A stretch of 40,651 bases of DNA from Clostridia bacterium (lineage in GTDB: Bacteria > Bacillota > Clostridia > Christensenellales > Aristaeellaceae), in NCBI GenBank assembly GCA_017397765.1, contig JAFQIB010000093.1, positions 1 to 40,651 of the forward strand, written 5' to 3'. The notes under the pieces were generated by a model. The model saw nothing but the letters and a program-made list of their open reading frames with translations. It ran no database searches and was not told the origin of the DNA. Made by a program: the position numbers and the translations under genes. The stretch's first letter is position 1; every line of letters starts with the position of its first letter. Below are positions 1 through 40,651 of the stretch, piece by piece.

Positions 1-1
1 C

Positions 2-361
2 ATCATGACCGCCACATTGTTTGCCAAGGAGTATATCCCCCGGCTGTTTTTGGATATTCACCAACCCGGCGGACCGGAAGCCCTCGCCATTTCTGTGGAG
101 TATCTGACCATTCTGGCAGTCTGCCTTGTGATCCTGTATCTGATCCACATTTACAGAAATGCTCTGCAGGCCATGGAAATTTCCAGTTGGTCCATGCTCT
201 CCGGTATCGCAGAATGTGTGTGCCGTGTGTTCATGGGCAAGGTAGTCTTTCTCTGGATGGGCAGCAATGCTCTGTTCCTGGCAGAACCCATCGCCTGGCT
301 TGGTGCATTGCTGACGGTGATGATACCGTATTATATTTATCAGAAGAAAAAATTGAATTGA
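2..361 (+). CDS. MATE-family multidrug/Na+ efflux protein, C-terminal fragment
   Basis: The reading frame is open to the left edge, so this is the last ~119 residues of a longer integral membrane protein. It shows three hydrophobic helices with the spacing seen at the end of MATE transporters. The segment between them, running from HIYRNALQAME to a conserved Arg and a Gly-rich turn, resembles the MATE C-terminal half. The protein ends in a short cytoplasmic KKK tail. MATE proteins export cationic drugs and metabolites in exchange for H+ or Na+. An ATG at 5 is probably only an internal Met. Substrate cannot be inferred. A strong hairpin follows the stop codon directly. Confidence 0.75.
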   Translation: MMTATLFAKEYIPRLFLDIHQPGGPEALAISVEYLTILAVCLVILYLIHIYRNALQAMEISSWSMLSGIAECVCRVFMGKVVFLWMGSNALFLAEPIAWLGALLTVMIPYYIYQKKKLN

Positions 362-367
362 CAAAGC

Positions 368-397
368 ACCCCCGGAGGTCGAGCGACTTCCGGGGGT
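368..397 (+). terminator. Intrinsic terminator of the MATE gene
   Basis: A near-perfect stem of about 13 bp (ACCCCCGGAGGTC with GACTTCCGGGGGT, one G-T pair) with a 4-nt loop begins 7 nt after the stop codon. The T tract after it is weak (acttcttc). Confidence 0.7.
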
Positions 398-418
398 ACT
401 TCTTCTGCATTATGCATA

Positions 419-973
419 TTAATCATCTTCAAGACTTTTCTGATCCAATACTTCGCTATCTACAAAACGAACACCACAATTATAGCATACCGTTCTCTTT
501 GAAAGCTGTCTGGTAGAACAAAGTGGGCAAACAGTGTACTCCTGCGATCTGTCAACAATCACGCTTTCCTCGCCTGAAACAGATACATTTGTTTTTACAT
601 TATGAGGTGTATTGTCTGTTCTTTGTAAATCTTCTTTGGAGTTCATTTCTCCACTGTTTTTAAAGACATCGCTCAAATAGTACGGCTCACTCGGTTCCTC
701 ATAATCGTTATCCTTCAGTATTCCTTTGTTGTTCAGCATTCTCTTGCCGACTGCCCAGAAGACAGTTGTCCAAATCAAATAGGCAGCACCATCATTTGAC
801 CCAAACAAAAGAAACAAAACCAAGAAGATTGCATTAAAACCATAGCAAGCTCTTAAATACTTCTTTTTTGTAATATAGTTTTCCCTGAACAGAGCAATAC
901 CAACCGGGATTACGCAGTATATGAACATTGTTAAAAACAATGCCAGAGCAATCTGATCCTCATACATGATCAT
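419..973 (-). CDS. Membrane protein with C-terminal zinc ribbon, unknown function
   Basis: The product is about 184 residues. Three hydrophobic helices lie at roughly residues 6-28, 41-57 and 62-78, followed by a polar acidic linker (~80-145). A C-terminal zinc ribbon has two CxxC knuckles, C149/C152 and C163/C166 (CPLC and CYNC). The start at 973 is chosen because GGTGGA lies just upstream; an in-frame ATG at 967 is equally placed, and an upstream ATG at 1000 lacks a ribosome binding site. The gene is much more AT-rich than its neighbours, which suggests recent acquisition. Membrane proteins with a cytoplasmic zinc ribbon are common in Clostridia and mostly uncharacterised, so no function is assigned. 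Confidence 0.7.
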   Translation of the reverse strand: MIMYEDQIALALFLTMFIYCVIPVGIALFRENYITKKKYLRACYGFNAIFLVLFLLFGSNDGAAYLIWTTVFWAVGKRMLNNKGILKDNDYEEPSEPYYLSDVFKNSGEMNSKEDLQRTDNTPHNVKTNVSVSGEESVIVDRSQEYTVCPLCSTRQLSKRTVCYNCGVRFVDSEVLDQKSLEDD

Positions 974-1033
974 TTCTCCACCTTTCCTCATGTAGCTCAA
1001 ACAGCTTAATAAAGAAAACTGCCACCTATACGG

Positions 1034-1066
1034 AATCCCACGGAAAGCAGTGCTTTCCGTGGGATT
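1034..1066 (-). terminator. Long perfect hairpin, probable terminator downstream of the GGGtGRT gene
   Basis: A 15-bp perfect stem (AATCCCACGGAAAGC and its complement) with a 3-nt loop lies 17 nt beyond the stop codon at 1084. Neither side has a good T tract, so the hairpin may also act in mRNA stability. It separates the iron-sulfur pair from the AT-rich gene beyond. Confidence 0.6.
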
Positions 1067-1083
1067 TATAATTATGTGTTCTC

Positions 1084-2100
1084 TTACTTCAGAGCCTGCT
1101 CGACTGCAACGGCCACGGCGACAGTCATGCCGACCATGGGGTTGTTGCCTGCGCCCAGGAAGCCCATCATTTCAACATGGGCGGGGACGGAGGAAGAGCC
1201 AGCGAACTGAGCATCACCGTGCATACGGCCCATGGTATCGGTCAGACCGTAGGAAGCGGGGCCTGCAGCCATGTTATCGGGATGCAGGGTACGGCCGGTG
1301 CCGCCGCCGGAAGCAACGGAGAAGTACTTCTTGCCCTGCTCGATGCACTCCTTCTTGTAAGTGCCGGCGACAGGATGCTGGAAGCGGGTGGGGTTGGTGG
1401 AGTTGCCGGTGATGGAGATGTCCGCGCCCTCGTGCCACATGATGGCAACGCCCTCGCGGACGTCGTCAGCGCCGTAGCAGTTGACCTTCGCGCGCTCACC
1501 GTCGGAGTACGCGGTCTTCTTCACAACAGTCAGCGCATGGTCTTCCTTCACGTCAGCAGACAGGTAGTCATACTTGGTCTCCACATAGGTGAAGCCGTTA
1601 ATGCGGGAGATGATCATGGCAGCGTCCTTGCCCAGGCCGTTCAGGATGACGCGCAGGGGGTTCTTGCGAACCTTGTTGGCATTGCGGGCAATGCCGATGG
1701 CGCCTTCGGCAGCAGCGAAGGACTCGTGGCCAGCCAGGAAGGCGAAGCACTCAGTGGCTTCGTCCAGCAGCATGGCGCCCAGATTGCCGTGGCCCAGACC
1801 AACCTGACGCTGGTCGGCAACGGAGCCGGGGATGCAGAAGGCCTGCAGGGCTTCGCCGATGCACTTGGCGGCTTCCACAGCGGTGGTCACGCCCTTCTTC
1901 AGCGCGATGCCGGCGCCCAGCTCATAGGCCCACTTGGCATTCTCGAAGCAGATGGGCTGGATGCCTTCCACGATGGCGTAGGCGTCGATGCCCTTGGAGT
2001 TGTTGAAAGCCTTCAGGTCCTCCCAGGACTTGAAGCCGTACTTATCCAGAACCGGCTGCAGCTGAGGCATGCGGCCTTCGTAGTTTTCAAACAGAGCCAT
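1084..2100 (-). CDS. GGGtGRT-family protein (uncharacterised, partner of NifU-like scaffold)
   Basis: The protein is 338 residues when started at the ATG at 2100, which sits 9 nt after AGGAGG; a GTG at 2106 is too close to that site. The signature GGGTGRT is at residues 265-271, followed by a conserved-looking LHPDNMAAG stretch. Cysteines occur at about 51, 80, 89, 118, 208 and 252. No signal peptide or membrane helix is seen, so it should be cytoplasmic. The family is known only as a conserved domain named after the motif. Here it lies 18 nt downstream of an iron-sulfur scaffold gene in one operon, which suggests a role in Fe-S cluster assembly or in a cluster-dependent reaction. That role is inference from context. 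Confidence 0.85.
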   Translation of the reverse strand: MALFENYEGRMPQLQPVLDKYGFKSWEDLKAFNNSKGIDAYAIVEGIQPICFENAKWAYELGAGIALKKGVTTAVEAAKCIGEALQAFCIPGSVADQRQVGLGHGNLGAMLLDEATECFAFLAGHESFAAAEGAIGIARNANKVRKNPLRVILNGLGKDAAMIISRINGFTYVETKYDYLSADVKEDHALTVVKKTAYSDGERAKVNCYGADDVREGVAIMWHEGADISITGNSTNPTRFQHPVAGTYKKECIEQGKKYFSVASGGGTGRTLHPDNMAAGPASYGLTDTMGRMHGDAQFAGSSSVPAHVEMMGFLGAGNNPMVGMTVAVAVAVEQALK

Positions 2101-2118
2101 TTTCACATACCTCCTATC

Positions 2119-2820
2119 TTACTGATGACGGGGATCGATCCAGGCGACCGCGCCGTCTTCGGCCTTGAAGCGGCCGTAGGTGCCGATGTTCTTGGCATAA
2201 GCCTCGTTGGGCTCCATGCCCTTCTTGATGGCGTCCATCATCTTGCCCAGGGACAGGAACTGGTAGCCGCAGATCTGGTTGTCCTTGTCCAGAGCGATCT
2301 TGAGGACGTAGCCCTCGGCCATCTCCAGGTAACGGGGGCCCTTTTCCAGGGTGCCGTACATGGTGCCGACCTGGCTGCGCAGGCCCTTGCCCAGATCCTC
2401 CAGACCGGCGCCGACGCGCAGGCCGTCATCGGAGAAAGCGGACTGGGTGCGGCCGTACACGATCTGCAGGAACAGCTCGCGCATGGCGGTATTGATGGCG
2501 TCGCACACCAGGTCGGTGTTCAGCGCCTCCAGGATGGTCTTGCCGGGCAGGATCTCAGAGGCCATAGCGGCGGAGTGGGTCATGCCGGAGCAGCCGATGG
2601 TCTCGACCAGCGCTTCCTGGATGATGCCCTGCTTGACGTTCAGGGTCAGCTTGCAGGTGCCCTGCTGGGGAGCGCACCAGCCAATGCCGTGAGTCAGGCC
2701 GGAAATGTCCTTGATCTCCTTCGCCTGCACCCACTTGCCCTCTTCGGGGATGGGCGCGGGGCCGTGGTTGGGGCCCTTGGCGACACAGACCATTTCTTCA
2801 ACTTCCTTGGTGTAAAGCAT
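2119..2820 (-). CDS. Iron-sulfur cluster assembly scaffold-like protein (NifU/IscU N-terminal fold)
   Basis: This 233-residue protein resembles the NifU/IscU scaffold domain. Cys56, Cys77 (in ETIGCSG) and Cys106 (in LVCDAIN) fit the three cluster-ligand cysteines of the family; additional cysteines are C12, C49 and C184. It is longer than IscU (~130 aa), with a C-terminal extension of ~100 residues of unknown role. The start is firm: AGGAGG lies 9 nt before the ATG. It is the first gene of a two-gene transcript with the GGGtGRT protein. No cysteine desulfurase or suf gene is in the window, so this is a stand-alone scaffold module rather than a full isc/suf operon. Confidence 0.85.
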   Translation of the reverse strand: MLYTKEVEEMVCVAKGPNHGPAPIPEEGKWVQAKEIKDISGLTHGIGWCAPQQGTCKLTLNVKQGIIQEALVETIGCSGMTHSAAMASEILPGKTILEALNTDLVCDAINTAMRELFLQIVYGRTQSAFSDDGLRVGAGLEDLGKGLRSQVGTMYGTLEKGPRYLEMAEGYVLKIALDKDNQICGYQFLSLGKMMDAIKKGMEPNEAYAKNIGTYGRFKAEDGAVAWIDPRHQ

Positions 2821-2883
2821 GGAATGGTTCCTCCTATCTCATGATAGTCGTGAATTGGGTTCTGTATACCCTCATACGCTATC

Positions 2884-2924
2884 AGTATAACACATTTTCC
2901 CCTTCTTGTGTAGGGGTTTTTTTT
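2884..2924 (-). promoter_or_regulatory. Promoter of the Fe-S scaffold/GGGtGRT operon with A-tract UP element
   Basis: On the minus strand a -10 TATACT (2889-2884) is separated by 17 bp from a -35 TACACA (2912-2907). A run of eight A (2924-2917) lies directly upstream of the -35, as in UP elements. This suggests strong constitutive expression. Confidence 0.65.
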
Positions 2925-2953
2925 ACGGGGAATAAAAATTTGTTGGAGAATTG

Positions 2954-3625
2954 TCAATCTGCGCCGCAGCCTTGCGCCAAAGACTGTTCCCTTGCGCCCT
3001 TTGACGCGTCGATTTCCCGCCATTCTCCCTGCAGGCGGACGGTGTTCCACACATGCAGCTGCCGTTTGCCCCAGCCGCAGCAGACGCTGCATTCAATCCC
3101 GCACAGCCCGCACAGCAGATACAGCAGATCGGCAAAGCCCTGGCAGTTCGCCCGTCCGTCCGCCAGCACGTCCGCCGCGCCCACCAGGCGCTCATAGCCC
3201 TTCCTGCCCGGGGCGGTATGCGCATAGCGAACATGCCCACAGATCCAGGCATAGAGATAGCTGAACCTTGCTTCTTCCTGGTCGATTTGCATCGCCGCAG
3301 CCGCAATTTCCGTTGCTGCAGCCAGTCCGGCCTGCTCCGATGCATCCAGCAGGAGGTTGCCGCCTGCTTGCCGGGCTTCAAGCATTCGCACGCCCTGGCG
3401 GTAGGTAAGCTGCGCCGTAAGGAGGATTCCCCTGCCCCGGCTGCGGAGTATGCGCGGCCGGATTCCCTGCGCCAGAGGCAGCCCGGTCACAAGCGCTGTC
3501 GCAATGGCATTATCATTCAGCTGTGCAGACAGCCTCGCCGACAGCTCGCAGCGCACGTCCCGCTCGCGGCTTTCCTGGACCCGCTTCAAATATGCATACA
3601 GTTCATCCATGCTGGATATTGGCAT
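2954..3625 (-). CDS. Transglutaminase-like superfamily protein
   Basis: The protein is about 223 residues. Its C-terminal half has the papain-like Cys-His-Asp triad of transglutaminase-like peptidases: C161 in ADGRANCQGFA, H191 in LHVWNTV and D206 in EIDAS. The N-terminal ~120 residues may be a separate domain. The start at 3625 is chosen because GGGAGG lies 6 nt upstream; an upstream GTG at 3700 would overlap the preceding stop but has no clear binding site and would run through a hairpin. No signal peptide is seen with this start. Such domains often act as peptidases or amidases on cell wall or protein substrates; the target is unknown. It lies downstream of a Gfo/Idh/MocA oxidoreductase with no obvious functional link. 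Confidence 0.75.
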   Translation of the reverse strand: MPISSMDELYAYLKRVQESRERDVRCELSARLSAQLNDNAIATALVTGLPLAQGIRPRILRSRGRGILLTAQLTYRQGVRMLEARQAGGNLLLDASEQAGLAAATEIAAAAMQIDQEEARFSYLYAWICGHVRYAHTAPGRKGYERLVGAADVLADGRANCQGFADLLYLLCGLCGIECSVCCGWGKRQLHVWNTVRLQGEWREIDASKGAREQSLAQGCGAD

Positions 3626-3650
3626 GCACAGCCTCCCTTCTCCGACATGA

Positions 3651-3681
3651 ACAAAGGATCTGCGCCCGGCAGATCCCTTGT
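3651..3681 (-). other. Intergenic hairpin between oxidoreductase and transglutaminase-like gene
   Basis: Arms 3651-3663 and 3669-3681 (ACAAAGGATCTGC with GCAGATCCCTTGT, one mismatch) enclose a 5-nt loop. On the minus strand it falls between the upstream stop codon and the downstream ribosome binding site, where it could attenuate or stabilise the transcript. The T tract is poor. Confidence 0.5.
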
Positions 3682-3696
3682 CACCATTCAGCCCTG

Positions 3697-4734
3697 TCAC
3701 CTTTCGATCAGCTCCATATCGGTGAAGGGTGACTTATCCTCAAAGGGGAATTTGATGTGCCAGATCGCCCGCAGCGCGTCCATCTGCCGCAGCAGCATCA
3801 GCGTCTGCTGATGGGGCATCTCAACAGGCTCCAGGTTGCCCGCCTGCAGATCACGCAAACAGGCCTCCACCTCGTATTCATAGCCGGTAATCTGTGCAGG
3901 CACGTCGATCCGCCGGATGGGATGCACCCGGTCATCCTTGTCAAAAATCTCGATCCAGCCCGGATTGTTGACATTGTCCACCGTCAGATAGCCCTTGGTG
4001 CCGTAGATCACGCAGCGGCGGTCGGAATTGAAGGCCGTCGAGGCCATCAGCTGGGCCATCTTGCCGTCCCGATATTTGATGGTGATGGTTTCCGTGCGGT
4101 CGACGCCCGTTTCCATCAGCTCCACCGTGCTGTTGATGCGCACGATATCGTCGCCGAACACCATGGAGGCGAAGTTCAGCACATAGATGCCCAGATCCAG
4201 CAGCGCGCCGCCGGCCAGGGCCGGGTCCATGATGCGCTCCTTATGCTCAATGGCATAGCACAGATTGGAATAGAGCATCCGCGGCTCGCCGATGACGCCC
4301 TCTGCCAGCAGCTCGTTGATGATCCATCGGGAGGGCATATACCGGGGCCAGAGGGCCTCTGCCACATACACACCCTGCTCCCGGGCCAGATGGAGCACCT
4401 CCTCCGCCTGATGCTGGTTGGGGGTGAAGGCCTTCTCGCACAGCACGGCCTTGCCGTAGCGGATGCACAGCTTCATCTGCTCCGCATGGTGGGAATGGGG
4501 CGTTGCAATATAGACAAGATCGACCTTTGGATCAGCCAGCATGGCCTCATAAGACCCATAAGCCTTTTCGACCCCTTCCTCCCGGGCAAAGGCGTCGGCC
4601 TTTTCCTGACTGCGCGACGCGATGGCATACAGCTCCACCGGGCGGCCATTCGCCTTCATTCCGCGGATCGTCTGGCACATGGAGCGGGCAATGGCCCCCG
4701 CGCCGATGATGGCAACATTCATACCCTTCAGCAT
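3697..4734 (-). CDS. Gfo/Idh/MocA-family NAD(P)-dependent oxidoreductase
   Basis: The 345-residue protein opens with a Rossmann fold (VAIIGAGAIARSM). It carries the family's catalytic-Lys motif in the form CEKAFTPN, where most members have EKP; the EKA form is typical of the dihydrodiol dehydrogenase-like branch. The C-terminal alpha/beta domain (from about residue 125) includes GGALLDLGIY. These enzymes oxidise or reduce sugars, inositols or related polyols; the substrate cannot be predicted. The ATG at 4734 lies 10 nt after AGGAGG; an earlier in-frame TTG (4743) is too close to that site. It has its own promoter immediately beside the tRNA terminator. Confidence 0.88.
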   Translation of the reverse strand: MLKGMNVAIIGAGAIARSMCQTIRGMKANGRPVELYAIASRSQEKADAFAREEGVEKAYGSYEAMLADPKVDLVYIATPHSHHAEQMKLCIRYGKAVLCEKAFTPNQHQAEEVLHLAREQGVYVAEALWPRYMPSRWIINELLAEGVIGEPRMLYSNLCYAIEHKERIMDPALAGGALLDLGIYVLNFASMVFGDDIVRINSTVELMETGVDRTETITIKYRDGKMAQLMASTAFNSDRRCVIYGTKGYLTVDNVNNPGWIEIFDKDDRVHPIRRIDVPAQITGYEYEVEACLRDLQAGNLEPVEMPHQQTLMLLRQMDALRAIWHIKFPFEDKSPFTDMELIER

Positions 4735-4778
4735 AGCAAACAAGCCTCCTTATTGGATCGGACGCAATGGTTTTCCTC

Positions 4779-4808
4779 ATTGTACCACCTTCCGACCCTT
4801 TGCGTCAA
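4779..4808 (-). promoter_or_regulatory. Promoter of the Gfo/Idh/MocA gene
   Basis: On the minus strand -35 TTGACG (4808-4803) and -10 TACAAT (4784-4779) are 18 bp apart, about 45 nt upstream of the start codon. Confidence 0.65.
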
Positions 4809-4811
4809 CCA

Positions 4812-4842
4812 ACAAAAAACCTCACCGCGATTGCGATGAGGC
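4812..4842 (-). terminator. Intrinsic terminator of the tRNA-Arg pair
   Basis: On the minus strand a 9-bp stem CCTCATCGC/GCGGTGAGG (one G-U pair) with an AATC loop is followed by TTTTTTGTT. It begins a few bases after the distal tRNA. Confidence 0.9.
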
Positions 4843-4848
4843 TTTGCG

Positions 4849-4922
4849 TGATCCCGGCAGGACTCGAACCTGCGACCTTTTGATTCGTAGTCAAACACTC
4901 TATCCAGCTGAGCTACGAGACC
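4849..4922 (-). tRNA. tRNA-Arg (anticodon ACG), distal copy
   Basis: A 74-nt cloverleaf is visible: acceptor stem GGTCTCG/CGGGATC with two G-U pairs, D arm GCTC..GAGT, anticodon stem TTTGA/TCAAA with loop CTACGAA giving anticodon ACG, and T arm GCAGG-TTCGAGT-CCTGC. The discriminator is A. CCA is not encoded. ACG is normally deaminated to ICG and reads CGU, CGC and CGA. Confidence 0.95.
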
Positions 4923-4971
4923 ATAGGATGTCAGGGAGACGGCAGGTCAGGTCTTGAACCTTGTAAAGAAG

Positions 4972-5045
4972 TGATCCCGGCAGGACTCGAACCTGCGACC
5001 TTTTGATTCGTAGTCAAACACTCTATCCAGCTGAGCTACGAGACC
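4972..5045 (-). tRNA. tRNA-Arg (anticodon ACG), proximal copy
   Basis: This copy is identical to the one at 4849-4922 over all 74 nt, and the two are separated by 49 nt of unrelated sequence. Both are read from the promoter at 5088-5116 and end at one terminator. The duplication raises gene dosage for the major CGN-decoding tRNA. Confidence 0.95.
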
Positions 5046-5087
5046 ACATCGCCGCCATGCTTTGCAGCATTCCCTGACAGCTATAAC

Positions 5088-5116
5088 ATGATAGCACCGG
5101 GTGAGGGATTTGTCAA
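5088..5116 (-). promoter_or_regulatory. Promoter of the tRNA-Arg pair
   Basis: A perfect -35 TTGACA (5116-5111), a 17-bp spacer and -10 TATCAT (5093-5088) lie about 40 nt upstream of the first tRNA. The sequence just upstream is rich in A/T, which would favour strong initiation. Confidence 0.85.
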
Positions 5117-5150
5117 GCATCTTTTTGATATTTTTTTAGAAAATTTCATA

Positions 5151-5182
5151 GCAAAACCGGCTGACCGTCAGGCCAGCCGGTT
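5151..5182 (-). terminator. Intrinsic terminator of the aroA-aroC-pheA operon
   Basis: A 12-bp stem AACCGGCTGGCC/GGTCAGCCGGTT with loop TGAC is followed by TTTTG on the minus strand, starting 4 nt after the pheA stop codon. Confidence 0.85.
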
Positions 5183-5186
5183 ATAC

Positions 5187-6014
5187 TCACAGCGGCTTCT
5201 CCGCCTTTGGGTACACACCCAGCAGGCGCAGCGCGCAGGTATAGGGCCTTGCAGCAGCCATGGCCCGGGAGAGATGGGCCGCATCCATCGCGCCCTCAAA
5301 ATCCGCAGAGAAAAAATACTGGAAGGGCGTATCCGGCAGCGGACGGGATTCGATGCGTGTCATGTTCAGCCCGCTGTCCGCAAAGGAGGACAGCACTTTC
5401 ACCAGCGCGCCGACCTCGTTGTTGACGCGGAAGGTCACCGTTGCCTTGGAGGGCTCCGCCAGCGGGATCGCGCTCATGGACAGGATGAAGAACCGGGTCG
5501 TGTTGGCTGCGCTGGTCTGGATATTCTCTACCAGCGGCACCAGGCCGTATTCCTTTGCCGCCTCCATGGAGGCAATGGCTGCACGGGTCACATCCCCCAC
5601 TGCCGCCACCTCCCGGGCGGAAATGGCCGTGTTGGCCGAGGGGACGATCTGCACATCCCTCAGCGTCTGCAGGAATGCATCGCACTGGGCAATCGCCTGC
5701 GGATGGCTGGCAATATGACGGATATCTTCCAGCTTTGCGCCGGGCAGCCCCAGCAGATGATGCCGCACGGCCTTCATGGTTTCGCCCACGATCTGCAGCG
5801 GCAGCTTCTCCAGCAGCGAATAGGTCGGCAGCACGGCTCCGGCAAAGGAGTTCTCCACCGGCAGCAGCGCATAATCCGCCTGCCCCTCCACCACGGCCTT
5901 CGCTGCCTCCGGGAAGGTTTCATAGGCCACGCAGGTTTCACCCGGGAAGGCCTGCTGGGCCGCACCGTGGGAAAAGCTGCCCGCCGTCCCCGGATAGGCA
6001 ATCACATAAGGCAT
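5187..6014 (-). CDS. pheA: Prephenate dehydratase
   Basis: The 275-residue enzyme decarboxylates and dehydrates prephenate to phenylpyruvate in phenylalanine synthesis. The catalytic domain (~1-185) has the periplasmic-binding-like fold features AYPGTAGSFS, ENSFAGAV and the catalytic NTTRF motif. A C-terminal ACT domain (~190-270, with GALVKVLSSFADSGLNMTRIES) is the usual site for Phe feedback inhibition. There is no fused chorismate mutase, so that step must come from another gene. The start at 6014 follows AGGAG by 8 nt and overlaps the end of aroC by 13 nt; an upstream in-frame start at 6032 lacks support. It is the last gene of aroA-aroC-pheA. Confidence 0.92.
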   Translation of the reverse strand: MPYVIAYPGTAGSFSHGAAQQAFPGETCVAYETFPEAAKAVVEGQADYALLPVENSFAGAVLPTYSLLEKLPLQIVGETMKAVRHHLLGLPGAKLEDIRHIASHPQAIAQCDAFLQTLRDVQIVPSANTAISAREVAAVGDVTRAAIASMEAAKEYGLVPLVENIQTSAANTTRFFILSMSAIPLAEPSKATVTFRVNNEVGALVKVLSSFADSGLNMTRIESRPLPDTPFQYFFSADFEGAMDAAHLSRAMAAARPYTCALRLLGVYPKAEKPL

Positions 6015-7093
6015 CCCTGTCGCTCCTTCCACATATCAAGCACTGCAATCGCCGTGATCGCCTCGATCACCGGCACCGCCCGGGGCAGGATGCAGGGATC
6101 ATGGCGTCCGTGGATCTCCAGCTCCGCCTGCTCCCCCACTTTCAGGGAGACTGTCTGCTGCTTCTGCGCAATGGAGGGTGTCGGGCGGACGGCACAGCGG
6201 AAGATTACCGGCATCCCGTTGGTGATGCCGCCGTTCACACCGCCCGCATGGTTGGTCGTCGTCACGATTTTGCCGTCCTTCATGGCAAAGGGATCGTTGG
6301 CCTGGCTGCCGCGCATGGCAGCAAACCCGAAGCCTGCGCCGAACTCGACGCCCTTGACTGCGGGCACGGAGAACAGCAGATGGCTGATCTGGCTCTCCAC
6401 GCTGTCAAAGAAGGGGGCGCCCAGGCCTGCCGGCAGACCGGTCACCATACACTCGATCACGCCGCCGATGGAATCCGCAGCTTCTCTGGCATCCAGAGCT
6501 TCCGCCTCCATCTGCTGATCCAGGCCCTCCGTCAGCACGGGCAGATGCATGGATTTCAAATACGCATAGTCAGCCTCCGGATCTGCGGTCATGAAGGAGG
6601 CGTCCTTCACCGTCCCCAGCTGCTGGATGTGGCAGGCGATCTTCACGCCCTGCGTCTCCAGCCACTGGCTGCACAGCGCACCCGCTGCCACGATGGAGGC
6701 CGTCAGCCGCCCGGAAAAGGAGCCGCCGCCCCGCCAGTCCTCAAAGCCAAAGTAGCGCACATGACCGGTATAATCCGCATGCCCCGGCCGGATGAGATCC
6801 ACGCCGTCCCCGTAATCCCGGCTGCGCTGATTGGTGTTGCGGATCAGGATACAGATGGGCTGACCGGTGGTTCGTCCATTGAGCACACCGGTGAGGAATT
6901 CCGGGGCGTCCGCTTCCTTGCGGGCGGTGGTCAAAAGGCTCTGACCGGGGGCACGGCGGGCCATTTCGGCCATCAAGCGCGCCATATCAATCTCCATGCC
7001 CGCAGGAAAGCCATCCACGATCACGCCGATCGCCTCTGCATGGCTCTGCCCGAAGATGGACAGCTTCAGCTGCTGCCCATAGGTGCTGCTCAT
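6002..7093 (-). CDS. aroC: Chorismate synthase
   Basis: The 363-residue enzyme converts 5-enolpyruvylshikimate-3-phosphate to chorismate with reduced FMN as cofactor. Family motifs are clear: GQSHAEAIGVIVDGFPAG near the N-terminus (with the key His), the RPGHADYTG segment, and the SFSGRLTAS and GGVNGGITNG motifs that line the active site. Length is normal for the family. The ATG at 7093 overlaps the aroA stop codon (ATGA-type overlap at 7090-7093), so translation is coupled. It acts directly after AroA and directly before the branch to PheA in the same operon. Nothing unusual is seen. Confidence 0.96.
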   Translation of the reverse strand: MSSTYGQQLKLSIFGQSHAEAIGVIVDGFPAGMEIDMARLMAEMARRAPGQSLLTTARKEADAPEFLTGVLNGRTTGQPICILIRNTNQRSRDYGDGVDLIRPGHADYTGHVRYFGFEDWRGGGSFSGRLTASIVAAGALCSQWLETQGVKIACHIQQLGTVKDASFMTADPEADYAYLKSMHLPVLTEGLDQQMEAEALDAREAADSIGGVIECMVTGLPAGLGAPFFDSVESQISHLLFSVPAVKGVEFGAGFGFAAMRGSQANDPFAMKDGKIVTTTNHAGGVNGGITNGMPVIFRCAVRPTPSIAQKQQTVSLKVGEQAELEIHGRHDPCILPRAVPVIEAITAIAVLDMWKERQGCLM

Positions 7094-8364
7094 TCAGCCT
7101 TTCCTCCAAGTTCTCTGTACACGTTCACAAATTCAGGCCAGGACTTATTCAGCGCCTGCACGCCGGTGACGACCACAGGCTCCTTCGCAACGCTTGCCGC
7201 CGCCGCGCCCAGCATGACCATGCGGTGATCGTTATAATCCGGAAGCGTCACGCCGCCCCGGAGCCGCTCCACGCCCTGAATGACGATGGTATCGCCGACC
7301 GCCTTCGCATTTCCGCCCAGAAGGTTCAGCACCTCCACCGTGGCCGCCAGACGGTCGCATTCCTTCAGCCGGAGCCTGCCGCAGCCGGTGAGCCGGCTCT
7401 CCCCTGCTGCCAGCTGGCAGGTCAGGGCCAGGATGGGCGCGATATCCGGACAGTCGGACATATCCAGCACTGCGCCGGTCAGCTTGTCCGCACAGACCTT
7501 CACGCCGTCTTCATTTTCAACGACCTTTGCGCCCAGCGCCGCCAGGTGCTCCAGCACCATCCGGTCCCCCTGGGTGGTCTTCCTTTCCAGATGGGTGATG
7601 GTCAGATCATGCCCCAGCGCGCCTGCGCAGGCAAACACGGCCGCCTGGGAATAGTCCCCCGCCAGCACGCCGGATTTCGCCTGATACTGCTGATTGCCGG
7701 GAATGCGCCAGGAGAAGGGCGCAAGCTCCTCCAGCACGATGCCGCTGCCCGTCAGCGCTTCCACCGTCATGCGGATATAGCCCGCGCTTTCCACTGGCGG
7801 CTGCACCGTCAGCGTGGAATCCTCCTGCAGCAGGGGCAGCGCGAACATCAGCCCCGACACGAACTGACTGGACACATTGCCCGGCATCACATAATGCCCG
7901 GCCTCCAGCTTGCCCTGAACGGTCAGCTCCGCCGCGCCGTCACAGCCCACGCCCATGCGCCACCGTACGCCGCGGGGCACAAACAGATCCCGGTATACAT
8001 CCATGGGCCGCTGTCCCAGCCGTCCATGCATGCGGAACACGCCGCCGCCTGCCATTGCCAGGGCAATGGGCACAAAAAAACGCAGCGTGGAGCCGCTTTC
8101 GCCGCAGTCCAGCACCGGGAGGCGGTTGATTTTTTTTGCATACCCTGTCACAGTCAGACAGTCCGCCTCTCTGTGAAGCTTTGCGCCCAGCGCCTTCAGG
8201 CAGCGGGCCGTTGCCGCCATATCTTCAGAATCCATAAAGCCGCTCAGGGTCGTTGTCCCGCAGGTCAGGCCCGCGCAGATCATTCTGCGGTGTGCCTCGG
8301 ATTTGGAGGCAGGGGCAGCGACCGTCCCCTTCAGCGGCGCAGAAAAAAACGTCATTTCCACCAT
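7090..8364 (-). CDS. aroA: 3-phosphoshikimate 1-carboxyvinyltransferase (EPSP synthase)
   Basis: The 424-residue enzyme joins phosphoenolpyruvate to shikimate-3-phosphate. It shows the inverse-barrel family motifs PASKSEAHRR (residues ~18-27), LDCGESGSTLRFF, GNVSSQFVSGLMFALPLL, RLRLKECDRL and PDYNDHRMVM near the C-terminus. Length is typical. The ATG at 8364 lies 10 nt after AGGAG. It opens the aroA-aroC-pheA operon, which covers the last shared steps to chorismate and the branch to phenylalanine. The ~100-bp region upstream has an AT-rich stretch and a possible -10 TATCAT near 8405, but no convincing -35. The trpS terminator lies between trpS and this operon, so the two are transcribed separately. 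Confidence 0.96.
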   Translation of the reverse strand: MVEMTFFSAPLKGTVAAPASKSEAHRRMICAGLTCGTTTLSGFMDSEDMAATARCLKALGAKLHREADCLTVTGYAKKINRLPVLDCGESGSTLRFFVPIALAMAGGGVFRMHGRLGQRPMDVYRDLFVPRGVRWRMGVGCDGAAELTVQGKLEAGHYVMPGNVSSQFVSGLMFALPLLQEDSTLTVQPPVESAGYIRMTVEALTGSGIVLEELAPFSWRIPGNQQYQAKSGVLAGDYSQAAVFACAGALGHDLTITHLERKTTQGDRMVLEHLAALGAKVVENEDGVKVCADKLTGAVLDMSDCPDIAPILALTCQLAAGESRLTGCGRLRLKECDRLAATVEVLNLLGGNAKAVGDTIVIQGVERLRGGVTLPDYNDHRMVMLGAAAASVAKEPVVVTGVQALNKSWPEFVNVYRELGGKAE

Positions 8365-8463
8365 GGATGACTTGCTCCTTTACATTTTGTCTTCCGGTAT
8401 CTCATGATAGCATGAATCTCCCCCATTGTGTTGTTTTCGTTCTGTATTTCACCCGGCCTGTAC

Positions 8464-8508
8464 ATCAAAAATACAAAAGACAGCTGACACATTGCTGTAT
8501 CAGCCGTC
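8464..8508 (-). terminator. Intrinsic terminator of trpS
   Basis: A 13-bp stem with two G-U pairs (arms 8508-8496 and 8491-8479) and loop GCAA is followed on the minus strand by TTTTGTATTTTT. It starts 15 nt after the trpS stop codon. Confidence 0.88.
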
Positions 8509-8522
8509 AAAACAGTTATGAA

Positions 8523-9542
8523 TTACCCGCGGGCCGCAAAACCGACCTTCTTCTGCACCTTGCGCAGGGTCTTGTTGGCCAGATAGGTCGCCGTCTTGGC
8601 ATTCTCGTCCAGCACGCCCTGCAGATAGCCCTTGTCGGCGATCAGGCGCTTGAACTCTGCCTGCAGGGGCTCCAGCGCCGCAATGACGCAGTCCGCCGTG
8701 CGGGTCTTCAACGCGCCGTAGCCCTGACCCTGCATTTCGGCAGCAATGGCGTTCACATCGCCCGCGCCCAGGGCGGACATGATGCTCAGCAGATTGGACA
8801 CGCCGGGCTTGTTCTCCGGATCGAAGCGGATCTCGCCGTCGGAGTCCGTCACTGCGCGCTTGATCTTGCGGCGGATGGTGTCGGGATCATCCAGCAGGGC
8901 GACAAAGGTATCCTCGGGATCGGACTTGGACATCTTGCGGGTGGGCTCCTGCAGGCTCATGATGCGCGCGCCGACCTTGGGGATGTAGCCCTCGGGGATG
9001 GCAAACACATCGCCGTATATGCCGTTGAAGCGCTGGGCGATATCGCGGCAGATCTCCAGGTGCTGCTTCTGGTCGTGGCCCACAGGCACCAGATTGGTCT
9101 GGTACAGCAGGATATCCGCCGCCATCAGCACAGGATAGGTAAACAAGCCCACGTTGATGTTGTCCGCATGCTTGGCGGACTTGTCCTTGAACTGGGTCAT
9201 GCGCTGCATTTCACCCATATAGGTGAAGCAGTTGAGAATCCATGCCAGCTCTGCATGGCCGGACACATGGCTCTGGCAGTAGATCAGGCTCTTTTTGGGG
9301 TCGATGCCGCTGGCGATGTAGATCGCAGCCAGCTCCAGGCAGCGGCGGCGCAGCTCCGCAGGATTCTGGCGGACGGTGATGGCATGCATGTCCACGATGG
9401 AGTAGATGCAGTCATAGTCGTCCTGCAGCTTGGAGAAGTTCTTCAGCGCGCCGATGTAGTTGCCCAGCGTCAGCGTGCCGGAGGGCTGGATGCCGGAGAA
9501 AATGATCGGCTTCTTCTCGGGTTTGATGATGGTCTCAGACAT
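8523..9542 (-). CDS. trpS: Tryptophanyl-tRNA synthetase
   Basis: The 339-residue class I synthetase charges tRNA-Trp. The HIGH-like motif is GTLTLGNY (residues 22-29) after SGIQPSG, and KMSKS is at 203-207. VGHDQKQH and QFKDKS are also typical of bacterial TrpRS. The start at 9542 lies 7 nt after AGGAGG; a longer frame open to 9851 runs through the T-box leader and is not coding. Expression should be induced by uncharged tRNA-Trp through the T-box. It is flanked by the aromatic amino acid operon but has its own promoter and terminator. Confidence 0.97.
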   Translation of the reverse strand: MSETIIKPEKKPIIFSGIQPSGTLTLGNYIGALKNFSKLQDDYDCIYSIVDMHAITVRQNPAELRRRCLELAAIYIASGIDPKKSLIYCQSHVSGHAELAWILNCFTYMGEMQRMTQFKDKSAKHADNINVGLFTYPVLMAADILLYQTNLVPVGHDQKQHLEICRDIAQRFNGIYGDVFAIPEGYIPKVGARIMSLQEPTRKMSKSDPEDTFVALLDDPDTIRRKIKRAVTDSDGEIRFDPENKPGVSNLLSIMSALGAGDVNAIAAEMQGQGYGALKTRTADCVIAALEPLQAEFKRLIADKGYLQGVLDENAKTATYLANKTLRKVQKKVGFAARG

Positions 9543-9611
9543 AAGGGAACCTCCTTCAATTTGACTGACCGCAGACCGGGGACGCCCTCTGTCAGCATCT
9601 ATTGATGAAAT

Positions 9612-9847
9612 AAAAAACAGCCCCTGTCCCTCCGTTGGGGACAGATGACTGCGGTGCCACCCCACTTGCACGGGCAACCCCGTACCTCTTTGTTCCGGTA
9701 ACGGCGGAAGCCGTCGCAGGATACGCAGGCCTGTCAGCCCTTCCCCCGCGCCCTCGAAGCCCCAATGTCCTCGCCGTCCGCCGCCGGACTTCCACTGTCT
9801 CCGGCTCGCTGGGGGTGACCTGACGATTCCGCTGCTTCTCATCGGTT
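9612..9847 (-). promoter_or_regulatory. T-box leader of trpS (tRNA-Trp sensing)
   Basis: The antiterminator bulge carries the T-box sequence GGGGTGGCACCGC (9663-9651). Its variable base C would pair with the G73 discriminator of tRNA-Trp. A probable specifier UGG at 9794-9792 sits in AGUGGAAG within Stem I. The terminator hairpin is CTGTCCC/GGGACAG (9644-9624) extended by flanking pairs and followed by six T (9617-9612). Uncharged tRNA-Trp would stabilise the antiterminator. The start of the leader is estimated from the -10 box. Confidence 0.92.
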
Positions 9848-9853
9848 TCATAT

Positions 9854-9882
9854 ATCATACCATGTCCTGCGCATTTTCGCAA
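9854..9882 (-). promoter_or_regulatory. Promoter of the trpS T-box transcript
   Basis: The -35 TTGCGA (9882-9877) and -10 TATGAT (9859-9854) are 17 bp apart and lie just upstream of the leader. Confidence 0.75.
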
Positions 9883-10042
9883 GTATTTATTCTGTTTCTC
9901 ATGCGCCGCCGGTGCAGTGACGCTGTTCCTTCAATTTGCTCCTGCTAAACACATTTTCCCTGTTTTTTGCAGCTTTTGCGCCGCCCGCCCCCGGCTTTCG
10001 ACAAAAAACAACGTGAATACATTGACAAATCCCCAAAAACTA

Positions 10043-10071
10043 TTGACAGCAGACGCATGATATGATTTAAT
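10043..10071 (+). promoter_or_regulatory. Promoter of the cupin regulator/pot operon
   Basis: A perfect TTGACA (10043-10048), a 17-bp spacer and TTTAAT (10066-10071) precede the regulator by ~85 nt. A second TTGACA lies at 10022-10027. The -10 is embedded in an inverted repeat, TGATAT-GATTTA-ATATCA (10059-10076), a possible operator. The region from 9883 to 10042 holds no gene. Confidence 0.75.
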
Positions 10072-10086
10072 ATCATCGGCTCCCGG

Positions 10087-10103
10087 GTTTAGTTTTGCTA
10101 AAC
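10087..10103 (+). promoter_or_regulatory. Palindromic site GTTTAG-N5-CTAAAC, candidate operator
   Basis: A perfect 6+6 inverted repeat with a 5-nt centre lies 16 bp downstream of the -10, in the untranslated leader of the regulator gene. The half-site GCTAAAC recurs at 9944-9950. An XRE-cupin autoregulator is the natural ligand; this is inference. Confidence 0.5.
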
Positions 10104-10155
10104 TTCGGGACACAATATTGCCTTTACGAGTGAAACAAGGAAGGGGGCCGCGGCA

Positions 10156-10698
10156 TTGGATATCGGTGAGAAGCTCCGTCAGCTGCGTTTGCAGCGCGGA
10201 CTGACCCAGGAAGATATGGCTGACCGGTGCGAATTGTCAAAGGGCTTCATCTCCCAGGTGGAGCGCAACCTGGCGTCGCCCTCCATCGCCACGCTGACGG
10301 ATATGCTGGAGTGCCTTGGCTCTTCCCTGAGCCATTTCTTCTCCGAGGACAAGAACGAGAAGATCGTCTTTGCCCCCCAGGACATGTTCGTCAAGGAGGA
10401 CGAGGAGCTCCTGCGCGGCACAACGACCTGGCTTGTGCCCAACGCGCAGAAGAACTCGATGGAGCCCATCCTCGTGGAGATCGGCGAGGGCGGCGAAACC
10501 TATCCTCTGCCCCCGCACGAGGGCGAGGAGTTCGGCTACGTCCTCCAGGGCGCCATCTACCTGGTCACCGGCGAAAAGAAGACCCGTGTGCGCGCCGGCT
10601 GCAGCTTCTGCATTCACCCCCGCGAGACCCACTGCCTCATGAACGCCGGCAGAACAAAAGCCCGCGTCCTCTGGGTCTCCAACCCGCCCACCTTTTAA
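10156..10698 (+). CDS. XRE-family regulator with C-terminal cupin domain (pot operon regulator)
   Basis: The 180-residue protein has an N-terminal XRE helix-turn-helix (residues ~5-60, LRQLRLQRGLTQEDMADRCE and SKGFISQVER) and a C-terminal cupin (~105-175, PPHEGEEFGYVLQGAIYLV and HPRETHCLMN). The architecture matches PuuR-like regulators in which the cupin binds a small ligand. The start is a TTG at 10156, 8 nt after AAGGGGG; no better ATG is available. The gene directly precedes potABCD in the same direction, as in many Clostridia, so polyamine-responsive control is likely. Its stop codon lies at the first base pairs of a heptamer repeat. Confidence 0.9.
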   Translation: MDIGEKLRQLRLQRGLTQEDMADRCELSKGFISQVERNLASPSIATLTDMLECLGSSLSHFFSEDKNEKIVFAPQDMFVKEDEELLRGTTTWLVPNAQKNSMEPILVEIGEGGETYPLPPHEGEEFGYVLQGAIYLVTGEKKTRVRAGCSFCIHPRETHCLMNAGRTKARVLWVSNPPTF

Positions 10699-10728
10699 TT
10701 CCGCATTCCGAATTCCGCATTCCGAATT
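10697..10728 (+). repeat. Heptamer tandem repeat (AATTCCG/CATTCCG), copy 1
   Basis: Four 7-bp units alternate AATTCCG and CATTCCG and end in AATTAA. The array overlaps the TAA of the cupin regulator and separates it from potA. Related arrays occur at 27501 and 40066 in the same orientation. Confidence 0.9.
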
Positions 10729-10750
10729 AATATAAGGGAGATCGCCTGCT

Positions 10751-11842
10751 ATGAATAACGACCAGCTCAACGCGCGCATCCAGAAAGCCCGCGAAAAGGA
10801 TCACCTGATCGATCTGATCGGTATTTCCAAGGAATACGACGGCGTGAAGGTCCTCAAGGACATCAACCTGTACATCCGCAAGAAGGAGTTTGTGACCCTG
10901 CTGGGCCCCTCCGGCTGCGGCAAGACCACGACGCTGCGCATCATCGGCGGCTTTGAAACGCCCACCGACGGCGCACTGCTCTTCGAGGGCCAGGAGATCT
11001 CCGATCTGCCGCCCTACAAGCGCCGCGTCAACACCGTTTTCCAGAAATACGCGCTCTTCCCGCATCTGAATGTGTATGACAACATCGCCTTTGGCCTGAA
11101 GCTGAAGAAGATGCCCAAGAAGATGATCGATGAAAAGGTGCGCCAGATGCTGGAGCTGGTCAATCTTCGCGGCTATGAGAAGCGCCACGTCGAGGCGCTC
11201 TCCGGCGGCCAGCAGCAGCGCGTGGCCATTGCCCGCAGCCTGGTCAACGAACCAGAGGTGCTCCTGCTGGACGAGCCCCTGGGCGCGCTGGACCTCAAGC
11301 TCCGCAAGGACATGCAGCTGGAGCTGAAGTCCATGCAGCAGCGCCTGGGCATCACCTTTATCTACGTCACCCACGATCAGGAGGAAGCCCTGACCATGTC
11401 CGACACCATCGTGGTCATGAAGGACGGCACCATCCAGCAGATCGGCGATCCCAAGTCCATTTACGACGAGCCTGCCAACGCCTTCGTTGCGGACTTCATC
11501 GGCGAATCCAACATCCTGCGCGGCACGATGGTCAAGGATGAGCTGGTGGAATTTGCCGGCGCCACCTTCCCCTGCGTGGACTTCGGCTTCGGCGAGAATG
11601 CGCCGGTGGACGTGGTCATCCGCCCCGAGGACATCATGCTGGTGGGCGAGGACGTGGGCCAGATCGTCGGCGTGATCAAGTCCGTGCTGTTCAAGGGCGT
11701 GCATTATGAGATGATGATCGACACCGGCGCCTACACCTTCAAGGTGCATTCCACCACCATGCAGCCCCAGGGCAGCAAGGTCGGCCTGAATATCGTCCCC
11801 TTCAACATCCATATCATGAAGCCGATGCAGGAGGAGGAATAA
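10751..11842 (+). CDS. potA: Spermidine/putrescine ABC transporter ATP-binding protein
   Basis: The 363-residue ATPase powers polyamine import with PotB and PotC. Walker A is GPSGCGKTT (52-60), the signature LSGGQ is at 150-154, Walker B LLLDE at 171-175 followed by PLGALD, and the H-loop His is at 208 (THDQEE). The C-terminal ~100 residues form the TOBE regulatory domain typical of PotA. The ATG at 10751 is 10 nt after GGGAG. The gene leads the transporter part of the operon and ends 2 nt before potB. Confidence 0.95.
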
Positions 11843-11844
11843 CG

Positions 11845-12837
11845 ATGCGAGCCAACCTGTCCCTCCCCTGGTGGGCGTGGGCGGCCATGGGCGCGGGCCT
11901 CGTCGTGTTTGCGGTGATGATCGGCTTGACGGTCAAGCGCAACCGCGGCGTACACCGTTCGCTCTTTGCCTCCCCCTACACCCTGTGGATGATCGTTTTC
12001 ACCGTCATCCCGGTGATCCTGATCGGCTACTATGCCTTCACCAACGCCAGCGGCGCATTCACGCTGGACAACTTCAAGAACTTCTGGGATTCCAATTACG
12101 AATCCAACAAGGTCATCCTGGACGTCATGGGCGAGGAAGGCGCAGCCTACATCACCCGCGGCACGGTCAATGTGGATACGCTGGTGTACTCCCTGTGGAT
12201 GGCCTTCAAGTGTACGGTCATCTGCCTGCTGCTGGGCTATCCCGCCGCGCTGTTCATGGCGGACCGCAACATGAAGCTCGGCGCTACGCTGGTCGTGCTC
12301 TTCATCATCCCCATGTGGATGAACTTCCTCCTGCGCACCATCGCCTGGATGAGCCTGCTGGAGGATTCCGGCCTGATCAACACCTTCCTGAAGTGGCTGG
12401 GCTTTGAAGGCGTGCAGCTGATGTACAACTCCGAAGCCGTGCTGCTGGGCATGGTCTACAACTTCCTGCCCTTCATGGTCTTCCCCATCTACACGGTGCT
12501 TTCCAAGATGGACTTCCGCCTGACGGAGGCCGCCGCCGACCTGGGCTGCAACAGCCTGCAGACCCTGGTGAAGGTGACGCTGCCCCTGTCCCTGCCCGGC
12601 GTGATCTCCGGCATCACGATGGTGTTCATGCCCTCCGTCACCACCTTCTTCATTCCCCGCGTCCTGGGCGGCGGCAACACCATGATGTTCGGCGACCTGA
12701 TCGAATCCAAGTTCCTCACCGAGGGCAACTGGAACGTGGGCTCCGCCCTGTCGCTGATCATGATGCTCCTGATCCTGCTGAGCCTGTCCATCCTGCGCAA
12801 GGTTGACCCCAACGGCGAAGGAGGTGGCATCGCATGA
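11845..12837 (+). CDS. potB: Spermidine/putrescine ABC transporter permease, with extra N-terminal helix
   Basis: The 330-residue inner permease has the usual six-helix core starting at about residue 38 (RSLFASPYTLWMIVFTVIPV) and the EAA loop for contact with PotA (EAAADLGCNSLQTL, ~residues 229-242). It is longer than the common PotB (~280 aa) because of an N-terminal segment (~1-37) containing a further hydrophobic helix, GAGLVVFAVMIGLTV, followed by KRNRG. This start is well supported: AGGAGGAGG of the potA tail lies 7 nt upstream. The gene overlaps potC by 4 nt. The extra helix is not explained by the transport mechanism. Confidence 0.93.
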   Translation: MRANLSLPWWAWAAMGAGLVVFAVMIGLTVKRNRGVHRSLFASPYTLWMIVFTVIPVILIGYYAFTNASGAFTLDNFKNFWDSNYESNKVILDVMGEEGAAYITRGTVNVDTLVYSLWMAFKCTVICLLLGYPAALFMADRNMKLGATLVVLFIIPMWMNFLLRTIAWMSLLEDSGLINTFLKWLGFEGVQLMYNSEAVLLGMVYNFLPFMVFPIYTVLSKMDFRLTEAAADLGCNSLQTLVKVTLPLSLPGVISGITMVFMPSVTTFFIPRVLGGGNTMMFGDLIESKFLTEGNWNVGSALSLIMMLLILLSLSILRKVDPNGEGGGIA

Positions 12838-13601
12838 TCAAATGGCTGAAGAAATGCTACCTCGGCCTGGTGCTGGTGTTCCTGTATGTGCCGATCCTGG
12901 TGCTGATCGTGCAGAGCTTCAACGCCGGCAAGTCCCGCGCCAAGTGGGAGGGCTTCTCCTTCCGCTGGTACACGGAGCTGTTCCAGGATGAACGCACCCT
13001 CAACGCGCTGTTTGTGACGCTGTCCATCGCAGTGGTGGCCATGATCGTCTCCACCATCCTCGGTACGCTGGCCGCCATCGGCATCCATGCCATGAAGAAA
13101 CGGCCCCAGGCCCTGATGATGACGCTGACCAACCTGCCCAACACCATGCCCGACATCGTGACCGGTATCTCCCTGATGCTGCTGTTCATCTTCACCAAGG
13201 TGGAGCGCGGCTATGTGACGATGCTGCTGGCGCACATCACCTTCGATACGCCCTATGTGATCCTCTCCGTGCTGCCCAAGCTCAAACAGATGAACCGGCA
13301 CACCTACGAGGCAGCCATGGACCTGGGGGCAACGCCCGGCTATGCGCTGTTCCACGTTATCATCCCCCAGTGCAAGCAGGGCATCATCACCGGCGCCATG
13401 CTGGCCTTCACCCTCTCGCTGGACGATTTCACCATCAGCTACTTCACCACCTCGCCGCTGGTGCAGAACCTCTCCACGCTGATCTACTCCTCCGCGCGCA
13501 AGGGCATTGATCCTTCCCTGAACGCCCTGTCCGCGCTGATGTTCGTGGCGCTGCTGATCCTGCTGCTGATCGTCAACCGCCGCACGGCAAACAACGACTG
13601 A
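12834..13601 (+). CDS. potC: Spermidine/putrescine ABC transporter permease
   Basis: The 255-residue second permease has six predicted membrane helices and the EAA motif EAAMDLGATPGYALFHVIIP (~160-179). It pairs with PotB to form the channel. ATGA overlaps the potB stop, and GGAGGTGG lies just upstream, so the two subunits are coupled in translation. Length is normal for PotC. Confidence 0.94.
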   Translation: MIKWLKKCYLGLVLVFLYVPILVLIVQSFNAGKSRAKWEGFSFRWYTELFQDERTLNALFVTLSIAVVAMIVSTILGTLAAIGIHAMKKRPQALMMTLTNLPNTMPDIVTGISLMLLFIFTKVERGYVTMLLAHITFDTPYVILSVLPKLKQMNRHTYEAAMDLGATPGYALFHVIIPQCKQGIITGAMLAFTLSLDDFTISYFTTSPLVQNLSTLIYSSARKGIDPSLNALSALMFVALLILLLIVNRRTANND

Positions 13602-13694
13602 TTCTCCTTCCCCGCACGCAGAGGCCGGTCAACCGTTGCCGGACCTTTTCGGATGATTCATCCCCTACACATTTTGTTCAGGAGGTCTATCACC

Positions 13695-14735
13695 ATGAAA
13701 AAGCTGATTTCTGTTTTCCTGCTGCTGGCGCTGCTGCTCAGCGCGCTGCCCGCCTCTGCTGAAGGCGTGGTGAACGTCTACAACTGGGAGGACTACATTG
13801 ACCCCGCCGTCATCACCCTGTTTGAGCAGGAAACCGGCATCAAAGTCAACTACATGTGCTTCACCACCGTGGAGGACATGATCGTGCAGGTGGAAGCCAA
13901 TCCCGGCGCCTTCGACGTCTGCTTCCCCTCCGACTACATCATCGAGCGCATGATCCGCAACGACATGCTGGCGGAGATCAACTTCGACAACATTCCCGGC
14001 GCTGCCCAGACCATCGATTACCTCCGTACGCCGGACTACGATCCGGAGGAAAAGTTCTCCGTGCCTTACATGTGGGGCACCGTGGGCGTGCTGTACAACA
14101 AGGAGCTGATCGGCGAGCCCGCCAAGTCCTGGGCCACCCTGTGGGACAAGCAGTACCAGAACAACGTCATCATGCTGGACTCCTTCCGCGATTCCATGGG
14201 CGCTACCCTGAAGTCCCTGGGCTACAGCATGAACACCCATGAGATCCCCGCCATCATGGCCGCCAAGAACAAGCTGATCGAGCAGAAGAAGAGCGGTGTG
14301 GTGAAGGCCTACCAGGTGGATGAAACCAAGGACAAGATGGTTGCCGGCGAGGCCGCCCTGGCGCTGATGTGGTCCGGCGATGCGATGTACGCCATCGACC
14401 TAAATGAGAACCTGGACTACTTCGTCCCCGAAGAGGGCTCCAACGTGTGGGTCGACTGCGCGGTGATTCCCAAGACTGCCAAGAACAAGGAGAACGCGGA
14501 GAAGTTCATCGACTTCCTCTGCCGCCCCGAGATCGCCGTGATGAACGTGGAATACATTTGCTACTCCACCCCCAACAAGGGCGCGATTGATCTGCTGGGC
14601 GAGGACTACACTGGCAATCACGTCCAGAACCCCGACACCGCCGTGCTGGAGAAGTGCGAGTTCTTACACGACATTGAGGAGAAGTTCCTGAGCATCTACG
14701 AAGCCATGTGGATGGAAGTCAAGAATACGAAGTAA
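13695..14735 (+). CDS. potD: Spermidine/putrescine-binding protein
   Basis: The 346-residue extracellular receptor delivers polyamines to PotBC. The mature part begins VVNVYNWEDYIDPAVI, the hallmark of PotD/PotF, and includes FDVCFPSDYII and PYMWGTVGVLYN. The signal peptide (MKKLISVFLLLALLLSALPASA) ends in an ASA type I cleavage site and has no lipobox cysteine, unlike most Gram-positive binding proteins, which are lipoproteins. The start at 13695 has AGGAGG 9 nt upstream; an in-frame ATG at 13653 is rejected. A 93-bp gap separates it from potC with a weak GC-rich hairpin (13625-13645). Confidence 0.93.
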   Translation: MKKLISVFLLLALLLSALPASAEGVVNVYNWEDYIDPAVITLFEQETGIKVNYMCFTTVEDMIVQVEANPGAFDVCFPSDYIIERMIRNDMLAEINFDNIPGAAQTIDYLRTPDYDPEEKFSVPYMWGTVGVLYNKELIGEPAKSWATLWDKQYQNNVIMLDSFRDSMGATLKSLGYSMNTHEIPAIMAAKNKLIEQKKSGVVKAYQVDETKDKMVAGEAALALMWSGDAMYAIDLNENLDYFVPEEGSNVWVDCAVIPKTAKNKENAEKFIDFLCRPEIAVMNVEYICYSTPNKGAIDLLGEDYTGNHVQNPDTAVLEKCEFLHDIEEKFLSIYEAMWMEVKNTK

Positions 14736-14742
14736 CATGATT

Positions 14743-14775
14743 GAGCCGCTGCGAAAATCGCAGCGGCTCTGTTAT
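14743..14775 (+). terminator. Intrinsic terminator of the pot operon
   Basis: A 12-bp perfect stem GAGCCGCTGCGA/TCGCAGCGGCTC with loop AAA lies 8 nt after the potD stop. The following sequence tgttatctt is only partly T-rich. It also faces the end of the convergent gene at 14777. Confidence 0.8.
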
Positions 14776-14776
14776 C

Positions 14777-15217
14777 TTAAAGAGGTATTCCATTCTTTTT
14801 CTTATAAAACACTTCGCCACCAAAGTATTGTTCGTCAAAATCACTCGCAGCAATCACAGCTTTTTTGTAGTCCTTTATGGAAGAAATCCAAAGAACAGGT
14901 AAACCAATCGCAGCAATGGGCAACAGCAATGCCCAGGCTCCGACCATATCGCCTATTGGGGGTACTATGATCAAACTGATCGGTAAAAGAATCGGAGATA
15001 TCCCAGCACGCTTTTTCCTTTTTCCATGTTCGGCAATATAGCGATTCACATCCGAATTGATTTCTTTCTTCAAATCAGAAAAAGCATTATCCTGCTTTTT
15101 GTTGCCGAATTTTATTTCTTTCTGTATTTGTTTGTACTTACTCTCCCATCGCTTATAGGCTGCAGAGCCAATATCACCATACTTTTCATGCAAATCCATA
15201 TAACGTTTTTCCTCCAT
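14777..15217 (-). CDS. Small two-helix membrane protein, unknown function
   Basis: The product is ~146 residues. A charged, Lys-rich helical N-terminal region of ~75 residues precedes two hydrophobic helices (SPILLPISLIIVPPI and WALLLPIAAIGLPVLWI) and a short C-terminal tail. Three starts are possible: ATG at 15235, ATG at 15217 within TAATG overlapping the upstream stop (chosen), and ATG at 15199, 11 nt after GGAGG. It is the last gene of a three-gene AT-rich unit. I do not recognise the family. The coupling to the two upstream genes suggests that they work together. Confidence 0.65.
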   Translation of the reverse strand: MEEKRYMDLHEKYGDIGSAAYKRWESKYKQIQKEIKFGNKKQDNAFSDLKKEINSDVNRYIAEHGKRKKRAGISPILLPISLIIVPPIGDMVGAWALLLPIAAIGLPVLWISSIKDYKKAVIAASDFDEQYFGGEVFYKKKNGIPL

Positions 15218-15360
15218 TAGTTTCGAGCAATCCATTCATCAACATCAAAATCATTAAAATCATCAGAATTCGATCTTGACTGCTTCTTCTTGTTTCCTTT
15301 CCAAATACAGATAGCAACAGCAACGCAAACTATCAACAGTATTTCAAAATCAAATCTCAC
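15217..15360 (-). CDS. Small single-pass membrane protein (47 aa), unknown function
   Basis: This short frame starts with GTG and encodes 47 residues. It has one N-terminal hydrophobic helix (about residues 6-20, ILLIVCVAVAICIW), then KGNKKK as a positive stop and an acidic Ser/Asp-rich tail. Its GTG overlaps the TGA of the upstream gene (GTGA, 15360-15357), and its TAA overlaps the next ATG (TAATG, 15219-15215). These two overlaps, rather than similarity, are the evidence that it is translated. Confidence 0.6.
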   Translation of the reverse strand: MRFDFEILLIVCVAVAICIWKGNKKKQSRSNSDDFNDFDVDEWIARN

Positions 15361-15566
15361 TTATTGTACTCCTTCTGTAACAAAGCCCATTCTTCCAGTG
15401 TCACAGGAGAACAATACCGCCTGTTGGCATCAACAAAACCTCGGCAGCCATACGTGTTTTGATCCGCCTTCTCATACCGGCGCGAATAGGGACACCAGCG
15501 TTCACCGTATCTGTTTTCATCCCGTGATCCTCGCCACAATGCACATTCACCGCAGTAATCCGCCAT
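15357..15566 (-). CDS. Small cysteine-rich protein (69 aa), possible zinc binder
   Basis: The product has cysteines at 5, 8, 25, 41 and 52 (YCGEC, RWCP, YGCRGF, YCS), consistent with metal binding. The start at 15566 lies 7 nt after AGGGGG; the longer frame to 15617 would run through the operator region and is rejected. Short proteins of this kind are common in Clostridia, but I cannot assign a role. It is the first gene of a coupled three-gene unit that diverges from an XRE regulator. Confidence 0.7.
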   Translation of the reverse strand: MADYCGECALWRGSRDENRYGERWCPYSRRYEKADQNTYGCRGFVDANRRYCSPVTLEEWALLQKEYNK

Positions 15567-15588
15567 TTTTCTTCCCCCTTTTTCTCTA

Positions 15589-15604
15589 TACATCATTTGA
15601 TGTA
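15589..15604. promoter_or_regulatory. Operator 1: perfect palindrome TACATCA-TT-TGATGTA
   Basis: A 16-bp perfect palindrome lies about 20 bp upstream of the small Cys-rich gene's start, just downstream of its predicted transcription start. Its centre is 31 bp from that of operator 2, close to three helical turns, so two repressor dimers would lie on the same face of DNA. Confidence 0.7.
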
Positions 15605-15615
15605 TTTTTACACTC

Positions 15616-15644
15616 ATGATACATCATTTGTGGTATTTTGTCAA
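15616..15644 (-). promoter_or_regulatory. Promoter of the three-gene unit, with operator 2 in its spacer
   Basis: A perfect -35 TTGACA (15644-15639) and -10 TATCAT (15621-15616) are 17 bp apart. Operator 2 (15620-15635, TACATCATTTGTGGTA) is an imperfect copy of operator 1 and fills the spacer, so bound repressor should block RNA polymerase. A weak TTTACA at 15607-15612 may serve the divergent regulator. Confidence 0.75.
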
Positions 15645-15666
15645 TGATAAATTTGGAAGGGGGGGC

Positions 15667-15909
15667 ATGCCGATGTATTATCGCCGTCTGCGCGATCTTC
15701 GCGAAGATCACGACTTAACGCAGGATGAACTCATCGCCAAGCTCGGCATGCACAAAACCACCTACACCAACTACGAGCAGGGCAAGCGGGAAATCCCCTT
15801 CGCGCTGGTTATCCGCCTTGCACAGCTCTACAATGTCTCCATCGATTATATCGCCGAGCTGGCTGACACCCCCGCCCCGCTTCATGATACAAACATTTAT
15901 TGCAAGTAA
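15667..15909 (+). CDS. XRE-family transcriptional regulator (80 aa)
   Basis: The protein is essentially one HTH domain: LRDLREDHDLTQDELIAKLGMHKTTYTNYEQGKREIPFALV fills residues ~5-50, followed by the usual LAQLYNVSIDYIAEL. This is the build of small phage- or island-type repressors. The start at 15667 follows a G-rich ribosome binding site; ATG 15673 is an alternative. The upstream frame to 15616 crosses the operators and is rejected. It diverges from the small three-gene unit and most likely represses it, and itself, through the two TACATCA sites. Confidence 0.88.
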   Translation: MPMYYRRLRDLREDHDLTQDELIAKLGMHKTTYTNYEQGKREIPFALVIRLAQLYNVSIDYIAELADTPAPLHDTNIYCK

Positions 15910-15912
15910 ATT

Positions 15913-15957
15913 GCCGCCTGATCCCAATGAATAAGGATCAAGCGGCTGTTTTGTTTT
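15913..15957 (+). terminator. Intrinsic terminator of the XRE regulator
   Basis: The stem GCCGCCTGATCC/GGATCAAGCGGC (one mismatch) with a 10-nt loop is followed by TGTTTTGTTTT. It also insulates the regulator from the convergent carB-dapF gene. Confidence 0.88.
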
Positions 15958-16006
15958 ACACAGAAAAGAGAGCGCCCTTTCAGACGCTCCCCTGTTGTTG
16001 GTTCCA

Positions 16007-19000
16007 TTAAATCCGGATGATGCCCTCGAAGTCCATCACCGCGTCGCCGGTCATCCAGACCTGGCCGTCTGCCTGGTAACGAACCACCAGCGTGCCGCCG
16101 GGCAGCGCCACGTCGATGTCCGCATCCCGCTTGCACAGGCCGTTCTCGACCGCTGCAACCGCCACAGCGCAGGCGCCGGTGCCGCAGGCCTGGGTCTCCC
16201 CGATGCCGCGCTCCCACACGCGCATGACGATGCTGTTGCCGTCCATGATCTGGGCGAAGGACACATTCACGCGGGCCGGGAACAGCGCATCCTGCTCGAT
16301 CATCGGGCCCACCTGCTGGAGGTTCACCGCGTTCACGTCATCCACAAACATCACCACATGGGGATTGCCCATGGACACGCAGGAGATCTCCCGCATCGCG
16401 CCGCCAAGGTACACGCGGCGCTTCATCACCTTGTCGCCGTCCAGCTTGACGGGAACGTCCGCCGGGGCAAAGGCCGGACGGCCCATGTCCACCAGCACGG
16501 AGAACACCTGATCCTCGCGGATGAAGAGCTTGGCCGCCTTCACGCCGCTGCCGGTCTCAATGCGCATCTCTTCCTTGCGCACGCGGCCGGTCTCATACAG
16601 ATACTTGCACACGCAGCGCAGCGCATTGCCCGCCACGGAGCCCTCGGTGCCGTCCGCATTGAACATGCGCATCTTCGCATCCGCCCGCATGGAGGGCATG
16701 ATGAGGACAATGCCGTCCGCACCGACGCTGCTGCGGCGGTTGGACAGGCGGACTGCCAGGGATTCGGGGCTCTCCACCTGCTGCTCGAAGCAGTCGAAGT
16801 AGAGGTAATCGTTGCCGGTGCCGCGCATCTTGACGAAGGAGAGCTTCTTGGGCTCCTTGCGCATGTTGTTGATGTCCACCAGCTCCACATTGCCCTGGTT
16901 GTAACGGCTGGTCAGCGCGTTGGCAAGGGCATTGGCGGTGTCCAGAGAGGTGAAGAGCGGAATGCCGCGTTCCACCGCCTTGCGGCGCAGCTTCACGGAT
17001 TCACGCAGGGGATCACGGCCCTTGACGGAGGTGGAGATCACATACTGCACCTGGCCCATGGTGAGCATCTGCTCCATGGACTCGTGCTTGACCACGGCGG
17101 AATACACGCCGTGCTGCAGGAGGGTCTGGGCCGTGCCGGTGGTGGCGAAGATGTTGAAGCCCAGCTCCTGGAACTTGCGGGCCACGCCCACGGCCTCGAC
17201 CTTATCCTTTTCGCGGACAGAGATCAGCACGCCGCCGCCCTGACGCATCTTGTAGCCCGCAGCGACCAGACCCTTGTAGATGGCCTCCTGCAGGTTGGTG
17301 CCAAGACCCAGCACCTCGCCGGTGGACTTCATCTCCGGGCCGAGGTGGGTATCCACGTCTGCCAGCTTCTCAAAGGAGAAGCAGGGCACCTTGACCGCGA
17401 AGTAGGGGCTCTGGCGGTACAGACCCGTGCCGTAGCCCATGTCCTTGATCTTCTCGCCCAGCATTGCGCGGACCGCCAGATCAACCATGGGCACGCCGGT
17501 CACCTTGCTGATGTAGGGCACGGTGCGGCTGGCGCGGGGATTCGCCTCAATGACGTACACCTCGTTGTGATAGACGATGTACTGGATATTGATCAGACCC
17601 AGCGTACCCAGCTCCAGGGCGATCTGCCGGGTGACCTCCACCAGACGCTGATACATCGCGCCGGTCAGGTTCCAGGCAGGATAGACCGCAATGGAGTCAC
17701 CGGAGTGGACGCCGGAGGACTCGATGTGCTCCATGATACCGGGGATCAGCACATCCTCGCCGTCGCAGATGGCGTCGGCCTCCGCCTCGATGCCCTTGAG
17801 GTACTGGTCGATCAGGATGGGATTCTCGATGCCCTGGGCCAGGATGATCTTCATGTACTCCACGATATCGGAGTCCTGATAAGCGATGATCATGTTCTGG
17901 CCGCCCAGCACGTAGGAGGGACGCACCAGCACGGGATAGCCCAGCTCATTGGCGGCCTTGAGGGCCTCCTCGGTGGTCATGACCGTGGTGCCCTGGGGAC
18001 GCTTGATGCCGTACTTCTCCATCGCCGCGTCGAAGCGCTCGCGGTCCTCCGCAGCGTCGATCATGTCGGCAGAGGTGCCCAGGATCTTCACGCCCGCATT
18101 CTCCAGCGCGTGGGTCAGCTTGATGGCGGTCTGACCGCCGAAGGCAGCGACCACGCCCACGGGCTTCTCGGTCTCGATGATGCCCAGCACGTCCTCGGGC
18201 GTCAGGGGCTCGAAGTAGAGACGGTCGGCCGTGTCAAAGTCGGTGGAAACAGTCTCGGGGTTGTTGTTGACCAGCACCACGTCGTAGCCCGCTTCCTTGA
18301 GCATCCACACACAGTGGACGGAAGCATAGTCGAACTCGATGCCCTGGCCGATACGGATGGGGCCGGAGCCCAGCACCATCACGCAGGGCTTCTTTTCCCG
18401 CTTGGCGATGAACTCGGCAGCCTCGTTCTCCTCGTCGTAGGTAGCGTAGAAGTAGGGGCGCTGGGCCTCAAACTCCGCCGCGCAGGTATCGACCATCTTG
18501 TACACGGGATTGCGGTGCATGGGGACGGGCGCACCGGAGAGACGCTCGATGGCCTTGTCCGGGAAGCCCATCTTCTTGGCCTTCAGATAGAGTTCCGCGT
18601 CCACATTGCCCTGGGACAGTTTCTTCTCCATATCAGCCAGCTTCTTGAAGTTATTGAGGAAGTACATGTCGATCATGGTGATCTCATGCAGCTTCTCCAG
18701 CGTCACGCCGCGGCAGATAGCCTCGTACACAGCAAACATGCGCTGGTCGGTGCACTTGGCGATCAGAGCCAGCAGCTCCTCGTCGCTCAGCTCCAGCATC
18801 GCCTTCATGCGCAGGGTGTCGCAGCCGATCTCCGCGCCGCGCACAGCCTTCATCAGCGCCTGCTCCACGCTCACGCCGATGGACATCACCTCGCCCGTGG
18901 CCTTCATCTGCGTGCCCAGGGTACGCTTGCCGTAGACGAACTTATCAAAGGGCCACTTGGGCACCTTGGCCACGATGTAGTCCACCGTGGGCTCAAAGCC

Positions 19001-20032
19001 CGCCAGGGTCTTGCCGGTCATGGCGTTGGGGATCTCATCCAGGCTGTAGCCGATGGCGATCATCGCAGCCGTCTTGGCGATGGGATAGCCGGTGGCCTTG
19101 GAGGCCAGCGCAGAGGAACGGCTCACGCGGGGGTTGACCTCGATGACCGCATACTCAAAGCTGTCGGGGTTGAGCGCGAACTGGCAGTTGCAGCCGCCCT
19201 CGACCTCCAGCGCGGACACCATGTCCAGCGCCGCCTTGCGCAGCATCTGGTATTCAGCATTGGACAGCGTCAGCGCGGGCGCGACGACGATGGAATCGCC
19301 GGTATGCACGCCGACGGGGTCGATGTTCTCCATCGAGCAGACGGCGATGACATTGCCCTTGGCGTCGCGCATGACCTCAAATTCGATTTCCTTCCAGCCG
19401 GAGATGCACTTCTCCACCAGTATCTGGGTGATGGGAGACAGGCGCAGACCGGCCTCGGCAATGACCTCCAGCTCCTCGCGGGTCTGGCAGATGCCGCCGC
19501 CCTCGCCGCCCATGGTGAAGGCAGGACGAACGATGACCGGATAGCCGATCTTGTCCGCCAGGGCCAGGGCGTCCTCCAGGGTTTCCACCACGTCGGAGGG
19601 GATGCAGGGCTGGCCGATGGACTCCATGGTCTGCTTGAACAGCAGACGGTCCTCCGCCTTTTCGATGGTCTCGCACTTGGCGCCCAGCAGCTTCACGCCG
19701 TGCTGATCCAGGAAGCCCTCCTTCGCCAGCTGCATGGACAACGTCAGACCGCTCTGACCGCCCAGGGTGGACAGCAGGGAGTCCGGCTTTTCCTTGATGA
19801 TGATGCGGCGCAGGGTTTCCAGGGTCAGGGGCTCGATGTAGATCTGATCTGCAGAGGAATGGTCGGTCATGATGGTGGCGGGATTGGGATTGACCAGCAC
19901 CACCTCAAGGCCCGCCGCCTTCAGCGCCTTACAGGCCTGAGAGCCGGCATAGTCGAACTCCGCCGCCTGACCGATCACGATCGGGCCGGAGCCGATAATC
20001 ATTACTTTCTTGAGCGAAGGATTCAGCGGCAT
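16007..20032 (-). CDS. carB-dapF: Fusion: carbamoyl-phosphate synthase large subunit + diaminopimelate epimerase-like domain
   Basis: One uninterrupted 1341-residue frame. Residues 1-~1058 are a full CarB: first ATP-grasp half (GSGPIVIGQAAEFDYAG, EVNPRVSRSSALASKATG), second half from ~545 (GSGPIRIGQGIEFDYAS, EANPRASRTVPY), the MGS-like allosteric domain from ~930, and the usual end VELVDINNMRK. Residues ~1064-1341 are DapF-like: FVKMRGTGNDY, NADGTEG, MGNPHVVMF, ERGIGETQACGTGACA. In the DapF part Cys1283 is kept, but the other catalytic Cys position is Ala1134 (VAGNALRC). The start at 20032 lies 9 nt after GGAGG and overlaps carA by 10 nt. CarB makes carbamoyl phosphate from bicarbonate, ammonia and two ATP; the adjacent argF points to arginine synthesis. 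The role of the DapF part is unknown. Confidence 0.95.
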   Translation of the reverse strand: MPLNPSLKKVMIIGSGPIVIGQAAEFDYAGSQACKALKAAGLEVVLVNPNPATIMTDHSSADQIYIEPLTLETLRRIIIKEKPDSLLSTLGGQSGLTLSMQLAKEGFLDQHGVKLLGAKCETIEKAEDRLLFKQTMESIGQPCIPSDVVETLEDALALADKIGYPVIVRPAFTMGGEGGGICQTREELEVIAEAGLRLSPITQILVEKCISGWKEIEFEVMRDAKGNVIAVCSMENIDPVGVHTGDSIVVAPALTLSNAEYQMLRKAALDMVSALEVEGGCNCQFALNPDSFEYAVIEVNPRVSRSSALASKATGYPIAKTAAMIAIGYSLDEIPNAMTGKTLAGFEPTVDYIVAKVPKWPFDKFVYGKRTLGTQMKATGEVMSIGVSVEQALMKAVRGAEIGCDTLRMKAMLELSDEELLALIAKCTDQRMFAVYEAICRGVTLEKLHEITMIDMYFLNNFKKLADMEKKLSQGNVDAELYLKAKKMGFPDKAIERLSGAPVPMHRNPVYKMVDTCAAEFEAQRPYFYATYDEENEAAEFIAKREKKPCVMVLGSGPIRIGQGIEFDYASVHCVWMLKEAGYDVVLVNNNPETVSTDFDTADRLYFEPLTPEDVLGIIETEKPVGVVAAFGGQTAIKLTHALENAGVKILGTSADMIDAAEDRERFDAAMEKYGIKRPQGTTVMTTEEALKAANELGYPVLVRPSYVLGGQNMIIAYQDSDIVEYMKIILAQGIENPILIDQYLKGIEAEADAICDGEDVLIPGIMEHIESSGVHSGDSIAVYPAWNLTGAMYQRLVEVTRQIALELGTLGLINIQYIVYHNEVYVIEANPRASRTVPYISKVTGVPMVDLAVRAMLGEKIKDMGYGTGLYRQSPYFAVKVPCFSFEKLADVDTHLGPEMKSTGEVLGLGTNLQEAIYKGLVAAGYKMRQGGGVLISVREKDKVEAVGVARKFQELGFNIFATTGTAQTLLQHGVYSAVVKHESMEQMLTMGQVQYVISTSVKGRDPLRESVKLRRKAVERGIPLFTSLDTANALANALTSRYNQGNVELVDINNMRKEPKKLSFVKMRGTGNDYLYFDCFEQQVESPESLAVRLSNRRSSVGADGIVLIMPSMRADAKMRMFNADGTEGSVAGNALRCVCKYLYETGRVRKEEMRIETGSGVKAAKLFIREDQVFSVLVDMGRPAFAPADVPVKLDGDKVMKRRVYLGGAMREISCVSMGNPHVVMFVDDVNAVNLQQVGPMIEQDALFPARVNVSFAQIMDGNSIVMRVWERGIGETQACGTGACAVAVAAVENGLCKRDADIDVALPGGTLVVRYQADGQVWMTGDAVMDFEGIIRI

Positions 20033-21132
20033 TCCTTGTTACCTCCCATCAGAGCAATAAAGCGGTCGAACAGGAAATGGGTGCCGATCTTGCTGGCGAG
20101 GTTGCCGGCCTGCAGCAGGCCGCCGGTCATCGCGGGCTGGAACTGCACGGAGAAAGCGGGCATGTCCATATAGTCGATGCCCTCGCAGGAGCCGTCGTTG
20201 CGGTTCACAAAGCGCAGGGAGGCATTGTCGGGCAGTGTCGCCTTGTCCACCTCATAGCCGTGGTTCTGGCTGGTGATGTAGCAGGAGCCGGTCTTGATAT
20301 CCTCGATGGGCTGATTGCCGCCGCGGTGACCGTAGGGCAGCTTGGCCGTATCCGCGCCCTGGCTGACGGCCAGCAGCTGATGGCCCAGGCCGATGGCGAA
20401 CAGGGGGATGCGCTTCAGGCACACCTCGCGGATCTCATTGGCGATGCTCTCATAATCCGCGGGGTTCCCGGCGCCGCCGGAAATCACCACGCCGTCGGGG
20501 GCCATGGCAAGGATCTGCTCCGCCTTGATGTTCGCCGGCACAACAGTCACCGCACAGCCGCGGCTCTCCAGCTGGAAAAGGGTATCCGCCTTCGCGCCCA
20601 GATCCCACAGCACCACCTTGTACGCGCCTTCCTTTTCGGCAGGCACGATCTCCTTGACGGAGGTGGCGGCCAGATCTGCCTTGACGCCACAGAGTGCAGC
20701 GGCGGCGGCCTGGATGTCTTCAGGCTTCTCGGTGAGGATTGCAGCCTGCATCACGCCATGATCCCGCAGGTGACGGGTGATGGCACGGGTGTCCACATCG
20801 GTCAGGCAGGGAATGCCGTTTTCCGCCAGGTACTGTTCCAGCGTGCCCTCGCAGCGGAAGTTGCTGGGCGTATCGCACAGCGCCCGGCAAACATAACCGC
20901 TCAGGCTGGGCTTCGCCGCGTCTGCCGCCACCGGCACAACGCCGTAATTACCGATCTGAGGGAAGGTCTGAACAACGATCTGCCCCGCATAGGCCGGATC
21001 GGTCAGGGTATCCATATAGCCCACAACAGAGGTCAGGAATACTGCTTCACCCGCAGCTGCCTTGTCAGCGCCGCGCAGCACGCCCTCATACAGCCGGCCG
21101 TCCGCCAGCAAGAGGTAGCCTTTCTTTTCCAT
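20023..21132 (-). CDS. carA: Carbamoyl-phosphate synthase small subunit, glutaminase triad lost
   Basis: The 369-residue protein has the CarA N-terminal domain (GYMDTLTDPAYAGQIV, IGNYG, DVDTRAITRHLR) and a class I amidotransferase fold (~172-369). All three catalytic positions are changed: the nucleophile Cys of GxCLGHQ is Gly248 (FAIGLGHQ), and the His and Glu of QYHPE are Gln332 and Ala334 (VQFQPA). Structural motifs around them (GHRGGNQP, SQNHGYEVD) are kept, so this is a folded pseudo-glutaminase. It probably supports CarB structurally while ammonia is taken from solution, as in vertebrate CPS I. The ATG at 21132 lies 9 nt after GGAGG; a TTG two codons earlier is less likely. Confidence 0.94.
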   Translation of the reverse strand: MEKKGYLLLADGRLYEGVLRGADKAAAGEAVFLTSVVGYMDTLTDPAYAGQIVVQTFPQIGNYGVVPVAADAAKPSLSGYVCRALCDTPSNFRCEGTLEQYLAENGIPCLTDVDTRAITRHLRDHGVMQAAILTEKPEDIQAAAAALCGVKADLAATSVKEIVPAEKEGAYKVVLWDLGAKADTLFQLESRGCAVTVVPANIKAEQILAMAPDGVVISGGAGNPADYESIANEIREVCLKRIPLFAIGLGHQLLAVSQGADTAKLPYGHRGGNQPIEDIKTGSCYITSQNHGYEVDKATLPDNASLRFVNRNDGSCEGIDYMDMPAFSVQFQPAMTGGLLQAGNLASKIGTHFLFDRFIALMGGNKECR

Positions 21133-21151
21133 GCTCAATTCCCTCCAGTAT

Positions 21152-22054
21152 TTATTTCATGCAGGCGACCAGAACAGCCTTCTGCGCATGCAGCCGGTTC
21201 TCCGCTTCGTCAAAGATCTCATCGGCATGGGCCTCAAAGACCTCCTCGGTGATCTCCTCGCCGCGGTGCGCAGGCAGACAATGCTGCACCATGCAGCCCT
21301 CGTGGGCAACAGACAGCAGCGCCGCGTTCACCTGATAGCCGGCGAAGGCCTTCTCGCGGGCAATGCGCTCCTCCTCCTGGCCCATGGAGGTCCACACGTC
21401 AGTGAAGATCACGTCCGCATCCTTGGCGGCCTCCAGGGGCTTATCGGTCATGAAGAACTGACCGGGGTACTGCTCGGTGAAGGCCAGCACCTCTGCATCG
21501 GGCTGATAATCCTTCGGGCAGGCGATGGAAACATGCGCGCCGACCTTCAGGAAGCCCACGATCAGGGAGTTGGCCATATTGTTGCCGTCGCCGATGTAGC
21601 ACATGTTGACGTCCAGGCGGCCCTTGTGCTCCCGCACCGTCTGCAGGTCCGCCAGCACCTGGCAGGGATGGCAGAAGTCGGTCAGACCGTTGATGATCGG
21701 GATGGAGCCGTACCTGGCCAGATCCTCAACCTCCTGCTGGGCAAAGGTGCGGATCATAATGCCGTCCAGATACCGGCTCAGCACGCGGGCAGTATCCTGC
21801 ACGGGCTCGCCGCGGCCGATCTGAAGATCGCGGTTGGACAGGAACAGCGCATTGCCGCCCAGCTGGTACATACCCGTCTCAAAGCTGACGCGGGTGCGGG
21901 TGGAGGACTTGGAGAAGATCATGCCCAGGGTCTTGCCCTTGAGCAGCGGATGGGGAATGCCGGCCTTGTTCTCAGCCTTGAGCTTGTCCGCCAGATCCAG
22001 CAGCTCAACGATCTCTTCCTTGCTCAGATCCAGGAGCTTCAGCAGGTGCTTCAT
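21152..22054 (-). CDS. argF: Ornithine carbamoyltransferase
   Basis: The 300-residue enzyme joins carbamoyl phosphate and ornithine to give citrulline. SSTRTR (50-55) binds carbamoyl phosphate, HPCQ is at 129-132, and HCLP (258-261) supplies the Cys that contacts ornithine. DGNNMANS marks the ornithine-binding SMG-loop region. The ATG at 22054 is about 10 nt after GGTGGA; a GTG five codons earlier is less likely. It is the first gene of argF-carA-carB-dapF, so carbamoyl phosphate made by the next two genes is probably destined for arginine. The complete active site argues for anabolic or reversible use; no arginine deiminase or carbamate kinase gene is nearby. Confidence 0.95.
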   Translation of the reverse strand: MKHLLKLLDLSKEEIVELLDLADKLKAENKAGIPHPLLKGKTLGMIFSKSSTRTRVSFETGMYQLGGNALFLSNRDLQIGRGEPVQDTARVLSRYLDGIMIRTFAQQEVEDLARYGSIPIINGLTDFCHPCQVLADLQTVREHKGRLDVNMCYIGDGNNMANSLIVGFLKVGAHVSIACPKDYQPDAEVLAFTEQYPGQFFMTDKPLEAAKDADVIFTDVWTSMGQEEERIAREKAFAGYQVNAALLSVAHEGCMVQHCLPAHRGEEITEEVFEAHADEIFDEAENRLHAQKAVLVACMK

Positions 22055-22180
22055 ACGGGATAATTCCACCTTTCTGTATTGAAAGAATCAGGGATTTCAT
22101 CATCACAGATCCCGCCGCCAAGCAGAATTTTCCAGCTTTTCCGGCATGCGAAATCAGGTGCTCCTTCGCACCCATCCTGC

Positions 22181-22209
22181 ATTATAGCATAGTTTAGAAG
22201 CAAGAGCAA
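22181..22209 (-). promoter_or_regulatory. Promoter of the argF-carA-carB-dapF operon
   Basis: A perfect -10 TATAAT (22186-22181) is 17 bp from a weak -35 TTGCTC (22209-22204). The leader is ~120 nt and contains small hairpins such as GGTGC/GCACC. No clear ArgR box was seen. Confidence 0.7.
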
Positions 22210-22237
22210 GGGGAAAGCATGCCTCTGCTCGCAACAA

Positions 22238-22268
22238 TGCGGCGAAAAAACAATGCTGCTTCGCCGCA
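22238..22268 (+). other. Leader hairpin upstream of the LysM gene
   Basis: A 9-bp stem TGCGGCGAA/TTCGCCGCA with a 13-nt loop ends ~18 nt before the LysM gene's ribosome binding site. It may shape translation or mRNA stability. Confidence 0.45.
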
Positions 22269-22298
22269 CAAAATCTGCATCCCAAGGAGGTCGATCCC

Positions 22299-23138
22299 AT
22301 GGAGAATCAGGGCCGAATCTGCCCCCGCGGCGCAAGCTACTACACCTGGCAGCCCGGCGACACGCTGCGCAGCGTCTCCCAGCAGGCAGGCACCACGGTA
22401 CAGGCCATGCAGCTGATCAACCCGGACGTGGATTTCTCCGCCATCGCCATCGGCACGGAGATCTGTCTGCCCAGCCAGAGCTTCACCTGTGTCAGCGGCA
22501 TGGCCTATTCCGTGCGCGCCGGGGAAACCTTTACATCCATCGCCGAGGACTTCGGCATTTCCACCTACGAGCTGGCGGAGCGCAATCCCGGCGTGGACCA
22601 GAACAATCTGATGGTCGGCCAGGTGCTGTGTGTCCCCTTCATGACCGGCGGCGGCAATAGCGGCGGTAACAGCAACGGCGGCAGCAATGGCGGTAACCGG
22701 CCTGCCGAGCCCACCACGCCCAGCCTGCCCACGCCTTCCCTGCCCTCTGCCCCTGCCCAGCCATCCACGCCGCCCATCGTTATCGTGCCCTCCACGCCCC
22801 CTGCAAGCGCCTGCCCCAGCGGCTACACCCGGGACATCGTCCGGGCCGGGCAAACCTACACCGATCTGCTCCTGCGCCACAACGTCAGCTACCGCGCCAT
22901 GCGCAGCGCCAATCCCCGGCTCTCCCCCGGCTATCTGGTGGTGGGACAGAGCTACTGTGCGCCGCCTGCGGGTACCCGGCAGATCTGCCAGAACCTGAAG
23001 AGCTACACCATCCTCCCCGGCGAGGATCTGGAGACCCTGGCAGCCGATCTGCGTACAACGAAGGGCCGGCTGCTGGCGCTGAATCCCACGCTCCTGCCCA
23101 GCGATTTCTCCTCCGGCACGGTGATCTGCATTCCCTGA
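22299..23138 (+). CDS. Protein with four LysM domains, no signal peptide
   Basis: The 279-residue protein has two LysM domains (~14-59 and ~69-113), a Gly/Asn then Pro/Ser/Thr-rich linker (~116-168), and two more LysM domains (~174-219 and ~230-279). Each carries the YxxxxGD(E/Q)T opening and a final (I/L)C(I/V/A)P. LysM binds N-acetylglucosamine polymers, mainly peptidoglycan. There is no catalytic domain and no N-terminal signal peptide; the ATG at 22299, 8 nt after AGGAGG, is firm. LysM proteins that start with a Cys-Pro stretch and lack a signal are known among spore-associated proteins of Clostridia, so a forespore or mother-cell role is plausible but unproven. It diverges from argF. Confidence 0.9.
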   Translation: MENQGRICPRGASYYTWQPGDTLRSVSQQAGTTVQAMQLINPDVDFSAIAIGTEICLPSQSFTCVSGMAYSVRAGETFTSIAEDFGISTYELAERNPGVDQNNLMVGQVLCVPFMTGGGNSGGNSNGGSNGGNRPAEPTTPSLPTPSLPSAPAQPSTPPIVIVPSTPPASACPSGYTRDIVRAGQTYTDLLLRHNVSYRAMRSANPRLSPGYLVVGQSYCAPPAGTRQICQNLKSYTILPGEDLETLAADLRTTKGRLLALNPTLLPSDFSSGTVICIP

Positions 23139-23169
23139 CGCAGGGACCATCCCCGGCACGGCTTCGCAG

Positions 23170-23205
23170 CGCGCAGCACCTCCCCTGCTGCGCGTTTTTT
23201 CTTTG
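23170..23205 (+). terminator. Intrinsic terminator of the LysM gene
   Basis: A 9-bp stem CGCGCAGCA/TGCTGCGCG with a 7-nt loop is followed by TTTTTTCTTT. Confidence 0.92.
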
Positions 23206-23215
23206 TGTCCTGCCC

Positions 23216-25165
23216 TCAGGAGGACTCCAGCGATCCCAGCCGCAGGGGCTCGCATTCCGCCTCGGTCAGGAAGCGCTGCACATCCTCCAGCCTGTCCATG
23301 AACATGCAGTCCAGCACCAGCTGATAAGCCTGATGCTGCTTGGTGGGCCGAAGCGCAAAGCCCGCTCGGGCCAGCATCTCCCGGGAAAGCCAGGGCGGCA
23401 GCTGCAGCGCCACGCACAGCGCGATCACCTGATCCAGCGAATAATCCCGCCGCTCCTGATTCCGCAGCCGGGTGATGGTGCGGCCCGAGATGCCGGCCTT
23501 GCTTTCCAGGGCTTCGATGGACAACTGCGCCCGCTTCATCAGATACGTCAGCGCATCATGAAAGGTCGGCGGCAGCTCGCCGATCAGCCGGTGCATCGCC
23601 GACAGGCTTTCCCGGCTGTTCAGACGGTCATCAGGCCGCGGAAAAGCCATGTAATGCCGGTTGTACTCTTCATCGCTGTGCAGCTTTCCGGCGCAGTAGT
23701 CCAACGCATCGCAGGCCTCATAGCAATGGACGAATCGCAGACAGCACTGATCCACATGGGCATTGGCCCAGGCCGTCAGCCGCAGCCCTGCCTCCGTGGG
23801 GCGGACAAACCGGCTGTCATGCAGGCAGAGATGGCCGTCCGCATACAGGTAGCCACCGCCGCCAAGCTGCGCCCGGAAGGCTTCGTTCTCCCTGTACAGC
23901 TCAAAGACCTGACTCCTGCCAATCACAAAACTGCTGTTACCGCCGCCGTTTCCCTCCGAAAAGGCAAAGGGCTCAATGTACCGCCCGTCCACATAGTTCA
24001 GCGCCCCTTTGGCAGCGATATGCCCCATCTGCAAAAGGCGGGCGCGTACGCGGAATTTGGGGAGATCCAGTTCCCGGGCTATGGTGCGGGCAATCTCATC
24101 ATATCGCTGACCGGGATGCTTTGTGCCCTCCGCCTGCTTTGCCCACAGCGACGCAACCAGGGGCGTCATCAGCCCCAGCGGCATCATCAGCCCGAAGCTG
24201 CCGCGCCGGGCCTGCCATTCCATCCATCGGACAGGATTGGCAGCGTCGGCTGACTGCCGCGCTGCGCTGCGGCTGTATTTACGCCCCTGGGCATTCCCGC
24301 TTTGCAGCTCCTGCAGGCGGAAGAACAGATAGTGCCAGTCATAGTGGATGCATTCATGATAGATATCCAGCTGGCAGCAATCCTTGTGGACGGCATGGCT
24401 GTTCAGCACGATCGTATTGCCCGGAATCTCGACCTCTTCAGGGACGCCCGTGTCGCAGCCGTCCGCATCCAGCCGTTCCGTCGTCAGCGTGCCCGGACGG
24501 AAGAACAGGATGCTGCGCGTCCGATGCTGACGGTATAAAGGGCAGCGCATCACCCGCAGCCCCATCCGGTCCGCCAGCACATAGGCGTCGCGCGCCCTGC
24601 TGTCCGTCAGCGCATGCGGGCAAAACCGCAGCAGCAGCGCCTCCGCCCCCTGCTCCACCTCGTCCCGCCGGAGGATGGGCACCAGATACTGGCTGAGCAT
24701 CCACCCGCTTCTCTCCGGCTTCTCCGCCAACAAAGCACATTCCCCAAAGGTGAGCTCTGGCTCCTTTTCCATATCCAGCCACAGCTCGCAGTTGATTTCA
24801 AAGATCCGCTTGTTTTCTCCCTCCGGCATGCCGATGCTGACCGGAACGTCCGCCAGCACCGTATGGGCATTCACCCGCCAGAAGCTCATCTCCCCGAAGC
24901 GGCATTGGGCAGCCCGCAGTCTGCACGGGCGATCTGCTGTCTCCGTCAGCGTCCGGAGCGTCCCGCCTTCCATCTGCCGGCTGATCTCCGCCAGGATTTT
25001 CCGCTTGTAATGCCGCAGAATATATGTCTGCATGGATTGAAACGCCGCCCCGGCCCACGGACGCTGATCCGCCGGATGCTCCTGCATTTCTGCAGGAGAC
25101 AACTCAGGGGCATCCCGCACTTCCTCCGGCTGTATCACAATGGGATGACGGCTTTCGTTTTTCAT
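23216..25165 (-). CDS. M78-like (ImmA/IrrE) metallopeptidase with C-terminal HTH domain
   Basis: The 649-residue protein has a zinc-protease motif HECIH at residues 270-274 (IYHECIHYDW), in a central domain like ImmA/IrrE peptidases. A C-terminal helix-turn-helix at ~545-605 (LSIEALESKAGISGRTITRLRNQE) could bind DNA. The first ~200 residues are not recognised. Known ImmA and IrrE enzymes cleave a repressor (ImmR, DdrO) in response to damage or conjugation signals; here peptidase and HTH are on one chain, with the HTH at the end. The ATG at 25165 is 8 nt after AGGAGG. The upstream region has LexA-like boxes. Cytoplasmic; target unknown. Confidence 0.78.
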   Translation of the reverse strand: MKNESRHPIVIQPEEVRDAPELSPAEMQEHPADQRPWAGAAFQSMQTYILRHYKRKILAEISRQMEGGTLRTLTETADRPCRLRAAQCRFGEMSFWRVNAHTVLADVPVSIGMPEGENKRIFEINCELWLDMEKEPELTFGECALLAEKPERSGWMLSQYLVPILRRDEVEQGAEALLLRFCPHALTDSRARDAYVLADRMGLRVMRCPLYRQHRTRSILFFRPGTLTTERLDADGCDTGVPEEVEIPGNTIVLNSHAVHKDCCQLDIYHECIHYDWHYLFFRLQELQSGNAQGRKYSRSAARQSADAANPVRWMEWQARRGSFGLMMPLGLMTPLVASLWAKQAEGTKHPGQRYDEIARTIARELDLPKFRVRARLLQMGHIAAKGALNYVDGRYIEPFAFSEGNGGGNSSFVIGRSQVFELYRENEAFRAQLGGGGYLYADGHLCLHDSRFVRPTEAGLRLTAWANAHVDQCCLRFVHCYEACDALDYCAGKLHSDEEYNRHYMAFPRPDDRLNSRESLSAMHRLIGELPPTFHDALTYLMKRAQLSIEALESKAGISGRTITRLRNQERRDYSLDQVIALCVALQLPPWLSREMLARAGFALRPTKQHQAYQLVLDCMFMDRLEDVQRFLTEAECEPLRLGSLESS

Positions 25166-25193
25166 CCGGGTTTCCTCCTTGATTTGCTGTTGG

Positions 25194-25253
25194 CAAACTT
25201 ATGTTCGCCATATGTTCCATTTGCATTATAGCAAACATTTGTTCTTTTGTAAA
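25194..25253 (-). promoter_or_regulatory. Promoter with two LexA/SOS-like boxes
   Basis: The -35 TTTACA (25253-25248) and perfect -10 TATAAT (25230-25225) are 17 bp apart. The spacer holds AGAACAAATGTTTG (25245-25232), and CGAACATAAGTTTG (25207-25194) lies just past the transcription start. Both resemble the Gram-positive LexA site CGAAC-N4-GTTYC. A third partial copy, GGAACATATGG, lies between them. Confidence 0.6.
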
Positions 25254-25520
25254 CCCCGGCGGACAGTCTCTCCGGCTGTCACCGTCCAGGTGCTCCGGCT
25301 CCTTCGGAAAAAGTTTTCCCCTGCAGCCCGCCATTGCCTGGCGCGCTCCTGTTGCTTGATCCCAGGCCATTCCCGGTTTTTTCCCTGTGCAAAAACACGG
25401 CACTGCAGCACAATTTCACGCCACGCCGTGTCCTGTTCAAAGCGGTCAGTATCGGATATTCTGTACTTACCGGGTGCCGGAAGACGCCACCCAGCAGCTT
25501 GAAACAAAGGAGGCATCCCC
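25254..25520. other. Intergenic region with no recognised gene
   Basis: Between the divergent metallopeptidase and SSB-like genes I see no supported gene. There is a possible stem ACACGGC/GCCGTGT (25404-25442) on the + strand and no convincing promoter for the SSB-like gene. Confidence 0.5.
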
Positions 25521-25919
25521 ATGAATGAAGTCTATCTTCGCGGTAAATTGGTCGCGCTCCACGAACCGGAAGCCGCCGACAACCAGCAACGGCATCTGGT
25601 CATGCAGCTGCGAATTTCCCACAGAACCATCCATCAGCAGGTGAAGTTTGAGAACTATACCGTCAACGCCTGGCGCAATCTTGCCTTTTGGGCCGCCGCC
25701 AATCTGAAAGCCGGGATGGATGTATTCGTCCGCGGGCATCTCACCCAACGGCAGACAAGCAGCGGCGCGTTGACAGAGGTTACGGCCCTTTCCATCCTGC
25801 CGCTTGCCGGAAGCGCAGCAGCCGTCAATCCGATCCGCACGGAAAGAACCGAGGCAGCCTGCCGCGCGAGCGCACCCGCAGCGCCAGGCATCATCCGCAG
25901 CCAAGCCCTGCCGCAGTGA
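25521..25919 (+). CDS. Single-stranded DNA-binding protein-like (OB fold)
   Basis: The 132-residue protein starts MNEVYLRGKLV and continues with VNAWRNLAFWAAANLKAGMDVFVRGHLTQRQ, the pattern of the SSB OB fold (residues ~1-100). The C-terminal ~35 residues are Ala-rich and basic-polar and end in SQALPQ, so the acidic DDDIPF-type tail that recruits repair proteins is missing. It is shorter than the housekeeping SSB and is not beside rpsF/rpsR, so it is probably an accessory paralogue. AGGAGG lies 7 nt before the ATG. It diverges from the metallopeptidase with LexA-like boxes, which could link both to DNA damage; that is inference. Confidence 0.8.
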   Translation: MNEVYLRGKLVALHEPEAADNQQRHLVMQLRISHRTIHQQVKFENYTVNAWRNLAFWAAANLKAGMDVFVRGHLTQRQTSSGALTEVTALSILPLAGSAAAVNPIRTERTEAACRASAPAAPGIIRSQALPQ

Positions 25920-25933
25920 TGCATCGGCGAGCC

Positions 25934-25962
25934 TTGACAGAATCCCCGCCTTCTCATACAAT
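25934..25962 (+). promoter_or_regulatory. Promoter of the tyrosine phosphatase gene
   Basis: Perfect TTGACA (25934-25939), 17-bp spacer and TACAAT (25957-25962), about 28 bp before the start codon. Confidence 0.85.
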
Positions 25963-25990
25963 GATACCAATCATCACAGGAGGGAAAATC

Positions 25991-26572
25991 ATGGCCAGCC
26001 TGCTTCAATCCACCGCCAATACGCGCCCGGTATTGCCGGACAGCTTCCGGATTCTGCGCAGCGATGCGCCCATTGCCCCGACCCAGGCGGATATTACGTT
26101 TCTGCTGGATCACAGCGTCACCCTGCTGATTGATCTGCGCTCGGAAGCAGAATGTCTGCGGCATCCCTGCCCGCTGGAAGCGGACGCCCGCTTCGATTAC
26201 CGTCATTTGCCCGTCACCGGCGGCAATGCCATGCCCGCCTCCCCGGAGGACGTGCCGCACAGCTATCTCCGCATGGTGGATGCACAGATGGCGCTGATCC
26301 TCCGCACCATCCGCGAGACCCAAAGCGGCGTGATGTTCTTCTGCACCGCCGGCAAGGACCGCACAGGCGTAGTCTCTGCTCTGCTGCAGCTGGCCCACGG
26401 CCTGTCCCATGAGGAGATTGCCGCAGACTACGTCCTCTCCGGCAACCATCTCCAGGAACGTCTGGCAGCCTTCCGGGCGCTGCATCCGGAGATTGATCCC
26501 CGCATCTATACGCCCCAGGCTGCCTATATGGAGCAGTTCCTGGCGCTGCTTGCCCACACGAAAAGGGAGTGA
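25991..26572 (+). CDS. Tyrosine/dual-specificity-type protein phosphatase
   Basis: The 193-residue protein carries the P-loop CTAGKDRTG with C118 as nucleophile and R124 (CX5R), the form seen in the bacterial Tyr phosphatase family that resembles lipid and dual-specificity phosphatases. The His that usually precedes the Cys is Phe117. The N-terminal part (NTRPV, ILRSDAP, LIDLRSEAEC) matches the family's start. Substrates may be phosphotyrosine proteins or phosphoinositides. The start has GGAGG 7 nt upstream and its own strong promoter. Its last codons form one arm of the terminator. Confidence 0.88.
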   Translation: MASLLQSTANTRPVLPDSFRILRSDAPIAPTQADITFLLDHSVTLLIDLRSEAECLRHPCPLEADARFDYRHLPVTGGNAMPASPEDVPHSYLRMVDAQMALILRTIRETQSGVMFFCTAGKDRTGVVSALLQLAHGLSHEEIAADYVLSGNHLQERLAAFRALHPEIDPRIYTPQAAYMEQFLALLAHTKRE

Positions 26573-26593
26573 CCTGATCCGTCACTCCCTTTT
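26561..26593. terminator. Bidirectional terminator between convergent genes
   Basis: A 13-bp perfect stem AAAAGGGAGTGAC/GTCACTCCCTTTT with a 7-nt loop has T runs for both directions. The left arm includes the phosphatase stop codon, and the right arm ends 1 nt before the stop codon of the XRE gene. Confidence 0.92.
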
Positions 26594-26594
26594 G

Positions 26595-27395
26595 TCATGG
26601 CGTGAAATACTTGCCATTGCCGATGAAGCAATAATGCATGCTCTGATAGTCCAGATATTCCCTGGCAAAGACCAGCACCGCATAGAGCAGGAACAGCTGC
26701 CTTTCTCCCCAGACCAGCTCATAAAACACCAGCGGCGCTTCGTCCACCAGCAGCTCCCGTCGGGCAAAGCAGCGGCTCTCCTGCAGGCACTTTTCCAGAT
26801 GCGCCACATCCGCCGCGCCGCAGCGCTGCATGAGCGACGGGATCGTAAAGGTCAGCATCCGCCTTTCCAGGATCGTCTGCATGGCCCGCCGGAAATCCTC
26901 CTCCGCCAGCAGCCGAAGGAGCGCCGCCACATCCGCCCGGGCAAAGAGGCTGTTCCAGCCCTCCGCCGGGTGCCGCAGCGCCATCACGCCCAATGCCTCC
27001 CGGTAATACAGCACATCCCGCTCATTTTCAATCACGCTGCGCTGGCGCGGGTCCATCTGCATGACCTTCCTGTAGTGGGCCAGCTGATCCTCAAACCGGC
27101 CGTCCTTCTCCGGGTCGTAGATCGTCCCGACAATGGTTTCGCTCACCTGCGCCATAACGCGGTCGATCGCATCGCCGGCATTCAAACTGTGGCGCTCACC
27201 TTCCCGGCCATAAAGCGCATCGATGGTCACGCCGAACACATCCGCGATCACCGGCAGCAAGGACACATCCGGATAGGTTGTTGCCGTCTCCCATTTAGAG
27301 ATCGTCTGCGCGGAAACACCGATCTCCTCTGCCAGCGCCTCCTGGGTCATCCCCCGCGCCCTGCGCATCCGCGCAATATTCTCTGCAATGCTCAT
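26595..27395 (-). CDS. XRE-family regulator with long C-terminal domain
   Basis: The 266-residue protein has an N-terminal HTH (residues ~1-65: IARMRRARGMTQEALAEEIGVSAQTISKWETATTYPDVSLL). The ~200-residue C-terminal region is alpha-helical, looks repeat-like and is not recognised; such regions in Clostridial XRE proteins are often TPR-like and may bind a ligand or peptide. The start at 27395 is 8 nt after AGGAGG; a longer frame to 27593 is rejected because it runs through the heptamer repeat. A TATGAT lies 36 nt upstream without a clear -35. No target gene is evident. Confidence 0.85.
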   Translation of the reverse strand: MSIAENIARMRRARGMTQEALAEEIGVSAQTISKWETATTYPDVSLLPVIADVFGVTIDALYGREGERHSLNAGDAIDRVMAQVSETIVGTIYDPEKDGRFEDQLAHYRKVMQMDPRQRSVIENERDVLYYREALGVMALRHPAEGWNSLFARADVAALLRLLAEEDFRRAMQTILERRMLTFTIPSLMQRCGAADVAHLEKCLQESRCFARRELLVDEAPLVFYELVWGERQLFLLYAVLVFAREYLDYQSMHYCFIGNGKYFTP

Positions 27396-27498
27396 CCTGT
27401 ATACCCCCTCCTTTGATAACCCCATCATATCACACCGATCCGATGGATTCCACCGCCAAAACAGCGAACAGCCCGCCCAAACGGCGAGCCATTCTCTC

Positions 27499-28077
<579 letters not shown>

Positions 28078-28087
28078 ATGCCCCTCC

Positions 28088-28930
28088 TTACAGCGTTTCC
28101 GTCGCATGGCGCGTCACATGGCAGCTGACGTTCACCGCCACCGGCAGCCCGGCAATGTGGGTGGGCTTTTGCAGGATATGCAGGCCCAGACAGGTCGTTT
28201 TTCCACCCAGTCCCTGAGGGCCGATGCCAGTTTCGTTCACAGCAGAAAGCAGCGCCTGCTCCAGCTCGGCATAGAAGGGATCGGGATTGCTTTCATCCAG
28301 CGGCACCATCAGCGCCCGTTTGGCCAGCTCGGCCACCTGCTCGAAGTCGCCGCCGATCCCAATGCCCAGCACCATCGGCGGGCAGGGATTCGCTCCGGCC
28401 AGGCGCACGGTCTCCAGCACGAAGTCCTTCACGCCCTGTACACCGGCAGCCGGCGTCAGCATCGCCAGGCGGGACATGTTCTCGCTCCCGAAGCCCTTGG
28501 GGGCGACGGTCAGCGTGATGCGGTCCCCCGGCACCAGACGGGTATGCAGGATGGCAGGCGTGTTGTCCTTCGTATTGACGCGGCGCAGCGGATCTGCCAC
28601 CACGCTTTTGCGCAGCAGCCCGTCCACATAGCCCCGGCGGACGCCCTCATGCACAGCGGCTTCAAAATCGCCCGCAATATGCACCTCCTGGCCCACCTCC
28701 GCAAAGACGACGGCCATGCCGGTATCCTGGCAGATGGGCATGCAGCTTTCCCGGGCGATGCCCTCATTCTTCACCAGCAGCTCCAGGATATCCCGCGCCG
28801 GGGCAAAGGGCTCTTCCTGTGCCGAGCGATGCAGCACCGCGCATACGTCCCCCGGAAGGTTCCGGTTGGCCTCCACGCACAGCCGGGCGATGGTTTCCGT
28901 GATGAGGGAAGCGTTGATTTCGCGCATCAT
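28088..28930 (-). CDS. Fumarate hydratase class I, alpha (N-terminal) subunit
   Basis: The 280-residue subunit carries the three Cys ligands of the catalytic [4Fe-4S] cluster: C67 (ICQDTG), C183 (NPCPP) and C247 (KTTCLG). Other family segments are NTKDNTPAILHT, APKGFGSENMS and GIGIGGDFE. It works with the beta subunit as fumarase or, less likely, L-tartrate dehydratase. The ATG at 28930 overlaps the rsmI stop (ATGA) with GGAGG 7 nt upstream. The operon position after folC and the rRNA methylases shows no pathway link. Confidence 0.93.
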   Translation of the reverse strand: MMREINASLITETIARLCVEANRNLPGDVCAVLHRSAQEEPFAPARDILELLVKNEGIARESCMPICQDTGMAVVFAEVGQEVHIAGDFEAAVHEGVRRGYVDGLLRKSVVADPLRRVNTKDNTPAILHTRLVPGDRITLTVAPKGFGSENMSRLAMLTPAAGVQGVKDFVLETVRLAGANPCPPMVLGIGIGGDFEQVAELAKRALMVPLDESNPDPFYAELEQALLSAVNETGIGPQGLGGKTTCLGLHILQKPTHIAGLPVAVNVSCHVTRHATETL

Positions 28931-29796
28931 TCCTCTTCCTCCATGAACAGCTTCTTCAGCCGGAGCGCCGCCTGCTTGACGGCGTTTTTCTTTGCGCCCT
29001 GCAGCACCAGCTCGCTCTGGGCGTCCCGGAGATCCAGGCCCTCCAGCAGCTGCTCCACCAGCTGAGCCTCCAGGGAGATTTCTGCCGCAGGGGCCTTCTC
29101 CTCCGGCAGCTTCACATCATGGAAGTCAAGGATCAGGCAGTATTCGCCCTTCTCCGTTTTGGGGTTGTCCCTGAGCATCTGCAGGACCTCCCCAGCCGTG
29201 CCGCGGATGGTCTTTTCATGCAGCTTGGTCAGATCGCAGGAGCAGGAGATGCGCGTTTCCGGCAACAGGTCTGCAATGACCTCCACCAGCTCCGTCACCC
29301 GGTAGGGGCTCTCATGAACGGCAGCCACCGCCACCCCTCTTGCCATCGTCAGCAGCTTCTCCCGCAGCTCCTTCTTCTCCCGGGGCAAAAAGCCGTAGAA
29401 GGCAAACTCCCGGGTATCAAAGCCGCTGACGGACAGCGCGCTCACCGACGCGCAGCAGCCGGGAATAGCGATCACCTCGATCCCCCGCTCCACGCAGGCC
29501 CTGACCAGCCCGTAGCCCGGGTCGGAAATACAGGGCGTACCGGCATCGGTGGTCACAGCCACGTCGATATTCTCCGCCAGCATCTTCTCTGCCAGCCAGA
29601 CGCCCTTTGCGTCCTCATTGTGCTGATGGCAGGAGGTCAGGGGCGTTTCGATCTCAAAGACATTGAGCAGCTTCTTGGTGACGCGGGTATCCTCCGCCGC
29701 AATCAGGGCAACCTGCCGGAGGGTATCAATGGCCCGGGGCGTCATGTCGGAAAGATTGCCGATGGGCGTCGCCACAACGTACAGGGTCGGCATCAT
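28927..29796 (-). CDS. rsmI: 16S rRNA (cytidine(1402)-2'-O)-methyltransferase
   Basis: The 289-residue enzyme methylates the 2'-OH of C1402 of 16S rRNA in the decoding centre, using S-adenosylmethionine. The tetrapyrrole-methylase-type fold is seen in LYVVATPIGNLSDMTPRA, AAEDTRVTKKLL, TDAGTPCISDPGYGLVR and AIPGCCA. The C-terminal ~50 residues (EISLEAQLVEQLL...LKKLF) match the family's small end domain. ATGA overlaps the rsmH stop. Its product acts on the same nucleotide as RsmH, encoded directly upstream. Confidence 0.95.
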   Translation of the reverse strand: MMPTLYVVATPIGNLSDMTPRAIDTLRQVALIAAEDTRVTKKLLNVFEIETPLTSCHQHNEDAKGVWLAEKMLAENIDVAVTTDAGTPCISDPGYGLVRACVERGIEVIAIPGCCASVSALSVSGFDTREFAFYGFLPREKKELREKLLTMARGVAVAAVHESPYRVTELVEVIADLLPETRISCSCDLTKLHEKTIRGTAGEVLQMLRDNPKTEKGEYCLILDFHDVKLPEEKAPAAEISLEAQLVEQLLEGLDLRDAQSELVLQGAKKNAVKQAALRLKKLFMEEEE

Positions 29797-30737
29797 TCCA
29801 CCTCCAGCTTCTGGGCCACGCGCAGCTTGGCAGAGCGGGCCCGGGGGTTCCGGGCCACCTCCTCGTCAGAGGGCGGCACCGCACCCTTGGCCAGCACCTT
29901 CACCAGCGGCTTCTTCCCGCAGGTGCAGATGGGGGCCTTGGGCGGGCAGGTGCAGGGATTCTGCAGCCGCTGGAAGCAGCGCTTGACCAGCCTGTCCTCC
30001 AGGGAGTGGAAGGTGATGACCAGAATGCGTCCGCCGGGCTTGAGGCAGTCCACAAAATCGCACAGGGCCTTGTCCAGCGGATCGAGCTCATCGTTGACGG
30101 CAATGCGGATGGCCTGGAAGGTACGGCGGGCCGGATGCCCGTCATCCTTACGGCGCACCGCCTTGGGAATAGCCGCATCCACCGCATGCACCAGATCGAA
30201 GGTGGTCTCCAGCGGCTTCTTCGCGCGATGCTCACAGATCATCTGCGCGATGCGGGCCGCCCATTTCTCCTCGCCGTACTCCTTGATGATCCGGGCAATC
30301 TCCTTCTCCGGCCAGGTGTTGAGCAGCTCGGCGGCAGTCATCCCCTGGGTGCGGTCCATGCGCATATCCAGCGGCGCATCCTCATGATAGGAGAAGCCCC
30401 GCTCCCCCACGTCCAACTGCGGGGACGACACGCCCAGATCCAGCAGCACGCCATCCAGCAAAGGCGCCTCCGCCTCCTCCAGCAGCTGCTTGCCATCATG
30501 GAAATTGCCGTGCAGCGCCCGGAAGCCGGGGAAATCCTTCAGCCGCTCCGAGGCCGCCGCGATGGCGGTCAGATCCCGGTCAATGCCAAAGAGCCGGGCC
30601 GTGCCGCCGCTCTCACGCAGCATCGCGCCGCTGTGGCCGCCGCCGCCCAGCGTTCCGTCAGCATATACGCCGTCTGCCTTCACGTCCATCCACTCAAGGA
30701 CTTCCTTGAGCAAAACCGGCTCGTGGATGAATTCCAT
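29793..30737 (-). CDS. rsmH: 16S rRNA (cytosine(1402)-N4)-methyltransferase
   Basis: The 314-residue enzyme methylates N4 of C1402. Motifs: MEFIHEPVLLKEVLEW at the start, DGTLGGGGHSGAML for S-adenosylmethionine, GVLLDLGVSSPQLD, GFSYHEDAPLDMRMD and ILVITFHSLEDRLVK. Length is typical. AGGAGG lies 7 nt before the ATG. In most bacteria rsmH stands in the mraZ/ftsL cell-division cluster; here it is in a folC-GNAT-rsmH-rsmI operon instead, next to the enzyme that completes m4Cm1402. Confidence 0.96.
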   Translation of the reverse strand: MEFIHEPVLLKEVLEWMDVKADGVYADGTLGGGGHSGAMLRESGGTARLFGIDRDLTAIAAASERLKDFPGFRALHGNFHDGKQLLEEAEAPLLDGVLLDLGVSSPQLDVGERGFSYHEDAPLDMRMDRTQGMTAAELLNTWPEKEIARIIKEYGEEKWAARIAQMICEHRAKKPLETTFDLVHAVDAAIPKAVRRKDDGHPARRTFQAIRIAVNDELDPLDKALCDFVDCLKPGGRILVITFHSLEDRLVKRCFQRLQNPCTCPPKAPICTCGKKPLVKVLAKGAVPPSDEEVARNPRARSAKLRVAQKLEVE

Positions 30738-30749
30738 GCCAAGGCCTCC

Positions 30750-31277
30750 TTACAGCTTCAAAAAGTACTTCCCTGCCGTCCGCCGGAATCCGGCTTTCTC
30801 GTAAACATGAATGGCGTCAGGGCGGTTGGTGGTCAGTGTCACATCGCCAAAGCCGCGTTCCCGGGCCATCTGCAGCAGCTCCTTCATCAGCAGCTGCTGA
30901 TAGCCGCGGCCCCGGTGTTCGGGCTTGGTATACACGCTCACGACCCAGCCGTGGCGCTTGTTCTCCATGCACACAGTGATGGGCGGCAGCTCGTCCTGCT
31001 CCTCCAGGGCGCACATGGCCACCGGTTCACCGTTTACATACTTCAGCACATAAAACAGCGAATGATTCAGCCGGCGGTGCAGGTATTCCGATGCGATCTC
31101 CCGGTACTGCGCAGCGTAGACCGCGAAATCCTTTTGCAGGATGTTCGTCCAGTTCTCGACCTGCTGGGCAACGCGCATGTCCGTAATTGCATCGATATGG
31201 CTCAGATCGGCCCGGGCAATCCGGTCAGGGTCTTCATCCTGGCCGATTGACGCCATCAGCGATTCATAGTCCTGCAT
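30750..31277 (-). CDS. GNAT-family N-acetyltransferase
   Basis: The 175-residue protein has a GNAT fold in residues ~85-175: VSVYTKPEHRGRGYQQLLM is the acetyl-CoA-binding motif A, and YEKAGFRRTAGKYFLKL is the typical end. The substrate is unknown. The start at 31277 lies 7 nt after GGGAGG; an ATG at 31304 has no ribosome binding site. It stands between folC and rsmH in one transcript, 12 nt before rsmH. The position beside translation genes hints at, but does not show, a protein or ribosomal target. Confidence 0.88.
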   Translation of the reverse strand: MQDYESLMASIGQDEDPDRIARADLSHIDAITDMRVAQQVENWTNILQKDFAVYAAQYREIASEYLHRRLNHSLFYVLKYVNGEPVAMCALEEQDELPPITVCMENKRHGWVVSVYTKPEHRGRGYQQLLMKELLQMARERGFGDVTLTTNRPDAIHVYEKAGFRRTAGKYFLKL

Positions 31278-31307
31278 CCCCGGGCCTCCCTTCTGTTCTT
31301 TCATTTC

Positions 31308-32588
31308 TTATTTCCAGGGCAGTTCCAGCTCCGTCCGCAGCGCCCCGGCAAAATACAGCGATCCCGCTGCAATGACCACGCCGTCCTCCCCAGCTGCCTG
31401 CTTCGCCAGCGCAAGGCCTTCACGAAGTGTCTCCGCCGGGATCGCCTGCGCCCCGCAGGCATTCAGGTGCGCGGCGTATTCCTGGGCAGGCATCGCCCTG
31501 GGCGTATCCGGCGTCACCGTGACGATCTCCCGGGAGATATGCACCATCTGCCCCAGCATTTCCATCTGCAGCTTGTCTGCCAATACGCCGGAGAGCAGTA
31601 CCCGCTTCCTGCCCTGCAGGAAAGCATCCACATACTGCACCAGCGCCGCAACGCCCTGGGGATTGTGCGCACCGTCGATCAGCACGTTCCCGGCCCATTC
31701 CAGCCGGGCAGGCCAAACGGTCTCCGCCAGGCCCCGGCGCACAGCCGCTTCCGGGATCTCATAGCCCAGACGGCACAGCTGCTCCGTCAGCGCCAGCACC
31801 GTCATGGCATTGCGCTGCTGATACTGGCCGGGCAGGCTGATCCGCACGTCCGTCCACAAATGTTCCAGCCGGCAGGTTATGACGGAACCAAACAAGTCAG
31901 CCTCTGCATGAAGCAGCGCATCCTCCTCCAGCTGGATCAGCGGCGCATGGAGCCTGTCCGCCGTCTCCGCAAAAACGCGGCGCACGCCCTCCGGCGCAGG
32001 ATAGCACACCACCGGCGTATCCGTCTTGATGATGCCGGCCTTCTCCCCGGCGATCTCCTCCAGCGTGCTGCCGAGGAAGCCCATGTGATCCAGCCCGATG
32101 GCCGTAATGGCGCATACCTTCGGCCGGATGATATTCGTCGGATCGAGCCTGCCGCCCATGCCGACCTCGATGACGGCGAAGTCGCAGTCCTCCCCGTCAA
32201 AGGCAGCCAGTGCCAGCGCCGTCCCCATCTCAAAGGGGGTCACGAAATCCCCGGCGGCCTCCAGCTTCCGGGCTGCCTCCACCAGCGGATTGCCGTATTT
32301 CACCATCAGGTCATCCGTCAGCGGCACACCGCCGATGCGGATGCGCTCCTGATACTGCTGCAAAAAAGGCGAGGTATACAAACCGACGCGATATCCCGCC
32401 GCTTTGAGGACGCTTGCCAGCATGGCGCAGGTGCTGCCCTTGCCATTGGTGCCGGCCACATGGATATAGGGCGTTTTCATGGTGACGCCCATATGCGCCA
32501 GCAGCGCCAGCACATTGCGGTGGCCGTTCTTACTGCCGGTCTGATAGCTGCCGTGGATGGCGTCGATAACCTGCTGCGCGCTCAGCAT
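31308..32588 (-). CDS. folC: Bifunctional folylpolyglutamate synthase/dihydrofolate synthase
   Basis: The 426-residue ligase adds glutamate to dihydropteroate and folates. The Mur-ligase-type ATP site is HVAGTNGKGSTCAML (~residues 43-57), followed by GLYTSPFLQQYQERIRI, VIEVGMGGRLDPTN, AITAIGLDHMGFLG and, in the C-terminal domain, LIDGAHNPQG. The start at 32588 has GGAGG 7 nt upstream. It opens the operon folC-GNAT-rsmH-rsmI-fumarase alpha-beta. In many Clostridia folC follows valS; here valS is near but separated by the sigma factor operons. Confidence 0.94.
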   Translation of the reverse strand: MLSAQQVIDAIHGSYQTGSKNGHRNVLALLAHMGVTMKTPYIHVAGTNGKGSTCAMLASVLKAAGYRVGLYTSPFLQQYQERIRIGGVPLTDDLMVKYGNPLVEAARKLEAAGDFVTPFEMGTALALAAFDGEDCDFAVIEVGMGGRLDPTNIIRPKVCAITAIGLDHMGFLGSTLEEIAGEKAGIIKTDTPVVCYPAPEGVRRVFAETADRLHAPLIQLEEDALLHAEADLFGSVITCRLEHLWTDVRISLPGQYQQRNAMTVLALTEQLCRLGYEIPEAAVRRGLAETVWPARLEWAGNVLIDGAHNPQGVAALVQYVDAFLQGRKRVLLSGVLADKLQMEMLGQMVHISREIVTVTPDTPRAMPAQEYAAHLNACGAQAIPAETLREGLALAKQAAGEDGVVIAAGSLYFAGALRTELELPWK

Positions 32589-32621
32589 GGCAATTCCTCC
32601 CCATTTTGTATTAACTGAATT

Positions 32622-32650
32622 ATTATAGCATAGCTGCGCAGAGGATGCAA
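32622..32650 (-). promoter_or_regulatory. Promoter of the folC-rsmH-rsmI-fumarase operon
   Basis: Perfect -10 TATAAT (32627-32622), 17-bp spacer and -35 TTGCAT (32650-32645), about 34 nt before folC. Confidence 0.75.
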
Positions 32651-32689
32651 TCAGGGAATTTGGCAAGTCCTATGCAGCGCAGGGACAGC

Positions 32690-32721
32690 GCAGAAAAAGC
32701 CCACCCTGTAGCGGGTGAGCT
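32690..32721 (-). terminator. Intrinsic terminator of sigma/anti-sigma operon 1
   Basis: On the minus strand AGCTCACCC/GGGTGGGCT (one mismatch-like pair) with a 6-nt loop runs into TTTTTCTG, 14 nt after the anti-sigma stop codon. Confidence 0.85.
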
Positions 32722-32734
32722 TGGAAAGGAGTTG

Positions 32735-34456
32735 TCAGCCGTTTCCGGCATTTGCCCGAAGAACCTCCACATCCTTATGGATACGATACAGATACGGATC
32801 GTCGAAGCGGACCCTATAGCCATTGCTGAGGCCCTCGGGGTCAGAAGAAATGTAGACCTCCCAGGTGATGCGGAGCCCCTCCGGCTCCTGATACCGGCAG
32901 CAGATTGTGCCGATCTGGTATTCCCCGAGGGCGTCAAGTGCTTCCAGCGCAACCTGCTCACGGACAGCGTTGAGCGCAAGTGTTACTGCTTCCTCCCGGC
33001 TGTACTCCCCCAACACCGGCACATGATGATGTCCGCCCAGTGCATCCTTTTGTGCCTCCAGCGGCCAGAAGAACCAGGTATCACCGTACTGCTGGCGGTA
33101 GCTCTCATAGGCCCGGGCCTGGCGCTCCTTTTCGGCCAGGTTTTCAGGGTCCTCTGCCGGGAGCGCTTTGACAAAGGCTTCCGCCGCTCTTTCGTGTACG
33201 GAGAAAGGAACATACATCCGGATCGCCGGTGAATCCAGGCCATAAGTGTACTCCCACTTGTCGAGAATATCGCCTGTCATACAATCCAGTTCCAGGCACC
33301 AGACCGCATCATATTTTCCGCTCACCTGACTGCCGGGAAAGCGGTAGCTCAGCGTCACCTTATAGATGGGACGGTCGTTCGAGGTGCAGCAGATGATCCG
33401 CGTTTCCACCTCCCCCTTCAGCGCTGTCTGCGCCACAGCAATACCGATTGCCTGCTCGGGACTGACAGCCCCTTCGGGCGGCAGGCGATAGCCGGCGTTG
33501 ATATGGCACCACTGCTTGGCGGTCTCCGGCTCCAGATGGGCAATCGCATCGGCAAATTCCGCCCATGCCTCCAGCGGCCAGAGCGCCATTGAGCTGTACT
33601 TGAGACTGAAGAAGCGATCCGCCATATCAAAGGAATCAAACATCGGCGTCTCCCCGTGGAAGCCGGCTTCCCCAATGTCCAGAAGAGTGCCATTCTGATC
33701 GAAGGACACAACGTACTCCGGCACATTCGTCGTCCTGTTGATATACTCAAACTTCCACTCCGCCGGATGGGAACCGGACATATCTGTCCAGGCTTCATAG
33801 AACCATTCCCAGAGCACCCACTTTTCGTCGCTCTCCGCAGGCAGCTCCACCCCGTATTCCTCCCTCAAAAGCTTTGCCGCATGGGCTTTGGCTTCCGGGA
33901 TGGTCATGTCCCCTTCGCCCGGGATACGGTAGGGATTCTGCTCCTGGAAGCCGATCTGCACGGTCATGTTGTCAAACCAGTGCTTCTCTTCAATCGACCA
34001 GGTGGAGAAATTGCCCCCGAAGGCTTCCCGGCAGATTGCCATCAGCACCTCTTCCTCCCAATAGCCCTGTCCATTGCGGAGCGCCCGCATGATGCTGGCG
34101 TCCTCGTCCAACGTAATGCCGTTCTCATTCAGTGTCTGAATCAGCTGAACAAGCTCTTCATGGGTGTAGGATTCCTGCGTGAATGCTTCAGTATCGTTTC
34201 CCTGCGCCATCGGAACAGCAACCTGCTCGATGATCTGTGTACCCGTCAGCAGCGCCACAGCCAGTGCCGTGAGCGACATGAACATGAATATCAGCAGCAA
34301 GATCAATCCAAAGGATAATTTGTTTTTCACAATCACTCTGCCTCCTGATTTCGAGGCATGCAGCACGCGCTGAACCCGGTAGGGGTCGGGAGAATAGGCG
34401 GGGCTATGTGTGTCAATGGCATAGTGAACCTGCTCTCTCAGCTTCTTTTCATCCAT
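32735..34456 (-). CDS. Membrane anti-sigma factor-like protein 1 (partner of ECF sigma 1)
   Basis: The 573-residue protein has a ~45-residue cytoplasmic N-terminus, one transmembrane helix (~47-70, LSFGLILLLIFMFMSLTALAVALL) and a ~500-residue extracellular part. The topology and its place directly after a sigma gene match anti-sigma factors. The juxtamembrane region LLTGTQIIEQVAVPMAQGND and the THEELVQLIQTLNENGITLDE that follows are nearly repeated in the paralogue at 35129-36361; the rest diverges. Two or more PepSY-like modules may be present outside (SPEQAIGIAVAQTALKGEVET, REEAVTLALNAV); weak. The start at 34456 follows AAGGGGG by 7 nt and overlaps the sigma gene by 8 nt. The signal is unknown. 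Confidence 0.75.
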   Translation of the reverse strand: MDEKKLREQVHYAIDTHSPAYSPDPYRVQRVLHASKSGGRVIVKNKLSFGLILLLIFMFMSLTALAVALLTGTQIIEQVAVPMAQGNDTEAFTQESYTHEELVQLIQTLNENGITLDEDASIMRALRNGQGYWEEEVLMAICREAFGGNFSTWSIEEKHWFDNMTVQIGFQEQNPYRIPGEGDMTIPEAKAHAAKLLREEYGVELPAESDEKWVLWEWFYEAWTDMSGSHPAEWKFEYINRTTNVPEYVVSFDQNGTLLDIGEAGFHGETPMFDSFDMADRFFSLKYSSMALWPLEAWAEFADAIAHLEPETAKQWCHINAGYRLPPEGAVSPEQAIGIAVAQTALKGEVETRIICCTSNDRPIYKVTLSYRFPGSQVSGKYDAVWCLELDCMTGDILDKWEYTYGLDSPAIRMYVPFSVHERAAEAFVKALPAEDPENLAEKERQARAYESYRQQYGDTWFFWPLEAQKDALGGHHHVPVLGEYSREEAVTLALNAVREQVALEALDALGEYQIGTICCRYQEPEGLRITWEVYISSDPEGLSNGYRVRFDDPYLYRIHKDVEVLRANAGNG

Positions 34457-34988
34457 GCAGATACCCCCTTCCCAGAATGGTCTCCAGCCTGGCACATGCC
34501 TGCTTGATTCTCTTTGATACGACGGAAGCGGACACGCCCAGCGCGTCGCTGATCTCTCGCATCGACATGTCATGATAAAAGTACAGAAGCACAGCTTCTT
34601 TCAGCTTGACCGGCAGCTGCATGATGGCGCTGGCAAGGTCGAGGGAGTTATAGCCGTTGTACTCCTGTGATGGCTCCGGAAGCAGATCAAGAGATACCCT
34701 GCGATCCACATAGCGCATCCAGCGGGAACGCCCCATGTCGCGGCACACATTGACCGCTATCCTCATCAGCCACGTCTTTTCGCTGCAATCTCCACGGAAG
34801 GTATGTAAAGCTCTGTACGCCTTCAGGAATGTTTCCTGTACAGCATCCTCAGCCGATTCCTTGTCGCGGAGGTACATGTAGCATGTACGAAACAGCGAGA
34901 CTTCGTATGTTTCAACCATGCGCGTCAAAAGCGCTTCGTGGTTGGCAGCCAAACTTTGGTCATTGCCTGGGTCCTTGACAATTTCCAT
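34449..34988 (-). CDS. ECF-subfamily RNA polymerase sigma factor 1
   Basis: The 179-residue protein has sigma region 2 at ~25-90 (ESAEDAVQETFLKAYRALHTFRG then WLMRIAVNVCRD) and region 4 at ~120-172 (LPVKLKEAVLLYFYHDMSMREISDALGVSASVVSKRIKQA). There is no region 3, as usual for ECF factors. The ATG at 34988 has AGGAGG 10 nt upstream and gives the N-terminus MEIVKDPGND, matching MEVVKGPDNN of the second sigma factor; the longer frame is rejected. It is co-translated with its membrane anti-sigma partner. Autoregulation is plausible from the shared upstream motif. Confidence 0.92.
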   Translation of the reverse strand: MEIVKDPGNDQSLAANHEALLTRMVETYEVSLFRTCYMYLRDKESAEDAVQETFLKAYRALHTFRGDCSEKTWLMRIAVNVCRDMGRSRWMRYVDRRVSLDLLPEPSQEYNGYNSLDLASAIMQLPVKLKEAVLLYFYHDMSMREISDALGVSASVVSKRIKQACARLETILGRGYLHG

Positions 34989-35010
34989 CTGCTGTTTCCC
35001 TCCTTTCACC

Positions 35011-35040
35011 TATATAGACGTATGCCGGTGGATTTTGTCA
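35011..35040 (-). promoter_or_regulatory. Promoter region of sigma/anti-sigma operon 1
   Basis: CGTCTA (35020-35015) lies 3 nt before AGGTGAAAGGAGG. The same CGTCTA-N3-AGGTGAAAGGAGG arrangement precedes operon 2. CGTC is a common ECF -10. An alternative sigma-A reading is CTGACA with TATATA at 19 bp. Confidence 0.5.
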
Positions 35041-35089
35041 GCACCTTTTGAAGAAATTAAGAGCATTTTATCAGAAATATGGCAATATG

Positions 35090-35120
35090 AAAAGAGCGCC
35101 TGCCCCGAAGGGCAAGCGCT
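35090..35120 (-). terminator. Intrinsic terminator of sigma/anti-sigma operon 2
   Basis: An 11-bp stem AGCGCTTGCCC/GGGCAGGCGCT (one G-U-like pair) with loop TTCG is followed by CTTTTCATATT on the minus strand, 8 nt after the anti-sigma stop. Confidence 0.9.
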
Positions 35121-35128
35121 GAATAGCA

Positions 35129-36361
35129 TTAACCAACGCCCATGTTTGCATGCTCAACGCATACATCAACGACAGTTTCTTCTCCAGTATTATGGTTAAT
35201 AATCCAACGGAACTGTACGCGGTAACCATCAGACAGATACTCTCGATCCGTGGTAAACATGAAATCCCAGATTTTCTGAGTGGCGTTTGCTTCAGTATCC
35301 TCAAATTCCTGATAAGCCAAACCGCTATAGTACCCTTCAAGCGCTAAAAGGGCACGTGGTCCATACCGTTCAGTAATCAAATCCATTGACATTTGCAGGG
35401 CACGGATATAGTCTGCTTGTTCCGGAAAACAATATGTATTCCCCAGTACATCTGCCTGTACATCAGGTGTCCAGAAGTGATACACACGGCCATAATGGGC
35501 AATGGTTTCCGCTTCTTTATCTGGCAGCGATACAGGTTGAGAATTCATTTCTACCTCATCTTCAGGATAATAGAAGGTGGATATACGCTTTCCGAATCTG
35601 TCAAAACATACATTGTAAACCAATCTGTCCGGATTTGTCTGTCTTGAAATGTTGAAATTCCACTGCGCGTCATCAGCCGACATACGCTGAGTTTCTTCAT
35701 CCCACACGAGCGAGAAGCCTACACATACTCTCCAAGCGCTGCTGTCTGAGAGATCAAAGCCATATTCGCTCATCAATGCACTTGCTGCAATATTATGCGC
35801 TTCGTCCTGCGAAATGTCACCTTCTTCCGGCAGCAGATTTATATTGATATTCCACGCGCCAATGGCTGTCATCATCTCGCCATACCAGTGTTTCTGCTCC
35901 AGCGTCCACGCCCCCTGATCAGGACCAAATGTGAGATCACAAATCGCTCTGATTGTGTCCTTTTCCCAATAACCATGTCCTGAAGTCAACGCTTTCAGAA
36001 TGATTGAGCCCTCATCCAGGGTAATGCCGTTCTCACTGAGCGTCTGGATCAACTGAGCGAGCTCATCATGAGTAAAGCTTTCCTGCATGTATGGTTCACT
36101 ATCATTCTTTTGTGCCATGGGGACAGCGAACTGCTCAACAATCTGCATACCAGTCAACAGTTCGACAGCCAACGCAGTCAACGTACCCAGCACCAGTATG
36201 ATGGTAAGCACAAGCGCAAGAGATACTTTCTTATTCACAACTTTCTCTCCTTTAATCTGACGCATGATGTCGTTATGGAGAGAAGGACGGCTGTCCAGGA
36301 AGGAAAGCCCAGCATTGATTTCCTGACGGATGACGTTGTCGGGCTGCATATCATGCTTCAT
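35129..36361 (-). CDS. Membrane anti-sigma factor-like protein 2 (partner of ECF sigma 2)
   Basis: The 410-residue paralogue of the protein at 32735-34456 has a ~45-residue cytoplasmic N-terminus (SRPSLHNDIMRQIKGEKVVNKK), one membrane helix (~46-69) and a shorter extracellular part (~340 residues). The juxtamembrane block LLTGMQIVEQFAVPMAQKND plus THDELAQLIQTLSENGITLDE is shared with paralogue 1, as is a GYWE motif near residue 130; the distal domain differs and is more AT-rich. The ATG at 36361 is 8 nt after AGGAGG and overlaps the sigma gene by 11 nt. Likely holds sigma 2 at the membrane until an external signal. Confidence 0.75.
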   Translation of the reverse strand: MKHDMQPDNVIRQEINAGLSFLDSRPSLHNDIMRQIKGEKVVNKKVSLALVLTIILVLGTLTALAVELLTGMQIVEQFAVPMAQKNDSEPYMQESFTHDELAQLIQTLSENGITLDEGSIILKALTSGHGYWEKDTIRAICDLTFGPDQGAWTLEQKHWYGEMMTAIGAWNININLLPEEGDISQDEAHNIAASALMSEYGFDLSDSSAWRVCVGFSLVWDEETQRMSADDAQWNFNISRQTNPDRLVYNVCFDRFGKRISTFYYPEDEVEMNSQPVSLPDKEAETIAHYGRVYHFWTPDVQADVLGNTYCFPEQADYIRALQMSMDLITERYGPRALLALEGYYSGLAYQEFEDTEANATQKIWDFMFTTDREYLSDGYRVQFRWIINHNTGEETVVDVCVEHANMGVG

Positions 36362-36872
36362 AGAGCCTTCCTCCTTTCAACGCTTTTTTCAGAAGGCCAT
36401 ACGCCTTTTCCAAACGCCGATGCACCGTTGTGATCGATACATGCAGCGTATCAGCAATCTCTGCCTGCGTAAATCCCTCATAGTAATACAGCAGCACAAC
36501 CTCTTTACAACCCCTGGGCAGCTGCATGATCTCCGCTACCAGCGCAGAGCGTATGTCATAATTTCCTTCCGACGCAGCAATCTGCAGCGTATCCAGTGCC
36601 ACTTGATTACGAAACATCCGAAACCATGCACTCCGGCTCATATCCTTGCAGACATTGATCGCAATCCGTACCAACCAGGTTTTGGGGCTGCTGCCGCCGC
36701 GAAAAGACGGCAAATGGCGATATGCCTTCAAAAACGTCTCCTGCACCGCGTCTTCTGCCAGCGTCACATCCTTCAAATATACGCAGCACAGGCGAAGCAA
36801 ATCCTTCTCATAGCTGACGATCCATTGACTGATCAGCTCTGCATTGTTGTCCGGGCCCTTGACAACTTCCAT
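36351..36872 (-). CDS. ECF-subfamily RNA polymerase sigma factor 2
   Basis: The 173-residue protein has region 2 at ~20-85 (LAEDAVQETFLKAYRHLPSFRG, WLVRIAINVCKDMSRSAWFRM) and region 4 at ~115-165 (LPRGCKEVVLLYYYEGFTQAEIADTLHVSITTVHRRLEKA). It is clearly a paralogue of the sigma factor at 34449-34988. AGGAGG lies 8 nt before the ATG. The two operons are tandem in the same direction and separated by a terminator, so each is regulated on its own. Confidence 0.92.
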   Translation of the reverse strand: MEVVKGPDNNAELISQWIVSYEKDLLRLCCVYLKDVTLAEDAVQETFLKAYRHLPSFRGGSSPKTWLVRIAINVCKDMSRSAWFRMFRNQVALDTLQIAASEGNYDIRSALVAEIMQLPRGCKEVVLLYYYEGFTQAEIADTLHVSITTVHRRLEKAYGLLKKALKGGRLYEA

Positions 36873-36896
36873 TGCTTCAACCTCCTTTCACCTGAT

Positions 36897-36925
36897 TAGA
36901 CGCATAACCTCCAGCCTTTTTTCCC
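36897..36925 (-). promoter_or_regulatory. Promoter region of sigma/anti-sigma operon 2
   Basis: CGTCTA (36902-36897) is followed by N3-AGGTGAAAGGAGG as in operon 1. A GGGAAAA stretch (36925-36919) sits about 17 bp upstream and may be the -35. The 60 nt further upstream are C-rich on the + strand and hold nothing recognised. Confidence 0.5.
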
Positions 36926-36987
36926 TATATTCCCCATTTTTAATGATTTTCCCCATCCATCCCCCAAATCCCCCGCCTTTCCCCCAT

Positions 36988-37019
36988 CAAAAAACGGCAT
37001 GACCCTTCAGGCCATGCCG
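36988..37019 (-). terminator. Intrinsic terminator of valS
   Basis: CGGCATGGCC/GGGTCATGCCG (one G-U pair) with a short loop is followed by TTTTTTGATG on the minus strand. Confidence 0.9.
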
Positions 37020-37090
37020 CAATATATGATATTCCCCTCGCGCGTTCAGCCTCAACCGAAGGCACTCAGCTCAATCGCGTAATGGGATTC

Positions 37091-37137
37091 TTAAGGGGCT
37101 GTGTCCCTTAAGCGGGGTCCAGGGGCAGCGCCCCTGG
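37091..37137 (-). repeat. Two-hairpin interspersed repeat abutting the valS stop codon
   Basis: Read on the minus strand: hairpin CCAGGGGC-GCT-GCCCCTGG, spacer ACCCCGC, then hairpin TTAAGGG/CCCTTAA. It begins exactly at the base after the valS TGA. A related element in opposite orientation lies upstream of valS. Confidence 0.8.
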
Positions 37138-39816
37138 TCAGAGGGATTCCTTGAGTTCAGCCAGACGCTTTTCAACCTGCTCCAGCTTCTGCTGGTTCAG
37201 GGCCAGCTTGGCCTTCTCCTGCTCCACAAGGGCAGCGGGCGCCTTGGCGACGAAGCCCTGGTTGTTCAGCTTGCCTTCCGCGCGGGCGATCTCCTTGGTG
37301 AGGTTGTCGATCTCCTTCTGCAGACGGGCAATCTCCTTGTCGAAGTCCACCAGGTCGCCCAGGGGGATGTAGATGGTGGCAGCTTCGGTCACGGCAGACA
37401 CGGTCTTCTCGGTGCCCAGCTCGCTCTCCGCGATGACCACCGTCTCGCTCGCGCCGGCCAGACGGCGGAAGTACATGTCAGAGGCGGTCAGGGTATCCGC
37501 CCAGCCCTCGTTTGCAACAAACATCATGCGGGTGCGCTTGGAGGGTGCCACGTTCATCTCGGTGCGGAGGTTGCGGATCACGCGGATCATCTCGATCACG
37601 CCGTCCATCTGCTTCTCGTCCGCCGGGAAGTCCAGCTCAGGCTTGATCTCCGGCCAGGATTTGAGCATCAGGAAGCCCTCGGAGCCGGGCAGGGACTTGT
37701 ACACCTGCTCCGTCAGGAAGGGCATGAAGGGATGCAGCAGCTTCAGCAGACCCTCCAGGACATAGAGCAGCACGCCCTGCACAGCCTTCTTGGCCGCCTC
37801 GTCCTCACCGTTGAGGCGGGACTTGGCCAGCTCGATGTACCAGTCGCAGAACTCGCTCCAGGCAAAGTCGTAGATGCGGTTGGCAGCCAGGCCGAACTCG
37901 CCCTCCTCCATGTTGCCGGAGATCTGGCGGGCTGCATCCTGGAAGCGGGTCAGAATCCACTTGTCAGCGGCAGTCAGCATTTCGGGCTGCATCTCGACCT
38001 TCTCGGTCACGTTCATCAGCACGAAACGGCTGGCATTCCAGACCTTGTTGGCAAAGTTGCGGGCGGATTCGACCTTCGCCTCGGCATAGCGGGTGTCGTT
38101 GCCGGGGGACACGCCCATCACCAGGGAGAAGCGCAGCGCATCCGCGCCGTACTTTTCGATAACCTCCAGCGGGTCCACGCCGTTGCCCAGGGACTTGGAC
38201 ATCTTGCGGCCCAGCTCGTCGCGCACCAGGCCGTGGATCAGCACGGTCTTGAAGGGCGTCACGCCAGCCATTTCCTCCACGCCCATGGTGATCATGCGGC
38301 TCACCCAGAAGGTGATGATGTCGTAGCCGGTCACCAGCACGTCGGTGGGATAGAAGTACTTCAGATCCTCGGTCTGCTCCGGCCAGCCCAGCGTAGAGAA
38401 GGGCCACAGCGCGGAGGAGAACCAGGTATCCAGCACGTCCTCATCCTGATTGATGTGCTTGCTGCCGCACTTCTGGCAGCAGCAGGGATCCTCGCGCAGC
38501 ACCATCATCTCGCCGCAGTCGTCGCAGTACCACACGGGAATGCGGTGGCCCCACCACAGCTGACGGGAAATACACCAGTCGCGGATGTTGGTCATCCAGT
38601 TCATGTACTGCTTGGAGAAGCGCTCGGGCAGGAACTGGGTCGCGCCGGAGGTCACCGCCTCAATGGCGGGCTTGGCCAGGGGCTTCATGGACACGAACCA
38701 CTGCTTGGACACCATGGGCTCGATGACGGTGTTGCAGCGGTAGCAGGTGCCGACCTCATGGGTCAGGGGCTCGATGGACTTGACCAGGCCCAGGGCGGTC
38801 ATGTCAGCCACGATGGCCTTGCGGGCCTCATCGGTGGTCATGCCGGCATACTTGCCGCAGTCCAGTACCTCGAGGTTCTCGATATCGTCGGAGGCGTCCT
38901 GAGCGCCGGTCATGTGACCGTCGTAGGTGAACACGCGCACCAGGGGCAGGTTGTGGCGGGCGCCAACCTCGTTATCGTTGGGGTCATGGGCAGGGGTGAT
39001 CTTCACCACGCCGGTGCCCTTGGTCATATCGGCATGCTCGTCGCAGACAATCGGGATCTCCTTGTTGATCAGGGGCAGGATGACGTGGCAGCCGTGCAGA
39101 TGGGCATAGCGCTCATCCTCGGGGTTGATGGCCACGGCAGTATCGCCCAGCATGGTCTCGGGACGGGTGGTCGCCAGCTCCAGCAGCTCGCCGGTCTCCT
39201 TCACGGGGTAGAGCAGATGCCAGAAGTTGCCCTGCTTCTCCTCGTAGGTCACCTCTGCGTCGGAGATGGCGGACATGCAGCAGGGGCACCAGTTGACCAG
39301 GCGCGCGCCGCGGTAGATCAGGCCCTTCTCGTACAGGCGGCAGAAGGTCTCGCGCACGGCCTTGGAGCAGCCCTCGTCCATAGTGAAGCGCTCACGGCTC
39401 CAGTCACAGGAGATGCCCATGCGGCGCTGCTGGTGGACAATGCGTCCGCCGTATTCTTCCTTCCACTTCCAGGCGCGCTCCAGGAAGCCCTCGCGGCCAA
39501 GGGACTCCTTGGTCAGGCCTTCCTTTTCCATCGCAGCCACGATCTTCACCTCGGTGGCGATGGCGGCATGGTCGGTGCCGGGCAGCCACAGGGTGGGATC
39601 GCCCTTCATGCGGTGATAGCGGATGGCCGCATCCTGCAGCGTGCAGTCCAGGGCATGGCCCATGTGCAGCTGACCGGTGATGTTGGGCGGCGGCATCACG
39701 ATGGTGAAGGGCTTCTTGCCCTCCACGCGGTGCGCAGTAAAGGCACCGGCTTCTTCCCAGGCCTTGTACAGCTCGCTTTCCAGCGCCTGGGGATTAAAAT
39801 TCTTTTCCATTTCCAT
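37138..39816 (-). CDS. valS: Valyl-tRNA synthetase
   Basis: The 892-residue class I synthetase charges tRNA-Val. HIGH is HMGH (in PPPNITGQLHMGHAL, ~residue 43), KMSKS follows GRKMSKSLGNGVDP (~545), and an editing domain is present (LATTRPETMLGDTA, GTGVVKITPAHDPND). Cys-rich stretches (WCPCCMS, CYRC, CDDC..CQKC) are typical of zinc-binding inserts. The C-terminal ~65 residues form the tRNA-binding coiled coil (LQKEIDNLTKEIARAEGKL). The ATG at 39816 is 8 nt after AGGAG; frames extending to 39894 cross the upstream repeat. Control is by the T-box upstream. Confidence 0.97.
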   Translation of the reverse strand: MEMEKNFNPQALESELYKAWEEAGAFTAHRVEGKKPFTIVMPPPNITGQLHMGHALDCTLQDAAIRYHRMKGDPTLWLPGTDHAAIATEVKIVAAMEKEGLTKESLGREGFLERAWKWKEEYGGRIVHQQRRMGISCDWSRERFTMDEGCSKAVRETFCRLYEKGLIYRGARLVNWCPCCMSAISDAEVTYEEKQGNFWHLLYPVKETGELLELATTRPETMLGDTAVAINPEDERYAHLHGCHVILPLINKEIPIVCDEHADMTKGTGVVKITPAHDPNDNEVGARHNLPLVRVFTYDGHMTGAQDASDDIENLEVLDCGKYAGMTTDEARKAIVADMTALGLVKSIEPLTHEVGTCYRCNTVIEPMVSKQWFVSMKPLAKPAIEAVTSGATQFLPERFSKQYMNWMTNIRDWCISRQLWWGHRIPVWYCDDCGEMMVLREDPCCCQKCGSKHINQDEDVLDTWFSSALWPFSTLGWPEQTEDLKYFYPTDVLVTGYDIITFWVSRMITMGVEEMAGVTPFKTVLIHGLVRDELGRKMSKSLGNGVDPLEVIEKYGADALRFSLVMGVSPGNDTRYAEAKVESARNFANKVWNASRFVLMNVTEKVEMQPEMLTAADKWILTRFQDAARQISGNMEEGEFGLAANRIYDFAWSEFCDWYIELAKSRLNGEDEAAKKAVQGVLLYVLEGLLKLLHPFMPFLTEQVYKSLPGSEGFLMLKSWPEIKPELDFPADEKQMDGVIEMIRVIRNLRTEMNVAPSKRTRMMFVANEGWADTLTASDMYFRRLAGASETVVIAESELGTEKTVSAVTEAATIYIPLGDLVDFDKEIARLQKEIDNLTKEIARAEGKLNNQGFVAKAPAALVEQEKAKLALNQQKLEQVEKRLAELKESL

Positions 39817-39833
39817 GGTTGTCACTCCTTCCA

Positions 39834-39899
39834 CCAGAGGCTCTGCCTCTGGACTCCGGCAGGGCTCTGCCCTGCACCCGCGAAGGGTTTTCAACCCTT
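39834..39899 (+). repeat. Hairpin repeat cluster between the leader ORF and valS
   Basis: Three adjacent hairpins: CCAGAGGC/GCCTCTGG (39834-39852), GCAGGGC/GCCCTGC (39859-39875) and AAGGGTT/AACCCTT (39883-39899). The first plus its ACTCCGGC spacer matches the minus-strand form of the element at 37091-37137 (CCAGGGGC..GCCCCTGG ACCCCGC), so the two flank valS as inverted copies. Confidence 0.75.
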
Positions 39900-39954
39900 T
39901 CGAAACCCATTTCGCGGTCTTGCTTGACTTTCCCTTTTGGGGTTCGCACGCGTG

Positions 39955-40014
39955 TTACTTGCAGGAAACCATGTGGGCGACCGCGCGTGCACGGCGCTTG
40001 GCGATGCAGTTCAT
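39955..40014 (-). CDS. 19-codon ORF with strong ribosome binding site in the valS leader
   Basis: The frame encodes MNCIAKRRARAVAHMVSCK, a short basic peptide with two cysteines. AGGAGG (40028-40023) lies 8 nt before the ATG, a better site than that of valS itself. It sits after the T-box terminator and ~140 nt before valS, so it would be translated from any read-through transcript. Valine codons are not enriched (two), so it does not look like an attenuator leader peptide. I do not recognise it. The evidence is the start signal only. Confidence 0.45.
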   Translation of the reverse strand: MNCIAKRRARAVAHMVSCK

Positions 40015-40065
40015 ACGGGTCACCTCCTGAAATGACGGCACATTGCAACATATGTCCGCACATTT

Positions 40066-40097
40066 AATTCCGAATTCCGCATTCCGAATTCCGAATT
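40066..40097 (+). repeat. Heptamer tandem repeat (AATTCCG/CATTCCG), copy 3
   Basis: Four units (AATTCCG, AATTCCG, CATTCCG, AATTCCG) end in AATTAC. It lies between the valS T-box terminator and the 19-codon ORF, in the same orientation as copies 1 and 2. Confidence 0.92.
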
Positions 40098-40104
40098 ACA
40101 ACAA

Positions 40105-40358
40105 AGCAGCCCCATCCCGAAGGACGGAGCTGCTCCGTGGTACCACCTTGCTTCGCAAACAGGGATGGACCCAGTCCACCTGTCTACCTCACATGCGTGA
40201 TAACGGACGCAAGCCGCACCGAGCTACTGACGGTTTCCCGCGTTCAAACGGCGCTCTGTGAAGCGACCTTCCCTCACCCGACGCGCAGGCGGTCTTCCAG
40301 CCGGTGAACCGCCCTCTCTATCCGCACGGACATTGAGGTACTCCTCTTCATTTGCGAG
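40105..40358 (-). promoter_or_regulatory. T-box leader of valS (tRNA-Val sensing)
   Basis: The T-box GGTGGTACCACGG (40147-40135) has U at the variable position, matching the A73 discriminator of tRNA-Val. A terminator stem AGCAGCTCCGTCC/GGATGGGGCTGCT (40133-40105) with TTTGTTG follows. Stem I starts with GAAGAGGAGTA. The best specifier candidate is GUC at 40267-40265 (GGAAGGTCGCTTC). The 5' end is estimated. Confidence 0.9.
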
Positions 40359-40364
40359 TGTGGT

Positions 40365-40393
40365 ATGTTAATGTAAGCTCTGTCGCGCTACAA
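40365..40393 (-). promoter_or_regulatory. Candidate promoter of the valS leader
   Basis: TTGTAG (40393-40388) and TAACAT (40370-40365) are 17 bp apart, just after the rpmF stop codon. Matches are partial. Confidence 0.5.
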
Positions 40394-40585
40394 TTAAGCG
40401 TTCGCTTCCTCGTTCTTCACGACGACCTGAACGCCCTTGTAGTAACCGCACTGCTTGCACACGCGGTGGGACAGCTTCATCTGGTGGCACTGGGGGCACT
40501 CGACGATCGCGGGCAGAGTGAGCTTCCAGTTCGCCTGACGGCTGTGCTTGCGAGCCTTAGAGATCTTTCCCTTAGGAGTAGCCAT
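40394..40585 (-). CDS. rpmF: Ribosomal protein L32 (50S)
   Basis: The 63-residue protein starts MATPKGKISKARKHSRQANW and contains a zinc ribbon with C30, C33, C43 and C46 (CPQC, CKQC), the zinc-binding form of L32. AGGAGG lies 6 nt before the ATG. It is usually co-transcribed with an upstream YceD/DUF177 gene, which would lie to the right of this window. Confidence 0.96.
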   Translation of the reverse strand: MATPKGKISKARKHSRQANWKLTLPAIVECPQCHQMKLSHRVCKQCGYYKGVQVVVKNEEANA

Positions 40586-40651
40586 TGTTACACCTCCTCA
40601 TCCTTTTATGGGGCAGCCCATTGCTGACCTCAGTTTTCTGCGTTGTCAGAC
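40586..40651 (-). other. Upstream edge of rpmF, possible end of another gene
   Basis: On the minus strand a frame SDNAEN-stop ends at 40630, which could be the last residues of the DUF177 gene that normally precedes rpmF. The fragment is too short to identify. Confidence 0.2.

Follow-up and report, generated by a model that had tools for sequence, protein, structure and literature searches.

The window analyzed here is a stretch of 40,651 nucleotides from a Clostridia bacterium of the family Aristaeellaceae (contig JAFQIB010000093.1). It carries a carA gene for a small subunit of carbamoyl phosphate synthetase (CPS) that reads as glutaminase-dead. Both in description and in annotation, bacterial CPS counts as an enzyme that hydrolyses glutamine, as in the accessible part of one review (PMC6245113), and the dead CarA of the window still passes the curated model TIGR01368. 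The locus raises the question of what this CarA is kept for and where the enzyme obtains its nitrogen. We consider it very likely that CarA is a dead, structurally kept subunit, that the only CPS found in this genome is fed by ammonia, and that both belong to a wider switch in nucleotide amination.

The CarA of the window and its operon

Gene carA lies on the minus strand at nt 20023–21132 and encodes a protein of 369 residues from an ATG at nt 21132; a TTG at nt 21138 is an alternative start (frame 20023–21138, minus strand). Residues were assigned by alignment to the E. coli CarA chains of PDB, and the codons were read back. Gly248 (GGC, nt 20389–20391), Gln332 (CAG, nt 20137–20139) and Ala334 (GCG, nt 20131–20133), all on the minus strand, stand at the positions of the catalytic Cys269, His353 and Glu355 of E. 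coli. The motif FAIGLGHQ aligns with FGICLGHQ of E. coli, and VQFQPA with the segment containing HPE. The Cys-His-Glu triad that glutamine-hydrolysing class I amidotransferases require is Gly-Gln-Ala in the window CarA. The preliminary description had named the same three replacements; alignment and codons confirm them, and its numbering fits the ATG start. A further change, absent from that description, is Ala47 (GCC, nt 20992–20994, minus strand) at the position of Ser47 of E. coli CarA, which we take to be a glutamine-contact residue.

The description had also held that the surrounding motifs are intact and that the gene is uninterrupted and coupled to carB, and this was borne out. The motifs around the lost residues are kept in the alignment to E. 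coli CarA, TIGR01368, the NCBIfam CarA model, is matched over its full length (353.2 bits against a cut-off of 307.35), and the uninterrupted frame shares 10 bases with the beginning of carB. Judged from its sequence, the window CarA has lost the catalytic Cys and appears to keep its glutaminase part otherwise. The changes were not put down to sequencing error, because related genomes have them too.

Gene carB (nt 16898–20032, minus strand) encodes the CPS large subunit as residues 1–1045 of a fused frame and matches that subunit along its length. Cys232, Ala251 and Ala314, which we take to form the ammonia gate of E. coli CPS, are Cys, Ala and Ala in the window CarB. Their human counterparts are given as Cys648, Ala667 and Ala729 in the available part of PMC4655335. 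At its C-terminus CarB continues in frame into a diaminopimelate epimerase (DapF) domain (nt 16007–16840, minus strand, TIGR00652, residues 1065–1339), which the preliminary description did not mention; a search of open PMC papers by title or abstract start found no report of a carB-dapF fusion. Directly upstream of carA lies argF, encoding ornithine carbamoyltransferase (nt 21152–22069, minus strand, TIGR00658).

The assembly of the window's genome comprises 3.13 Mb in 158 contigs and is 89% complete. The search for a second, intact carA that had been proposed as a check found no second CarA in it, intact or otherwise. The other CarA-like match, on contig C78, is a C26-type hydrolase and hence no second CarA. 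Neither a second CPS large subunit nor a match to carbamate kinase, an alternative source of carbamoyl phosphate, was found in this genome. Carbamoyltransferase matches number three: argF, pyrB, and one adjoining hisH and hisF. With a single CarA, a single large subunit and no carbamate kinase match, no source other than this CPS was found that could provide carbamoyl phosphate for making arginine and pyrimidines. Since most of the assemblies are fragmented, the absences of a second CarA, of carbamate kinase and of PyrG (see below) are provisional.

Cys-less CarA in the genus and across Clostridia

Whether the triad loss is a clade trait had been suggested as a question for alignment with related Clostridia, and the trait proves to be genus-wide. 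Among the matches listed, CarA is Cys-less in 15 of 18 genomes of the genus, the window's included; G002 and G014 have an intact CarA only, and G008 (87% complete) has no CarA match among those listed. Nine members including the window read Gly-Gln-Ala at the triad positions, and the His/Glu positions of the Cys-less proteins in the genus read Q/A, M/Q, L/Q or Q/E. An extra intact CarA in G004, a genome with 7% contamination, is probably foreign: its contig, C103, also carries a distant carB without a DapF match, a full GuaA and a full PyrG.

The set of relatives holds at least 99 CarA rows besides the window, among the matches listed. Cys is missing from 25 of them, 14 in the genus and 11 elsewhere in the family and order, the latter with Gly in nine, Ser in one and Ala in one. 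For a class-wide view, 391 genomes were drawn and scanned for a non-Cys codon before LGHQL, a pattern present in 113 of them. Besides the window, 28 places with a Gly codon were opened, and 18 were within CarA; 12 further places with other codons were fetched, and one was a CarA, with Asp at the site (L144). Thirty loci retrieved with the LGHQL scan hold four CarAs, all repeats of those already found. A scan for the remaining T-codons matched 35 of the 391 genomes, and two of the 30 places viewed (out of 38) were a CarA that has Ser at this position. With a Cys codon, the pattern occurs in 155 of the 391 genomes, some occurrences possibly outside CarA. A scan of 80 named relatives gave C-H-E in 78; L161 has an incomplete sequence, and Ruminococcus sp. 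FC2018 (L169) reads G-D-E.

The CarA alignment has 204 rows, seven shorter copies of genes already represented having been removed. One row (L227) duplicates the window and no other pair is identical, leaving 203 distinct rows. Cys is kept in 155 (152 C-H-E, two incomplete, and L257 with His and Glu lost) and missing from 48 (43 Gly, three Ser, one Asp, one Ala); the rows were partly picked for a missing Cys, and 48 of 203 is not a frequency. Whole-genome searches of 22 further genomes with Cys-less CarA found no other CarA at E 1e-30 in 17, and a second CarA reading Cys and HPE in the other five (G426, G165, G229, G461 and FC2018). Among the matches listed from open PMC papers, searched by title or abstract start, no report of a Cys-less bacterial CarA was found. 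The record titles of several of the closest named relatives refer to gut samples of sheep, goat, deer or rabbit.

The losses were counted on trees of CarB, which does not itself carry the trait. A 121-row FastTree tree and a 96-row quick tree made with IQ-TREE gave 19 changes each, and the tree with later rows (124 rows, 36 of them dead) gave 22. After soft collapse of branches below SH-aLRT values of 80, 90, 95 and 99 the changes numbered 21, 20, 15 and 7. There are 23 maximal all-dead clades on the CarB tree, 19 of them all Gly, with L257 scored as dead. The tree left out L072, L127 and the duplicate L227, which have no usable CarB, together with near duplicates and some distant intact rows. 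The loss of Cys in bacterial CarA arose some 15 to 22 separate times, independently of CPS I.

Glycine is favored among the replacements, though Gly rows were sampled more heavily. A Cys codon has seven missense changes within one step, only one of them to Gly, yet Gly accounts for nine of the 11 Cys-less rows outside the genus, in a set not selected by residue. The nucleophile elbow of amidotransferases has a strained geometry, and the preference may reflect relief of that strain.

Decay and retention in dead CarA

Conservation was scored in 79 columns, each at least 93% conserved in the 152 intact rows. The 28 dead representatives keep these columns at a median of 93%. The worst-kept columns are Cys269 (0), His353 (29%), Ser47 (37%), Ile205 (37%), Asn240 (43%), Lys202 (44%) and Glu355 (48%). 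These seven appear to outline the glutaminase pocket; Lys202 presumably has a role there in E. coli CarA, and Ile205 and Asn240 were assigned to it by sequence neighborhood. Position 47 is Ser in all 154 scored Cys-keeping rows versus 12 of 48 scored Cys-less rows (window counted twice). Across 15 independent pairs on starred branches, Ser47 loss went with Cys loss in 9.1, against it in 0 and showed no difference in 5.9 (median p 0.004).

The dN/dS of CarA is 0.06–0.29 in 12 dead pairs and 0.02–0.31 in intact pairs (11 of 12 with a defined value). CarA outpaces CarB in divergence by a factor of 3.0 to 6.5 in the nine dead pairs from the genus and of 1.5 to 4.6 in the three remaining dead pairs; the factor is 2.4 and 3.2 for the two mixed pairs and 1.7 to 5.4 for the 12 intact ones. 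Within CarA, dN/dS is higher for the GATase part than for the N-terminal part in eight of 12 dead versus three of 11 intact pairs, all these pairs being a small, hand-picked set. The fast divergence of CarA and the higher dN/dS of its GATase part point to a constraint that has weakened, to a greater degree in the GATase part, without disappearing. No internal stop was found in any listed Cys-less CarA. A long-standing loss with the structural role kept, as first proposed, is supported by the genus-wide trait, the pocket-specific decay, the purifying selection, an alignment without a replacement nucleophile and the lack of any second CarA found in the window's genome.

Leu270, next to the lost nucleophile, persists in 45 of the 49 Cys-less rows (window counted twice). 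The tunnel position Gly293 of E. coli is Ala in 21, Gly in 19 and Ser in five of the 49; mostly Ala, Gly or Ser stands there in dead and intact rows alike, with Phe in one dead row. As a rule, the former ammonia tunnel does not look blocked in the way it is in CPS1.

Nitrogen donor and rival explanations

GMP and CTP synthetases normally carry a PF00117 domain. The PF00117 matches in the window's genome are three, CarA, HisH and the C26-type hydrolase, and HisH keeps its Cys, His and Glu motifs. Because the two synthetases were missing among these matches, GuaA and PyrG were searched directly in 25 genomes, 16 of them in the genus. The GuaA of the window's genome has 331 residues and consists of the synthetase part only. 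Short GuaA occurs in 12 of the 16 genus genomes (one copy interrupted by a contig end), and also in G079 and G080 of the order, both without a CarA match among the matches listed. Full GuaA with Cys and His motifs was found in G002 and G014, and G004 has one on its suspect contig, C103; in G003, G005 and G009 only a second GuaA-like protein was found. In the six second proteins that were aligned, including those of G002 and G014, whose CarA is intact, Cys is replaced by Gly, and His by Pro, Leu or Gln.

PyrG was found in four of the 16 genus genomes: G002, G004 (on C103), G007 and G014. In G007, which has a dead CarA, its Cys is replaced by Gly with His and Glu kept. G014, with an intact CarA, has a Cys-to-Gly PyrG beside an intact one, and the PyrG of G002 keeps Cys in a fetched stretch that ends before His. 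No glutaminase-competent GuaA or PyrG was found in 12 of the 13 searched genus genomes with Cys-less CarA, the exception being G004, and the intact-CarA genomes G002 and G014 keep a competent GuaA, G014 a competent PyrG as well. G078 of the order, with Cys-less CarA, full GuaA and no PyrG match, speaks against a simple rule. The intact HisH of the window's genome means that any switch to ammonia is incomplete.

In its synthetase-only form the short GuaA of the genus is like the ATPPase subunit of the two-subunit (archaeal) GMP synthetase; it differs in that no separate PF00117 GATase subunit for it was found in the window's genome. Bacterial GMP synthetases are described as two-domain in the available text of PMC10526850, and a short bacterial GuaA for which no partner was found therefore seems unusual. 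The ATPPase part can use external ammonia in the enzymes studied, according to the same portion of that article (PMC10526850).

Ammonia as the substrate, the order of the changes and the reason for keeping CarA are what we infer from these sequences. CarA would be a catalytically dead glutaminase subunit that stays beside an intact CarB for its structural role and perhaps for gating ammonia, and the complex would make carbamoyl phosphate from bicarbonate, two ATP and free ammonia. The only CPS found would then supply ArgF as well as PyrB. Of the changes, Cys to Gly was probably the earliest and would have removed the strained nucleophile elbow, after which His, Glu, Ser47 and Lys202 may have drifted. 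In the window's genus, nucleotide amination would have moved from glutamine to ammonia, GuaA being without its glutaminase domain and PyrG either not found or, in one genome with dead CarA, Cys-to-Gly; that GuaA and PyrG lost glutaminase function in parallel strengthens the case for free ammonia in CPS. Arginine and nucleotides are thus probably built from free ammonia in this bacterium and its close kin. In E. coli, CarB makes carbamoyl phosphate from ammonia, and E. coli CPS uses ammonia at very high concentrations only, as stated in the accessible part of PMC6245113; this speaks against the proposal, and an ammonia-fed enzyme here would need a better Km for ammonia or an ammonia-rich habitat.

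The retention of carA bears on a different reading, in which the gene is a decaying relic and CarB works alone with ammonia. The fast divergence of CarA relative to CarB in the dead genus pairs, the relatively relaxed GATase part and the lack of a listed CarA match in the 87% complete G008 would suit a gene on its way out. The uninterrupted frames of the listed Cys-less CarAs, the dN/dS well under 1, the 93% median retention of conserved columns and the persistence of the gene after some 15 to 22 losses make this unlikely. That the donor stays glutamine, hydrolysed in trans by a separate glutaminase that docks on or replaces dead CarA and feeds CarB, we regard as quite unlikely: HisH and the C26-type hydrolase keep Cys and a protein-to-protein ammonia relay is conceivable, but both match families with roles of their own, and CarA is the sole PF00117 match in the car operon.

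It is very improbable that a different residue took over and that glutamine, or some other amide, is still hydrolysed by the subunit. In favor of it, Ser stands at the site in three Cys-less rows, most rows keep the equivalents of His272, Gln273 and His312, and two Cys columns, 109 and 368, are frequent within the genus but seldom seen across the intact rows as a group. Gly, however, has no side chain, Ser47 and Lys202 erode as well, and Cys109 and Cys368 were rejected as replacement nucleophiles, since the full-triad close relatives L034 and L053 have them too. Another Cys/His pair filling the site had been named as the finding that would overturn the preliminary description, and the alignment holds no replacement nucleophile. 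The dead, structurally kept CarA in an ammonia-fed CPS is the reading we retain.

The window's CPS shares with E. coli CarAB (CPS II) the protein families, the operon, the CarB gate residues and the CarA motifs outside the pocket, and differs in a CarA without the catalytic triad and the glutamine-contact residues. E. coli mutants were reportedly studied by Rubino in 1986 and by Huang and Raushel in 1999. The comparison with vertebrate CPS I made in the preliminary description stands as a functional likeness, in that the glutaminase part appears kept and the catalytic Cys lost, and not as kinship. Vertebrate CPS I is a single fused chain, whereas in the window the two subunits are encoded by two genes, carA and carB, and CarB carries the DapF fusion; CPS1 has Ser at the Cys position, whereas the window CarA has Gly with His and Glu lost too. 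Human CPS1 keeps a glutaminase domain with Ser294 in place of the catalytic Cys and takes ammonia from solution, according to the available part of PMC4655335, and on this precedent an ammonia-fed CPS is proposed here. In CPS1 a Gln blocks the old tunnel at the position of E. coli Gly293, in contrast to the mostly small residues of Cys-less CarA.

A broader picture, to which we give even chances, is that Clostridia dropped glutamine for ammonia in CPS many times, that the switch in this genus hit CarA, GuaA and PyrG together, mostly by Cys-to-Gly change or domain loss, and that dead CarA serves as an ammonia port or lid. If true, bacterial CPS would not be generally glutamine-dependent; the accessible part of the review names glutamine as the physiological donor of E. 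coli CPS and, by extension, of all bacterial CPS (PMC6245113). The combined loss in CarA, GuaA and PyrG predicts a nucleotide supply dependent on environmental ammonia. The some 15 to 22 losses form a natural replicate experiment on the purpose of CarA once its chemistry is gone, on the way in which ammonia from solution reaches a channel, and on what makes Gly such a frequent choice. Fish CPS III, as described in the available part of PMC7657897, shifted towards ammonia through a lost glutamine-binding residue with the triad kept, which parallels the loss of Ser47 in Cys-less CarA.

CarB-DapF reading frames

CarB, the carbamoyl phosphate synthetase large subunit, is fused in frame to DapF, diaminopimelate epimerase (window 16007-20032, reverse strand). 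The set of 40 loci L033-L072 includes 32 where CarB and DapF matches share a single frame, and this arrangement accompanies both CarA that keeps the catalytic Cys and CarA in which it is replaced. A search of open PMC papers, by title and abstract start, found no report of a carB-dapF fusion. An open frame of 1392 residues runs antisense to carB-dapF (window 15995-20173, forward strand) and is probably a by-product of codon composition. In the relative G057, the carB downstream of a Cys-less CarA is in two adjacent frames (locus L050, 1825-5991), which cover CarB residues 1-723 and 726-1045; this may be either a genuine split of the gene or an error.

Diverged Cys-less CarA copies

Three genomes, G119, G073 and G022, carry strongly diverged CarA copies without the Cys (L237, L254 and L249, respectively) as well as intact CarA (L236, L022 and L071). 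The diverged copies may have a separate role.

Other genes of the same genome

The window's own genome encodes a second protein resembling GuaA, GMP synthetase (L357:928-2379, equivalent to G000:C45:1927-3378, forward strand), whose glutaminase part is decayed. Such a protein is also found in genus members keeping intact CarA. A third carbamoyltransferase-like gene (L229, G000:C41:4631-5029, forward strand) immediately follows hisH-hisF in this genome.
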